This document shows, in pieces, positions 1 through 64,000 of a stretch of DNA of 64,000 bases. Numbering within the stretch: position 1 is the first letter of the stretch; each line of letters opens with the position of its first letter. The position numbers and the translations under genes are program-made. This DNA comes from Kryptolebias marmoratus. Lineage: Eukaryota; Chordata; Actinopteri; Cyprinodontiformes; Rivulidae. The notes below the pieces were generated by a model that was not told where the DNA came from, did not search any database, and saw only the letters and a program-made list of their open reading frames with translations. Location of the stretch: assembly GCF_001649575.2 (NCBI RefSeq), contig NC_051434.1:5035745-5099744 (forward strand), in the 5' to 3' direction.

Positions 1-2
1 AT

Positions 3-2131
3 CGCATAGTTAGCATGAGCAGGTGTGTCTTGGAACATCTGACTGATCTGAAATTTTTAGATCTAGGTCACAATCAAATTCAATATTATGAAGACATCTT
101 TGAAATTGCCCTACATAAACTTGAGTTCTTGGACTTAAGCTACAACCCCATAGCATATTATGAAACAGAGGAGTTCCAAGCTTTATGGTCCTTGAAATAT
201 ATGATTGTTGGAACATTTTTTACTGCACAAGCAAAACAAAAAACCTTTCAAGGATCAAACAATTTAGAAGATGTTTTTATCTCACATGAGCATGAGTATG
301 AACCTAATTTCAGGGGTTTAAAACACGTGGAAACTCTTACGATATACTTGTACTGTAACGATGATTTCAAAGTTCCTCCTGGAACAAATTATGAAGACTC
401 AATCCACTTCAAATCTTTGAAAACTTTAACAGTAATCTGTAGAGGTGATCGCCAAGGCTTTCCCTATATTATCCCACAAATAATGCTCGAGGGTATGGAA
501 CATTTGGAAATGTTTAAAGCTGTGAATGTCTATAATGAGGCCCCAGGAAGGGGGACATTTTATTTTTACCCCCATCTTAAAAGTCTGACAATATCAAAAA
601 CCGATTTGACAGATTTAGACCCTGAAATGTTTCTAGCTATTCCAAAGCTGCAGAGTCTGGATCTTTCAGAGTCTAATATCAAGTCTTTGGATTTTCTGCT
701 GCAAGCCAACCTTAATGCACTCAGATATCTGAAACTGACTGACAATGAAATCAATGTGATTAATGAGACAGTGTTCCAGTTTCTCCCCTCTCTGACATAT
801 TTGGACCTGAGCAACAACCAGTTCAGCTGTGAATGTTCAAATGCAGGTTTTATCCAATGGATAAAAAACAACAAGCAAACACAGGTGGTAAACGCTCATC
901 AGTATGAATGTTTCCTTCCTGTGGACAGACAAGGTACCCTTTTACTAGACTTTGATGTCCAGTCCTGTTGGAACGATGGCAGCTTCTTTTACTTCATCTC
1001 CAGCACTTGTCTGGTTGTTCTGACTCTCCTCACATCCTTCATCTACCACTTCCTGAGGTGGCAGCTAGCCTACACATTCCACCTCTTCCTGGCCTTTGTC
1101 TACGACAGCAGGAGGAGGAAGAAGGGAGATCCTCATCAGTTTGATGCCTTTGTGTCCTACAACGTCCACGACGAGGACTGGGTCTACAGAGAGATGCTTC
1201 CAGTGCTGGAGGGAGAGCAGGGCTGGAGACTCTGTCTGCACCACAGAGACTTCCAACCAGGTCAACGCTCTCTGTTATCATTTTTCTTCTGTCTTCTTTA
1301 ACTCATAATACAAAGTGCTGCTGCATTGGCAAAACAATGAGAAATATTTCAGTGAGCATTTTTTAGGCACCTGTAGCTTTTTGGTTTTCATTTTTAGTTC
1401 ATCTTTCAAGTTTTACTGTCTAATTTTTATTTTAATTCGTTTAATATCACACCTGTTGTGTCTACAGGTAAACCCATCATGGAAAACATCACTGATGCCA
1501 TTTATGGCAGCAGGAAGACCATCTGTGTGATCAGCCGCCACTACCTGCAGAGTGAATGGTGCTCAAGAGAGATCCAGATGGCCAGGTGGGGACGCCGTTT
1601 GAATGATAGCTTTTCCTCTGAGAGAGAAAAGCATAAGGTTCAATAGATTTATTATCTACTGAACTTTATCATTATTTATAGACATGAGCTTCCCATAGTA
1701 GCATATTAAGTAGTGTAGGCAGAATGAGGCAGCAGAAATTTTGACTAGATTTTTTTGGAAAAATAATAAATTGTATACTTAAATCACAATGATTAAATTA
1801 AATGCAATTTCAAAAAAGCTGAGTAGGTTACAGTGAGTATTACAATGAATATTAAAGCTTTGTTGCAAATACACTTTTGTATTTATCTTCTTGCAGCTTT
1901 CGTCTGTTTGACGAACAGAAGGATGTGTTGATCCTGCTGTTTCTGGAGGACATCCCTTCTCGTCATCTGTCTCCATACTACCGCATGAGGAAGCTGGTGA
2001 AGAAACGCACCTACCTGAGCTGGCCTCAGGCTGCTCAACACCCAGGAGTCTTCTGGCAGAATGTCCAGAGAGCTCTGCAGACAGGAGACACTGAGGACAC
2101 AGACCTGCTGACTGGACCAGCAGGACCCTGA
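3..2131 (+). CDS. Toll-like receptor, TLR11-subfamily type (TLR13/21/22/23-like), 3' part
   Basis: Innate immune receptor of the plasma or endosomal membrane; the TIR domain signals through adaptors such as MyD88. Proposed exons are 3-1260, 1468-1585 and 1897-2131 (532 codons from the ATG at 15, but the frame is open to the window edge, so the gene is 5'-partial). In order: leucine-rich repeats to about base 820; an LRR C-terminal cap starting with CEC (828-836) and ending near base 975; a hydrophobic membrane span (about 985-1055); then TIR box 1 FDAFVSYN (1140-1163), box 2 RDFQPG broken by intron 1, SEWCSREIQMA before intron 2, and box 3 FW near 2050. Splice joins keep frame (phase 1, then phase 2). 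Conserved TIR stretches such as RLFDEQKDVLILLF resemble fish TLR13/21/22/23. The exact paralogue cannot be decided without the ectodomain. Splitting of the TIR domain over three exons is notable. Confidence 0.93.
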
Positions 2132-2571
2132 GAAATGGAGCAGAGCCGTTAGGATGAGGAGAATCATCAGAAGAATTAAACTCATGGGTCTGGGGTTTGT
2201 AGTAAACCTGTTTATCTCTAAGACTGAGCCCCTGAGCTCATTTCAAGCAACGCTCTCATTTTTGTGGACGAAGCCCCAATCCAGTCAGGTTGTTGTTATT
2301 GTTTGTCACTGTGTGAGAATGTTTTGTTTTACATGCTTTTAGTGAAACTGTGTCTGTGTCTTTGAATACATTTTGCTTTTATATGTTTTATGTCTAGTAT
2401 TTTTGTTGTACTTATCCTTAGTTTGTGGTTTTTGATTGTTTTGCATCCTTGTGGTTATGGATTTGGTGCAGTTGGTTAACCTCTATTCAGCAGGTGAACA
2501 TGAATTTCTTCAAAGACGATGAGTTAATTAAAAGAGCTTCTTCAGTTATTGTTGTTGTGTTGATCATATTG

Positions 2572-2577
2572 AATAAA
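2572..2577 (+). promoter_or_regulatory. Polyadenylation signal of the Toll-like receptor gene
   Basis: AATAAA about 440 bases past the TLR stop codon. It is the first canonical signal after the stop and ends an AT-rich 3' UTR. Confidence 0.6.
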
Positions 2578-4147
2578 CTATAAATCAGTTTGCCTGCAAA
2601 GAGTTTTCTCTGCTCATTACAGAAAACGATTTACCAAAACTTTTCTGCAGAAGTGAAATCAGCTTCACTTCCGTTCAGCTTTGCTCTGCTTTTAGTTCCT
2701 TGGACCCTCTGAGGGAGGAGGACGTGGAAGGAAACAGTAAACATGAAGGAAGTGAGAGGAGGTTGTAAGGTCAGAGCAGGCCGTCAGTCCTTACCAGTGA
2801 AAAGATCATTTTCAGTTTGTGGCAAAAAGAAAGCTGCACTTCTCTCATTAATTGTTGTTGTGGTTTTATATGGAAAGGTTGTAAATTCTCAAAGGCACCT
2901 GCTAACATTTTCTGCTTCATACAAGAGTAAATATCTTAAAATATATTTCCTCAAATACACCAATTTTTATACGATTTTTACATTTAAATGTCAACTTTTG
3001 GTAATAACCCAATTTAAGATGGCCTCCACAGCCCACTAACCTTTGAAAATGCAAAAAGAGGACTATAATTCAGTCACCTTTTCAATTATTGAGTTAAAAT
3101 CTGGTGTGGTTGTAGCTGAGAGTCATTCCCTCTCTTCCTCTGAGCGAAACGTCTCATTACATAAGATTGACAGGATTTTTTGAACTTTATCAAAACTCAT
3201 TCAAAGGATACTAGGCCTTTAATTAAATAGAAGAATAATTTCTGTTTAACATTTGATCAGCACACAGTAAAATAATTACATCCATAAGGGCAGATGAAAA
3301 TATGCATTTAAATGCACTCAAGCTATAGCTAAGGTTTTGTTTTTACTTCCCCTCCTGCAGTGTGTGAGGATGTTGTCACACAGGCATATTTTCAGAGTAA
3401 TTGTTGCCATTTTTATTGTCCTTTACCCTTTTTTAAAGACATTCACTTTCTTTAAGTAACTTGTAGAACTTGGCAGCTTGTTTTAAACAGATTACTCCAT
3501 GAAGTCCCGTCTCCTGGGAGGGGGGAAGCTACCAGGTGTGGCTTATTTCACTTCTTTGTGAGCATCGATGGTAAGAAAGTGGTTCTGTTGGAAACTTTCT
3601 CCTTGGTTCAAGGTGTTTCCATTAGTTTAGTTCTGTTAGACAGTCTGAGGAGCCTCTGGGTCTCAGAGGATTACCTGCAGCTTTTATTCCAGACTGATTC
3701 CCCACAGTGAGCAATGTCTCTATAAGGTGATAATGGCTCCTTTTCTTCTCCAGGTCACACTGAGGGATGACAACAGATGGAGGACCTGAAACAGAGGAGG
3801 GGCAGGTTAAAGCTTTCCTCAACAGGAAACAGGCTCAGAGGAAGCATCCAGAGGTGGATACAGGGCAGGTAGAGGAACCAAAGGAAACTTCACAGCTATG
3901 ATGTAACTTCACAAGTTCAGCATCAGGACCTCATGACCTATTTTCTGAATGTTCCAGTAGTTTCCATGACATGCAGAACCCAACATCAACAGCTTCTGTG
4001 TATGACAAAGATTTACAACAGCACAGAGTAACCAATCCCTCCTGAGTTAACAGACATCTGAACTACAGTCCTGTAGGGAAGTTAGTTCTATAGCTATTCT
4101 TATGACTTACCTGGATTTCATCACCTCAGAGGAAGACACAGCCTGCA
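2578..4147. other. Intergenic stretch after the TLR gene
   Basis: No supported gene. It contains a weak open frame at 2743-3039 and a short segment near 3085-3165 resembling the dispersed GTGGTAGTAGCTGAGAGTC repeat found many times elsewhere in the window. The segment 2640-2740 contains a GAAGTGAAAT-type sequence that looks like an interferon-response element, but nothing confirms a promoter. Confidence 0.5.
2743..3039 (+). CDS. Weak candidate ORF (98 aa) with one hydrophobic segment
   Basis: Not recognised. The frame opens with MKEVRGGCK after a purine-rich leader, has a basic stretch and then a hydrophobic run (LLSLIVVVVLYG, about residues 34-45) like a signal anchor. A possible donor GT follows GGAAAG near 2878, so only the first 45 residues might be exon. 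The remainder is lysine/tyrosine/phenylalanine-rich and AT-rich, as expected of random sequence. It could be the first exon of an unseen gene, but no second exon was found before the assembly gap. Confidence 0.15.
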   Translation: MKEVRGGCKVRAGRQSLPVKRSFSVCGKKKAALLSLIVVVVLYGKVVNSQRHLLTFSASYKSKYLKIYFLKYTNFYTIFTFKCQLLVITQFKMASTAH

Positions 4148-4333
4148 TTCAGCAATCAATCAATCAATCAATCAATCAAATTTTATTTGTATAGCACATT
4201 TCAGCAGCAAGGCATTTCAAGGTGCTTTACATAATTAAGAAACAAAATAAAAACAGCATGTGACAATGAATAAACAGTAAGAAAGAGACAAACATCAAAA
4301 ACCCGCACTCTAACCCTAATTTAGCCATAAGCA
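4148..4333. repeat. (AATC)n tract and fish retroelement-tail-like repeat, cut by the assembly gap
   Basis: A tandem CAATCAAT tract (about 4158-4180) leads into ATTTTATTTGTATAGCAC and AAGGTGCTTTACAT, a combination very common in dispersed fish repeats. The copy runs into the N block, which may explain why the assembly failed here. Confidence 0.6.
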
Positions 4334-5197
4334 NNNNNNNNNNNNNNNNNNNNNNNNNNNNNNNNNNNNNNNNNNNNNNNNNNNNNNNNNNNNNNNNNNN
4401 NNNNNNNNNNNNNNNNNNNNNNNNNNNNNNNNNNNNNNNNNNNNNNNNNNNNNNNNNNNNNNNNNNNNNNNNNNNNNNNNNNNNNNNNNNNNNNNNNNNN
4501 NNNNNNNNNNNNNNNNNNNNNNNNNNNNNNNNNNNNNNNNNNNNNNNNNNNNNNNNNNNNNNNNNNNNNNNNNNNNNNNNNNNNNNNNNNNNNNNNNNNN
4601 NNNNNNNNNNNNNNNNNNNNNNNNNNNNNNNNNNNNNNNNNNNNNNNNNNNNNNNNNNNNNNNNNNNNNNNNNNNNNNNNNNNNNNNNNNNNNNNNNNNN
4701 NNNNNNNNNNNNNNNNNNNNNNNNNNNNNNNNNNNNNNNNNNNNNNNNNNNNNNNNNNNNNNNNNNNNNNNNNNNNNNNNNNNNNNNNNNNNNNNNNNNN
4801 NNNNNNNNNNNNNNNNNNNNNNNNNNNNNNNNNNNNNNNNNNNNNNNNNNNNNNNNNNNNNNNNNNNNNNNNNNNNNNNNNNNNNNNNNNNNNNNNNNNN
4901 NNNNNNNNNNNNNNNNNNNNNNNNNNNNNNNNNNNNNNNNNNNNNNNNNNNNNNNNNNNNNNNNNNNNNNNNNNNNNNNNNNNNNNNNNNNNNNNNNNNN
5001 NNNNNNNNNNNNNNNNNNNNNNNNNNNNNNNNNNNNNNNNNNNNNNNNNNNNNNNNNNNNNNNNNNNNNNNNNNNNNNNNNNNNNNNNNNNNNNNNNNNN
5101 NNNNNNNNNNNNNNNNNNNNNNNNNNNNNNNNNNNNNNNNNNNNNNNNNNNNNNNNNNNNNNNNNNNNNNNNNNNNNNNNNNNNNNNNNNNNNNNNN
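4334..5197. other. Assembly gap (864 N)
   Basis: An unbroken run of N. Both borders are repeat-derived (retroelement tail on the left, reverse transcriptase fragment on the right), so the missing DNA is probably part of a non-LTR retrotransposon. Its true length is unknown. Confidence 0.99.
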
Positions 5198-5355
5198 GTT
5201 ATAACCTGAGCCAGTGGGAGCATATATATATTGAAAAGAAGGGGTCCTAGGATTGAACCTTGGGGTACCCCACATGTGACCTTTGACCTCTCTGATGAGA
5301 AGTTTCCGATTGAAACAAAGAAATCCCTGTTCTTTATGTAAGATTCAATCAGCAA
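5198..5355 (-). mobile_element. Non-LTR retrotransposon reverse transcriptase fragment
   Basis: On the minus strand the frame reads through SSERSKVTCGVPQGSILG and PLLFNIYMLPLAQ, the conserved PQGS region of LINE-type reverse transcriptases just before the catalytic YADD block. The catalytic block itself would lie in the N gap. The fragment begins abruptly near 5355, so it is a truncated copy in an L2/Rex1-like style; the clade is not settled. Confidence 0.85.
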
Positions 5356-5835
5356 TCAGCAGTCTGTCTGTCAGGGTTGCCAGATAGTGGTGCAAAATCC
5401 ACACAAAGTCAAACCTGTAGCCGTCCTGCTGTGAGACCACTGCTCTACGGGACCACCTTATAAAAAAGCACAGACAGCTCATATTATAATGTTACAGAGG
5501 TAATCGCTAAAAGAATAACATAAATGACAAAAGTTGTTTTGATTTAGACCAAGTTTGAGTTTGATGGGTTGAAACAGGACATGAGTCAGTAGCGACGTGA
5601 CCGGTCATAAACTGTCTGAAAAAGAATCCAGTATTTTCCAAAAACAAGAAGTGCTTCTGAGGTGAACAGAAAGTAGGGGGGAGGGGGGGAGGGGAATATT
5701 AATGACTGCAAATCCTGAACTCAATCTATCTCATTAATACACTAAGGCTCTGTTTACACAATGCTGTTTTTAAATGAAACTGTAATATTTCTGTTGCATT
5801 TTTGGCCTTTTGACAATCATATTATGTATTACAAT

Positions 5836-5873
<38 letters not shown>
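5836..5873. repeat. Compound (CA)n(TA)n microsatellite
   Basis: Alternating CA units pass directly into alternating TA units. A likely polymorphic locus. Confidence 0.95.
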
Positions 5874-5874
<1 letters not shown>

Positions 5875-6264
5875 ACAAAGCAACTTTACCTTTACTTTCT
5901 GATGATCCAACTCAGCCTTCTAAGCCGGAGCTTAACTAGACGTAATGAAGGAGGTGGCAGCATCTGCTGGACAACCTCTAAACTGCATGTACCTGCTCAG
6001 ACTCTCCACCTGCAGACTAATATGGAGATAAATTAGTCTCAAAAGTAGTCACACAAGCCTACAACAAGATTTATATGCATATAATAAGATTCACAAACAT
6101 GCTACAAGATTCACTAAGAGTCACAGTTTTTCAAATGTACACATTTCAGACTGCACAAGTAGTCATTTTCTACACGTCCAAACTGTCAAATACTTCCAGT
6201 AATATCAGTGTAAGTGTTTGTGTTTTAATATAGAGGTTATGAGCTACTGTGCCAAGTCAGAAAT

Positions 6265-6690
6265 GTACACTACAGTACAATTTTATTTATAAAACACTTT
6301 AAAAACACCTTTCACCAAAGTGCTGTACACCAACAAATAAAAGCACAAAGGGTAAAACTAAAATAAAAAAAAAAGAATAAAAACTATAACATCAAATAAA
6401 ATATTATCAAGACAATGAAACCACAAAACAATAAAAAACAATAAGAGATGATATTAAAAAAAGGCAGATCGTTCCACAGAAAATGCTCGGTCACTTCTTA
6501 ACCTCCTCTTTGACTTTTGGATGACAAACAGTAACTGCGAGAGGGAAAATTCGCCTGGAGCAGGTCGGAGAAATGTGACTTTTCCAATAACCCAGTAAAG
6601 CTGGTAAGGCTCAGATGTCCCAGCTTTCCACCAGCCTTGAACGCAGCACTGCACTTATAAGTCTGGAGAAAATCTCAGAAGTCACATTTA
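6265..6690. repeat. Dispersed fish retroelement-tail-like repeat
   Basis: Begins ACAATTTTATTTATAAAAC, continues with CCAAAGTGCTGTACA and an A-rich block, and ends with GGCAGATCGTTCCACAG followed by a unique-looking tail. These landmarks recur in fish dispersed repeats. No coding capacity is seen. Confidence 0.55.
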
Positions 6691-7132
6691 AAAAATAAGC
6701 TGACCCGTGCTCGTGTGTTGACTGAGAGGTCATTTTTTGTCACGTGTATCAACAGTTTGAATGCATAGCACATTACTATTTGTGCAGCTTGAAATGTGTA
6801 CATTTAAAAAACTGTTTGTGAATTTGTGAACCCTGTGGTACGCTTGTGTGACTACTTTTCAGACTAGTTTATCTTCATAGAGAAAAGGATCGAGGGAGAA
6901 GAGGAGAGGAGGAGAAGGAGGGCTAACAAAAGAGGAGAATCCCAAACAACTGGGAATCCTGACAGGAAAAAATGAGCAAAAACTTACAAACGCTGGCCTT
7001 ATTTGTTAGTGTTTGAATTTACTGAAAACATGAAAACTATTTTAGATTGACATGCTGCTTTTTTTTTTCTCTGGCCTTGTCCTGTGTGTATTTACCTGGC
7101 CTCGTGCCTTTTGGCTGCTGAGATAACCTTCA

Positions 7133-7137
<5 letters not shown>

Positions 7138-7164
<27 letters not shown>

Positions 7165-7165
7165 C
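7138..7165. repeat. (AC)n microsatellite
   Basis: About 13 AC units. Confidence 0.9.
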
Positions 7166-7589
7166 CCTGCAACCCTGAGAACAAGGCAGGCACAGAAAAT
7201 GAGTAAATATTACTTTCACTAGTAAGAAGTAGGAAACTTGGAAGCAGCCATCTCTCTCTGTGTGTGTCAAACCTTTGGCAGTGAAAAATCACAGCATTTT
7301 GTTCCTCATTCTCACTGTGGAGGTCCACTGAAGGCAGCATTAGTCAGATCTGAACTATTCTGTCTGAATGAACTTAATTTGCAGTGAAATGTCACCATTT
7401 TTCAGCTGCCGCCAGCAAAGCTCAAATGAAGAAAGATACTCTGCGGTGAATAATGCATTACAGAAAAAGCCCATTCATTAACGTTACATCTTCTTAAATA
7501 ACCTTAATGATTTAAGGCCTAGCATTGCCCCCGAGCTGTTTGCCACAGCAACACCTGAGGTTAAAAGAAAGATGTGTTAATGTTTGGAG

Positions 7590-7830
7590 TATGGGTTGAG
7601 GACGACTCTCAGCTACTACCGCATAAAGAGTCACTTAACTCCATCCAGTGGTTCATGCGATCAATTAGTGCTTAGAGTATAAGTCTCAGCTACTATCACA
7701 ACAAATCTGAGCTCAAAGTTGGTAAATTTGGCTGTCATAGCCGCTCTTGTTTTTTCTAGAGTCACTTAGCTTGAATTGAGTCTAAAACTTATTCAGCTGT
7801 AGATATTCATTGAATGATTACCTGAAATAT
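7590..7830 (-). repeat. Dispersed repeat family A, copy 1
   Basis: Contains CTCTCAGCTACTACC, CATCCAGTGGTTCATG, a second CTCAGCTACTATCAC and TTCAGCTGTAGAT. These landmarks recur in the same order in at least nine places in this window. Degenerate and non-coding. Treated as minus orientation relative to the GGTAGTAGCTGAGAG form. Confidence 0.7.
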
Positions 7831-8439
7831 TTAGCAGGCTCTAACAAACCTGAGAAGATGATCAGACATCCTCTTTCAGCTGGTTTCAGTCTCTTCTGAG
7901 CACAAAATGCTGTGTTTTAACATTAAACCTGAAGTTCTTCCACGGAGGTGATAATTAGCACACATCCAGACTCTGAGCTGAGATTTTCTCCGGTCTGGGT
8001 GCAGATGCTCCTCCGACGCCTCCATCAAGCAGTCAAATTATCCTCCTGTAATAACACAGCTGTCTGTCAGCGCAGCTGCAGCTTCAGATGAGTGTGTTTG
8101 GGATAATTTCAGGTTTGCGCTGATTACAGTCACATGTCGCCTCTTTGCTTTCAGAAAAACAAAATCAGACCACAAACACTGTGTTGATACACTGATCTAA
8201 GATGATACACTGGTAATGAACAGTCACATATAATCCGATTTACACCGATGAATGTAAGATTTTATTTTAAAAACACTCTTAAATACAAACTTTGTCCACT
8301 AGAGAGTGCTCAGTAGTTCATATTTATAAAGTCAAATCTCCAGGAACTGCATTAATTATTTCTCCTTCTTGGGGAAATTTGGTCAAAAGATGAATTGTTC
8401 TTACACATCAGTGTTTTTTTATCCTTTTTGCAATTAACT

Positions 8440-8860
8440 CTTGGAGTCACCTGCGTCTGTCTGTTAGTTAAATATCTCATGAACCACTGGATGGATTTCA
8501 TTCAAACTCTCAGTAATCAGTGGATGTACATCTACAATTAATTCACTTCTGGAGTCAACTCAATTCAATATGGCTGCCACACTAAACTCAGTGTTGGAAA
8601 CACAAAAATGGCTACAACTCAGCCAATTCTACAGATGCGGAGCTAAGATTCGTAAGTGTCACAGTCACAGTGTGGTAGTAGCTGTGAGTCATCTTTAACA
8701 CTTACTCTGAGAACAAACACAACTTGTGAGATCTCATAATATTGCATGAGATCACGTAAAATGTCACTTACACAATTTGACCAAAAAGGCTGAAACTTGA
8801 TAATAATGATCTTAGTTTAAAACTCTGACATGAAAGGCTTCCTTTAAGGAAGGATTTTAA
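8440..8860 (+). repeat. Dispersed repeat family A, copy 2 (long)
   Basis: One of the fullest copies. In order: TGTCTGTTAG..AAATATCTCATGAACCACTGG, TGGATGTACATCTACAATTAA, CTGGAGTCAA..ATGGCTGCCAC, AAAATGGCTACAACTC, GTGGTAGTAGCTGTGAGTC, and a GAGATCATGT-like tail. It carries no open frame, so it is a non-autonomous element of unknown mobiliser. Confidence 0.75.
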
Positions 8861-10519
8861 TTTAAACATTAAATCAGTTTCTATCTGTAGCACTCCTAAC
8901 TTACTTTTTATATAACTTTGTGTCCATTTGTTACATTAAATACATTGTACACCAATCTGTTCATATAATAAAATATCTTGGGAGGGACATGACAAAACAA
9001 ACAGACATTAGACAACATTTTTTCTTTATCTTAGATGTAATGTGGACCTTTACTGACTTCGCTCTTCACAGCTGCAGCTTTCTTTTTTGTGAGTTCACAT
9101 CATGTAATTTAAGATGTTCAAACATGAGAAAATCCTTGGCCAAACTGCAAGATAGAAAGATAATTTTACGCCTTTCTTTTATACTTAATAACAAAAAAAA
9201 AATGAAGTAACTAAAAATCTCCCCAAACCCTGCATTAGTCATAGCCTGAGCCGTGGGCCAAGTTGTTGACTGACGGATACAGACGAAGAGTTTTGTCAGA
9301 ACAAATAAGAAAAAAACACTCACATGTGCATCAATTTCATGTTGGCTTGCTCAGTAACATTAAACAGGTTGTCTTCGTATATCATACCCATGTTTTAGGA
9401 GACAAACATTACAGATGGTGAGAATTAAGCAGCCAGCTGGTGTGTCTAAATTAAGAGAAACTTGTTTCATCCGTGTAAATTTAAATGTTGGCTGGCTCCT
9501 CGTAGCAATCCAGTTTTCATCACCCCCAGATTTTAAAAAAGGTCCCTGGGTTTGTGTCCTTATAATTGAAGCACTGTTTGATAAAAGCAACATTAAGCAA
9601 CTTTGAAATGATTTTTAGGGAGGCTTTTTGGAAACAATAAACCCTTCAGGAGAAGATCGTGACCTTAAATCTGAGAGTTGTCTGAAGTCTAAAAGAAAAC
9701 AGTTTCTTACTTTAGCTTTCTTAGCTCAGTATAGTGATGTTTTCAGCTGTTTCCTCCCACAGAGAGTCTTTTTTAAGTGAATTCCTATCAGTGTGAATGT
9801 TTGACACACTGATATAAAATGCTACAGTGATCTAACTCGATGCTGAGGGAAAGAAAGTGCCACTGCGGACTTCTGTGATAAAGTCAACTCCACTTGATGT
9901 ACGGTTCAATCTCAGGCGAACGGTTTGTGCGTCGAGGGAATCGTGGCTCCATCTGTCAGCTTCAGAGTCAGGGAGGAAAGGAAACCATGAAGAAATCCAA
10001 CCTGCACCAAAACTACTGAATGATGTTGTTATAATAAAACACACAAACCATTAATATTCTGTCGCTCATTCATGTAAAAGTTTTAAATAAATTAAATACC
10101 TAAGTTTCCATGAAGGAAAGTAGATCCCCTGCTGCTTCTTAGGCCAATTTTAGACTTAAAATTATCTTATAATGAGCTTTTCTTCCTATATTTTTTGAAA
10201 CTATGAATATAACGCATAAATCAAGCAAAACACCTAAAGTTATTTTCTTTGGCCTGTTATATGTCATTAAACTGGTATCATATTAATTAAAAGCAGTGTT
10301 TTGTTGGTTGTTTAAACTAAAATTATAATATTCAGAAATTTAAAACTGTAGTAACTCATGAGCTGGTTGATTTTAATGACAAAGATGTTAAAAAGTCTTC
10401 CTAATTTAAATGTATCCTACTAATTTTAACCTTATTTTAAAGTGGATTGTCATGAATAGGTAATATTTCTAAAGTCAAAGCCCAACTTAAACAGAAAATA
10501 AAACTTCCATAATTAACTG

Positions 10520-10760
10520 CTTTAAATCTCCTGCCGCCCCTTTTCACAGGATATCTGATCTATTCTTCGGCAAACTTCCCTGTAAACAAACCCGGCTCGT
10601 CTCCGTCCCTCCATAGGCCTCCCCACATCTCCATCATCACCTCCGTCTCCCAATGAGCTCAGGTCCATCGCTATAGCAACTGGTTGCCATGGGCGACGAG
10701 ACACAGCCAGCGCCAGCGAGCATCCTCCTCTCAGTTGTTGTCGAAGGCGGTCTGAGAGGA
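10520..10760 (+). promoter_or_regulatory. GC-rich promoter, probably of the cortexin gene
   Basis: A locally CpG- and GC-rich patch in AT-rich surroundings. It has a CCAAT box (10649-10653) and a cluster of RFX X-box half-sites: AGCAAC (10675-10680), GTTGCC (10683-10688) and a nearby GGGCGAC. No TATA box is evident, which fits a CpG-type promoter. The assignment to cortexin rests on the splice donor that follows at 11093 and on the absence of another downstream + strand coding exon before 35.6 kb. RFX factors act in brain and ciliated cells, which fits a neuronal gene; that link is inference. Confidence 0.55.
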
Positions 10761-11092
10761 GAGAAAGGCGAGGCGCAAGCAGAGCAGTGGAGAGAGGAAG
10801 AGGCTTTTTCTCGTGTCAAAGTAAAACCAACAACATGTAAAAAAAAAAAAAAAAAATTTTTAATAAAAAAACAGAAAAAATATCAAATCAGTCGGCCGGA
10901 TTCCTTCATCTCTGCTGATGCCGGTGGAGACGCAGCGAGAAAGATGGTGACAACTTGTTCTCCCAGGAAAGTGTTGCTCCAGCACTCGGCGTCGTTGGAG
11001 TCCAGGTGGTGACCCCGACGCCAGAGCCACCACCGAGACGACAGAGACCGGGACCGGCTCTGCTGCCGTGACGCCGCTGCTGTCTCTGTGGG
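10700..11092 (+). other. Probable untranslated first exon of the cortexin gene
   Basis: Transcribed 5' UTR exon inferred from promoter-like GC content upstream and a near-perfect donor GG|GTGAGT at 11092/11093. The start is approximate. It contains an A17 run followed by T5AATAAA6 (about 10839-10870), unusual for a 5' UTR and possibly a retroposed poly(A) scar. An open frame starting at the ATG at 10689 is lysine-rich through the poly(A) and is not believed to be coding. Full-length cDNA would settle the link to 35577. Confidence 0.45.
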
Positions 11093-12434
11093 GTGAGTCC
11101 CAACTTCCCTTTTATTTCAGTTTGGGGTTTGAGTCCGTACCTGATTCGTGTCTGCCAGGTGACTCGTGGGTCCAGAATGTAAAGGTTCATGATGGTGCGG
11201 CGAGGTGAGAACTGTCTTGAACCTTTGAAATGTGCCAGGCGTGTGTGATGGCGTCTGCAGCTGGTAAACACCCAGAGAACCGTGGCACGGGGGGCAAAAT
11301 CTGCCTTTGTCATCCTAAGTTATTTGGTGAAATTATTGTTAAGATGTTTTTGTGTCAGGACAAGTTAAAAGTATGCAACACCTAATGGTGCCATGTCTGA
11401 TCTGTGATGATAAATATTTTCCAAATCACTAAAGCATAAAAATAGAATCAGTCTGAAATGAACAAGCAGTAATTTAACCTTTATTCAGTTATGGAGCTGT
11501 TCATAACACTCCTTTTAATTTTGTTTTTACCTTCAATTTGCTTCAATCTGCTCTCTTTTTTTTGTCTCGTAATTTTCAGCAAGTCACAAAATAACTGTTG
11601 TTATTAATAATGTAACACTAGTCGTACTTTTTATGTTACAGAGCCCCACCTTGTTTTCTCACTGTTTCCATTTATTTCAATCTGTTATCGCGTTGCAAAA
11701 CTAAGCTTTTATTGGAAACAAAGGAGAATCTGATAAATGCATGTTGACACAGACAGAGATGTTTATCGTGGAGCCAATATGTTGACAGAAATGACTGAAA
11801 TGAAAGGTGTCTGGAGAGCTACACCCAGAATGTGCCGAGGTGCCAGCTACAGGTTGGTGCCAGTTCTTCATGTGATGTTTTCAGTTTTTACGTGTTCATA
11901 ACCTCCATAGTTGCCAGTTTTAACATATTTGGCTAAATAATTTTGTTAAATGTGCTTGTTGATGCACAGAGTTGTATCACGTTTTGTTTGGCTCGATGTC
12001 CACACCTGTTACAGTCCTATAGTCAGAGAAATGCTCATTTTTAGTCTCTGCCTGCAATATTTGTCCTGTTTAGAAGGAGCTTCAGCTTAAATTGCATAAA
12101 TCTGTCCCTGAGTTCTACAAATTGAACATTTTATTTAAACAGTGCATAACATAAATACCCATTTTTTGTATAGTAGGTTCATTTTGTAATGATTTCTCAC
12201 TGTTGTGGTTTATTCCATTATATTCTGATTTTAATGAAAAAAAGAAGCACATTTTTCACAAGCATATCCCTAAATCGTACCTCACATTTTGAAGGCTGTA
12301 CACCACTTCAGGACCCCAGCTTCAAAGCAAAAATAGTTTGTTAGTTTTAATTAAGACAGAGAATGAGGGCGGGTGATTATCTGGTTCTCTGTACAACATC
12401 TGATCTGCTTTCCATCCACTGAGAGCTGAGATCC

Positions 12435-12482
12435 GATGGATGGATGGATGGATGGATGGATGGATGGATGGATGGATGGATG
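12435..12482. repeat. (GATG)n microsatellite
   Basis: About 12 tandem GATG units. On the minus strand this reads as repeated His-Pro-Ser-Ile, which creates spurious open frames. Confidence 0.95.
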
Positions 12483-12599
12483 ACACGTCTCCATAAACCA
12501 ACATATCTCGTTTACAGATGCGGCCATATTGCACACTGGAGTTACATGACCGTTTGGAAACGTTGAATAACCAACTGCTACTGAACGGTTTCATAAAGT

Positions 12600-13175
12600 C
12601 AAAAGAAGTCCTTAAAGGAAAGCCTTTCATGCTAAAGTTTTAAACAAAGATCATTCTGTCATTTCATTATTTGGACCTCCTGATATAATGAGATCATACG
12701 AGATGTGTTAGTCCTCTGAGATGTGTTGAGGTTGACTCTCAGCTACTACCACACCAAAATTAGCTCATAATCTGTAAAACTGACTGAGTTACGGCCATTT
12801 TTGTGTTGGCTGTGGTGGCCATCATGAATTGTGTTAAATCAACAAGTTATTCATCCGCTGATTAATGTCTGACAGAGTCATTCAAATCCCTCCAGTGGCT
12901 CATGAGATATTTTGCTAACAGACAGGGTTGATTTACCAAATTAATGCCACATTTTTAAGCTGAACTATCACTCATTGTGTTAACGTGTGCTAAATGTGTT
13001 GAGAATCCTTCTCAGATAATGTCACGCCAAATTTAGCTCAATATCTGGCAGCCATCTTGTAGTGGGTTGACTTGCACGTGCAGCGATTAATTTCTGAAAG
13101 TCTCATTAAAATCCATCCAATGGTTCACAAGATATTTTGCTAACAGACGGTCACACACACTCAGACACGGCCAAA
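12600..13175 (-). repeat. Dispersed repeat family A, copy 3 (two tandem-like units)
   Basis: Two successive partial units: CTCTCAGCTACTACCACACC at 12736 onward with GTGGTGGCCATCATGAATT, then GAATCCTTCTCAG..ATGTCACGCCAAATTTAGC at 13000 onward. Each ends with CATCCA(G/A)TGG(C/T)TCA and GATATTTTGCTAACAGAC. Followed by a short (GATAAT)n tract. Confidence 0.75.
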
Positions 13176-14929
13176 AAACATTATTCCCTGCTTTGATAAT
13201 GATAATGATAATGATGATGACTATGTGAACATATGGCGGCGAGGCAAGAGCTGCTTGAATCATCATTAATGAACAAGGGGGGGAAATGATCGGAGGTGTG
13301 TTTTTATTGTTCAGTTTGGAAAATGTCCCTGCTGTTTATGTGAAGGGGCGGGGCTTAACACTTGGACTGTCCAGATGACTGAAGGGCGAGCAGATTGTTT
13401 TGGTGCAGCCATGTTCACCTACAATCTTTGAGTTAAACAAAGAAAAAACTCTGTGAGGCAATTATTGACATACTCAAACCACATAGATGTTTTTACTGTA
13501 AATATATTTTTGCATCAATTCTAGGCACTTCCATACAACCACTTTTTTTAAGCAAACACTAAAGACGACATATTATGGCTTTTTTTTTCAAAGAAATACT
13601 TTTGTGATGGCTGATTACAATGTTTATGCCCAAAATACAACCAGATTGCATTTCTCTACCCTCTCTTTTTTGTGTTTTTCTTTGCTGCTGGTTTTCAACG
13701 ACAGACCTAAACGTTTCATGTGACCTACCATCCTTTGTCCTTTTTCACCAGGGTGTGTTTTTAAAGACTGAATGAAAAGCACTGAACTGCTATGCAAACG
13801 CAAATATGGAGAGAAATACCTGTCAAAAACTCTAAAAGAATATTATTCATGAAAGAGCATGAATAATGTAGTTTATTGACAGTTTAATTCTCCAATATTT
13901 ACGTTTTATTCATCTGCAGTTCAGCCACTAGCGGTTTTAGGCAAAAACCTAGCTGCAAATCATATTCTCAGCATGTTTTAAAAATAGCAAAACACCTCAG
14001 CCTGACAGCAAACAGTAACTGAGCAGTTTACACACTAACTCCAAGTACAGCTATAATTGATCCATCACACACCGGTTCAATAAACCACTGTGGGTTTATT
14101 CCTTTTTGTTTTAGGTTTTAAGAGGCTATCGTTAAAAACTGGTAGCTTCTTTGGGCAAACTTTATTCGATGTTTGTAATGACTGAATGCTGTTGCGCTGA
14201 AGATGAGGCATCCAATTACATGTAGGTGATTAAAATTTACAACTTCACTCTCGTAAAAAATGGCTGTAAAATTCCACATTAAAGAAAGCATTGCTATAGG
14301 CCAATATCGGCTCATTTCTTTCTGAAGCGAACTATATAACTTAAGTTTGGACTTCCCCCTGGAATGCAGCACGATTTGAAGCGAGACGTAAACGAGATCA
14401 CAGCTGAAGGAAGTCTGGATATTTTTAGTTTGTACTGTGAGAGTAAAGCAGCATCTGAAGGCTTCAATAAATGAAATATTTTCTAACATAGCAAAGCAGG
14501 GTTGGGTTGTTACAGAGTTTTCGAGCTGGCAGTGACAAATCCACATTTCTCATTATATGTTCCTTTATAGTGAATATTTCACCCACAGTTGATTTGTAAT
14601 ATTATCAGCCTTCATGTGCAATGACTATCAACTCAGATACAACCTGCTTTTTCTAAGAAAATGCTCTTGGAGTCCTGGAGGTAACCTTAAAACTTCTAAA
14701 TGAGATATAAAAAAAAAAAACAAGTCTGCTGATTTATTTGTCTTTGTGCTTCCTTATATCCTCTTTGGGACGCGTTGTTTTTGGCACTAATCTGAAAGGA
14801 GCCGACGGTGTTGACAGGTTTGAACTGTGATTTATTTTAAAAAGTACAGAAACCGTGTGGAAATAAACAACAACAAAGCCATTCCATTTAAAAATGAAAC
14901 TAGCATTTCTTAAAGGAATGCATACCACC

Positions 14930-15170
14930 CACCACCTCACATGCCAAAACCTTTAAACAAAAATCTTGCTCCATCTGTTCACGCTCAGACTACTTTCAGA
15001 ACAAATTTTAGCTCAATATTTGTGAAACTGAGTTGCTGTCATTTTTTTCTAGGCTAAGGTCGATAAGTGGTGGCCATCTTGAATCAAGTAGACTCCAAAA
15101 GGTAGATATGTATGATTAGTTAAAGTCTATCAAGAGATATTTTGCTAACAGTCAGACACATTTCACTCCA
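14930..15170 (-). repeat. Dispersed repeat family A, copy 4
   Basis: Carries GCTCAGACTACTTTCAGAAC, ATTTTAGCTCAATATTTGTG, GGTGGCCATCTTGAATC, GACTCCAAAAGGTAG and GATATTTTGCTAACAGTCAG in the family order. The left part is more decayed than in other copies. Confidence 0.65.
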
Positions 15171-15184
15171 ACAGTTAAACAAAC

Positions 15185-15575
15185 ACACACACCTCTTGTG
15201 GCGGTCCCAAGCCTGGGTAAATGGTGAGGGTTGTGTCGGGAAAACACTTTTGCTGTCATGACCCATGGAGAGCGTGATGTATCCAGAACGCAGACTCATC
15301 ATTCAAAAGTGGAGAAAGTGACCAGGTTTTAAAGCTGAGGATGATTATGGGAAGTGGGCACAGGTGAGTGATTACAATAGCGGGCAGGTGGAGATGGGGC
15401 GTGGCAATTAATAAGAGCTGACAGAGGATAAGTGGAGAACAAACAGTAAACCAAAACAACAAAGACAGTAAACCAAACCCAAAAGAAACCAGAAACAAAA
15501 CACTAAATACAAAAAGAAACACTACCGAAACAAAACCAAAACAAACATGTGAGTTCACCCAAACGACACCGTACC
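15185..15575. repeat. Probable dispersed element next to the RTE fragment
   Basis: A purine-rich block with CAGACTCATCATTC, GTGGGCACAGGTGAGTGATTA and GGCAATTAATAAGAGC, then an AAACCAAAAC-rich tail. It resembles, in complement, other C/T-rich segments near 34.7, 45.8 and 46.7 kb and looks like a decayed LTR or non-autonomous element. The class is not established. Confidence 0.35.
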
Positions 15576-15579
15576 GGTT

Positions 15580-15860
15580 GAGTCATGGCATGGTCGACAT
15601 CGATGGTTTGGACATGTGCAGAGGAGGGACAGTGGGGATGTTGGTAGAAGGATGTTAGAGACAAAGAGGAGACATATGGATGCAGTTAGAGAGGACATGG
15701 AGGGAGTTGGAGTGAGGACAGAGGACACAGAAGACAGATGGAGGAGGATGACTTGCTGTGGTGACCCTGCCGACATGATCACCCACCTTTAATAGAAATA
15801 ACAACATAAAGTGATGATTCATCTAGTTTGAGCACTCACATTTTCTGTTTTTTTATAAAT
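15580..15860 (+). mobile_element. RTE-type LINE 3' fragment (C-terminal end of the reverse transcriptase ORF plus tail)
   Basis: On the + strand a frame reads WFGHVQRRDSGDVGRRMLE, then MDAVREDMEGVGVRTEDTED and RWRRMTCCGDP, the typical C-terminus of RTE-clade elements. It ends in a tail with AACAACATAAAGTGATG and TCATCTAGTTTGAGC. A second copy with the same tail lies in opposite orientation at 28285-28560. Too short to be active. Confidence 0.8.
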
Positions 15861-18800
15861 GACATTTAAAACTTTGGTAAACCTTTAATTCAAGGATGGG
15901 TATAGTTTGAAGAACATTCTGTGTTTGAGGACTGTAGGTAAAAATACAACAAATGAAAGAAATAAGACAGCAAAAACTGCAATTGTGCGAAATAAATTCC
16001 CTCCCATTCAGCAGGATGTTTTCTGTTGTTTTTCTCTCTTTTTGTTCAAACCCAGGATGAATCAGCATCCTTCTGTTCAGACCTCCTCTTTTCATCTGAT
16101 TCTAAATGTTTCTAAATCCCAAAGCTGAGACGGGTGTGGGAAAACGTGTCAAATTAGAGCGTTTGTGATGTTAGAGATGCTTTTTCTGTCGTAAAAAAAA
16201 GCCCCTGAAAACATTAAAGAGATTTTTCACACTGTGAAAGGTGAAAGTGTTAAAAACATAACGAGTGAAAACGCAGCGACGCTGCAACGATGTTTCATCC
16301 AGGAACAGTCCCAGGGTGGATTGTATCCGGTCAATACCAACTCAGACAGAACGGATGAATGAAGATCGAGAAGAAAAAAAAATAAGCATGACAGATAAGC
16401 TGTCAGAACATTTACATCCACAATAACCTCTTTTAACTTACTTTATATTTAGATTTTTGATGCTCTGATCTGTGTTTGTGTCCAAACGTTAGACAGCTGA
16501 GAATCAAGACGAAGACAGAAATAGTATCTCAGAGAAAGAGACACAAATGTCTAAAATCAGAGCAAAGAGACATAAAATAACTACAAACATGCATGAACTA
16601 AGGATTACAGAGACAAAAACATGAAGGATCATCAAATGGTGGCTGGATTAGTGCAGGTTTGGAGGGGAGGTGGAACCAGGATGCATGACTTTTTGCATGT
16701 GTTTTTATTATAAAGCAACCTCAAATTAAGAAAGATAATAAAAAAGTCCAATTTATTCAATTTTGTAATGTTTAAGTTTACGAATTTATGTGAGGGTTAA
16801 ACTGAGTTCTCCTAAGGCTTTATCAGTCTGACAGTTTAATTCCAATGATCAACACAAAATCTGATGCAGAACCTCGACCTTCATCACTCTTAAGGTTGTT
16901 TATGTCCCACTGATTTTCTTTGGGCGGTAATTAAGGGAAGACAAAATCTATTTCTGTCATTTAATAAAGTATTGCTGTTTTTCAAGTTCAGATTTGTACA
17001 TTAATGCCAAACATGAACTCATCACTTTGTCAACAATTATACATTTTTCTGTTTTAAATGTCCATATTTTACATTAGTAATACTTCTTGAAATTTGATTT
17101 GTTTCTTCTCATATTTTATTTCTCCTCATCTATCATTCCTGCACAGTATTTCCGGCAAAATAATCAGAACTTTTCATTTTAAAATAAAAACAAGGAACAT
17201 TTTTTATGCTAACATAAAAATAAAAACTTCTAATTGATCAAACCTCTAGTTCAGTCAGTTTTAATGAAATGCAGCCTTAAAAAATATCTTACTTGTATTC
17301 AGGTTCTGTGCATCAAATCAAATCACTCGTTCTGATTAAACAAATTCTGTGTATAAATCCCAACACTAAAATACAGACGTTTGATTAACAGGAGAAATTT
17401 ATTTTTTCCCTCAGATACTAAAATTTTAAGGTCAAGCTGGATAGTTGTCAGGATTCACAAACATTATTAATATTAGTCATATTTCCATTATTTATTTATT
17501 TATTTATTTTCTACATCAGAAACCAGCACCTGCAGTGTTTTGAGAGAAATTCACCAGATTGTGTTGGTTTCCCTTGTCATAAGGTAAAACATAAAACTAA
17601 TAATAAACGGGCTAATGACTGCAGTAATCTGTTTAATACAAATACTAATGCTGATGCTGTTTGTTTTTCTGATTAGCTTTTATGTGAAGTCTTCAGTCGG
17701 ATGTCATCAAGACTGAACTCACTGATTCGAAGAATATAGAGTCGTTTCTCCCTTCTACATTTTGTCAAACAGCACTCTGGTTCATGAACAAAGTCTGCTG
17801 GAGACTAATTATGCATTCGCCTGCAATAATGACACCAAATTTTTAAATGTGTTTAAGGGGGGATTGCGTTAAGGCATTATCGCATTAACTTGACAGCCTT
17901 TCTTAAAACGTTTGGTTAAAGAGAAACAAAATGGATGCAGAGGCAGCAAGTCAGAGGAGCAGAATGTCCTCAGAAACAAATAATTATCACAAAATAAGAA
18001 ATGGAAAATAAAACAACTAACTAACAACATGCACAAAATCCCCAGAATCACATGGAAAATGTTTCAGACAACAGACAGATGACAAATAATTAAAAAAGAC
18101 AAAATTCAAAGTGCAGAACCAGCCCCAAATTGACTCTGAGCATCCATGAAGATGCAAAAATTAACACAAAAGCAACAGAGAGACACAAAACAAGCAGAGG
18201 GACACGGATATAAAATGATTACAAAGACGTAGTAAATCATCAGAAACTAAAAAGTCACCTGACCACTCAGAGACAGGAATAGATCAGAGCCTCAAACAAT
18301 TATAGCCTTCTCCTATCTACTAATAGCAACAAAAAGACTTTAGACTTTCTCTCGGAGAATAAACCGACCCAAAAATATAATGAAAAGGGAACAGAAACCA
18401 GAACACAAGGGAACAGAGACACAGGAGGTGACAAGATGTTTTATATCTTCGAACATCTTGCTAAAAATCGACCGTCTGGAACGTGAGGAGTGTCGAGTAA
18501 CGTCTGTCTCTCCTGTCTTTTGGGTGTGTAATGCATCGTTAGTTCTGTCAGATCCTGCTGAGACGTTCTACGTTTCAGCCAATTCAACGTGTTGAATCAA
18601 TGATTAGTGACAAAGATCACCTCGACTGGCTTAGTGAAGTAATCCTGAAGTACTTTAATGGTGTTTTTTTGTTGAAGTAATGCTTAATGAAGTCATGCTG
18701 TACATGTAGGCCAGTGATGGTTAATTAGGCGGTCAGGGGAGCTGGCGCCTATATTTAAATTACTTTTTTAGTGGCAGCCTTGCTTTCTTCACTCATCACA

Positions 18801-18929
18801 TTGTTTGTTCAGACCTGCACTTCTCCAAAGAGAAGCAGACGGGAAGCGCAGGTCAGATTTGAGGATTTCTGTAAATGCAAGAAAAGCTGTGCTGCTTGAA
18901 TTGAATTAGACCAAAGCCGACTGCTGCCG

Positions 18930-19370
18930 TCTTAAAACAGCTAAAAATTAAAAAAATTCACAGCTGTTTATGCAAACTCTATTTTATAAACATTTACAAA
19001 GCCTTCAATTTTGTAATGCATACTTATTCCAGCAGAAATATTACTACAAGTGCCTCAGTGCTACAGCTACAGCTAGCTGCCACTGTTTGCACTTGCAAAT
19101 AATCAAAAAAAAATCTTTAAAAAAAACATGTAATGCAAAAATGACAACAATAAAAGTAAAAAGTGTGTTTTAATGAACCACTATGAAACTGAAGAGACTG
19201 AAGTCAGCAGATTTATACTTTGGTATGAGGTATAAACCAGAAATTAACTTTATTTTTCCAAACTGAGGTAGTTCAACGAGCTATCTACAGCAGGTAAGAT
19301 ACTTATTGCTCATATCGTTTCCTCTTCAAAACATCTGAATATTAAATCATTTTACTCTCATGTGAATTCT
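18930..19370. repeat. Weak repeat shared with 43550-43930
   Basis: The two regions share CTACAGCAGGTAAGATA and a GCTACAGCTAGCTG-like neighbourhood in a similar context. Similarity is patchy; it may be an old dispersed repeat. Confidence 0.3.
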
Positions 19371-20779
19371 GGTTAGAAACTGGAACTTGATAAAATTTTT
19401 GTTTTTCTCCCAGATGCTAATAATGTGAGCAGACGCAGCAGTGGGGGCCTTCTGTCGCCGCTCGCTGTTGACGTCAGAGAATCAGAACCTGATAGAGAAG
19501 AAAAGTGTTAAAGCAAGAATAAGATAAAAAAAAAAAAAAGAAATGGTCAGACGGAGGGTTGAGACAAGGCTGTGACAGTAAAACACTTCCTGTCATCAGA
19601 TAAATAGATTTTATCAACAGTGAGATGTGACACGGAGAAGGTAATTACAGCAGTGAAATAAAGCGAGGTGGAGTGCGGAGAGACAGAAAACAAGTTGAAA
19701 AGCCTCAGCTAAAATCAGACACAGTCATTAGAATCTGAGAGCAGAGACATTAAACTCCCCACTGTCACTTTCACACTCCAAATATCTTCATGGCAACAAC
19801 AAAAAATACGGCAAAACAAAAAAGATTAAGATCAGAAGCGTCGAGTCTCGGTTAGTGTTAGGAACCACCTTTATGCATCGTGCTCCAACGCAGCTGTTTG
19901 CAAAATTTAAATAAACATATTTATGACTGTGAAATAAGGATGACAAAACACCCAAATCCACTCTGATGCAGTGGATTAAAAGATCTGGTTTGTTTCACAT
20001 TTATTTATTCATTTGTTTTCCAAACCTGATTCTGAAAATGGTGTCCAGACTGCTGTCTGCCCTGACTTTTTTTTCTGGATTTTTTTTCATGCTTTGGTCA
20101 CTATTTGCACAAGAATCAGCTTCCCGTGTCTGAAACACAGCTGGACCTCCCAGCAGCTGCCATTTCTTCTTCACTGGCTGCTAAAATGACTTTCGAATTG
20201 AAAAGCCAAAAGCAGAAAAACGTCCTCATGTTCAGCCTGGAGTCCAGCTCTGCCTGTTTTCCTGTTTCCTGTGGGCAGCGATCGTCTCTTGCTCGTCGTC
20301 GTCCGGTCTACCTGCTGGGATGACTTATTGACGAGCTGTCAGGCATCACCGTGGCAACAATCACTTTTCCTAGTTAGGAAGCACATGCATCGGTTGGGCT
20401 GCTGTTCTTCTGACATTAAGCCGCGGCGGAAATCGATAAGTTCGCTGTCAGAACACAGATTAATGCAGTGTTTGTTCACACTTTATTAACATGATAAAGT
20501 GCACCAAACTCACACACATCGCTGTTTCTGTTGCACTTTTAACCTGGAGTGTTTTCACCCCCCTCTTCCTAAAATAACAGCTTTCGGTCTGACCCTCTTT
20601 AGTAAAAGCCAGCTGACGAGTTGATCTGCGTTGCTTATTTCTAACTGGCACAAAAAGTCATCGACACAGAAACACAAGAGCCACATCCTGAACACAACAT
20701 CCTGCAGGATGTTTCTATCCATCAACAGACTTTAGTTTGGCCCCTGACGAGTCGCCACCAAAGATCCAGACTTCATCAT

Positions 20780-21055
20780 TAAATGGTAAATGGTTCATAT
20801 ATTTACACTGTAGCACCTTCTAACCTCTCCAGGTTCTGCAAAGTGCCTCACAAAGTTTCTCATTCACCCATTCACACATATTTTACTCGCAGTAAAGCAC
20901 TTTTATATCTCACTCATCCACCGATCAGCATATCAGAGGCAGTTGGGGTTTCAACGTCTTGCCCAAGGACACTTCAGCACACTGGCGATCAAAGCCCCGA
21001 TCCTCTGAAGACAACCTCCACACCGCCTGGCCAAGTCATCATTTTACCTTGAGAA
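20780..21055. repeat. Dispersed fish repeat (AAATGGTAAATGG type)
   Basis: Starts TTAAATGGTAAATGGTTC, then CTCATTCACCCATTCACACA, GGGGTTTCAACGTCTTGCCC, AAGGACACTTCAGCACACTGG and a closing CGATCCTCTGAAGAC. This string of landmarks is characteristic of a very common fish dispersed repeat. Non-coding. Confidence 0.7.
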
Positions 21056-21124
21056 TTGACTGTTTTGGTCAAACCTTGAAAATAAGATTACGTTCAGTCT
21101 GAAGCAATATTGCAATACCTCACC

Positions 21125-21300
21125 TGATCTGTTCGCAGTTAGAGCGTGTGCTGTGAATGACTGTCAGCCATCATCAGGCCATATTGTAGCTCAGTGTGTG
21201 TAAAACTGCCAATCTAATGATTACTTTCTGAAAGTCTTATTAAAATCCATCCACTGCTTCATGAGATATTTTCCTAACAAATAGACAGAGTTGATTCCAA
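21125..21300 (-). repeat. Dispersed repeat family A, copy 5
   Basis: Contains TTGTAGCTCAGTGTGTGTAA, CTTTCTGAAAGTC, AAAATCCATCCACTGCTTCA and GAGATATTTTCCTAACAA. A short, decayed copy. Confidence 0.55.
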
Positions 21301-21689
21301 AAGGTAAAGGCTTTGATGGGGTTTTGAAACTGTCTCTGCTGGTTAAATTGCCAGGACAGGTTGGCACGTAAAACCATTTTGAAATTCAAGAGGGGCGTGT
21401 GTGAATTCTAAATCAGTGAGGTAAAATAGAGATTGAAGTTTTGTGCAGAGGTCCTTGACTGATATTGTGCAAAATGTACAAAAATATATGAACTAGCCTA
21501 CAAATAGTCATGTCAGCTGGGGTGGCAAGATTTTTTTTTTTTTCCCAGTGGCAGCTGTGACTCCGTGCGACCTCCTAAAACTGCCACAGGTTACTGAACC
21601 TGACTGTACCTTTGTCATGACAGCAGGAGGGAGAAGAGTTTGCTGGTTGCTTGGGTCAGTCTGCCATTCTGGGCCAAGTTCTGTACGGA

Positions 21690-21960
21690 GTGATAATCAT
21701 CTCTGTGGCCTTACCTCTCTCCTCAGGGCCTTTCTGTAAAAGGTGTTAAAGTTCTCATACCACAGAGAGATGTTGCTGATCAGAACCTCCTCCAAGGTGG
21801 TGAGGACAGGCGGATTCAAGTGAGCCTTTTTTAACAAGAAATGTAGGCGCTGGTGAGCCTTTTTTATCAGAGAGGTGTGCAGTGACCAGGACAGGTCATT
21901 AGCCACATGAACTCCTAGGAACTTTGTTATGTACAGTCTGTACTATTAATGCATGTTGGG
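21690..21960 (-). mobile_element. Non-LTR retrotransposon fragment, C-terminal reverse transcriptase region
   Basis: The minus-strand frame reads MANDLSWSLHTSLIKKAHQR, LHFLLKKAHLNPPVLTTLEE, then ISLWYENFNTFYRKALRREV, matching the fish LINE stretch normally built as ANDLSW..KKAQQRL.FLR..LKKA..WYGN...DRKALQR. Lost residues and frame differences show it is a dead fragment. Confidence 0.8.
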
Positions 21961-22084
21961 TTTTGTATGTGCTGTTTCCTCCTGAAGTCTATTATGAAGT
22001 TTGTCTTTGTGCACCAGTCCACAGGAACAATATAGCAGATATCATTTTGTAGCTTCCTGTTTGCTTTAGTCCCACAGAGCTATG

Positions 22085-22265
22085 TAAGTTGTTGTTTTTC
22101 TTTCGGCTGCTCCCCTCAACGAGGTTCGCCACAGTGAGCAAAAATTGCATGAGAGATTTGGCAATTGTTTTACCCCAGATGCCCTTCCTGACACAACCTG
22201 GGCTTGAATTTACAGAACCACGAGACTGAACACCGAGCTGCCGCGGCCCCCCACTGAGCTAAAAA
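22085..22265. repeat. Dispersed repeat with the GCCCTTCCTGAC landmark
   Basis: TTTCTTTCGGCTGCTCCC, GTTCGCCACAGTGAGCAAAA, AGATGCCCTTCCTGACACAA and ACCACGAGACTGAACACCGAG follow one another as in the 3' regions of fish retroelements. Short and non-coding. Confidence 0.6.
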
Positions 22266-22527
22266 TTATAAAATTGCTTGCTTTTGGAAAACATGGATGG
22301 ATTCCAATTTATTTACGTAAGAGAAATATAATCAGGTTTGTGTTGGGAAAAAAACATTCATGTTTGGTGCCAGAACATTTATTTAAAAAAAGAAAGTGTT
22401 ATGCTGAAAACTTTTTCACTTTAAGATGCCATCGAATATAAATAGCATAAACAACACATACACAAATTAGACACAAGTTTAAAACCATTAGTGGGTGCCG
22501 TGCTTCACCTGGTTCAATGCTTTATAT

Positions 22528-22719
22528 CAGCTGTTCCCAGTCCTGGTCCTGGGGGGGCCACTATCCTACATGTTTTAGTTGTTTCTCTGCTTTGACACAC
22601 CTGGTGTGAATGAATGAGAGATTTAAAGGCTTCTGCAGAACTTGAAGACCTGCTGAGGAGCAGGAAACAATGAAAAAATGCAGGATAGTGTTCCTCGATG
22701 ACCATAATGTGAATCACTG
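22528..22719. mobile_element. hAT-type MITE with exact 8-bp target duplication, copy 1
   Basis: A 192-bp palindromic element flanked by CTTTATAT on both sides (22520-22527 and 22720-22727), an exact 8-bp duplication as made by hAT transposases. The termini begin CAG and end CTG. Inner arms carry GGTCCTGGGGGGGCCACTAT and, in complement, AGGAACACTATCCTGCAT. It has no open frame and would need a transposase in trans. Related to the element at 49251-49475 but more diverged at its ends. Confidence 0.85.
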
Positions 22720-23723
22720 CTTTATATAATTTCTGTTCATGATACAATAACAAGTATATTTACCCATCTCACCATGACATCGCTGCTCCACATCAGCATT
22801 ATTAACAGCAGAGATAGTATCCACAACCTAAACAGAAATATCAAAAGTAATCTAAAATTTGGACGGGTCAAGAGAACTGCTTTTCTTGCTTCTAAATATA
22901 CAATAAATATGTTATTTTTTATCAAAGCTACAAAGAGTCACATGTGGCCCCAGAACCATAGATTGGAGACCACTGAGTCTGTAATCTTGATCTCTGTCAT
23001 AAAAACAAAAAAAATTAGGGATCTTCTTCCTGAAACATGCATGAAAACAAACAATAATTTCTGAAGCCATGTTTCTGCTTATGAAAGTGCAAAACGTCGT
23101 GGATCACTTTGTGGATCTCACTAAGAGAGCAGTTGTTGCTTTTGTTGGCTTTTACTGTTGCCATGGTTATAATCTTTGTGGAAATCATTAGAAAAAGTGA
23201 GAGGAGGTGAAACAGCCTGACAGGCCAATCTTTTTGTCTCTACGTCATGAGCTACAACTGTCAGGTAAAACCTGCTTCATCGGCGCTGAACCATGAAGAA
23301 AAGAACCGCGCACACAGCACTGATAATATATGGAATAAACCGAAGCGTTCAAGAAATGTGCCGCCACTGTATTTGACACTTTACTGACATAAAGAGGAGA
23401 TATAAACAGATTTCCATTTTAATGGTCAGTGCATTACCTCGCCTTTAAATAATGCCTCCATGCAGGATGAAATTGTCATTTTTATTCCCCCAGTTTCACG
23501 ATAAACTGGTGAATGTCCCCACAACATGAGTCATTTTCACACACACACACAAATATGTTTGTTGGTATCATGAGAGTAATGGTGGTCAATAGTGATTGTT
23601 ATGTAATGTGAAGAGTGATGATGATGGAGCATCATTTCACCCCAAACACACACAGAGTCACCCTCCCTGCAGGGAGATGGATGAGCGGTGCTGAGCTACA
23701 ATCTGTTTACCAGATGACTCTGC

Positions 23724-23789
<66 letters not shown>
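23724..23789. repeat. (TG)n microsatellite
   Basis: About 33 TG units, the longest dinucleotide run in the window. It creates spurious Cys-Val and His-Thr open frames on the two strands. Confidence 0.97.
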
Positions 23790-23790
<1 letters not shown>

Positions 23791-24059
23791 TCCATTTTTA
23801 AAAAGACCAACGTGACTTCTAGATGGTGACTGGTCCGTGATGACTCTGTCAGGAATTCTGTTAAAGTATCAACATCAGTCATAAAGTAAAAAAGCAAACT
23901 TGTCTTTTTGTATGGAGTGCTAAAAGTGTCCCGTTCCAATAAATACATTTGTGTTTTTTTATTTTACTTACATAAACAATTTACTGATTACCAGTGAATA
24001 AAATATACATCTTTAAGTGATTAACTTTTCAAGCTATTCGATCTCAGTAAACAAACAGA

Positions 24060-24180
24060 AACGTCTCTAACGAGCTGAAATTTGGTGTGGTAGTAGCTGA
24101 GAGTCATTCCTAACACATAATCCTGTTACTAATAGATCATCTGAGATCTTTGTTTAAATTTTTAGCATGCAAGACAGTGG
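24060..24180 (+). repeat. Dispersed repeat family A, copy 6 (short)
   Basis: GAGCTGAAATTTGGTGTGG, TAGTAGCTGAGAGTCATTCC and ACACATAATCC followed by an ATGAGATC-like end. Confidence 0.65.
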
Positions 24181-27100
24181 GGGGCATGGTTTATTTCAAG
24201 GAATGCTACTTTTATTACACATGGTGCTGCGCAGATTTTGTTTATTATTCCTCATGTTTTATACTTTGCTCCCAGGAGCCACACTATCCTGCAATCTTTA
24301 AACTGGTCTCGATCAATATTTCTTCAGACTGTTTTCTTTGGACTTCAGCTGCTTTTTCACTTTTCTTCCGCTGTCTTCTCAGTCACGAAGCAGGCCAGAA
24401 CAGCATTATGGGCATTGGTTTTTTTTCAGGAAAGTGGAATAGTAAAGGACAAAAAAGTGTGAGGCCTAAAAAAAAATCAACCTATGTCTGTAGGTGACAC
24501 TGATCTATGTGAGCTCTGTCATCAGCTGATAAATAGATTTCTAGTCCTACAACTGAGTATAGATTTTTATTTTTATGGAAAACACATACTATATCCAAAC
24601 AAACATAAAGATGATGAATTGGGGTGTGCTGACTTGTGTCTGCATCAATCCGTTATCTATACAGTTTAAATTATTTCCTGATCCACCTTTCAGCACAGGA
24701 ACCCTGAAATAATCTCACATGTATTTACAGTAAACTACTACTCGTGTATTCATTTAGTTTTTTTAAATAAATGTGAACATTGCTAGATGTTAACTGAATA
24801 TACTTATTTATTGTTATAGTTGATTATAACTAATTACATTCTGTACATATGGATTATGGCACCTTTGAACTTTTATATTTTTGTAGCCATCTGTTGTGTC
24901 AGATGGTTTACATCAGACTTAAGTGCTAAAAAAATATAACATATTACTCAGAACCTAAAGAATTTGCATACCGCCCAGCATCTACAGAAGCAGATTTTTC
25001 TCAAGTATCACTTTTTCTGTAAAGGAATAATGATGAATATTAATGCATTTTCTTATTACAGACTAAAACTGAATGCACACTAAACTTCAGATATATAGCT
25101 CTGTACTGTGCACACATTTAAAATGATTTTTTAATAAGTGAGTGGGTGCTACTGCTGCAATAATTACCTGCAGTCATGCATACAAAGTACCATATATACT
25201 TATAATAATTCATTTATACTCAAAACTTCATTCTTCGGTGAAAGGATGAGTCTACAGGTTCAACTTCGGAGAAAACCTGAAGACAAACAAGTTTGATTTA
25301 GGAATGCTGAAATCATTGCACCTCTTACCTGAATTAAGAACCATTTTTGACACTTAAATTACAAGAAGAAGAAATTTGGACAGGTAAAAAGAGCAGAAAT
25401 CTTTGCTCTAACACTGAAATATGCACTGGTTATAATAACACTTAGCCACTTAGCTCCATTTAAACGCCCGTTTGTCAGAAGCATCTGGCAACAAATCCCA
25501 CTTTTCCCGACAGAGACGAATGAAGCTCTGGTGGTGACTTTCACAAAGGCTGCTGACAAATCAGAGCCTGAACTAATCCAGAGAGCAGACACGCCACATT
25601 TCTGTGCATCACTGTGCTTTTTAACTTCAGGGACTGGTAGGTGGCATATTAGGTGTTAAGTAGCCAAATGTTAAAAGAAAAAAAAGATAATTTTTTTAGT
25701 CTCTATTTGTAGAACCTGCATATATGCAGATATAAAAACTGAACATGTGAGACACATTAAATGAGTTACCATGTTTTTGGATATAAAAAGCAGTTCTAGC
25801 TCAGGTTTCAGCAGTTCATAGAAATAAAAGGTTGTTTTTTCCTCTGCCTTTAGGCTTGAGCTTTCAGATAAAGTGCAGCTGAAAGAATGAATGTTGTTTG
25901 CTTCATGTTGAGCTAAAGTTGAGCTGAAAGCAGCCTGACATCCAGCTACACTGTTTCTGTCACTCCATCACCACCTTGGAATCGATACGCTCCCCTTACA
26001 GTAAATCCACTATGTATGAGCATCAATCCACACAGTCAGACTGTCACATTATTGTTCTCCTGAAACTCCACGGCTCTTTATTATCTGCAAGCTGATCTGC
26101 TGCATCCCGATTAACGAGATAGTGGCGTTGAGTTTTAAAATGTTCTTCTTGTCCAGGTTTGACAGCTGCCTCTGATGAGAGAAGACAGAGAAGTCATAGA
26201 TGCTCTCTCCTCACGTCAGGGTTTCCTGTGCAGTCAGACGGAGCATGTGTAGGTTCTCTGATGCAGCAGGAGGTCCACGTAAAGTCCCGCAGCCGTTTTT
26301 AGACAAGCCGTTACATTGTGTATGTGTGTTCAATCTCTGATGTTGCAGTGGGTTTTGTTTCTGCCTGCAGGAAAAGTCAGGGGGTTGTTGTCATTCCGAG
26401 CTGCTCCATCACACGCTGAGAGGGATGTACGTACATATTTTTACATCTCAACGTGTACAGTGAGGGAAAGAAGCAACACATGCACAAAAATATACAATGC
26501 ACACAGACAGAGAGGAGAGAAGTACACACTGTGCACTCATGAACAAGTAAAACTCAAGAACACACAAATAAATATAAATAGACAAAAGCAGACTGTTTGC
26601 ACAGATCCTGTGACAGAAAAAAAACACTCAATATTCAAAAAAGAATCATGTTGAAAACCTGAAAATATGGCTCGGAAAACCTCCTAATGCCCAGAACCTT
26701 TTACTAAAGATTTATGCGGTGTTTGTGCTGTTTCTTCAAGCATTCATTAATCACAGCAGGAAAAGCATCTCAAAATAATGTCACTCTCCATACAAGCTAA
26801 AAAAATGAGATTTAGGAAAAATCACTAAAACTTGTTCTTAAAGATGTAGTAGGAGGAATGTTAAAAGAACCGTCAGATTAGTTAAAGTGAGTTCTGTGAA
26901 GATGGTGAACATTAAAGACCTAGCATTCCTTTCACGCCAGAGTTTCAAACTAAAATCATCTCATGATGAAAAACGACGGAATTGTAGCCATAATGTACTT
27001 TGGCAGCAGGCGATAAAAAGTTAGTTTTCCAAAAAAAAAAAGTCATGCTTATAAGAATTTATGTCATTTCTACTTCCACTATATGTGGCTTTTTATGAGG

Positions 27101-27424
27101 CAGAGAAACATGTCATGTTTAGTATGTTTTTTAGTCTAAAAAAACAACAATTCATAAAATTCTCTAAATTATTTAGTGTAAAACCCGAATTCTGTTCTGT
27201 TTTGTTGTTTTTATTTTGTGAAGCGGTGTCACAGAGGAGAAATTTTAGGGTTTAAAAGTCCTGGAACAAAATATGGGACCGTAGCCACAGGCTGTTCGTG
27301 TTGCAGACAAAAACCTTCCAAATTCCACTTACATGTAATGATAATAAATGAAAAACAACTGCCTGGAATTCATTTCTATTATCGCTATACGAAACTGAAA
27401 AATCTTCACAATAAAACACGTTAT

Positions 27425-27459
<35 letters not shown>

Positions 27460-27613
27460 ATATGAGAGAGAAAGAAATGAGTTTGCATGAATAAAACCTC
27501 ATCATCTCTCTGCCGTCAAAACCAAACTGGAGGCTCTGTGAAACTACATCATCCACTAATTGAATTTTCTCGTGCATGAAAGCTGGACAAACACACACAC
27601 ACACACACACACC
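27425..27613. repeat. Paired (GT)n and (AC)n microsatellites in inverted orientation
   Basis: A (TG)n run at 27427-27459 and an (AC)n run at 27590-27613, about 130 bases apart. They are complementary and could pair as a hairpin. Confidence 0.9.
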
Positions 27614-28284
27614 TCCCCACTGTAAAAACAGCAGAGCAGTAAATTGATGAAATGAATAATCCAGAGTTTTATTCATTGTTCTTCCTCCTGGTGAATTAGT
27701 CTCAGTTTCCTAAAAATGAAAAATTAAACCTCTGCAAACTGAGGCATTAAATTTGCAACATTCAAAAATCGTGACAGCTGGTTTGTTCAAAAAAAGTTAA
27801 AACTAAGTAAAAAATAAAGTCACAAATTCCTAAACTTAGTTCCTTTGTTTTGTTTTGTTTTTTTTGACTCTGCTAAAAAAGTTATTCTTTGACAATTTAA
27901 CCATCACATGTTCTGAAAAACATTTTTCTGAACACAGTTTTCTTGCTTTTGGTGTCACAGTTTGAGGGGAACTCAAACCGTTTGGCCACAGCAGGGTTTG
28001 TTCACAAGATCTGAATCTGAAAAACATTAAAAATGTCTCATAAATGCTAAAGCTGCAGGCTCACCTTGTTATGAGAAGAAGCATGAATAAACATTAAGTA
28101 CTGTTGGTTTTGGAAGTAGGTAGACTTTATGGGTAAAGCATTAATAATCGTGTTAATTTATAGCTTATTATGTATGAATCATCTTTAATTATTGATATTT
28201 TCAAGGTTAAATAATGATTTATTCTTGATTAAATTAGGCTAAATAAGGTGTCGTTATTATAAAGTGCTACCAATATTTTAAACA

Positions 28285-28560
28285 CATTAATGAATGACAG
28301 AAAATGTGAGCGCTCAAACTAGATGAATCCTCACTTTATGTTGTTGCTATTAAAGTGTTAAAGCTCTGTCTGTATATCTTCTTCTTCTTTCACTCCTCCT
28401 CCTCCATCTAACTCTTCTGTGTCCTTTGTCCTCACTCCAACTACCTCCATGTCCTCTCTAACTGCATCATGTGTCTCCTCTTTGTCTCTAACATCCTTCT
28501 GTCCCTCCTCTGCACATGTCCAAACCGTTTCTAACTTTATCTCCCAGTCCTTCAACCTGT
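28285..28560 (-). mobile_element. RTE-type LINE 3' fragment, second copy
   Basis: The complement of 28358-28540 carries the same GTTTGGACATGTGCAGAGG, TTAGAGACAAAGAGGAGAC and AGAGAGGACATGGAGGTAG blocks as the copy at 15580. The flanking tail GAGCGCTCAAACTAGATGAAT also matches in complement. Small deletions break the frame. Confidence 0.75.
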
Positions 28561-30084
28561 GCTGGACCTCTGATGTCCTCATTCCTAATCCTGTCCATCC
28601 TCGTCCCTCCCAAGAAGAACCTCAACATCTTCAGAGGGAGTTCAGACCTGTATTTAAAACCATCTGATCACAATCAAACAGCTAAAAGTTGTTTTAAACG
28701 GCTGTATGAGTTCAATGTTTCATTGAATACTGAATTTTTGTTGGATGAATGAAAACCTCAGTGTCATCAGACGTAGTTCGGGTTCTGTTTTTTGTTTATT
28801 TGTTGGGTTTTATTTTTTTGTTTGTTTGTCTCTGTCATTAAAGTTTGGGCTTCAGGCGTCTCCTTCTTTGTGTCAGGTTACCATGGTTACAGGTATTAGA
28901 GTCATTTAAGGCGAGACTAATGAAAAAGGCTCAGAGTCTCTCTGCCTTTCAGTGACGCAACGAGCAACGACATTAACTGGATTTACCGAGGAGAATTAAA
29001 TCAAGTTAATGGCATCATTTCCAAACACAAAACGAATCAGCTTCATCAGAGGAGGATTCCCCTGACATAACTGACCTTTTCTACCTGTTTTCAGCTCTCT
29101 GGATGAGACTCTTTTTTTAATTTATTTGGCTTTAATCTAACAGGAGCTTGTATTTTATATCTTTGGACACTGATTGACAACATGTTCCAGTATTACAGCA
29201 GAGATGCCTCACCTGCACAGCGTCAGTGCTGCTGAAGTGCACGGATCTTGTGAATTATTTGGTTTTGAACAGTGACGAGTGTTTGGCCTCCAGCTGAGAA
29301 ACTCCTCAGGCTAAAATATTCAGATCTTTAGTTCAGATTTCATTCTTTCTCCAGGGAGAGGCAGCAGGAAACAGCTGTTTAAAGTCCTTAAAAACATGTT
29401 GGAAAAGCCTGGAAGAAGATTTTTATTTCCCCCTTCAAACTCCAAGACTTTTAAATCAACTGAGTTGATACACTGTTTTACTTGAGACTAATTTTCATCT
29501 CATATTGTACAAACTTATTCACTCAATAACAGTTATTAATAATTTAGAGAAAACTGATGAAAAAACAACTAATGCAGTCAGCTGTTGAATTATTAACAAC
29601 GTTGTTGCAAAAGCTACCCATCTGAAGAATAAATCTTTAAAATAAAAAATGCAGAAGATTAATACAGTAATGTTTGAAAGATAAAGAATCCCTTTAGAGT
29701 CCTGGGAGGAGATAAAGGAAAATCCAGATGAATAAGTGATTGTGTTTGACATAAGAGATGAAATGGGTGAATCTGCAGCAGGGGCCGCTTCCAGAAGTGG
29801 GGGGCATACGGGGGCCACGGTTAAACTTAGGGTGGCACACCAAAACCAAAAGTCATAACAGAGTTTCAGGCGTTTTATTATGCTGTTGTCATATACTATT
29901 TGAAAACCACTGCAATGCAGGAGTGAAAAATCTTTCTGATACTTGTTTTTTTTCCTTCACAGTTGATGCAGTAATACTGAGATCAGCACAGTCACTGCTC
30001 AGCTTGTTGAAGCTTGTCCTCTCCTTCCTGAAAATCATATTTAGAACTGAAACTACCATTCGTTGAAAGAATGCATCGTGCCTT

Positions 30085-30880
30085 GAATCGTGACGTTTAC
30101 CCCTCAAACTTTTCCTCATTTTGTCACTTTAAAACCACAAACTCCAGAGTATTTTATTAGGATTTCATGTAACAGACCAACACAGAGCAGTGGAAGAAAA
30201 ATTACAAATTTTTCAGAAATAAAAGTTGTATTTTGTTGTGTGTTTGTATTCAGCCCCGTTTATTCTGATACCCCTGAATTAAAATCCAGTACAACCAATC
30301 AGAAGTCACCTAATTAGTAAAAAGTTGTGTGTCATTTAATCTCAGCTTAAATCCAGATGTTCTGTGAAGGCCTCAGAGGTTTGTTACAGAACATTAGTGA
30401 TCAAACAGCATCATGAAGACCAAGGAACACCTCACAGAGAGCTGTTCAATCTGTTCAAACCTACCAACACGTGGCCGTCCACCGAAGATGACTCTGTAGG
30501 AGCAGCAGAGACCCTCATGTAGACGGATCTGTCCACAGGACAACTAATAGTCCACAAATCTGGCTTTTATGGAACAGTGCTGAGAAAAAAAGTTAAAGAA
30601 AAAGCCAGTTTGCTACAAGTCATGAAAAGACACAGCAAACATGATTTAAGAAGCTGCCCTGGTCAGATGAGACACCAACTGTACTTTACATTATGTGTGG
30701 CAGAAAACTAACACTGCAAATCCCCCCTGAACACACTAACCCTGCTGTGAAACATGGCAGTGGCAGCATCATGCTGTGGGGATGCTTTTCTTCAGCTGGT
30801 CAGAGTTGATCCGAAGATGGACGGAGCTAAAAACAGGGTGATCCTGGACGAAAACCTGTTAGAGGCTGAGAACAAATTTA
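30085..30880 (+). mobile_element. Degenerate Tc1/mariner-type transposon
   Basis: Relic of a Tc1-like DNA transposon. The left end has GGATTTCATGTAACAGACCA followed by TATTCAGCCCC; the body keeps GCATCATGAAGACCAAGGAA, ACACGTGGCCGTCCACC, TCTGTCCACAGGACAACTA, GGTCAGATGAGAC and ATCATGCTGTGGGGATGC. These match, in order, the transposase gene of fish Tc1 elements, but large pieces are missing and there are many stops. The 3' third is lost by about 30880, so no catalytic product is possible. Confidence 0.85.
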
Positions 30881-32089
30881 ATATATATGGAAGAGAACCA
30901 TGAAGACCCCAAACCATCCCTGAGCTGCAGTTGAGTTGGAGTTTCTTAAGGAAATTAACAAATCAGTGCAAATCCTGGACATTTGAATGTTTGAAATGAA
31001 GTGGAAGATCTGGATTTCTTCAGTCATGATATAAAGGAACCATTTCTGTTCTTCTGATTCAGTCAGGAACAAGTTTTCTTCAACATTTCCAACATGATAT
31101 GGTTTCTTTACTGACAGCTTTAATGTACTTTATCAGTTAAGCAAAACAAAATAATATCTATGAATGACTCCGGTCTCATCTTTTTTACTAACTCTTAGTG
31201 TTTAAATATAGACAACAGATATATAAGTTTACATTTGTGAGATCTGGTAAATAGGAACTGAAGCCAAGTGTTATGATAATAAGTGAGAATTAATTTGCAT
31301 TAAATTTACATTAAATATTCTATTTCTGTTTTAAAATAAATTAAATGATGATTAAATGTAAATAAAACAGTGTGCTCTGATTTGCAAACTGCTGACACAA
31401 TATTTTTAATGAGATTTTCATTTTTATTTTACCTCGGTTCATATTTAGTGTCTGATTTGTGAGGAAAATTAGAATTCATTCACAAACAGATTATTATCAG
31501 AGTATTATCAGCATTTATTCTGAGAATATTTTATTGCTGTCAGTGGAGAGGTTATGTAATTTGGTTTCTTAGGAGAAAAAAAAGGATCACTTGAGAGAAT
31601 AATAAAAGTCTCAGGTTAAATGTCTTCGTGCAGCTCTGCAGAAGCTTTTCTGTTTGCGTCCCACACTTCCTCCTCTTCACCCACTCTCCCTCCTCCGCTC
31701 TCATGCCTCCTCTCGCTCAGCACCTCCACGTTTTAGGTTTTTTAAACCAACGCTTCTTTGGCCTGAAAGGCACTGAAATTCTTCCAGACTCCTTGAATCA
31801 TTTAACAGTATTATCAGCTGTAGAGAGGAAAATACAAATCCACTCCAAACGTAAACATTTTAAACAGATCATTGATGTTTTTCCAAACATTTGTTGACAA
31901 ACTGGAGGCCATCTTTGCTAATCAGAAAGTCAACGATGGGATAAATGATGACTTCAGCTGCTTGAAATGACATTTTTAATCTCATTAATGGCTCTAAAAT
32001 GTTTTATTCAAACTTTATTAAAGCATGTTGAAACATGACATATGGATTTATTATCGCTCATTGCCTAAAGTTAAAGGTGGACAAAAATG

Positions 32090-32800
32090 TCTGTTTCTAC
32101 AGCTGGTTATGTTCTGGAGTCAACCTCATTAAACATGGATGCCATAGACGTTAAAAAACACAAAATAGCTATGACTCAAATTTGAAAATATTGACCTAAA
32201 ATTTAGTGTGGTCGTAGCTGAGACTCCCCAGCACATATTCTGACCTCTAACTGTACAAGAGCATTTAAATATTTTGCCATTAATTATTTGGAGTCATATA
32301 ATGGATTTTGGTAAATCAATTAAAGATGGCTGCCATTTGAATTTAGAAACCACTAAAATGGCTGCAATACAATCAGTTTTATGGACATTGTTCTAAATTC
32401 TGATGCGTTAGTAGCTGAGAGTTATTCACATTTCATACTCCAAGTGCTTCTTCTTGAGCTAAACATCTTGGTATTAACTGTTGGAGTCAATCCTGTTTGT
32501 TTGTTAGCAAAATATCTTATAACCCACTGGCCAAATTTTAACGAAGCTGTCAGGAAATAATCTTTGTACATCTACAACTGATTAACTTATGGAGTCAAGA
32601 TGGCCACCACAGCTAACTGACATCAGCCAGTTTTACAGGTATAGAGGTAAAATTTTGGTGTGCTAGTAGCTGAGAGTCATTCACAACACATACTCTGAGC
32701 ATGAGATTGCACATAATGTTGTTTTGAAAGTTTGACTAAAATGGCTACAACTTCATTATTTGATGGCGTATGCATTCCTTTAAGAAATGTTAGATCTTTA
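32090..32800 (+). repeat. Dispersed repeat family A, copy 7 (three concatenated units)
   Basis: Three units with GGTGTGGTCGTAGCTGAGA-like, CTGATGCGTTAGTAGCTGAG and TGTGCTAGTAGCTGAGAGTC landmarks, separated by GGAGTCAA..ATGGCTGCCA and ATGGCCACCAC segments. The unit order is that of copy 2, so the element appears to multiply locally or to be longer than one unit. Confidence 0.75.
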
Positions 32801-34669
32801 AGATTAGTGAATAAAATCCAGCTGACGTTGGGTTATTAGCATCTGCAGTAAAATAAAAGTCAGAGTAATTGTAAGGATCCATGTTTCTGTGATCCAACTT
32901 GTGCTCAGACTCAGCTCCGCCATGCATGAAGAGGAAACTGACCTTGGCGTGTAAAAATCAGCGGAGTGACCCTTTAATACCACCATTAGCACAACTGGCC
33001 CATCATTACACGGTCGAACTGCGGCAGAAACACCTTCTCAATTTTTCCGCTCCACTTTGATTCAGATTGGAGAAGAAAAGCTCTGACCTCAGCCAGGTTC
33101 AGAAAACTTCTTCAGAACTTTTTTTTTGCATTTCTTTGATTTTACGCAGATGGTTCTTCAAAGGCTTCAGGGCCTGTTCTGTGCGATGAGTCTTCATGGT
33201 TAGAGTGACACTTCTGAGGTCAGCGTGATTTGTTCCGTCCAATCTAATTACTTTTTTTAGCTTTCACACATTTTCCGAGGCAGCAGCTGCAGCCTGGAGG
33301 GGCTCTGGGACTTTATATTCGTCCTATTAGAGGAAGAAACACACCACTCTGTGTGTGCTAACCTCTACTATGATGAATCAGCACAAAAGTGTAAATAATA
33401 ACCACATGACGCGATAAACATCAGTTTTAAGGGATTCATTTCTCTCCGGGACACATTGACACATGTGAGCTGTTTTTCAGAAGTCATCTTTTTTTTGGGT
33501 TTGTTCTTGAACAAGTTTAAAACCTGAAGGTGAGCGGAATAATAATGAGGAAGGTGAGAAAGACTGGCCGTGAAATATTAAAGATGGAGGGAGGAGAGGG
33601 TTTAAACGCACAGACTCAGCAAATCCTTCAGACTTCTTGCGCTTGTCTTGTTCAGACTGATCAGGCTCAGAGCTACACGCTGCATGCAAAGTGAGATTTC
33701 AGGAGGTTTCTTATTAAAAAGAAACCTGGAGAGGGGAAAAAAACAACAACTCTGTGGTTCCACAGGAGCTGTGTGTTTGTGCAACATTAATTTGTAAAGC
33801 TCAGAAAACATGGGCGTCCGACAGCTTGGCCATGTGGGACAACAGACTGGAGCTATTTTTGGTCCATTAGTCAGTCAGACCCCAAAAATCGAGACAATAC
33901 CATTTGTTGTTTAGAAGTTTTGTATTTTCCACATTGAAAAAGGACAGAAATCACACTGAAATTGTTGTTGCTCTTTGTATGTGCATGGAAACACTTTAGT
34001 TTCGGTCCTGAACATTTTGTTTCTCAGCATCAGGTTTTGGACCCGGAAAACAAAAGACTGAAAAACAAAATCTGACAAAATTTGATGCCAAATTGAGTTT
34101 GGCTTTAATCTACATGTGGGCAGAAAATAAAGAGCTTTTTCCCAGAAGGACGCGTTTTAAACAAACAGCACCCACATTCCCACCCACAGACTGCTGGCAA
34201 GAGGACTGTGTGAGTCTGAAAGGCAATAACTTAGAAAAAGAAAGCTTGGTTTTCTTAGGACAAAAAGTATTCTTGAAAACACAGTACCCTGTCACACAAA
34301 AACGAACAGTCAAGCCAAATTTTATTTCTACAGGCCAATAAAACACCACAGCTGAGCTAAGTGCTGTGAAAATTTATGAAACAATCTGTGATAAATGCAA
34401 ACTTCAGTCAACCATTAAAGAAAAACAAATACTACTTGTAGGGCAAAAAATAACAATTTTCATTAGTTTATTCATATCAGTTCTGTCAGAATCATAAAGT
34501 GGATTCATTTGCATTTAACAGGAAACAATCATTTTACTTATTGTAACTCAACAATCTTTGCTTTAATGTGCTGTTATTAATATATAAAGTATGTCTCATA
34601 GAAATAAGCTGAACAAACAAAAAACATCTGATTTTAGAACCTTTGACTCCATGTCAAGCTAAGACTGTT

Positions 34670-35060
34670 ATGGTTTCAGGTTTGGAGCTGTTTTAGTTTA
34701 TATCTGCTTATTTTTCTTATTTTCTGCTTTATTTCTCCTCAGTTTTAGTCTCTTTTTCCTGAGTTTCATTTTCTCCGTTGTCTGATATATTTCCTGGTTG
34801 ATCGTCGCCACCACTTCTGTCTGTCGTTAGCTCACCTGCAGCCCCTCCCACCTGTACATCATCCTTATTGGTATTCTCAGCCGTATTTTTCCCCAAAACT
34901 GTCAAACTTCACGGTTTTCCTTTTTGTTTGTGGACTGCGTGCTTTTGGCAGCGCCTTCGTTTTTTGTTTGTGTGACATGAAGTTCATTAGTATTCTCTGC
35001 TGGCCTCCCGCCTGCTTAGTCCTGTGTTTGGTTGCTTCTCTGACTACTCACTGAAACAAG
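34670..35060 (+). repeat. C/T-rich dispersed element, possible solo-LTR remnant
   Basis: Contains GTTTCAGGTTTGGAGCTG, TTCCTGGTTGATCG, GTTAGCTCACCTGCAGCCCC and TTTTTGTTTGTGGACTGCG, ending GGTTGCTTCTCTGACTAC. This composition is typical of fish LTR-like dispersed repeats, but no terminal repeats or primer site could be confirmed. Confidence 0.35.
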
Positions 35061-35547
35061 AAGAAAAATCAATTTACATGTAAATGGGGTGTAGTTTTAT
35101 TTCTTACGTTTTATCATTCCTGTGCACACAGTAAAACAATATGTTCATCTGGAACATTCGGAGTTATTTGTGATTAAGGATTTTTACACTTTATAGCTGA
35201 ATCAAAGTGTTTTGACCTCCTGGCAGCTTTTTTCTCTGCTAAGCCAAGAAGAAGAAAAAGGAAATGTGTCATTTCTAAGATAAATGTTCTATGAAGTGAG
35301 TGGAATATTTAGCACTTTGAATATAATTGAACCTGGGTCTTTTTGTTGATTTAAATGGTATAATTTTGGTGCATTAGTTGTTTTATGCACTTTAGCTTTC
35401 GTTTGATTGGTTTGTTGATTACTTGATGAAGAAAAAACAATTTTGATGCTATTATTTTTCAAATTAAAACAAGATTTTGCTTCTTACATCTACTGAAGTT
35501 CAAGGGTTTGATTTGTTATTCTACGATGATTTAAAAAATTGGCTTGA

Positions 35548-35928
<381 letters not shown>

Positions 35929-37793
35929 CAGGCAGCCTGAGAGGCAGCAACCCTGACAAACCAATTGTTAAACTGAGGTGACGATCATTCTGAGAAAAAG
36001 AAGAGCAGAAACACAAATGCAAATTTTCTTACTGGAAATCCTTTCACAAATAACCCAGAGCCACAAGGTCTTAAAAACAGATTTTTAACCATGAAGAACT
36101 AGTCACAACAAATCCTATTCAGTTCTAAAATTAAAATCCATCATGTTGAACCTTAAAGATTGTATATCAAAGGGCTGCAACTCAGAATTGTATAAAATAG
36201 GCAATTTCTCTGTTGCAGTGTCATTCAATTCTGAGGATCTGAGACCAAGTAACCAGCGAGCTGTGTGGGCATGTTTTTTGCGTGGTCAGTTTTTGAAAAT
36301 CTGCTTGCAAAACCCAATTCTAGGCCATGCAGATTATTTCGTTGCCCACATCCTATCAGCCTTGGCCCACTTTGTACCCACCTTGGCAGCCGCCTCCATG
36401 TTTATAGTTTAATCTTCTGGAGGACACTTAAGAAATAAAAATAAGCCAATTTGGACCAGTAGGTGATGCCCACAACAAAACCTAAAGGGGTTCAAGATGG
36501 GTCTCATAGATGCCCTCTCTGACTCTCTTGGTAAGAAATTTGTTGCAGAAATGTTCAAAATTTACAAGACAAAACTGTGAGTCTCTACGAGTCATTCTGG
36601 AGACGCCATCATGAATGTCACTGGCCTACTAGTCCCAGCCCAGTGAGATACCACCTTTATCAAAATAAAGACTTGGACAGGTGTCAAATCTAACTTTGAT
36701 TTCAACACTTTTCTTTAACTTATAACTCAATATGTAGAGGGTTTTTTTTTTTAAACTTAATATTTGAATCAATCACCACATATATTAACTCCTGAGTCAC
36801 CCTTTCAGTAACTCACAGGGACAACAAAGTTTAAATTAGCAAAATATGGCTTGCAAAAAGTTCAGCAGAAGTGAAAATGTGCTCATTAGGCCAGTTTTTG
36901 TCACAAAGACTTAAATCGATCATATTGCGTTTGTTTTGACTGGTTAGTCAAATCAAAGGCACAATAAGTTAAAACAAAACTTGTGGTTGGAGTTCGAAAA
37001 CATTTTAAAACTATGTGAAATTTCAAACTGTTCTTAGGCTTAAATTTCCTTAGAGGCACTTGAATCCAGTGTGAGTGATGAAACCACTCACCAGAGTGGC
37101 AGGACAACAGAAAGAAAAAGTGCATTTTGTGTTTTTACTGCTTGGAGTCTGATTGTCGCCTCGGTGTGCCCGGCAGGCGGCACATCTGAGCAAAAACACG
37201 GCAGCTGTTTGAGGACACAAACATTCAAAGAAAGAGCATTTGCTTAACAAAAATAAAGAATATCTAAACTTCTTTTGAGTGACAAATATTTCACAAAAAA
37301 ACAGATTTGCGTCACAGTTTGCAACATCGGCGCAAACTTGGTTGAAACACAACAAAGAAACTTGGAAAGTGATTGATCTGCAGTCTGCAGCGCTGGTTTC
37401 TGCTCAGATCTGGTGAAGGTTGTAGGAATCCCTCCGCTCTGCAGCGCTCCGACAGCAGCACTGCAGGATTCAGCAGTGATGCAGTGAGAACAAGGAGTGA
37501 ATGTTGGAGCGTGAAAGGTGAGCAGGGATTTCATCAACTGCCTGCTGGGCACCATGTTAGGGTTGCTGTCTCTCATGGGAGAAGATTTGTTTTGTCTTTT
37601 TGTTTCCCCCCCCCTTTAAAGAAACATAGACTTTTATTACTAACAGACTTTAGGAACTTATCCAAACAGTTTGTGAAGCCCCCAGTGTTATTTCTGAGCG
37701 GTGGATGTGGAGGTGGATGTGGAGGAGGTGCAGGAGGAGGCCCGGGAGAGCTGAGAGTGAACAAAGCTGCGTTGAATCGGTTTGACTGCAGAA
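35929..37793. other. Cortexin 3' UTR and intergenic DNA
   Basis: The first part is likely cortexin 3' UTR; candidate AATAAA signals lie near 36434 and 36664. An open frame at 36143-36412 has no recognisable family and biased AT-rich sequence. A GC-richer patch at 37370-37760, with a donor-like GTGAAAG|GTGAGC near 37519, could be the promoter or leader exon of the tentative gene at 37794. Confidence 0.45.
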
Positions 37794-39054
37794 ATGAGAC
37801 AAGTCGGCTTCCAGTGGTTCTCCGCTGTCCTGACAGCCTGCCTGTTGCTTGGTAACTGGTGTTTTTTGGTGTCGGCTGAAGGCTGCAGTCAAAAGATCAG
37901 CTCTGACTGAACGGAGGCATTACAAAACAAATGACCACCAGAAACTCCATGTTTTTCTCACAGGTTCACACACAGATATCCCACCAGTCGGGACGTCAGT
38001 TACTGTCAGGAAAGACGTCTACAGGTGAGTCTGTTACAACCTCTGTGGCTCGAACCTTTTAAATCCTTCGATTCATCTTAAATTTTATAATGAAGTCAAG
38101 TATTTTGAAGGAGCTACACATGAATGACAGGACACTGGAGCTTTATCATTTGCCAAAGGTGTTATTCCATAAAAGGTAGCTGTTTATGTCTAGACCCTTT
38201 CCTCTGCTTGATTTGCAAAGATTTTCAGAGTTTAGTAAACTTAAAGCTAAATATGGTTTCCTTCAATCCAGCATCTTGAATCATCTGAAGATGACTCCAG
38301 ATCTGGATCAGTGCTGCATTTCTAGGCTGCCTTTGAAAATTATTAAGTTTAACTTCAATATTACAAATATACCTAGTATTTACTGATAAATACCCAGTAC
38401 TTACCTGGCACTTGCTAGGTACCTACCTAGTACATGGTAAGTACCTGAAAACTACCTAGTACCTACAGGTACCAGGTTGTACTGTGAAGTGACCTTTTAT
38501 CCTGTAGTTACCAGGTACATACTCAGTACTTACACGGTACATATTAGGTACGAAATCCTTTATATAAAAGCTGCTTAAATTTAATGTATTTGCAGGGGAA
38601 AACAGCTGAATCTCTACATTAACATACATCAGATTTGTTTACCATGTTGTTTGGAATCATTCTTGGCACCTGGAGCAAAACAGCACCATGAATCAGACCA
38701 GTTTCTTGAAACAGGTTAAATAAGTCCTGCTTGAAGATATTTATTATGAATAAGGAAAAAATAAGATGTGATCATTCCGAAATAAGATGCCATACATTTT
38801 CTTTTAGGTGAAAACACACCTTTGGTTGCGCAGCCGAGCCTTTCCTTCAGTTTCCTGGGACTTTTATGTAGATTAGGATTCTGAAACACATTTCCAGGCG
38901 CAGCAGAACGCAGTGATGTGTATCTCTGTTTCTGTCTTGCAGCAGGCCCCCCTCAGGCAACCTGCAGTGTTCTGCTGTAATGGTCCTCCTCATGGTTGGA
39001 GGTCTTCTGTCAAACCTCAGAGCTGAAAGCTCCTGGAGAAGAGAAAAGGTTTGA
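37794..39054 (+). CDS. Tentative three-exon gene for a 75-aa secreted or membrane protein
   Basis: Not recognised. Proposed exons are 37794-37851, 37964-38024 and 38946-39054. The first opens MRQVGFQWF and continues into a hydrophobic signal-like stretch (AVLTACLLLG). The second encodes SHTDIPPVGTSVTVRKDVY. The third has a second hydrophobic stretch (VMVLLMVGGLL) and ends SSWRREKV then TGA. All four splice sites are canonical (GTAACT, GTGAGT, two CAG acceptors) and phases match (58 + 61 + 109 = 228 nt). The last acceptor is a CAGCAG tandem, so a 76-aa form with one extra serine is also possible. Against it: small size, no homologue recognised, no clear poly(A) signal. It could be chance. Confidence 0.3.
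38360..38560. repeat. Degenerate ACCTAGTACTTACC-type repeat
   Basis: Many imperfect units of GGTAC/TACCT, e.g. CCTAGTATTTACTG, CCAGTACTTACCTGG and GGTACCTACCTAGTAC, followed by CCTACAGGTACCAGG. The same repeat, including the block after CCTACAGG, recurs in intron 3 of lipocalin gene 2 (58820-59045) and at the right edge of the window. Confidence 0.75.
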
Positions 39055-39615
39055 AGTCAGAATAAAGAATCAGAGGGAAAGAAAAAGGCAGATCTCCTCT
39101 GGGCTTTTTCCTGCAGGAAGGTTTGAACGCTGAAAGGTTCACTTCCCGAGTGGATGGAGGAAACGGAGGGCAAAGCCAACAAACAGATTTATGTCCCTGT
39201 TTTCTGGAATCACTTCTGGCTGAAAATATTTGTTATTCCAAAGAAAATATTTCAACAATCTTCTGAAGACAGTCCCCAGTCCTGTCGGGGGTCCTAAACA
39301 CCAACATTATCCTGTCCTACCTGCAGACCAACAGAAACCCTCGAGCGATATTCCTCCCTCCTCCTCCTCAGCAGGACCAACTCTTCACTACGCTTAGTAA
39401 ATTTTTAGGTTTACGAAGCGCTCCGGAGGGGTCCTCGCTGCAGGAAAGGTGACCGAACCTCCACCAGAAGGGAAAAGGGTTCGTTTTCTCTCTTCTTTGT
39501 GTTTCTTTTTTGAAGCTGAGGAAGACTTCTGTAATGTCCTTCTCAAAACCTCTGCTGATTAAAATCAGCATGATCAGGTGGAAGTGAGGATCGGAAACTT
39601 AACAACTGAAATCAT

Positions 39616-39616
39616 T

Positions 39617-39655
<39 letters not shown>

Positions 39656-39676
39656 TTTGTTTATTTATTTATTTAA
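39616..39676. repeat. (TTTA)n microsatellite
   Basis: About 15 TTTA units with one TTTG interruption. Confidence 0.95.
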
Positions 39677-39781
39677 GTTTGAACTTTTTTCTGTATTTTT
39701 TTGAAAACTTATTTCAAAACTTTGGGTTCCTTTCGATACCAGTTGGGGACCTCCAACTGATCAGAGATGTAATCTAAAATC

Positions 39782-39832
39782 ATCTATCCATCCATCCATC
39801 CATTCATCCATCCATTCATCCATCCATTATCC
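39782..39832. repeat. (ATCC)n microsatellite
   Basis: Tandem ATCC units with ATTC interruptions. Confidence 0.9.
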
Positions 39833-40717
39833 ACACAAGAGTGTCATTGCAACTAAAAATCACTAAGAAGTTACTTTAAGAGATCATTAAATGAATTAGT
39901 AAAACATTACCCTCTTTTCCTCATCAGTATTAACTCATTGAATCATATTGTGGAGTTTCTTCTCAGCTGTTTGTCTCTTCATAATGTTGTTTTTGTCAGT
40001 GTTAACTCAACCGTTGTGCTTCAGAAAGTCTCATGATCGTCATTCAGTGTTTAGCAAAAATCTGCACAGTTGTTGAAACTGAAATGTTTTAAAATATGGC
40101 AAAAGTTTAATGCAATTTATTTCACCCCTCCAACCAAAAACACCCCCATTTTCAAACTAGATTTCAGCTTTGTTGGTTAGAAAAGTCTAATTGTTTCAAA
40201 TGTCATGAATTTCTTCCTTATTTGAATTTAGCAAAATGTTCTTCTGTGTGAACATGACATCGTTTTATTAAACTCTCTCTTTTCTTTTCATTTGATGTTC
40301 TGCTTTTACAAACTGTCCTCATCTTTATAAAATCTTAACAACCAACGTTGTATTTTAAATTTGTATTTGCTCATTAATATAGAAATGAAACACTTAAAGC
40401 CTCACTCACAATCCTCAGTAGATGCTCCTCTGGACAGTTTTTGGGTAAACATTTGATCAAATCCTTCTTAAGACTTGCAAGCGTTTAGCCGTTTAGAAGG
40501 TTGCAGTTTGGCTGTGGAGACTTTGGGTTCTGCACATGCAAATGCTACAAGTTTTGCAAAAAATGATAATTGCATACAGTTTATATGAAACCTACACTTG
40601 TTTACGTCTGAACCAATCAGGCGCTCAGATAGCTGGGGCTTTGAAATGACAGTAAGATGAACGAGTGACACAGGATCATTGTACGATTCACGTGCCTCAA
40701 AAGTACTGAACAAGTCA

Positions 40718-41040
40718 TCAATATTTGCTTTTTGTGTGGCCTGCAAGTCTGAAATATATCTGATTTTCTACGCCTATGTGTGGTGAGCATGCAAAGCTTG
40801 CAGGGCTTGCAAGTGCTTCTGTCATCCTCATCAAATTCCTCCTCCTCTCTGCTGTTTCTGGCTGGGTTTCTTGAGGCTGCTCTTCTGGCTGTTTCCTCTC
40901 CGGAGGTGCAGCTGACTTTACTTTCTGGGTGCCATTTTCTAACATTCGAACTGATCCTTTATACAGAAAACATTTTATACGGTGTTCATCAAAAAGAGAG
41001 ACGAGATGTGCTGCAGACACGATGTGGGCCTCTTTTTATA
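40718..41040 (-). other. Candidate minus-strand TATA promoter with a short ORF
   Basis: On the minus strand TATAAAAAGA lies at 41040-41031. About 85 bases downstream an ATG (40945-40943) opens a 75-codon frame to the stop at 40720-40718. Its first half is Glu/Gln/Pro/Arg-rich (ERKQPEEQPQETQPET, then AERRRNLMRM) and unlike random AT-rich sequence. GCATGCAA-type strings recur around it (near 40533, 40789, 41071, 41203). No family is recognised. It could be a small stress-type gene, an LTR promoter or coincidence. Confidence 0.2.
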
Positions 41041-43549
41041 CCGACTGCTCACACTGCGCCATACGCATCACATGCAAACCATTAGCCTCACAAGCGCAGC
41101 CTGTACTCCTGGCTAACTGCATGTCACGCACGCTGATCACGTGTGTCAAACGTTTTCTACAGGCTGACATGGCAAACTTTTCCACGCTTCGAGTAAGTCA
41201 GGCATGCAACCTGTCCTTGACAAGTGCTTTGCCCGCATCGTTTCTCATTCTGTATGTCAGAGACCACTGGGACCCACTTACGGTGGGTTGTGAGCTTGGC
41301 TCAAAGGTACTCATTGCAAAGTTAATTAAATTGCATGTTAACGTCAGCCAGCGGTTATACTAGGTAAACTATTCATTTACCTACAGAAACGGATGAAAAG
41401 GAAGTGTTTGGGATGGAGACATCCAACAATTTTGATGTACTGATGTGCATTTATGCTAAGATTTGTTGAGTAAAATATGCAGATAAAGGTGTTTTGTTTA
41501 CATTCAGTGCATGCCTGCATTTCAGAATTGCACATCTGGTAAACCTCTGGAGTAAATGCTTTCAAACTGAACCATTTGATATAGTTTCAGGAAAAAGCTT
41601 TTTTTCCATTTGAGTTTATAGTTTGCAATGAGTAGCTTTAACTTTTATGTTCCAGATTAATACGATGAGACACTTACATTAACATACAGTAGGATAGAGT
41701 TCATACTGACTTCACGTGCATGTTTTTATAAACACACGTTTAATAAAACCACACATATTCATGCAGAGGATATGCTGCCCTGCACACAGATGCTGACTGT
41801 CCCAGCGACTCACTGCCAAACGATAAACTCCCCCCTTTTCTTCTCCCTTCCATTTCTCCTTCCTTATTGTCACCTCATACCTCTCCTCTTTCCGCCCCAC
41901 CCCGTCTCCCCCCACCTTCATTGGCTTTTTTTAATCTCTGTTGGCTTTGCCACCTTGACAGGTAAATGCATTTGAGTTGCCGAAGCTCATAAAGGAGTAA
42001 AATGGTGATAAAGGAAGAAAATAAGTCTCTGAGACGTCTCACTGTCTTATCTTTTCTCTTCCTCTCGCGCATGTCTCCTCTTTGAAAGAGCTAAAACTCT
42101 CATTACTCTGCTGTCAGCTGCTGCAGAGAGGAAACATCTGTGTGGAGACTTTTATTGAAGTTGGAGTAATGTGCTTTAAGGCTGAGGACAGTTGTGTTCG
42201 CTCCACTGCAGGACCTTCACTTTCATACCCTGGAAGAACACGTCAGTAGTAATGGTAAATATACCATTAATGTGAATAAATTGGAGCATTTATTGCATTT
42301 TTTTAGACAGTTGAACTGATAAAGATTTTTTCAGCTGCAGAACGTTCAGTTGCGCTTCAGTTCTTCAGTAAAACTTTGTCTCTAAGCCCTTTAATTCTGC
42401 CTTTTGCCTTTTAGCCATCCGCACCTTGTTCTTCTTCATCCCGTATTCCTCCCTCCTCCTTTCTCTAACTACATATCCACCTCTTCCTCCTTGCCTTACA
42501 CTGAGTCTGTTTACATAGGATTAAAAACTCAAGCAGTGCTCTTGCTGATATTTTTTACCCTTTAAGGGAGTTTGGGACTGGATTCTTGTCTCTGTTGGGT
42601 GTTTGTTTCTATGAAGTGTTTGTTCGTGTTAAGCTTTGAGGATGACCACAGCTCCGCAGGTGAACTTCGCCCTCAGGCTGTTGCTTTTCTCAGACTGTCT
42701 GTTTTTCGCACTGTACCTGAAGGAAAAATCCACTTAGAGGCACAAACAGAGTAAAAGGGGCCAAATGGGAACGAGCTCAGAGGCCGGAAATGTCTGAAGT
42801 TAGGGAGTCAAAAGACAGGAAAACAAGACGAGGAGGCGCAAAACAACCACAGAAAGGTCAGAATTAACCTAAAAATAGCTTTTATTATTTTATAACACTG
42901 TTAGAAGAGTTCATTTTACATTTGGAGCACAAATATCTGTTTTTTTAGCAGCTCTTCCTATCTGCAGCGGTCATGGACAGGAACTGGGAATATAAAAATG
43001 CTAATTACAAAACAGTCCTTATAAAACACAATTTAAAGAGTAACAAATAGCTGAAATTGTCTTCTGAAAGTGTAAGTCTACATGGCATTTTTGTTTCTGA
43101 GTGCCAGCATCATTTTCTCAGTTCTTCCCAAAGAAAACTGAGTGTATAAAACAAAACAACTGCTGCACCTATAGCATCAATTTAGCACTTTGAAGATGGT
43201 TGGTATTATCTGAAACCAAACGTCTCATGTTTAGATTCTTCTTATTTAAAAGATATACCTTCTGTAAAAGTCCTAAATAATTATATGCATTAAAGGATTT
43301 GTAAGAAGTGACCTTGAGATGATGATAGTTTCCTTGTTGGTGGTTGTGTCGTGGATGCCAGGCTCAATTATAACAGAATGATGACGTAGTTTGAATGTTT
43401 CGAAGTGGGTTTCTGTGGAAAAGTTCTGACCATTTAACATCTTACCTGTTGCAGATCGCTCTTTGAACAACCTCGGTTTGGAGGAATAAAGATTAGTTTG
43501 AAGCTGACAGTCGAACTAATGGATAGACCAAGACCAAAGTGAATTGCTG

Positions 43550-43930
43550 CCATTTTAAAACAGTTCTAATCTCAAAAATTGCATTTTAAACATTTTCGCT
43601 GTTGTGAATTTTGCATTACAAAGTTATTTGCATTGAATCTGTGGTGTAAATAGCAGCAGCAGCTAGCTGTAGCTATTTACAAACAATTGCCATTGCAGCT
43701 TGGGGCACTTCACGCCAAAACATCACAATATTTCTGCCAGAATATCATGTAATTCAAAACTGACGATGGTGGAAAAATGTTATGAGTATTTGGGACTGGA
43801 GTTGTTTCAGGACAGCAACGATCCCTCAGCAAAATAATCTCCAAGCTGAGATCTTTCTACAGCAGGTAAGATATTACCTGCTACACAGAACCCCACTTCA
43901 GAGGATCTGAGGTGTTTCTTTAATATGAGA
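43550..43930. repeat. Weak repeat shared with 18930-19370
   Basis: Shares CTACAGCAGGTAAGATA and a GCAGCTAGCTGTAGCTA-like neighbourhood with the earlier copy. Low similarity elsewhere. Confidence 0.3.
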
Positions 43931-46900
43931 GCAGGGATTGTGAGCTCATGGAGAGAAAACAACATTAAACACTTTGTAATCTGACAGATAATAAAATGCA
44001 GCGTTTCCTGCCAGGCCCTAAAGGTGGATTTTTCCCCTCAGGTACCCTGTGCTGGAAATTAAATTGTGAAGTCCTAAACGCGTTTTTCAAGTGATTAAAC
44101 GATGAACTGTTCACTCTGGTCTTTTCTGTGTTGTGGCTATGAAAAAGTGTCACAGAAACAAACCAACACTGGTATGACTTTTAGCTCAATGTTTTCAGGG
44201 TTTTGTACGAATCTCGTGTCCATCTCTCTGCAGTGTTTCTCTATCTGGTGACAACTGTGAAGTTCTTTTTCCAGACGCGACAAAAAAAACATCGGAGAAC
44301 AGATAACTGAAACAACATCTGTGATGTTCATTGGTTTTAACGCCCTAGAAATGTTGTATTTTTTTCCGGGTTTTCATTTTTGGTAAAGACTTTAGGTAGC
44401 TGCTTTATGGACACGTGAGTTTAATTTTTTTTTTCTGCATATGAAAACAAACAAAAAAGGTTTAATTACAGTTAAAAGCAAATAAATGTCAGACATCAAT
44501 TAAAGACAAAGGGGAAATATAAGAAATAGTTTTAGTTAAAAACCATATTGACTTGATGCATCCTTTAAACTCAGTAATATGCCTGAATTTATTAAAGAAT
44601 TGAATAATTCAAATGTTATAAACAAAAGTTATGGTATTAAAATGCATTTCTAAAAGTTTTGTATGAAGTCATAAATAAATGATCATACAATTTAATTAAA
44701 TTTGGCTTATTTCAAAATTTTACATCAAACCAAGCAAATACGAACAAAAATGAATCAATAAAAAGATATATTGTTCTGCTGCTCTGGTTTTGCTTTATTT
44801 GTTATGGATTTACGAAGCAGAATTGGGTTTAAGGGGACATTTTAAGAATCTAAAACATTTTGGTGCTTCTGACCTATTTGCTTACATAACTGCAGTAATA
44901 TCTCAGCTGTTGTTTTTACCCGCTCTTTTTTACAGTGTAGGTGATGTGCAGATTGTGTGTATCGGTGTGTGAACTGAGCTTCTGTAACATTTTCTAAGTG
45001 GCTGCAAGTTGTCACGTCGAAACTGAAGATTAGATTTACCTCCCTGCCTTCTGTCCGAGTTTCTTTATGAGGCTGCAATCTTGTTTTGTAAAGAAATAAA
45101 ACTTCCTGTTGGACCTTAAATGAGCCTCTGCTCTCTTTTGTTTCTGCTCTATCCTGTTAAATTTGTTGTCCAGTCATCCTTTATGCAGGCTTTTATATTT
45201 TCCAAACCACAAACCTTTCTGTTTTTTCAATTGCAGGGAAGGAAATGGTGCAAAAGGGAGAAAAGTTGCGTTTAAAGGATCAAACAGAATTATGACATTA
45301 AGCTGCTTCTCATCATCTCTCTGTGGACGAGTCTATGGAGAGCTCATATTAATCTGTATTTCCATAATCTGCATGTGTGTGAGTCATCATACATGAAGGC
45401 TGACAGATGGTCGATGGGTGGATGACAAATTACAACATGCTGCTGCTAAAAAGCAGGAAGATTTCAGTGTTTGGCAGAGCCGCCAGATTAAAGCGAAGTG
45501 ATCCGATTGGATCCCCGAACCCAAAGCTGTTTTACCAAAGGGAAGGAGCTCAAAACTTTAGGGTTATTACAAATAATTTGAGTCACTATTCATGTTTAAA
45601 GTTGTTTAAAAGTTCTGTGCAAGGCGGGTGCCATCTTTGAAATGCCTTTAAGAAATTATTTTGGGTTAATGTTCACCCATACCCTCAATTGAACATGTTA
45701 TATTCTGGTGTTATATTGACTTCATGAAAGCAACATTAAACATTGAATGTAGGGTTTGTGTTTTTGTCTGCTTCCTGTCTGGTCGTCATTAGTAATCAGC
45801 ACACCTGCACTTAATTTTGTAGTTATCCCGTCGTGTATTTATACTCCTGGTTTCTGTTTGTTCTTTGCCAGCTTCTAAAATAACCTATAGTGAAAAAAAA
45901 CCTTTTAGATCTCTTTGTAGATCACTCTACACTTGAACTTTTCTCTGCAGAGTAGATGGAGATGGCTCACAAAGCCCTGAGTAAGACCAAACCTCATTCA
46001 TCAGATATCCTGATTTAGTTTTTTTAGTTTATCTAATGCTGCCTTCAGTGTCAGTATGTTTGAATTTAAGCTCACATTAATTAGAAACTGTGGTCTTTAT
46101 TCAGCTACAGAGCTGAATGATTGATTTAGCAGAAACAGACACAATTTTGCATTGAGTTTTCTCTGGGTTTTATATGTGTACCATCACATATTTGCAAAAG
46201 ATTTTAGATCATTTTATACAAATAAGATTTTTTTGTATAAGGTGAAGAGTTTCCATTTGGTCCGTTGGTGTAAATCCTTAATAATGCTGGCACCGATAAA
46301 GAGATTTTAAATCTGAAAGGTCTTTCCTAGTTCAATGAAGGTTAAATGAACATAAAAGGGAGCCAGCACTTAGACTGCAGCCTTGACTTTTCCTCCCCAG
46401 GAGCTTCTGTAACCATTTACGCCTTGAAAACATGTGACCAAAACATTTCACCTGCTGGCAAAATGGGTCAGTGACACATGACTTCAGTGACTTCAGTGTG
46501 AAGGCCCAACATGGCCCTCCTGACCTGAAACGCCTCCTCAGTCAGGCAGAAGTGAAGAAGCCTTTCAGATGAAACGTCTAAAATCCAGGATTGCTTTTTG
46601 TTCGATATCAAAGCAACTAGTGAGCTGCTGTGTCACCAATTAAGTTTCAGATTTTCAATGGAAACTAATTTATCAATCATCACACCTGGTTTTCATTCTT
46701 TCTATTTGTTTCCTTAACAGCATCAAGCTTTCAGTTGTTCCTGTCAGATCTTCATCTTTATGTCTTGCTGTGGTCGTTTTGCACGTTTCCTCGGGTCAAA
46801 TCATGCTTTTTGTTCTTCTACCTCACTATTCACGATCTTGAACTTCCTGTTGTGCACACGTCTTGGTTTGAATAATGTTTGTTTAAACCTTCACCTTCCT

Positions 46901-47189
46901 GTGCATCTGACTCCTTCGATCCAAACCAGCTCATGACAAGAATATAGAACCAGTCGAGTTCTCCTGTCGCTGTTGTTGCAGCAGCCTTAGCTCCAGTTTT
47001 TACTTCGAAACAGTTTGGAACTGATCACCTGTTTGCTCTTTTATTTATCTTCTCTGTAACTTTCACTACCTGTGTGATTTCTGTTCTGTTAGTCTGACTG
47101 AGTTCCTCAGTCTTTGTCTGGTTTTCTGCTCTCATGCCTTCAGGCTGAAGATGGGCAATAATGTCAATAATGTCAGTTTTACAGACATT

Positions 47190-47270
47190 AAACTGAAATT
47201 TGTTGCTCATAGCTGAGAGTTATTCACAACAAACTCTGAGCAGGACATCTTGCAACACTGCATCATGTTA
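47190..47270 (+). repeat. Dispersed repeat family A, short copy 8
   Basis: AAATTTGTTGCTCATAGCTG followed by AGAGTTATTCACAACAAACTC and a GAGCAGGACATCTTGC end. Confidence 0.5.
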
Positions 47271-48469
47271 TTTTTGAGGTTTTTGATTTTGTATTTTATC
47301 CTTCTACCTTTCCAGCAGCAGATAATATTGTTTTTAGACATCATTGATGCTTTTTTGTCCCCAGGTTGTTGTTTTTTTGTTTGCATGAGCTTAAAATAAA
47401 GCTACTTTTGGTGCCTTTAACTTCTTGCTTCTGGAGTCTGTAAGGATTAGTGACTCAGTAATGTGGCTGTTCTTTTCAGTATCATTAAAATCTTACTGGG
47501 GTGTGTCACCATGGCAACATATGCTGGAAACTTAACCTCCTCCAGAGGAGGTTATATTTTGACTCCTGCTCTTTGGCATTTTAGAGCCTCGGAGGCAAAT
47601 GATGAATTTAAACATCTGCAATAAAACCGGTTGTTGACGGAATGAGACTGAAACTGTGTCTTGTGTCGAATTTACACCTGCCAAACATTAATTTAATAAA
47701 ACACACAATCATAAATTATCAGGGGAACAAGAGAGGAGAAATTAGAGAATATGTTCCACTAAAAACCACTGAGCTGACTCGACTTGCTTTCTCCTGATAA
47801 CAGTGTGTGTGTGTAGGTGTGTGTGTGTGTCAGTCTTGTTTTATCTCTCACCTGTACAAATACACGAGGCCTCTGAAGCGACGCAGCTGCCCGAGGGCGA
47901 AGCATTTTAATGAAGGAGATGAAACTCTGAGAAAACCTGAGCGGCTTTCTGATCAGGACAGTGAGAGCAGGTCAGGGATTCGGTTATGACAGAAATTAAT
48001 TTCTAAAGCCAGAACCGCTCCTCGACGTGCTCCGGTGACGCTGATGATTCCTGTCATGCTCGGACAAAAAAAAGCTTGATATTTTTCATGCTTTGTTTCT
48101 GACGAGCTGGAGGAAGTCGTGAAGATGGTGCAGAGCGAGGCCTCAGAGTCACTGAGTTTCACTAAAAACAAAAAGTTGAATATCTTCAGTGATGAAACCC
48201 AGTCAGGTTTGGTTTCCTGAGACCAGCCAGAAACTGACCCTGACAGCAGGAAGCCAACTATCCAGAATGTAAAGTGGGGTTCTGTCTGCAGTTCCCTCCA
48301 TTTTCCACCTCAGGAACCCAGGAGAACCGTTAAAGCACTGGAAGGTGCAGTCTAACGTCTGAGACCGTCCTGAAACCTTTAATCCTGAATGTTTCTGATG
48401 TTGTCTCCTCCGATCTGCCTCAAACCTCCTAATTATCACCAGCCGCTGAAAGGTGAAGGCAGACAATGA

Positions 48470-48740
48470 TGTGTGTCTGTCAGCAAAATATCTCAGGAGT
48501 CACAACTAATAAATATGAGTCAACACAAGAATGGTTGTACCTCAGTAAATATTACAGATATGGAGCTAAAATTGGATGATAAATTAGTTAACATATACTC
48601 TGAGTGCTAACAGATTGAGTTATCGCCAAAAAATTATTTTCAGATTTGACAAAAAAGGCTACAACTATTTGTCAACATCAGATGATCTTAGTTTAAAACT
48701 GTGTGAAAGGCAGCTATTGATAGGCTTCTATTTTGTATTT
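48470..48740 (+). repeat. Dispersed repeat family A, copy 9
   Basis: GTCTGTCAGCAAAATATCTC, ACAAGAATGGTTGTACCTCAG, CAGATATGGAGCTAAAATTGG, ACATATACTCTGAGTGC and AAAAAGGCTACAACT in family order. Confidence 0.65.
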
Positions 48741-49059
48741 TGTTTTTTTCTTTTTCACACTCAGTTATGAGCAACTTGTAGCATTTCTGGACTTATAGGA
48801 GTTAAACAAGTCAACTTTGTGTTTAATTATGTCTTTGTCTAAAGTGAAAGTCATTATTTACTGATTACAGCTCAACATCCTGATACAAAGGTTTAATGGA
48901 GTGAGAAGAGATGATGAAACCACATCATGTTGGAGAACCATAGGAGGAAAACATCAGCCCTGCGTAGCGCTGAGACATTAGAGTTGTTTTCTTGTATCGA
49001 TAAAGTGGCTGATTAAAACGAAGCAAATGTTTTATGGTGGTTTAAAGATGGTTTCCTTA

Positions 49060-49570
49060 TTGGAAAGAATCTTATCTGCCAATGACTCTCAGCTCCTACC
49101 ACAACAAAGTTTAGCTCATTGTTTGTTCAAATGACTGAGTTATAGACATTCTTGTGTTTGCAAAGCTTGCTTTGCTGTGGCGGCCATCTTGAATCTGATT
49201 GACTCCAAAAGCTAATAAGTTATAGAACCCTATTGTACGATTACTTACTGCAGTGGTGTCCGATGCTGGTCCTGGAGGGTCACTATCCTGCATGTTTTAG
49301 TTGTTTTTCAGCGTCAGCGCACCTGATTTGAATGAATAGGTGATTAACAGGCCTCTGCAGAGCTTGAAGACCTGCTGAAGGGGTAAGTCATCCATTGAAT
49401 CAGGTGTGTTGGAGCAGGGAAACAACAAAAACATGCAGGACGGTGGCCCTTGAGGACCAGGATTGGACACCACTGGCTTACTGAGTTTTAGATGTACATC
49501 CAGTGATTATTTTCTGATAGTTTTATTAAAATCCATTTAGTAATTCAGGAGTTATTCTGCTAACAGACAG
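49060..49570 (-). repeat. Dispersed repeat family A, copy 10, interrupted by a MITE
   Basis: The left half (49080-49250) has ACTCTCAGCTCCTACCACAA, GTGGCGGCCATCTTGAATC and GACTCCAAAAGC. The right half (49476-49570) has TAGATGTACATCCAGTGATTA, AAAATCCATTTAG and TTCTGCTAACAGACAG. Together they form one family A copy split by the insertion at 49251-49475, which dates the MITE as younger than this copy. Confidence 0.8.
49251..49475. mobile_element. hAT-type MITE, copy 2, inside a family A repeat
   Basis: A 225-bp palindromic element. The left end CAGTGGTGTCCGATGCTGG is matched in complement by the right end, which reads CAGTGGTGTCCAATCCTGG from the other side. Inner arms share CATCCTGCATGTTTTAG-like and CTGCTCCAACACACCTG-like blocks. 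The target duplication is ACTTACTG (49243-49250) and GCTTACTG (49476-49483), 7 of 8 bases identical, as expected for hAT. No coding capacity. Confidence 0.88.
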
Positions 49571-51004
49571 ACACAAAGACAAGATCTTAGATTCTGTGTC
49601 ATTTTTACACATGAACGCTAAAGTTTTACAGAACATAGTGCAGACAGGGCTGGTATTCCATGTAATTTGCACCAGAGGTTTTGTTGTTGGTGGTGGTGAT
49701 CTGAGAGAAACATACGTGACAAATGAGACGACTGTGAAGCAAGAAGTGTGGAGCTGAGAGGAAAAACCTCCAGAACAAGTCAGGAACAAACGCTGCAGAG
49801 TTTTATTTCTTCCACCACCTCTCAGGAACAGCTGAAAATCTCAGGACTGCAGCGCTGTCTGCCCATTCCAGACTTTTCTACTCTGTGGTGTTTTGATATT
49901 TGTTCTGACATTTTAAGCCTTTTTTGTGTTTTCCTGACTTGATTTTCCAGTCATCTTAAATTACATGTTTTACTCTAAGACATATATCTCATAGTGGTCA
50001 TTTGATGGACTGTCCTTTCTAGAAAAAAAAAAAAAAACAGCTTCTCCGAGCGCTGAGCCAGGGATTTTTGACTTGGATCTGGTAGGAAAGATAGAAAATT
50101 GATCCTTGATAATAAAAATCCAGCAGCAGAAAGCCCATCATCTGCAGCCTGTGGTTCAGAGGCTCCCCTTCCAGCAGAATCCAGTGAGGTAATTTAACTT
50201 TAATAAAGTCAGTTTTATTCATTGTCAGCACAGCAGGAAACAAACCCAAGAATATCAGTCTTTTCGCAGACTCTCATTAAGTCCATAATGTGTTTTTTTT
50301 CACTGATTATTCTAATAATAATAAATTAGAGCTGACACTAATCTTCCTGTAAGAATGCTCACACTGTTTATATTTGTATTTAATGCTTGCTGTAGGAAAA
50401 TGACTTGTTTTGTTTCCATATCAAGCGTTTGTTTTGCAGGAGGATTAAAAACTTTAACTTGTTCAAAGAAGATTAGTTTAATTAGAGTTTAAAACACATG
50501 GCTTAATAATGTTTATTGTCCTTTAGCTGTAGGTTTTTCCCTAATATTTCTGGTGCTGTTTTCACAATAAGTAAAATGATAAAACTCACCATTTTAAGTT
50601 GAATTTTCTGAGGTTTTACTAAAATATTTGCCATAATTTTTCTGTTGATTCACAGCAGCTGCTTTTATGGGGACTGGTAGAAAAGCTTTGCATCATCATT
50701 CAAAGTTAATGTGGACATAAATTACTCTCGATAACATGTACAGTTCTTAGTTAATCTGTATGCTTCCACCTTTAGTTTGGCCTTGGACAGTTTGTCTCGA
50801 TCCGTCATGCTTTGAGCTCATTAATATTAGGAAAACACTGAAAAGGTCATAAACAAGCCCAACATCTAGAATTCCTCATATTTGATCCATAAACCTCGAT
50901 GCTCAGTTTATTTGTGCTTTGTTAAAGTTTTTAGTGGCTCAGCTGTTGCAAACAGAAACAAAAGAAAGACCTGAATGACTTGATATTTGCTGAAGACGCT
51001 GAAC

Positions 51005-51185
51005 TGATAAGCCTGAAAAGAGCAGAAAACTAGCTAAAAGCTAAAAGAAGCAAAATGCTGTCTAAAAATATCAAAACGCTAGCAAGAAATTAAAACCAGT
51101 AAAAGGCTGTCTAACAGCTAAAACTAGACAAAGGCTAGCTAAAAGTATCAAAATACTAGCTAAAAGCTAAAAGGAGCAGAATATT
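51005..51185 (-). repeat. Degenerate AGCTAAAAGCTAAAA minisatellite
   Basis: Repeated GCTAGCTAAAAGCTAAAAG, CTGTCTAAAAATATCAAAA and similar units of about 30-40 bp. It is the reverse complement type of the tract at 52608-52920. Confidence 0.75.
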
Positions 51186-52607
51186 AAATAGCACAAAGTA
51201 TCCAATAGTAGTTAGATTGTTTAAAAAATTAAGGAAAAATAAAATTTAAAAAAACAGGGAAACAATAGTCACATGATAACATTTTTTCATTTTATTGTTT
51301 TTTTGTTCTCGTAATTCTAAAACTTTTGTTGCTTTCAGTGACAAAAGAGACTCAGAAGTTCAAAATTTGACTCTGAATAACCAAAACTTAAGAAAAAAAA
51401 TCATAAAAATGTGTTCCAGTGGAGTTCTATGAGCTGATTTTGTTGTGAAGTTACAAAAAGTTTAACTTTGAATGGATTTTACTGTTATTAGCCAAGAGGT
51501 TTGACTTTCCTTCTCAAAGTTACATTAAATTCAAACAATCTGAGTAAATTTAGATGAGCTAAACAGAATAAATCCACTTTAAGAAGGTTTTCTAATCTAA
51601 CAGAATCCTGCTAATGTGAGAGACAGTTATTCAATCCGGGGGGATTAAATCAGAGTGACGAGGATGCATCGTATGGTAACGAGTTTAGACTTTTTAAACA
51701 CCCAACTATGTTCTCAAGTACAGCGAAGATGATTTGTTGTTGTTGTATCCCTCTTTCTTAGCACAAATAGTTCTCAACTTTAGAACAGGTTCATTAGCAG
51801 AAAATCCTGTCGCAGATTTGTATAAATTTCAAGTTTTATTTCTTTCTTTTAATAACGTTCCTTTAGAACACAATGTATGAGTGATATTAACACACTGATT
51901 ATTAATTTTAAATTGTTTTAAATCTTGCTCTCAATCTGTCCAATGACTAGTTGTTTTTTCTGTTGTGACTTTTCTGGTTTCGTCCAGTTTGTGTTCAAAT
52001 AACAAACAGACGATAAACAAAATGTCTGCGTCCTGCTGGCCACGGCGTCTACGCCTGCAGTCTGATCCGGATCGGACTGATCAGGGCCCAACCTGGTCAA
52101 AAACTCACCTTCCAGGGGATCCTAGGATTTAAATGGATGTGTGGCTCTAAAAGGCAGACGTGTGAATGAGTTATCTGAACTCTATCGCCCTCTGTTGTTC
52201 ATTTACTACGACTGCAAAGGACTCTGAGCTGAAAGTGGAAGCAAAACAAACAGATCTGCTCTCTTTTCACATCGAAATAAGGATCAGCAGTCCCTCAGAT
52301 TGCCTTTAGATTAACGATTTATGATCTACTGTAATCGTCAGCTGAAACAGTTTAAATAATTAAAATGGATGTTTTAGATATTTTATAATGTTAAGTTCTC
52401 TCTTTTTTTGTCTTGTCATTTGAAGACTTAGCATCTGTTTTTGTGTGAACGCTGATTTAATCATAGTTTGTTGTTTGAACACAAACAGTGAGCTGCAACT
52501 GTTTAGACTTTTTTAATTATTTAACTTATTTATAAAAATACGTTAAAATATCTTCAGTTCCTTCAGAAACATTTTCTGAAATCAGGATATTTGCTCTATT
52601 TTAGTCT

Positions 52608-52920
52608 TCCTATGCTCCTTTTAGCTATTGTCTCACTCATTTTAGCTTTTAGCTACTGTCTTGTTAATTTTAGCTACTAACTACGGTTTTGTGAATTTAA
52701 CCTTTAGCTAACATATTGTTATTTCTAGCTTTTAGCTGTGGTTTTGCTGCAGTTAATCTTTAGTCACTGTTTTGCTCCTCGTAGCTTTTAGCTACTGTTT
52801 AGCAAATTTGATCTTTTAGCTACAACTTTGCTCAGGGTTGCTTTAAGCTACAGTTTTGTTCATTTTAGCTGCAGTTTTGCTGATTTGAGCTTTTAGCTTG
52901 TGTTTTGCTGATGTTGGTTT
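52608..52920 (+). repeat. Degenerate TTTTAGCTACTGTTTTGCT minisatellite
   Basis: About nine imperfect units around CTTTTAGCTACTGT and TTTGCTCATTTTAG-like cores, roughly 33-40 bp each. It lies in inverted orientation to the related tract at 51005-51185. Confidence 0.8.
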
Positions 52921-54676
52921 CTGTCCTGCTTCCTTCTTTCAGCACTCAGCGTTCACCCTTCGTTTCTGCAGAAAATACAAATTTTCTTGTTTATATTTTT
53001 GCATTTAGATTCATTTTTCCTTTCTGAAACTTGCTTCATGTCTTTTTAATAATTATTTTGTAATTTTTTAGCTGTTTTAGCCCTTCTTTGTTGTTGTTTA
53101 TTTACCTTTGTGCCTTATAAAATGTGTTTATAGCACCTAAAGCTGTGATTCATCAACAGAAACTCCTCAGCTGCTTCGCCCAGAGGTTTTGGTTCATGAA
53201 GCTAAAGTTCTGACTCCTTTTAAAGATACCAACAAGAAATGGTTGGAATTACCCTTTAAATGAACTCACTAAACCCCTGTTTAATTCCTCATCAGCACAG
53301 CAGCCTGTAGCTTCCAGAATAATAAGAATTATTTCCTTACTGACTCACGCTGTTAATATTTTTATTTATTTATCGCTGGAAGGAGATTACTTAATTTTTC
53401 TCAGCGTGATGCTTTTGTCACATGACTGCTTTAATAATCCACATGGGGATTTAAAGGTTTAATTCTTGTAGATTTGTTTTAATTGAGGCTTAGAATAAGA
53501 AAACTAAATAGAGAGAGTTGGGAAGATGATTTATTTTCCTGTAGGTGCAGCTTTTCTCAAGTCAGCAAACCTGAACACAGATTAAAAGTCAATATTAATG
53601 TTATTATTTGCTAACGTGCTGCAGTTTATCCTGTATTTCAGCCCCCAGGCTGCATTTAAAGTCTTAAAAAAAACAGTTAGAGTTACATGAAGGTGAATGA
53701 ACCAGCTCTCACTCGTTTGGAAAGGTTTGTTCACCTTTTTGCTTCCAACTGGAAGTCAACAACACTCGTGCTTTTGCACCAAGATCCAAACCTCCTAAAA
53801 AACATAAGTGTGGCTTTCTTTGTTTTATTCAGTGGGAGACATCTTTCCAGAATCAATGTTTTCAGCTGAATGCAGAAGAAATCAGGACATTTTTAGCTGC
53901 TTGTCATCAACATGTGTTCTTGACAGCTGCGCAGGAGAAATAAAAATGTCACGAATTGAGAAATTAATAAGAAAACTGAATAAATTGATCTTTACAGGCA
54001 TCATTTTTAAATTAATAAATAGGAAAGTTTGTTTGCTTTCACGCAAAGTCCGTTTCTGACTCAACAGAGTTGAACTTTTTACTCTAAAACCTGAAAAACC
54101 TTGTTTTAGTTGAACTTTGTTCCCATTTTAACAGCTAACACAATCATGACCCCGGTGTTTGAGCGAGTTCTTTGTGGTGTTCATATTTTATCGAGGGTTT
54201 AAGCAGCACTTTAGGGCCTGATTTGTCACAGCTGATGGATCTTTGATAGACTGAAGATACTCTTTTCAGCAGTTTCAGTTTCAACGATCCCAAAACTGTT
54301 TAAACCCCAGAAACTGCCCAATCATCTGATTTATCTCAGTGGTTGTGGAACTTAACCTTTAATGTGTGGTTAGGTACAACCACATGTTATTTGGACCAAA
54401 AGGCTCAGAAACTTTACTCCAACTTTGACTCATTGATTGAATAAACAAATGAGTGAATGATTAACACACAAATTACAACATGGACGAAAACCCAAAGAGA
54501 ACCTTGGATGTGAAGCGTTTATTTGTTTTCCTTTTACATAACTGTCACTAAAATCCCATCTTGTGCAACAAGTGGAAAACCCAAGGGTTTTAACTCTGTC
54601 CGATTGTTTAAAATCCATTCAGCTCGTCGGATCAGTCAGTGTTTCTTTGGTTTTTTAAGCTAATTCCCTCGGAAGC

Positions 54677-56284
54677 ATGATGAATCTGTGGCTGAGCTGC
54701 CTCCTCCTGTTTGCCTCGTTGTTTCTGAGCAGCTCTGCTCCGACACCTGAAGAATGCCAGAATCTGGTCAAACCTTTGTCTCTGGCCGACCCATCTGTGG
54801 TAAACCTCCTATTTCTTCCTGGTTTTTGAACGCTGGCACTGTTCTTGAATTTTGCACTTGTTAGCTGTAACCTTTCTTTTTGTTTTGAGTTGAAGTGCAG
54901 CTTCTAACATCTGGTTTGTCACTGTTTCTACAGCTTTGCAGCAAAGCTCATTTTAGGCTTCAGCTGCAAAGCCCAGTTTGTCACATGTTTACCTTGAAAG
55001 AAAATCAAATAAGCAGACATTGTTCGGATGGGAAAACAGCAACAAAACTAAACAAATGCAAAAGTGTAGTGGCTTAATGTAACTTTCTTTCACATCGGTG
55101 TGTCGTTTATGAGAAAGAGCTTGGATGAAGACTTCTGCACTCTCTGACCGATACAAAACATCGCTTCAAATATGACCAGACTATCCCTTTAGGAGCTATA
55201 ATTTCCAGCCTGCTTGTTTGTGTGCAGATGTACGGCAGAATGAACTTCCTGGTGGGATACGCAGATCACGAAGTTTATAAAGCCATCCTGAAGGTAACCG
55301 ACAGCTCCTGGGTGAAAGTGTCAGCATCACCAACAAGCGCCACGGAGATTGTCGTGTCACAGGAGAATAAAATGTAAGCCCACAACATAATATTTGTGAA
55401 ACTCTGGAAACTCTCGTATCAGTGTTATTAACATGCACCCTGACAGCTCCCAGGCATTCGTTGTCAGCTGAAGTCTGAACGGGTTACGGGAAGATGGACT
55501 TTACTCGTCTGAACTGACATCTTGATGTCTTTTACACTTTTTTGCTGTTTGTCTCAGAAATGGAACCTGCTTCAGTTCAACAGTGAAGGGGACAGTGGAG
55601 GGTGACACAGTGAACTCATCAAGTAGGTTTACTGAGCTATGCTTTTATTTATTTAGACTTTTTAATACTAATTTTATCCGTTGCTTCTCACCCTTTTATA
55701 ATTGAACACTTGGGTTTCTGTAATTCAGGATTTTATTTTAAAATGACTTCAGTTTCATGGGGCTAATGTTGTTTTTTATTTTTTCCGTCTGTCCTCAGTT
55801 GCCAATACAACCTCGGTGTTTCACGTGCTGCCGAGCTGTGAGGGCTGTCTGGCCTTAAGCATAAACAGCACCGCCAAAAACATCCAAAATCTCCTCAAAG
55901 CCATGAAATTCAGCGACATTTCAATGGCTGACGAGTTCCACATTCGCGCCCTTTATCTTTTAGGTAAGAAGGAACCTGTCAGATGGAGAAAATGTTTCAT
56001 CAGACACAAAACTCATCAAGATTATTTTTGTTGTTTTGTTTCCAGGCCCGGAGACGACCCTGAAGGACTCTGATCTGGAGCATTTCAAGAAGCAGGCGAG
56101 CTGCCTCGGCTTCTCCGCAGAGCTGGACTTCCACTATAATCCTGAAAAAAGTGAATCAGCAGCGAAATCAAGATAAACTGCTCAGCTTGGATTTTCAACA
56201 AAACTGATGGGTTTTGTTTTTTTCTTTGTCTCTGCAGGTTTCTGTCAAGAAGGTGAAGGCATCAGGATGCCATACTCCCAATAA
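54677..56284 (+). CDS. Secreted lipocalin 1, TBT-binding / saxitoxin-tetrodotoxin-binding protein family
   Basis: Plasma-type carrier protein; relatives in flounder bind tributyltin and in puffers bind saxitoxin and tetrodotoxin. The ligand here is unknown. Six exons: 54677-54799, 55228-55373, 55558-55622, 55799-55963, 56046-56150, 56238-56284; 651 nt, 216 aa, all GT-AG, frame kept throughout. A signal peptide (about residues 1-20) is followed by APTPEECQNLV. Cysteines lie in EEC, NGTC, CEGC, ASC and FC. Several N-glycosylation sequons are seen (NGT, NSS, NTT, NST). The usual lipocalin G-x-W at the start of exon 2 is altered: YGRMNF has the glycine but no tryptophan. Exon 3 is short (65 nt against 97-98 in the neighbours). 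ATG-ATG start; the first is chosen. AATAAA follows soon after the stop. Confidence 0.88.
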
Positions 56285-56332
56285 ACCTCTAAATAGCCAA
56301 CCAGGAACAAATAACTTCAGCTGAATCTCCTA

Positions 56333-56351
56333 AATAAAAGAATTAAATAAA
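56333..56351 (+). promoter_or_regulatory. Polyadenylation signals of lipocalin gene 1
   Basis: Two AATAAA motifs (56333-56338 and 56346-56351) about 50-65 bases past the stop codon. Another overlaps the stop itself at 56280. Confidence 0.7.
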
Positions 56352-57673
56352 CTTGTCTGTGTGTTTCAATTTGAACACTGTAGTGAATTTCAAGGTCATT
56401 TCAGTTTAATGTCATCAAAGGGGCACCAGTCTCAACATTAATCAGAAGAAAAGTGACAACAGATTCCACATTTTGTAAATTTATCACCACGTTCTGAAAC
56501 TGATGGTGTATTGGCTTCTTTAACCACATTCATGAGGCAAACCAATGAACACGACCCTCGCTGAGCTGCTGCTTGGTCTAAAGGAGAGTATGGATGTCTG
56601 AGGCGAATTATGGACTTCTACTGCAGAACTAAAAGAAAACAGAATCGGGTCCTGACAGATCAAAAGCACTCACTCGTTTGGGCCAGATATGGTTTCTTTA
56701 GGGTTTTCAAGCTGCAGTAACAGGCGTGTAGTTGTTGAAAAAAGATGGTGGATTTTTTTTTTTTTTAGGTAAAACCTGACTCGACAAAAGGTTAAAAAAG
56801 TGCTTTAGACTTTGGTATAGTCAGCCTTTGTGGGGTGAAAACATCGTTCATTTTGAGTCCGTCCGGCCTCTTCACTTGATTCTTAGAAAAAGGGACAGAC
56901 ACTTGATCCATGGAGGGCATGAGTCTGTGGATGAAGGAGAGGAAAATACTGAGCATCTTCTCGAACAGAACCTGTGAAAAACAGGTATGTAGAGTTATCT
57001 GACCCTTAGGGGCACTTTCAAACAAAGGGGTAGAAGCTGACATAATATTCTGATTTATCCTCCTCACCACCATGTAAAATTCCACCCACCCCTTCACATT
57101 TGTTATCAGTGAAAAGCCCTAAATGTCCAGGTTGCAAAAGGAGTTCATTCAGTATTATGCAGTGGGTGGGAGATATTCAAGGTTTACAAATGTCCCCCAC
57201 AGAGAACAGGTTTTAGCTACTGGCAGTCAGGATGATATTAAGTTTGGTATTATTGTTAAAGTCCCTTAAAAAGCAAGAAAACAGCAACCTGTGTGTTCTG
57301 CTGTGTTACATTTAGGATCATTGTTGCTAATGTCTGCGACAGGTTACACAACATGTTTACACTCCAGCAAAAACACTTTGCATCTGTTTACTTAAAAGGA
57401 AATAACATCAACTGGTGGTATTTTGTCTTCTTATTCCATTTTATAGTAAAATATTTGAACCAGTACCCCTTATGGCTCAAACCAAGGCTCAAAAGAAATA
57501 TGGACATCCTGGGTAAGAGTCATGACTTTCAGCCTTTTAGATTTCAATAACATTTTCCATAATAATCTGGAGTCACTAAATGTTCCATGACCAAGACATG
57601 GATAAACATCAGCAAAGTCAAAGAAAGATTGTGTTAACTCACTAAGCACACATTATCTTTGACCCCTGAGGCC
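56352..57673. other. Intergenic DNA between lipocalin genes 1 and 2
   Basis: No supported gene. A minus-strand open frame (56792-57097) with SVPFSKNQVKRPDGLK has no recognised family and is probably chance or a dead element. A T-rich run lies near 56753-56767. Nothing else is recognised. Confidence 0.45.
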
Positions 57674-57682
57674 TTATATACC
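57674..57682 (+). promoter_or_regulatory. TATA box of lipocalin gene 2
   Basis: TTATATACC about 75 bases before the start codon. This leaves room for transcription start near 57705 and a 5' leader of about 50 bases. A TATA promoter is usual for highly expressed plasma protein genes. Confidence 0.55.
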
Positions 57683-57752
57683 AAACAGTTGTCCTCCTGT
57701 TTGCACCTGTCCCGTTGAAGCGCAGAGTGTTTGATTTTCATCTCTGAGAACC

Positions 57753-59754
57753 ATGAGTTTTCTGAAGGGAACGATTCTTCTGCTGCTGCTGGTGGTGATC
57801 GGCACCAACGCAGCACCGGGCCCAGCTGCTGAAGAATGCGCTAATGTGACCAAAAGGCTGCCAACAAAAGATCTGCATGAGGTCAGATTTATTTTTCTGC
57901 ATGTCACTTATTTTTGGTATCTGTTACTTTCAGGTGTTAAAGATTAATTTTGCTTATTTTCACAAGCATTTTTTGTAATTATCCCACATTCCCAGAGAAA
58001 CACAGAACATGTTCCAGGTTGGCTCAGATGCTGACTTGTCGTCTTCCCCCCCTCCTGCAGATTTTCGGCGACTGGGTTCTGGTCTGGTCCGTTTCTAACC
58101 ATGACTTGGGCCATGGCTTACTGGAAAACCTTCTTAGCTCCCATGTAGAGTTCAAACTCGACAACGACAACAAAACTATTGACTACATTGAGAGAAACCA
58201 ATTTGTGTGAGTTTTCACATTGAAACAATGCCTCTGACAGAAGTATGGCTGCGGTATCTGAGGTTAAAGGCAGAAAGGAATCAAAATGAGCAGACAGCAA
58301 ATGTATTTGTTTGGAAGTCTGAAGTTAAACAGACTGTTGTTGTTTTCTGACTGAATGTTGTTGTTTTTAGTGACAATGGAAACCTTGCCCATTGTACCAC
58401 CTACTATACCAAGATGACGATGCCCTCGGATGATGCTGAACACCACACAATAAATCTGATTCCATCAGTAAGTCAGATCATCAAGACTGTTGTAATAAAC
58501 CAAATAATCAATGGTTCAGTGTGATCTGTAGTAGTAGTCACCAGAATAAAGATATGTTCATGTTGTGATAATAGATCCACAAGAATTAAAAAGCAACAGA
58601 AATAAAGTATCAAACCTCCAAAAAACAAAAAATATCTTTATATACAAGACATTGACCGTAATAAGTTTAGAAACATTATTAATCGACTTCTTTCCTGCTC
58701 AGCACAAACATCAGCTATACTTGGTTCACATTTTGTAGATAAAACTTTGGGTTAGTATTTGACATATAGAGGCTGCTAAGACAAGTGGCAACTATAATTG
58801 GTAGACATGTATCTTACAGCCCAATCTGTATTTGGTATGTACTTACCTGGTATTAATCTGATACTGGGTATTATCCTGATACAGACCAGGTACACTGCGT
58901 ATTTATCTGGTACTTATTGGGTACAGAAAAGCTACCTACTTACCTATTATGTAACTGTGCCTACAGGGACCAGGCTGTATTATAAAGTGACTTGTTACCT
59001 TGTATTTATAGAGTACATACCAGGTACTTACTGCTTAGTTTTACTGTATTTGTCATGTCTTGAAGAGGCGACCTGCCTCTGGTTGCTTTAAGATTCAATC
59101 ACAACATCAGCCTCCTCTACAAAATATTTATTTATCTATTTATTTTTAAATATTGTCGGCCTGGCAACACAATCTAAAGCAGGATTGTTACTGTTATTGT
59201 GTATGAAGGTGTGTTTCTTTTGTCATTTCTTATTTTCAAGTTTGTTCTGTGTGTTTTTGTGCATCAGGACTAGAAAAGGACGGAGAGGCTCAGGAGTACA
59301 CCGAAATCGGAGACGTGGACTTCTATCAGACCTGCGACGACTGTCTGCTGATGGACTACAAAACCTCAACGCATCAATTCCTGCTGTTCTACAGTAAAAC
59401 GCTCGCACACAACTTAACAATAAAAACCGAGTCAGCATTTCCCCTGCTGTGACCGTCCCGCCCGCTGAACTCAGTTTTGTTAACGTGAACGGTCTCGTTT
59501 TGTCCCTCAGGGAGAGAGGGGTCCCATCAGGATGTCGAGCAGCATAAAACCCACCATGCTGATCATTTGAAAGTGGCTGAGTGTTTGGGATTCCCCCAAA
59601 GCCAACCATTTATCTACAACGGAAAAGCAGGTCAGTCACTTCAAACCACAATACTGCCAAAATCAGCACGTTTACCTCATCTGACTTTCTCTTTTTATCT
59701 TTTTTTACAGATTTCTGTCACAAGAAATCAGCTCCAGAGCCGAGCGCTGAGTAG
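57753..59754 (+). CDS. Secreted lipocalin 2, TBT-bp/PSTBP family, with a reading-frame fault
   Basis: Same family and exon plan as gene 1: 57753-57881, 58061-58206, 58371-58467, 59268-59393, 59511-59630, 59711-59754. Signal peptide (LLLLLVVIGTNA) then EEC; intact lipocalin motif FGDW at the start of exon 2; cysteines in AHC, QTCDDC, AEC and FC; sequons NVT and NKT. Exon lengths 146, 126, 120 and 44 equal those of the minus-strand paralogue, but exon 3 is 97 nt where 98 is expected. It therefore ends in phase 0 although exon 4 needs phase 1, and joined as seen it stops two codons into exon 4 (about 125 aa). Either a one-base loss inactivated it, the donor differs, or the assembly has an error. 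Exons 4 and 5-6 are near-identical to two different parts of the minus-strand gene. Confidence 0.75.
58820..59045. repeat. ACCTGGTACTTACC-type repeat in intron 3 of lipocalin gene 2
   Basis: Imperfect GGTAC/TACCT units, with GTACTTACCTGGTATTAA and CCTACAGGGACCAGGCTG, continuing to TACATACCAGGTACTTAC. It matches the repeat at 38360-38560, including the block after CCTACAGG. Its right half lies in the outer inverted arm and is repeated at 63896-64000. Confidence 0.75.
58941..59489 (+). repeat. Outer inverted repeat, left arm
   Basis: Matches 64000 down to 63452 in reverse complement without gaps. I found only three mismatches, clustered just after exon 4 (about 59404-59431). It covers part of intron 3, all of exon 4 and much of intron 4 of gene 2. 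The partner runs off the window edge, so the true arm is longer. Confidence 0.92.
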
Positions 59755-60066
59755 CCCTGAGTGGAGCAGGAAGGGAAGAGAAATAAACGCAAAAGCCTTC
59801 ACAAATGTGTCTGTCTTGTTTTATTCACAATAAAACTACTTTTATCGGACAAACTTCAACATGAATAAAACATCTGAGTGTGTGTGTGGATCTGTTCAGA
59901 TTGACAAACAGTGACTTAAAACAAAATGAGTTCACGAAGGCAGACAGAAACAAACACAGAGCGTTTGGTTAAGATCAGAAAAGGTCAAGTCTGGATTAAA
60001 AATAAAAGATTTAAAACAAAAGTATTTCAGCTGTTTGATAAATTTTAATCTAAACATTTTAATAAC
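59490..60066 (+). repeat. Inner inverted repeat, left arm
   Basis: Matches 61617 down to about 61155 in reverse complement. It covers the end of intron 4, exons 5-6, the 3' UTR and flanking DNA of gene 2. A segment of about 118 bases (near 59871-59988) is absent from the partner arm. The intron between exons 5 and 6 is almost identical in both arms. Confidence 0.88.
59782..59834 (+). promoter_or_regulatory. Polyadenylation signals of lipocalin gene 2
   Basis: AATAAA at 59782-59787 and 59829-59834, 28 and 75 bases past the stop. Both have counterparts in the inverted arm. Confidence 0.65.
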
Positions 60067-61154
60067 ATTTTTTTATTTCAGCCAACGGCTGAAATATTTG
60101 GTTCTCCTTTGGTTCCTCTCATTGCCACTAGATGTCCTCAGTTACTCTTATCATCTTTGTGTTTCCACTTTTATCCTGTTCTTTTGGAGTAATTTCTGTC
60201 CCAGAGCATGGATATTTTGTTTGGATTTTGGGTTCTCCGCTTGTTCAGTTTTTTTTTTTTCTCGGTGCTGAGTTAAAGTTGGGTTTGCTTTTCGTCTGCT
60301 GCTTTTTGCTTCTTTATTCTGCAGTTAAGTCTTCCTATTTTACTTGTCTCTGTAATAAACAAGAAAACAAAACTTTCTCAAATTGCAACAAAAGAGAACA
60401 GAAAATCTATTTTTACAAAGCTAAACAAATGTATTTATTACCTTGGAGAAAAGCTGCAGAGAGTTAATGAATCTGGCTAAATTTAACATATAAATTAGGA
60501 TTTATTGATTAAAAATGAAACGTATAATGTTATCATCACATGTTTTAATTTGTTTATGATTAAGAACAAAGCAGACTGAAATAGTTCTATTAACAGTTTT
60601 ATTAAAGTATTTATCTTTTCACAAAAATCTGTCTGTTTTGCAATTAAGTATCTGTTTATATTTGCATTAGCTTTCAGTTTGGTTATTAAAATATCTTTCT
60701 ATATATTATTATATATACCCATATTGTGTAAAACTATTTAAGTGATTTGGTTTCAATTCAGGTATTTTTAAACACTTTGTCTATTTCTCAGAGCAGAAAT
60801 AAATAAGGTTCTGATAAATTAAGCTGAGCTTTTAGGATCTGAAAAAAAAGTTTTTTTTAGTTTGATTAATTGAAACAGTAACATTTTCTTCGAGAACAAA
60901 TGAACAGATTTAGAGATTTAAACGACTTAAATTAAAACGTTTTGTGCTGAACTTGGCAGTGATCTGTGTTTCTGACGATGGTTGGATGAAGGCTGATGGT
61001 TGGATGTTTGGATGGTTGGATGGAGGCCAGTGGTTGGATGTTTGGATGGTTGGCAAATATCAAATTGGTTTGAAGCCAGATTTTTTTCCCACTTCTGCAT
61101 TTAAAACTTAAACACAATCTGTAATATGATTATTAATAATAAAAAACAAATAAT
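60067..61154. other. AT-rich spacer at the centre of the inverted lipocalin repeats
   Basis: About 1.1 kb between the tail-to-tail lipocalin genes. No gene is recognised. Includes repeated GGTTGGATGTTTGGATGG units at about 60980-61052 and long AT-rich tracts. It forms the loop of the nested inverted repeat. Confidence 0.6.
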
Positions 61155-61617
61155 AATATTAAAATGTTCAGATTAAACTTGATCAAACAGCTGAAATACT
61201 TTTGTTTTAAATCTTTTATTTTTAATCCAGACTTTTATTCATGTTGAAGTTTGTCCAATAAAAGCAGTTTTATTAGAAATAAAACAAGACAAAGACACAT
61301 TTGTGAAGGCTTTTGCGTTTATTTCTCTTCCCTTCCTGCTCCACTCAGGGCTACTCAGCGCTCGGCTCTGGAGCTGATTTCTTGTGACAGAAATCTGTAA
61401 AAAAAAGATAAAAAGAGAAAGTCAGATGAGGTAAACGTGCTGATTTTGGCAGTATTGTGGTTTGAAGTGACTGACCTGCTTTTCCGTTGTAGATATATGG
61501 TGGTCTGTCGGGGAATCCCAAACATTCAGACACTTTTTTTATATTCAGCATGGTGGGTTTTATGCTGCTTGACATCCTGATGTGACCCCTCTCTCCCTGA
61601 GGGACAAAACAAGACCG
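61155..61617 (-). repeat. Inner inverted repeat, right arm
   Basis: Reverse complement partner of 59490-60066, holding exons 5'-6' and the 3' end of the two-domain gene. One extra base lies within exon 5' relative to the left arm, in an A7 run. Confidence 0.88.
61269..61323 (-). promoter_or_regulatory. Polyadenylation signals of the two-domain lipocalin gene
   Basis: On the minus strand AATAAA occurs at 61323-61318 and 61274-61269, at the same spacing from the stop as in gene 2. Confidence 0.65.
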
Positions 61618-64000
61618 TTCACGTTAAGAAAACCACATTTAATGTGAGGAAAGTCACTCTGTGATAAAGGCTGAATAATTTTTAATGAGATGCTGTGTCT
61701 GTATGAGTGTCTTACTGTAGGAGAGCAGGAATCGCTCCGCCAAGATATTGTAGGTGATCAGCAGACAGTCGGGGCAGGTCTGATAGAAGTCCACCACTCC
61801 TGTTTCGTTGTATGCCTGAAGCACGCCGTTCGTCTCCTGTCCTAAAACACACACACCCACATGTCTGTCTCTCTACCTTTGCAGGGACTTCCATACATTA
61901 CTACAGCCTAACCCTGACCCTTACCCTAACCCTAACCATTACCAGTACATACCTAACCCTAAACCAAACCTAAAATCAATTCACACCTTAGTCCTAAACC
62001 TAACCCCTAACCCAAAAACATAATTTCTCCTCGTGGGGACCAGGCTTTGGTCTCCACAAGGAGCAGTTGGTCCTCAAAAGTTAGGAAAATTGTCCCCACA
62101 ATGTACCAAATACAAGTCCACACACACACACACACATCAATAACAATCCCTGGTAGATAACCTGTATTTTGTGTCTTGTGTCTTCTTTGTTATACCTTTT
62201 AAGGTAAATAGTGCCCATACTTCTCAGACTGTAAAAATTGTTGTTGGTACTTTCAGCAGATATTTTTTTTATGTTGATGTTTGACGCTGAATTCCATTTA
62301 CATCTGAACTTGAAACTCGGATCTCCGAATGACGTCAGACCTGACTTGATTGTGTTTCAGTTGCAGCCAGGAGGGTTTGGTCATGGTTGCGCTCAGTTTA
62401 TAAGCCGTTGACAATACAGTCTGTGCGTTTTAACTAAACATGGCTGGAATGTACTGCATGTGTGACCAGATTACTACGATACAAACTGCACCTGTGATTG
62501 TTATATTGTGCTAAAAAAGTCGACATGAACATGTTACATTTATTGTGGGGTAAATTTGGGTGGCGTTCTGACTTACTGAAAAAAAAAAAAACACACTTTG
62601 CTGAGTTTTCCTCAGGATCATCAGGGACCTTTGTCATGTTGGCATAGTAGGTAATACAGGACTTGTGACCTCCACTGAAAACAACGAGAGAAGAAAGCAA
62701 CATCAGTCTGCCATGTGTGCTGTCTCTCAGGGACTCCTGCACTGTCAGATAATGTGGCTACAGCGTGTCTCTGAGTCAGTGTTTAAATGTGGGAACTCAC
62801 GTAAACATGTTCCTCAGAATGAACTCAACAGCTTTGTTATCATGGAGAGCTTTGAACTCTACGTGAGAGGTGGCCATCATTCCCAGCAAGGCTTTACCTA
62901 TTTCACGTTCAGACACGGACCAGACCATAATCCAGTTGCCATAAATCTGCAGTGGGGGCAAGAGGAGAACGGGTCAAAGTCTGGCCCAATTGAGCTTCTC
63001 TGGAGTTTTTCTAGAATTTTTTAAATGCTGCTAGTATTTGTGAAAATGAACGAAATTAGACTTTTATGTCTCTAACAGATTACAATGGATGGTAAATGTC
63101 AACTGATAAAATGTTGTCCATTACAGAATTTGAACATTTACCACAGACATGTCATCCAGAGACAAAGCTGTGACCAGCGGCCGGCATTCTTCTGATAACG
63201 GAGCTGACAACTTGTGACAAAAGTCTGTACAAAGAGATAGAAAGAGAACATTAGATAAAGTAAAGCATAACGATCGTGTCGACAGCCGTCAGTCATTTAA
63301 AGTCACTGACCTGCTTTTCCATTATAGACAAACGGCTTGTTGTGAGGGAATCCCATACACTCAGCCAGTTTCTTGTGGTCATCGTGGTGGGTTTTATGCT
63401 GCTCAGCATCCTGATGTGACCCCTCCTTCTCTGATGCACAAAACAAGATCATTCACGTTAACAAAACTGAGTTCAGCGGGCGGGACGGTCACAGCAGGGG
63501 AAATGCTGACTCAGTTTTTATTGTAAAGTTGTGTGTGAGCGTTTTACTGTAGAACAGCAGGAATTGATGCGTTGAGGTTTTGTAGTCCATCAGCAGACAG
63601 TCGTCGCAGGTCTGATAGAAGTCCACGTCTCCGATTTCGGTGTACTCCTGAGCCTCTCCGTCCTTTTCTAGTCCTGATGCACAAAAACACACAGAACAAA
63701 CTTGAAAATAAGAAATGACAAAAGAAACACACCTTCATACACAATAACAGTAACAATCCTGCTTTAGATTGTGTTGCCAGGCCGACAATATTTAAAAATA
63801 AATAGATAAATAAATATTTTGTAGAGGAGGCTGATGTTGTGATTGAATCTTAAAGCAACCAGAGGCAGGTCGCCTCTTCAAGACATGACAAATACAGTAA
63901 AACTAAGCAGTAAGTACCTGGTATGTACTCTATAAATACAAGGTAACAAGTCACTTTATAATACAGCCTGGTCCCTGTAGGCACAGTTACATAATAGGTA
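61351..64000 (-). CDS. Two-domain lipocalin (PSTBP-like), 5' part beyond the window, frameshift near the 3' end
   Basis: Exons in transcript order: 63673-63548, 63430-63311, 63224-63142, 62946-62801, 62674-62577, 61841-61716, 61596-61476, 61394-61351; earlier exons lie past 64000. The first two are exons 4-5 of domain 1 (QTCDDC, AEC). The third, 83 nt, is a fusion: it starts as a last exon (DFCHKLSAP) but, instead of a stop, runs into a mature lipocalin start (SEECRPLVTALSLDDMSV). Domain 2 follows with YGNW at the start of its exon 2, SCITYY, QTCPDC, SEC and FCHKKSAPEPSAE. Frame holds until the penultimate exon, which is 121 nt instead of 120 because of an A7 run and meets TGA at once. A T13 tract at the 3' end of the 98-nt exon encodes four phenylalanines. 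Puffer saxitoxin/tetrodotoxin-binding proteins have the same two-domain build. Ligand unknown; this is a carrier, not a toxin. Confidence 0.82.
61860..62135. repeat. Dispersed repeat with telomere-like TAACCC units, in an intron of the two-domain lipocalin
   Basis: Begins GCAGGGACTTCCATAC, then degenerate CCCTAACCCTAACC-like units (about 61907-62020), TCGTGGGGACCAGG and GGTCTCCACAAGG, and closes with (CA)n at 62116-62134. This is a common fish dispersed repeat; the TAACCC units belong to it and need not be a real telomere relic. Confidence 0.65.
63452..64000 (-). repeat. Outer inverted repeat, right arm (open at the window edge)
   Basis: Reverse complement partner of 58941-59489 (coordinates sum to 122941). 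Contains exon 4 of domain 1 of the two-domain gene. Identity is complete across introns as well as exons apart from three bases, so the duplication or conversion is very recent, or the assembly has duplicated a haplotype. Confidence 0.92.

What the first reader, a model, noticed from the sequence alone, without database searches (positions are those of the whole stretch)
63142..63224. A fusion exon joins two lipocalin domains: last exon of one gene merged with first exon of the next
On the minus strand this 83-bp exon starts exactly like the terminal exon of the family (DFCHK.SAP) but has no stop. It continues in frame as the mature N-terminus of another family member (SEEC...LSLDDMSV), ending with the GTG|GTAAA donor that closes exon 1 in gene 1. 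Acceptor phase is 1 (as a last exon), donor phase 0 (as a first exon). The stop codon, 3' UTR, intergenic DNA and second signal peptide have all been lost between tandem genes. Puffer saxitoxin/tetrodotoxin-binding proteins are known to have two tandem domains; this shows a plausible exon-level origin. Whether this fish is a puffer relative cannot be told here.
Basis: partly seen in the sequence, partly recalled or inferred. Interest (0 to 1): 0.92.

Follow-up and report, generated by a model that had tools for sequence, protein, structure and literature searches.

The report
Killifish exon joining two lipocalin genes
In the mangrove killifish, one short exon is built from the last exon of one lipocalin gene and the first exon of a different lipocalin-like gene, so the two would be predicted to be made as one double protein, the same design as the toxin-carrier proteins of pufferfish but likely invented separately.

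Summary
The window is Kryptolebias marmoratus. The 83-bp minus-strand exon 63224-63142 has clean splice sites and the stated phases. Its bases 3-25 match the last exon of the PSTBP/TBT-bp2-type gene (19 of 23), and its bases 18-83 match exon 1 of a different paralog, gene A of this window (50 of 66), not exon 1 of the neighbouring PSTBP-type gene B. The exon thus joins two different paralogs. The same chimeric joint is in an annotated 409-aa protein of another rivulid, Austrofundulus limnaeus. Exon 6/exon 1 fusion is already in print for Takifugu PSTBP (PMC7694119). Domain trees reject one clade of killifish and puffer second domains, so this is likely an independent fusion; gene conversion is the rival. 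Joints without a second signal peptide occur in protein models of 11 genera, 10 of them not puffers. Domain 1 exons 1-3 cannot be seen: 1715 N begin at 64001. In this assembly domain 2 carries a frameshift, and gene B likely does too, so the K. marmoratus copies may be decaying. No RNA was examined.

The parts
63142..63224 (-). fusion exon: B-type exon 6 start joined to A-type exon 1 end, 83 bp, phase 1 in, phase 0 out
63200..63207 (-). overlap of the two matches (exon bases 18-25), TCAGCTCC in the last exon and TCTGCTCC in gene A exon 1; likely join point
63548..63673 (-). gene C domain 1 exon 4; 123 of 123 compared bases equal to gene B exon 4, and next to the gap, so its assignment to gene C is provisional
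63311..63430 (-). gene C domain 1 exon 5 (distinct from gene B exon 5: 95 of 117 bases)
62801..62946 (-). gene C domain 2 exon 2 (B-type, IYGNWIMVW), 146 bp
62577..62674 (-). gene C domain 2 exon 3, 98 bp, ends in a long T run
61716..61841 (-). gene C domain 2 exon 4, 126 bp
61476..61596 (-). gene C domain 2 exon 5, 121 bp, frameshifted relative to relatives (stop follows)
61351..61394 (-). gene C domain 2 exon 6 (DFCHKKSAPEPSAE, stop in the unshifted frame)
54677..56284 (+). gene A: six-exon lipocalin-like paralog, open throughout; its exon 1 (54677-54799) is of the type that gave the 3' part of the fusion exon
57753..59754 (+). gene B: single-domain PSTBP/TBT-bp2-type gene, exons 57753-57881, 58061-58206, 58371-58467 (97 bp, likely frame break), 59268-59393, 59511-59630, 59711-59754
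58941..60078 (.). left arm of the inverted repeat shared with 61141-64000
61141..64000 (.). right arm of the inverted repeat, ends at the assembly gap (64001-65715 in extended coordinates)

Best explanation
The 83-bp exon at 63224-63142 is made of two matches, one to the last exon of a PSTBP/TBT-bp2-type lipocalin gene (B type) and one to the first exon of a different lipocalin-like paralog (A type, as gene A of this window), and it likely arose by illegitimate recombination between those two exons in an ancestor of rivulid killifishes, which is predicted to make one transcript encode two lipocalin domains behind a single signal peptide. Shown: exon anatomy, splice sites and phases; the two matches and their 8-base overlap; the same A-type joint in the second rivulid protein; the lipocalin fold predicted for a Fundulus relative of the B type. 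Inferred: the deletion or crossover; that domain 1 begins with a signal-peptide exon lying in the assembly gap; that the protein is secreted as a two-barrel small-molecule carrier with a linker of 10 residues between the last cysteine of domain 1 and the first of domain 2. In K. marmoratus the locus as assembled is likely decaying (frameshift in domain 2), while the Austrofundulus model is open over 409 aa. The same kind of joint likely arose several times in percomorph fishes, once in Takifugu.
Against: No RNA seen. Domain 1 exons 1-3 not seen (gap). Domain 2 is frameshifted in the assembly. On exons 2-3 alone the two rivulid second domains do not group: Austrofundulus D2 falls with Oryzias (86/64). 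The last 90 bases of the intron after the exon are not clearly B-like (z 1.6, 24 of 300). Austrofundulus lacks the SAP residues at the join, so the microhomology rests on K. marmoratus alone. D1 exon 4 equals gene B over the stretch next to the gap, which could be misassembly.
Confidence: 0.8

Rival explanations
1. The fusion is ancient (one event in an early percomorph) and gene conversion has since made both domains alike within each lineage, so the joints only look independent.
For: Conversion is visible: Austrofundulus D1 and D2 group on exons 4-6 (98/92). The joints sit at nearly the same place: 6 to 13 residues between the two cysteines in 17 of 19 clean joints (counted by eye). On the 109-row tree the fewest changes between fused and single is 19 over 91 scored rows, more than one would like for simple gains.
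Against: The rivulid joint uses an A-type first exon and the others do not. One clade of 9 downstream domains is rejected, p 6.75e-40, and rivulid plus Takifugu second domains p 3.5e-6, though conversion could cause this too. In 12 of 20 joints the exon-1 half is nearest to a first exon of its own genus or family.
Confidence: 0.2
2. The fused exon was first a B-type exon 6/B-type exon 1 joint as in Takifugu, and its 3' part was later overwritten by gene A exon 1 through gene conversion.
For: The A-like stretch is short (66 bases) and part of the intron after it is B-like (27-base match, z 4.3, 0 of 300), not A-like.
Against: The A-like match runs exactly up to the last-exon match with an 8-base overlap, which a direct join explains without a second event.
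Confidence: 0.3
3. Assembly artefact: the gene C region is a misjoined or partly collapsed copy, and the fusion exon does not exist as drawn.
For: Inverted repeat next to a 1715-N gap; 469 of 470 bases identical to gene B at the contig edge (summed over ten blocks).
Against: Exon 5, the 86-bp intron, the fusion exon and domain-2 exon 2 are contiguous and differ from gene B; an independently annotated genus, Austrofundulus, has the same joint.
Confidence: 0.06
4. Unprocessed pseudogene remnant: the two-domain gene has no product in K. marmoratus.
For: Frameshift with stop in domain 2 exon 5, likely frame break in gene B exon 3; D1 vs D2 exon 4 dN 0.30, dS 0.35; the database calls the protein LOW QUALITY.
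Against: Domain 1 exons 4-5 and the fusion exon stay open; dN/dS of exon 5 against gene B is low; single-base indels may be assembly errors.
Confidence: 0.45

Closest known systems
[quoted passage not shown]
   Same: Two tandem TBT-bp2-type lipocalin domains; last-exon motif DFCHKK joined to a first-exon motif EEC without a second signal peptide; [quoted passage not shown]
   Different: First-exon half is B-type in Takifugu and A-type here; domains fall in separate clades; toxin binding is untested here.
Austrofundulus limnaeus saxitoxin and tetrodotoxin-binding protein 1 (P0001, 409 aa)
   Same: Same family Rivulidae, same chimeric joint DFCHKSSILISEECRPAVTPLSLADPSV.
   Different: Open over both domains; exons 4-6 of its two domains nearly identical; its exon borders were not seen.
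[quoted passage not shown] Paralichthys olivaceus P0110
   Same: Single-domain form of the same family; exon order of gene B fits it.
   Different: One domain, own signal peptide and stop.
Alpha-1-acid glycoprotein and apolipoprotein M
   Same: Predicted fold of a B-type relative; weak sequence profile match to alpha-1-acid glycoprotein, E 0.047.
   Different: Single domain; 10-18 percent identity.

Membership tests
Lipocalin superfamily | eight-stranded barrel with C-terminal helix | tested here: met
Lipocalin superfamily | GxW motif near the N-terminus (motif recalled) | tested here: met
   G43 and W45 at least 90 percent conserved in 75 aligned relatives; GNW in domain 2
Lipocalin superfamily | significant Pfam lipocalin match | tested here: inconclusive
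   No lipocalin model above cut-off; 1 of 75 members hits ApoM at E 0.0058; 25 of 33 families shown; none for the window's partial protein
PSTBP | two tandem TBT-bp2-type domains | tested here: inconclusive
   Domain 2 and exons 4-5 of domain 1 seen; exons 1-3 of domain 1 in a gap; both domains present in Austrofundulus
PSTBP | fusion at exon 6 and exon 1 | tested here: met
   printed for Takifugu in PMC7694119
PSTBP | descends from the Takifugu fusion | tested here: not met
   rivulid plus Takifugu second domains as one clade rejected, p 3.5e-6; A-type joint; conversion remains a caveat
PSTBP | binds tetrodotoxin or saxitoxin | not testable with these tools
   needs a binding assay

The most novel reading that the evidence does not exclude
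The double-lipocalin design of the puffer toxin carriers is not a toxin-fish invention: percomorph fishes have welded last and first exons of these tandem genes many times over, and rivulid killifishes did it by stitching together two different paralogs, with domain number since rising and falling by recombination between the repeated modules.
Probability: 0.55. Interest if true: 0.75.

Novelty: new variant of a known kind. Interest (0 to 1): 0.57.

Why it matters
Papers seen here describe PSTBP genes as found in TTX-bearing puffers and absent from non-toxic Tetraodontidae (PMC10820246, passages) and PSTBP-like proteins as not detected in common fish (PMC7694119, passages). A killifish with the same architecture, made from different parts, separates the architecture from toxin binding and gives a natural second experiment: what changed between a plain two-barrel carrier and a tetrodotoxin carrier becomes testable. 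It also offers an exon-level case of two paralogs joined inside one exon.

Tried and rejected
Rejected: second half of the exon from gene B exon 1 (z 1.5). Rejected: an alternative ATG directly before domain 2. Not upheld: first intron after the exon derived from gene A (z -0.5, -1.5, -1.1). Considered and held only provisionally: gene B as a domain-loss product of the fused gene. Its bases up to 59479 follow domain 1 of gene C (87 of 87 informative sites) and from 59490 to 59727 follow domain 2 (51 of 60), but the domain-1 side lies at the contig edge and is 536 of 539 identical to gene B, so assembly extension of gene C with gene B sequence would give the same picture. A second domain tree on exons 2-3 did not join the two rivulid second domains. 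Read-through models that keep a second signal peptide (5 of 24 matched joints) were not counted as fusions. The pattern did not match the joints of Channa striata, Betta and Eucyclogobius, nor those of P0011 and P0016; among its 19 clean joints, P0065 has no exon-1 part, P0060 no first-exon cysteine and P0026 an unusual tail. One search used 109 of 114 domain rows; one search scored 91 of these 109. The AU groups are defined by domain position but were tested after the first tree had been seen. Searches for an existing report outside puffers: (held open-access library only); Hashiguchi et al. 2015 is not held, so what it says on exons is known here only through PMC7694119. The single-sequence model of P0001 failed (pLDDT 31.6) and was not used.

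Full report
WHAT IS THERE. The window is Kryptolebias marmoratus: P0002, annotated for that species, matches the translated exons at 99 percent identity over 88 percent of the query, and its contig length, 26405665, is that of contig C5 on which the window lies. Three genes of one family lie at its right end. Gene A (+, 54677-56284) has six exons and is open. Gene B (+, 57753-59754) is a single-domain PSTBP/TBT-bp2-type gene. Gene C (-, from beyond 64000 to 61351) carries domain 1 exons 4-5, the fusion exon and domain 2 exons 2-6. Of the whole genome, a search with the two-domain Austrofundulus protein found 10 matches, 14 candidates scored, all between 57753 and 63671 in window coordinates.

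THE EXON. 63224-63142 is spliced in at phase 1 and out at phase 0 with consensus sites. Bases 3-25 match the last exon (19 of 23, z 6.4), bases 18-83 match gene A exon 1 (50 of 66, z 16.9); gene B exon 1 shares only 9 bases (z 1.5, 35 of 300 shuffles as good). The two matches overlap by 8 bases, TCAGCTCC in the last exon and TCTGCTCC in gene A exon 1; this is the likely join. The intron behind the exon matches the first intron of gene B over 27 bases (z 4.3, 0 of 300) and not that of gene A, but its last 90 bases are not clearly B-like (z 1.6, 24 of 300). No ATG lies in the open stretch right before the exon.

TWO PARALOGS, NOT ONE. The last 17 residues coded by exon 1 were compared with 4 A-type and 156 B-type segments. 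For both rivulid joints every A-type segment scores higher than any B-type one (K. marmoratus 46-62 against at most 36; Austrofundulus 47-80 against at most 29), while gene B and Austrofundulus domain 1 score as B-type. Among 147 proteins the LSLxDxSV exon-1 end precedes a B-type exon 2 only in P0001 and P0002; its other three carriers, P0015, P0030 and P0055, are A-type. So domain 2 has an A-type start on a B-type body.

SHARED IN RIVULIDAE. Austrofundulus limnaeus, same family, has an annotated 409-aa protein with DFCHKSSILISEECRPAVTPLSLADPSV at the joint and two domains by profile. The four rivulid rows group at 98/97. Against this: on exons 2-3 alone Austrofundulus D1 pairs with gene B (91/91), but the two second domains do not pair, and Austrofundulus D2 falls with Oryzias (86/64). 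The exon borders of Austrofundulus were not seen.

OTHER FISHES. A pattern for the joint matched 24 internal boundaries; 19 have no second signal peptide, in 11 genera, of which Takifugu alone is a puffer; 5 keep a signal peptide and may be annotation read-through. In 17 of the 19 the two flanking cysteines are 6 to 13 residues apart (counted). These are protein models; their exon borders were not seen. On trees, domains group by fish lineage. Forcing nine downstream domains into one clade is rejected (p 6.75e-40), forcing rivulid with Takifugu second domains likewise (p 3.5e-6). Gene conversion could produce the same grouping: it is seen in Austrofundulus exons 4-6 (98/92). What conversion does not easily explain is the A-type half found only in rivulids. 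In 12 of 20 joints the exon-1 half is nearest to a first exon of its own genus or family, in 2 (the rivulids) it is A-type, and in 6 it is nearest to another family.

KNOWN PART. [quoted passage not shown] 2015, which is not held. PMC6071046 (introduction) calls PSTBP monomers fusion proteins of two tandem TBT-bp2 units and says the gene had been found only in Takifugu. So the exon-level idea is not new; its occurrence in killifishes, its two-paralog make-up and its likely independence were not met in my searches.

STATE OF THE LOCUS. Genes B and C are tail to tail in an inverted repeat. From 64001 there are 1715 N; no similarity to the left flank or to the family was found beyond, up to 83056 in extended coordinates. 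Mirror positions of gene B exons 1-3 fall wholly inside the gap (inference). Domain 2 exon 5 has 121 bp and leads to a stop; gene B exon 3 has 97 bp against 98 in domain 2. Both may be real decay or assembly error. D1 against gene B exon 5 shows dN 0.13, dS 0.85; D1 against D2 exon 4 dN 0.30, dS 0.35; gene B against D2 exon 2 dN 0.37, dS 0.65.

MECHANISM. Likely an array of A-type and B-type genes lost the stretch between a B-type last exon and an A-type first exon through an 8-base similarity, with a second exchange in intron 1 that put B-type exons behind it. Whether the A/B exchange came before, with or after the fusion is open. The product is predicted to be secreted through the signal peptide of domain 1 and to act as a two-barrel plasma carrier; no function was tested.

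Noticed in passing
59200-59866 and 63296-64000: Gene B follows gene C domain 1 up to 59479 (87 of 87 informative sites) and domain 2 from 59490 to 59727 (51 of 60), as if a domain had been lost by recombination, or as if the contig edge had been filled with gene B sequence.
   Followed up: partly
64001-65715 (extended coordinates): Run of 1715 N begins exactly at the window end, inside the inverted repeat.
   Followed up: yes
61907-62130: The intron between domain 2 exons 3 and 4 holds a TG run and many GGTTAGG motifs, perhaps an inserted repeat element.
   Followed up: no
58371-58467: Gene B exon 3 is 97 bp, one less than its domain 2 counterpart; likely frame break.
   Followed up: partly
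62577-62600: Domain 2 exon 3 ends in a long T run coding for four phenylalanines, unlike the relatives.
   Followed up: no
4334-5197: A second run of N lies inside the window.
   Followed up: no
P0008, P0010, P0014: Protein models with three or four domains of this family in Channa striata, Perca flavescens and Betta.
   Followed up: partly
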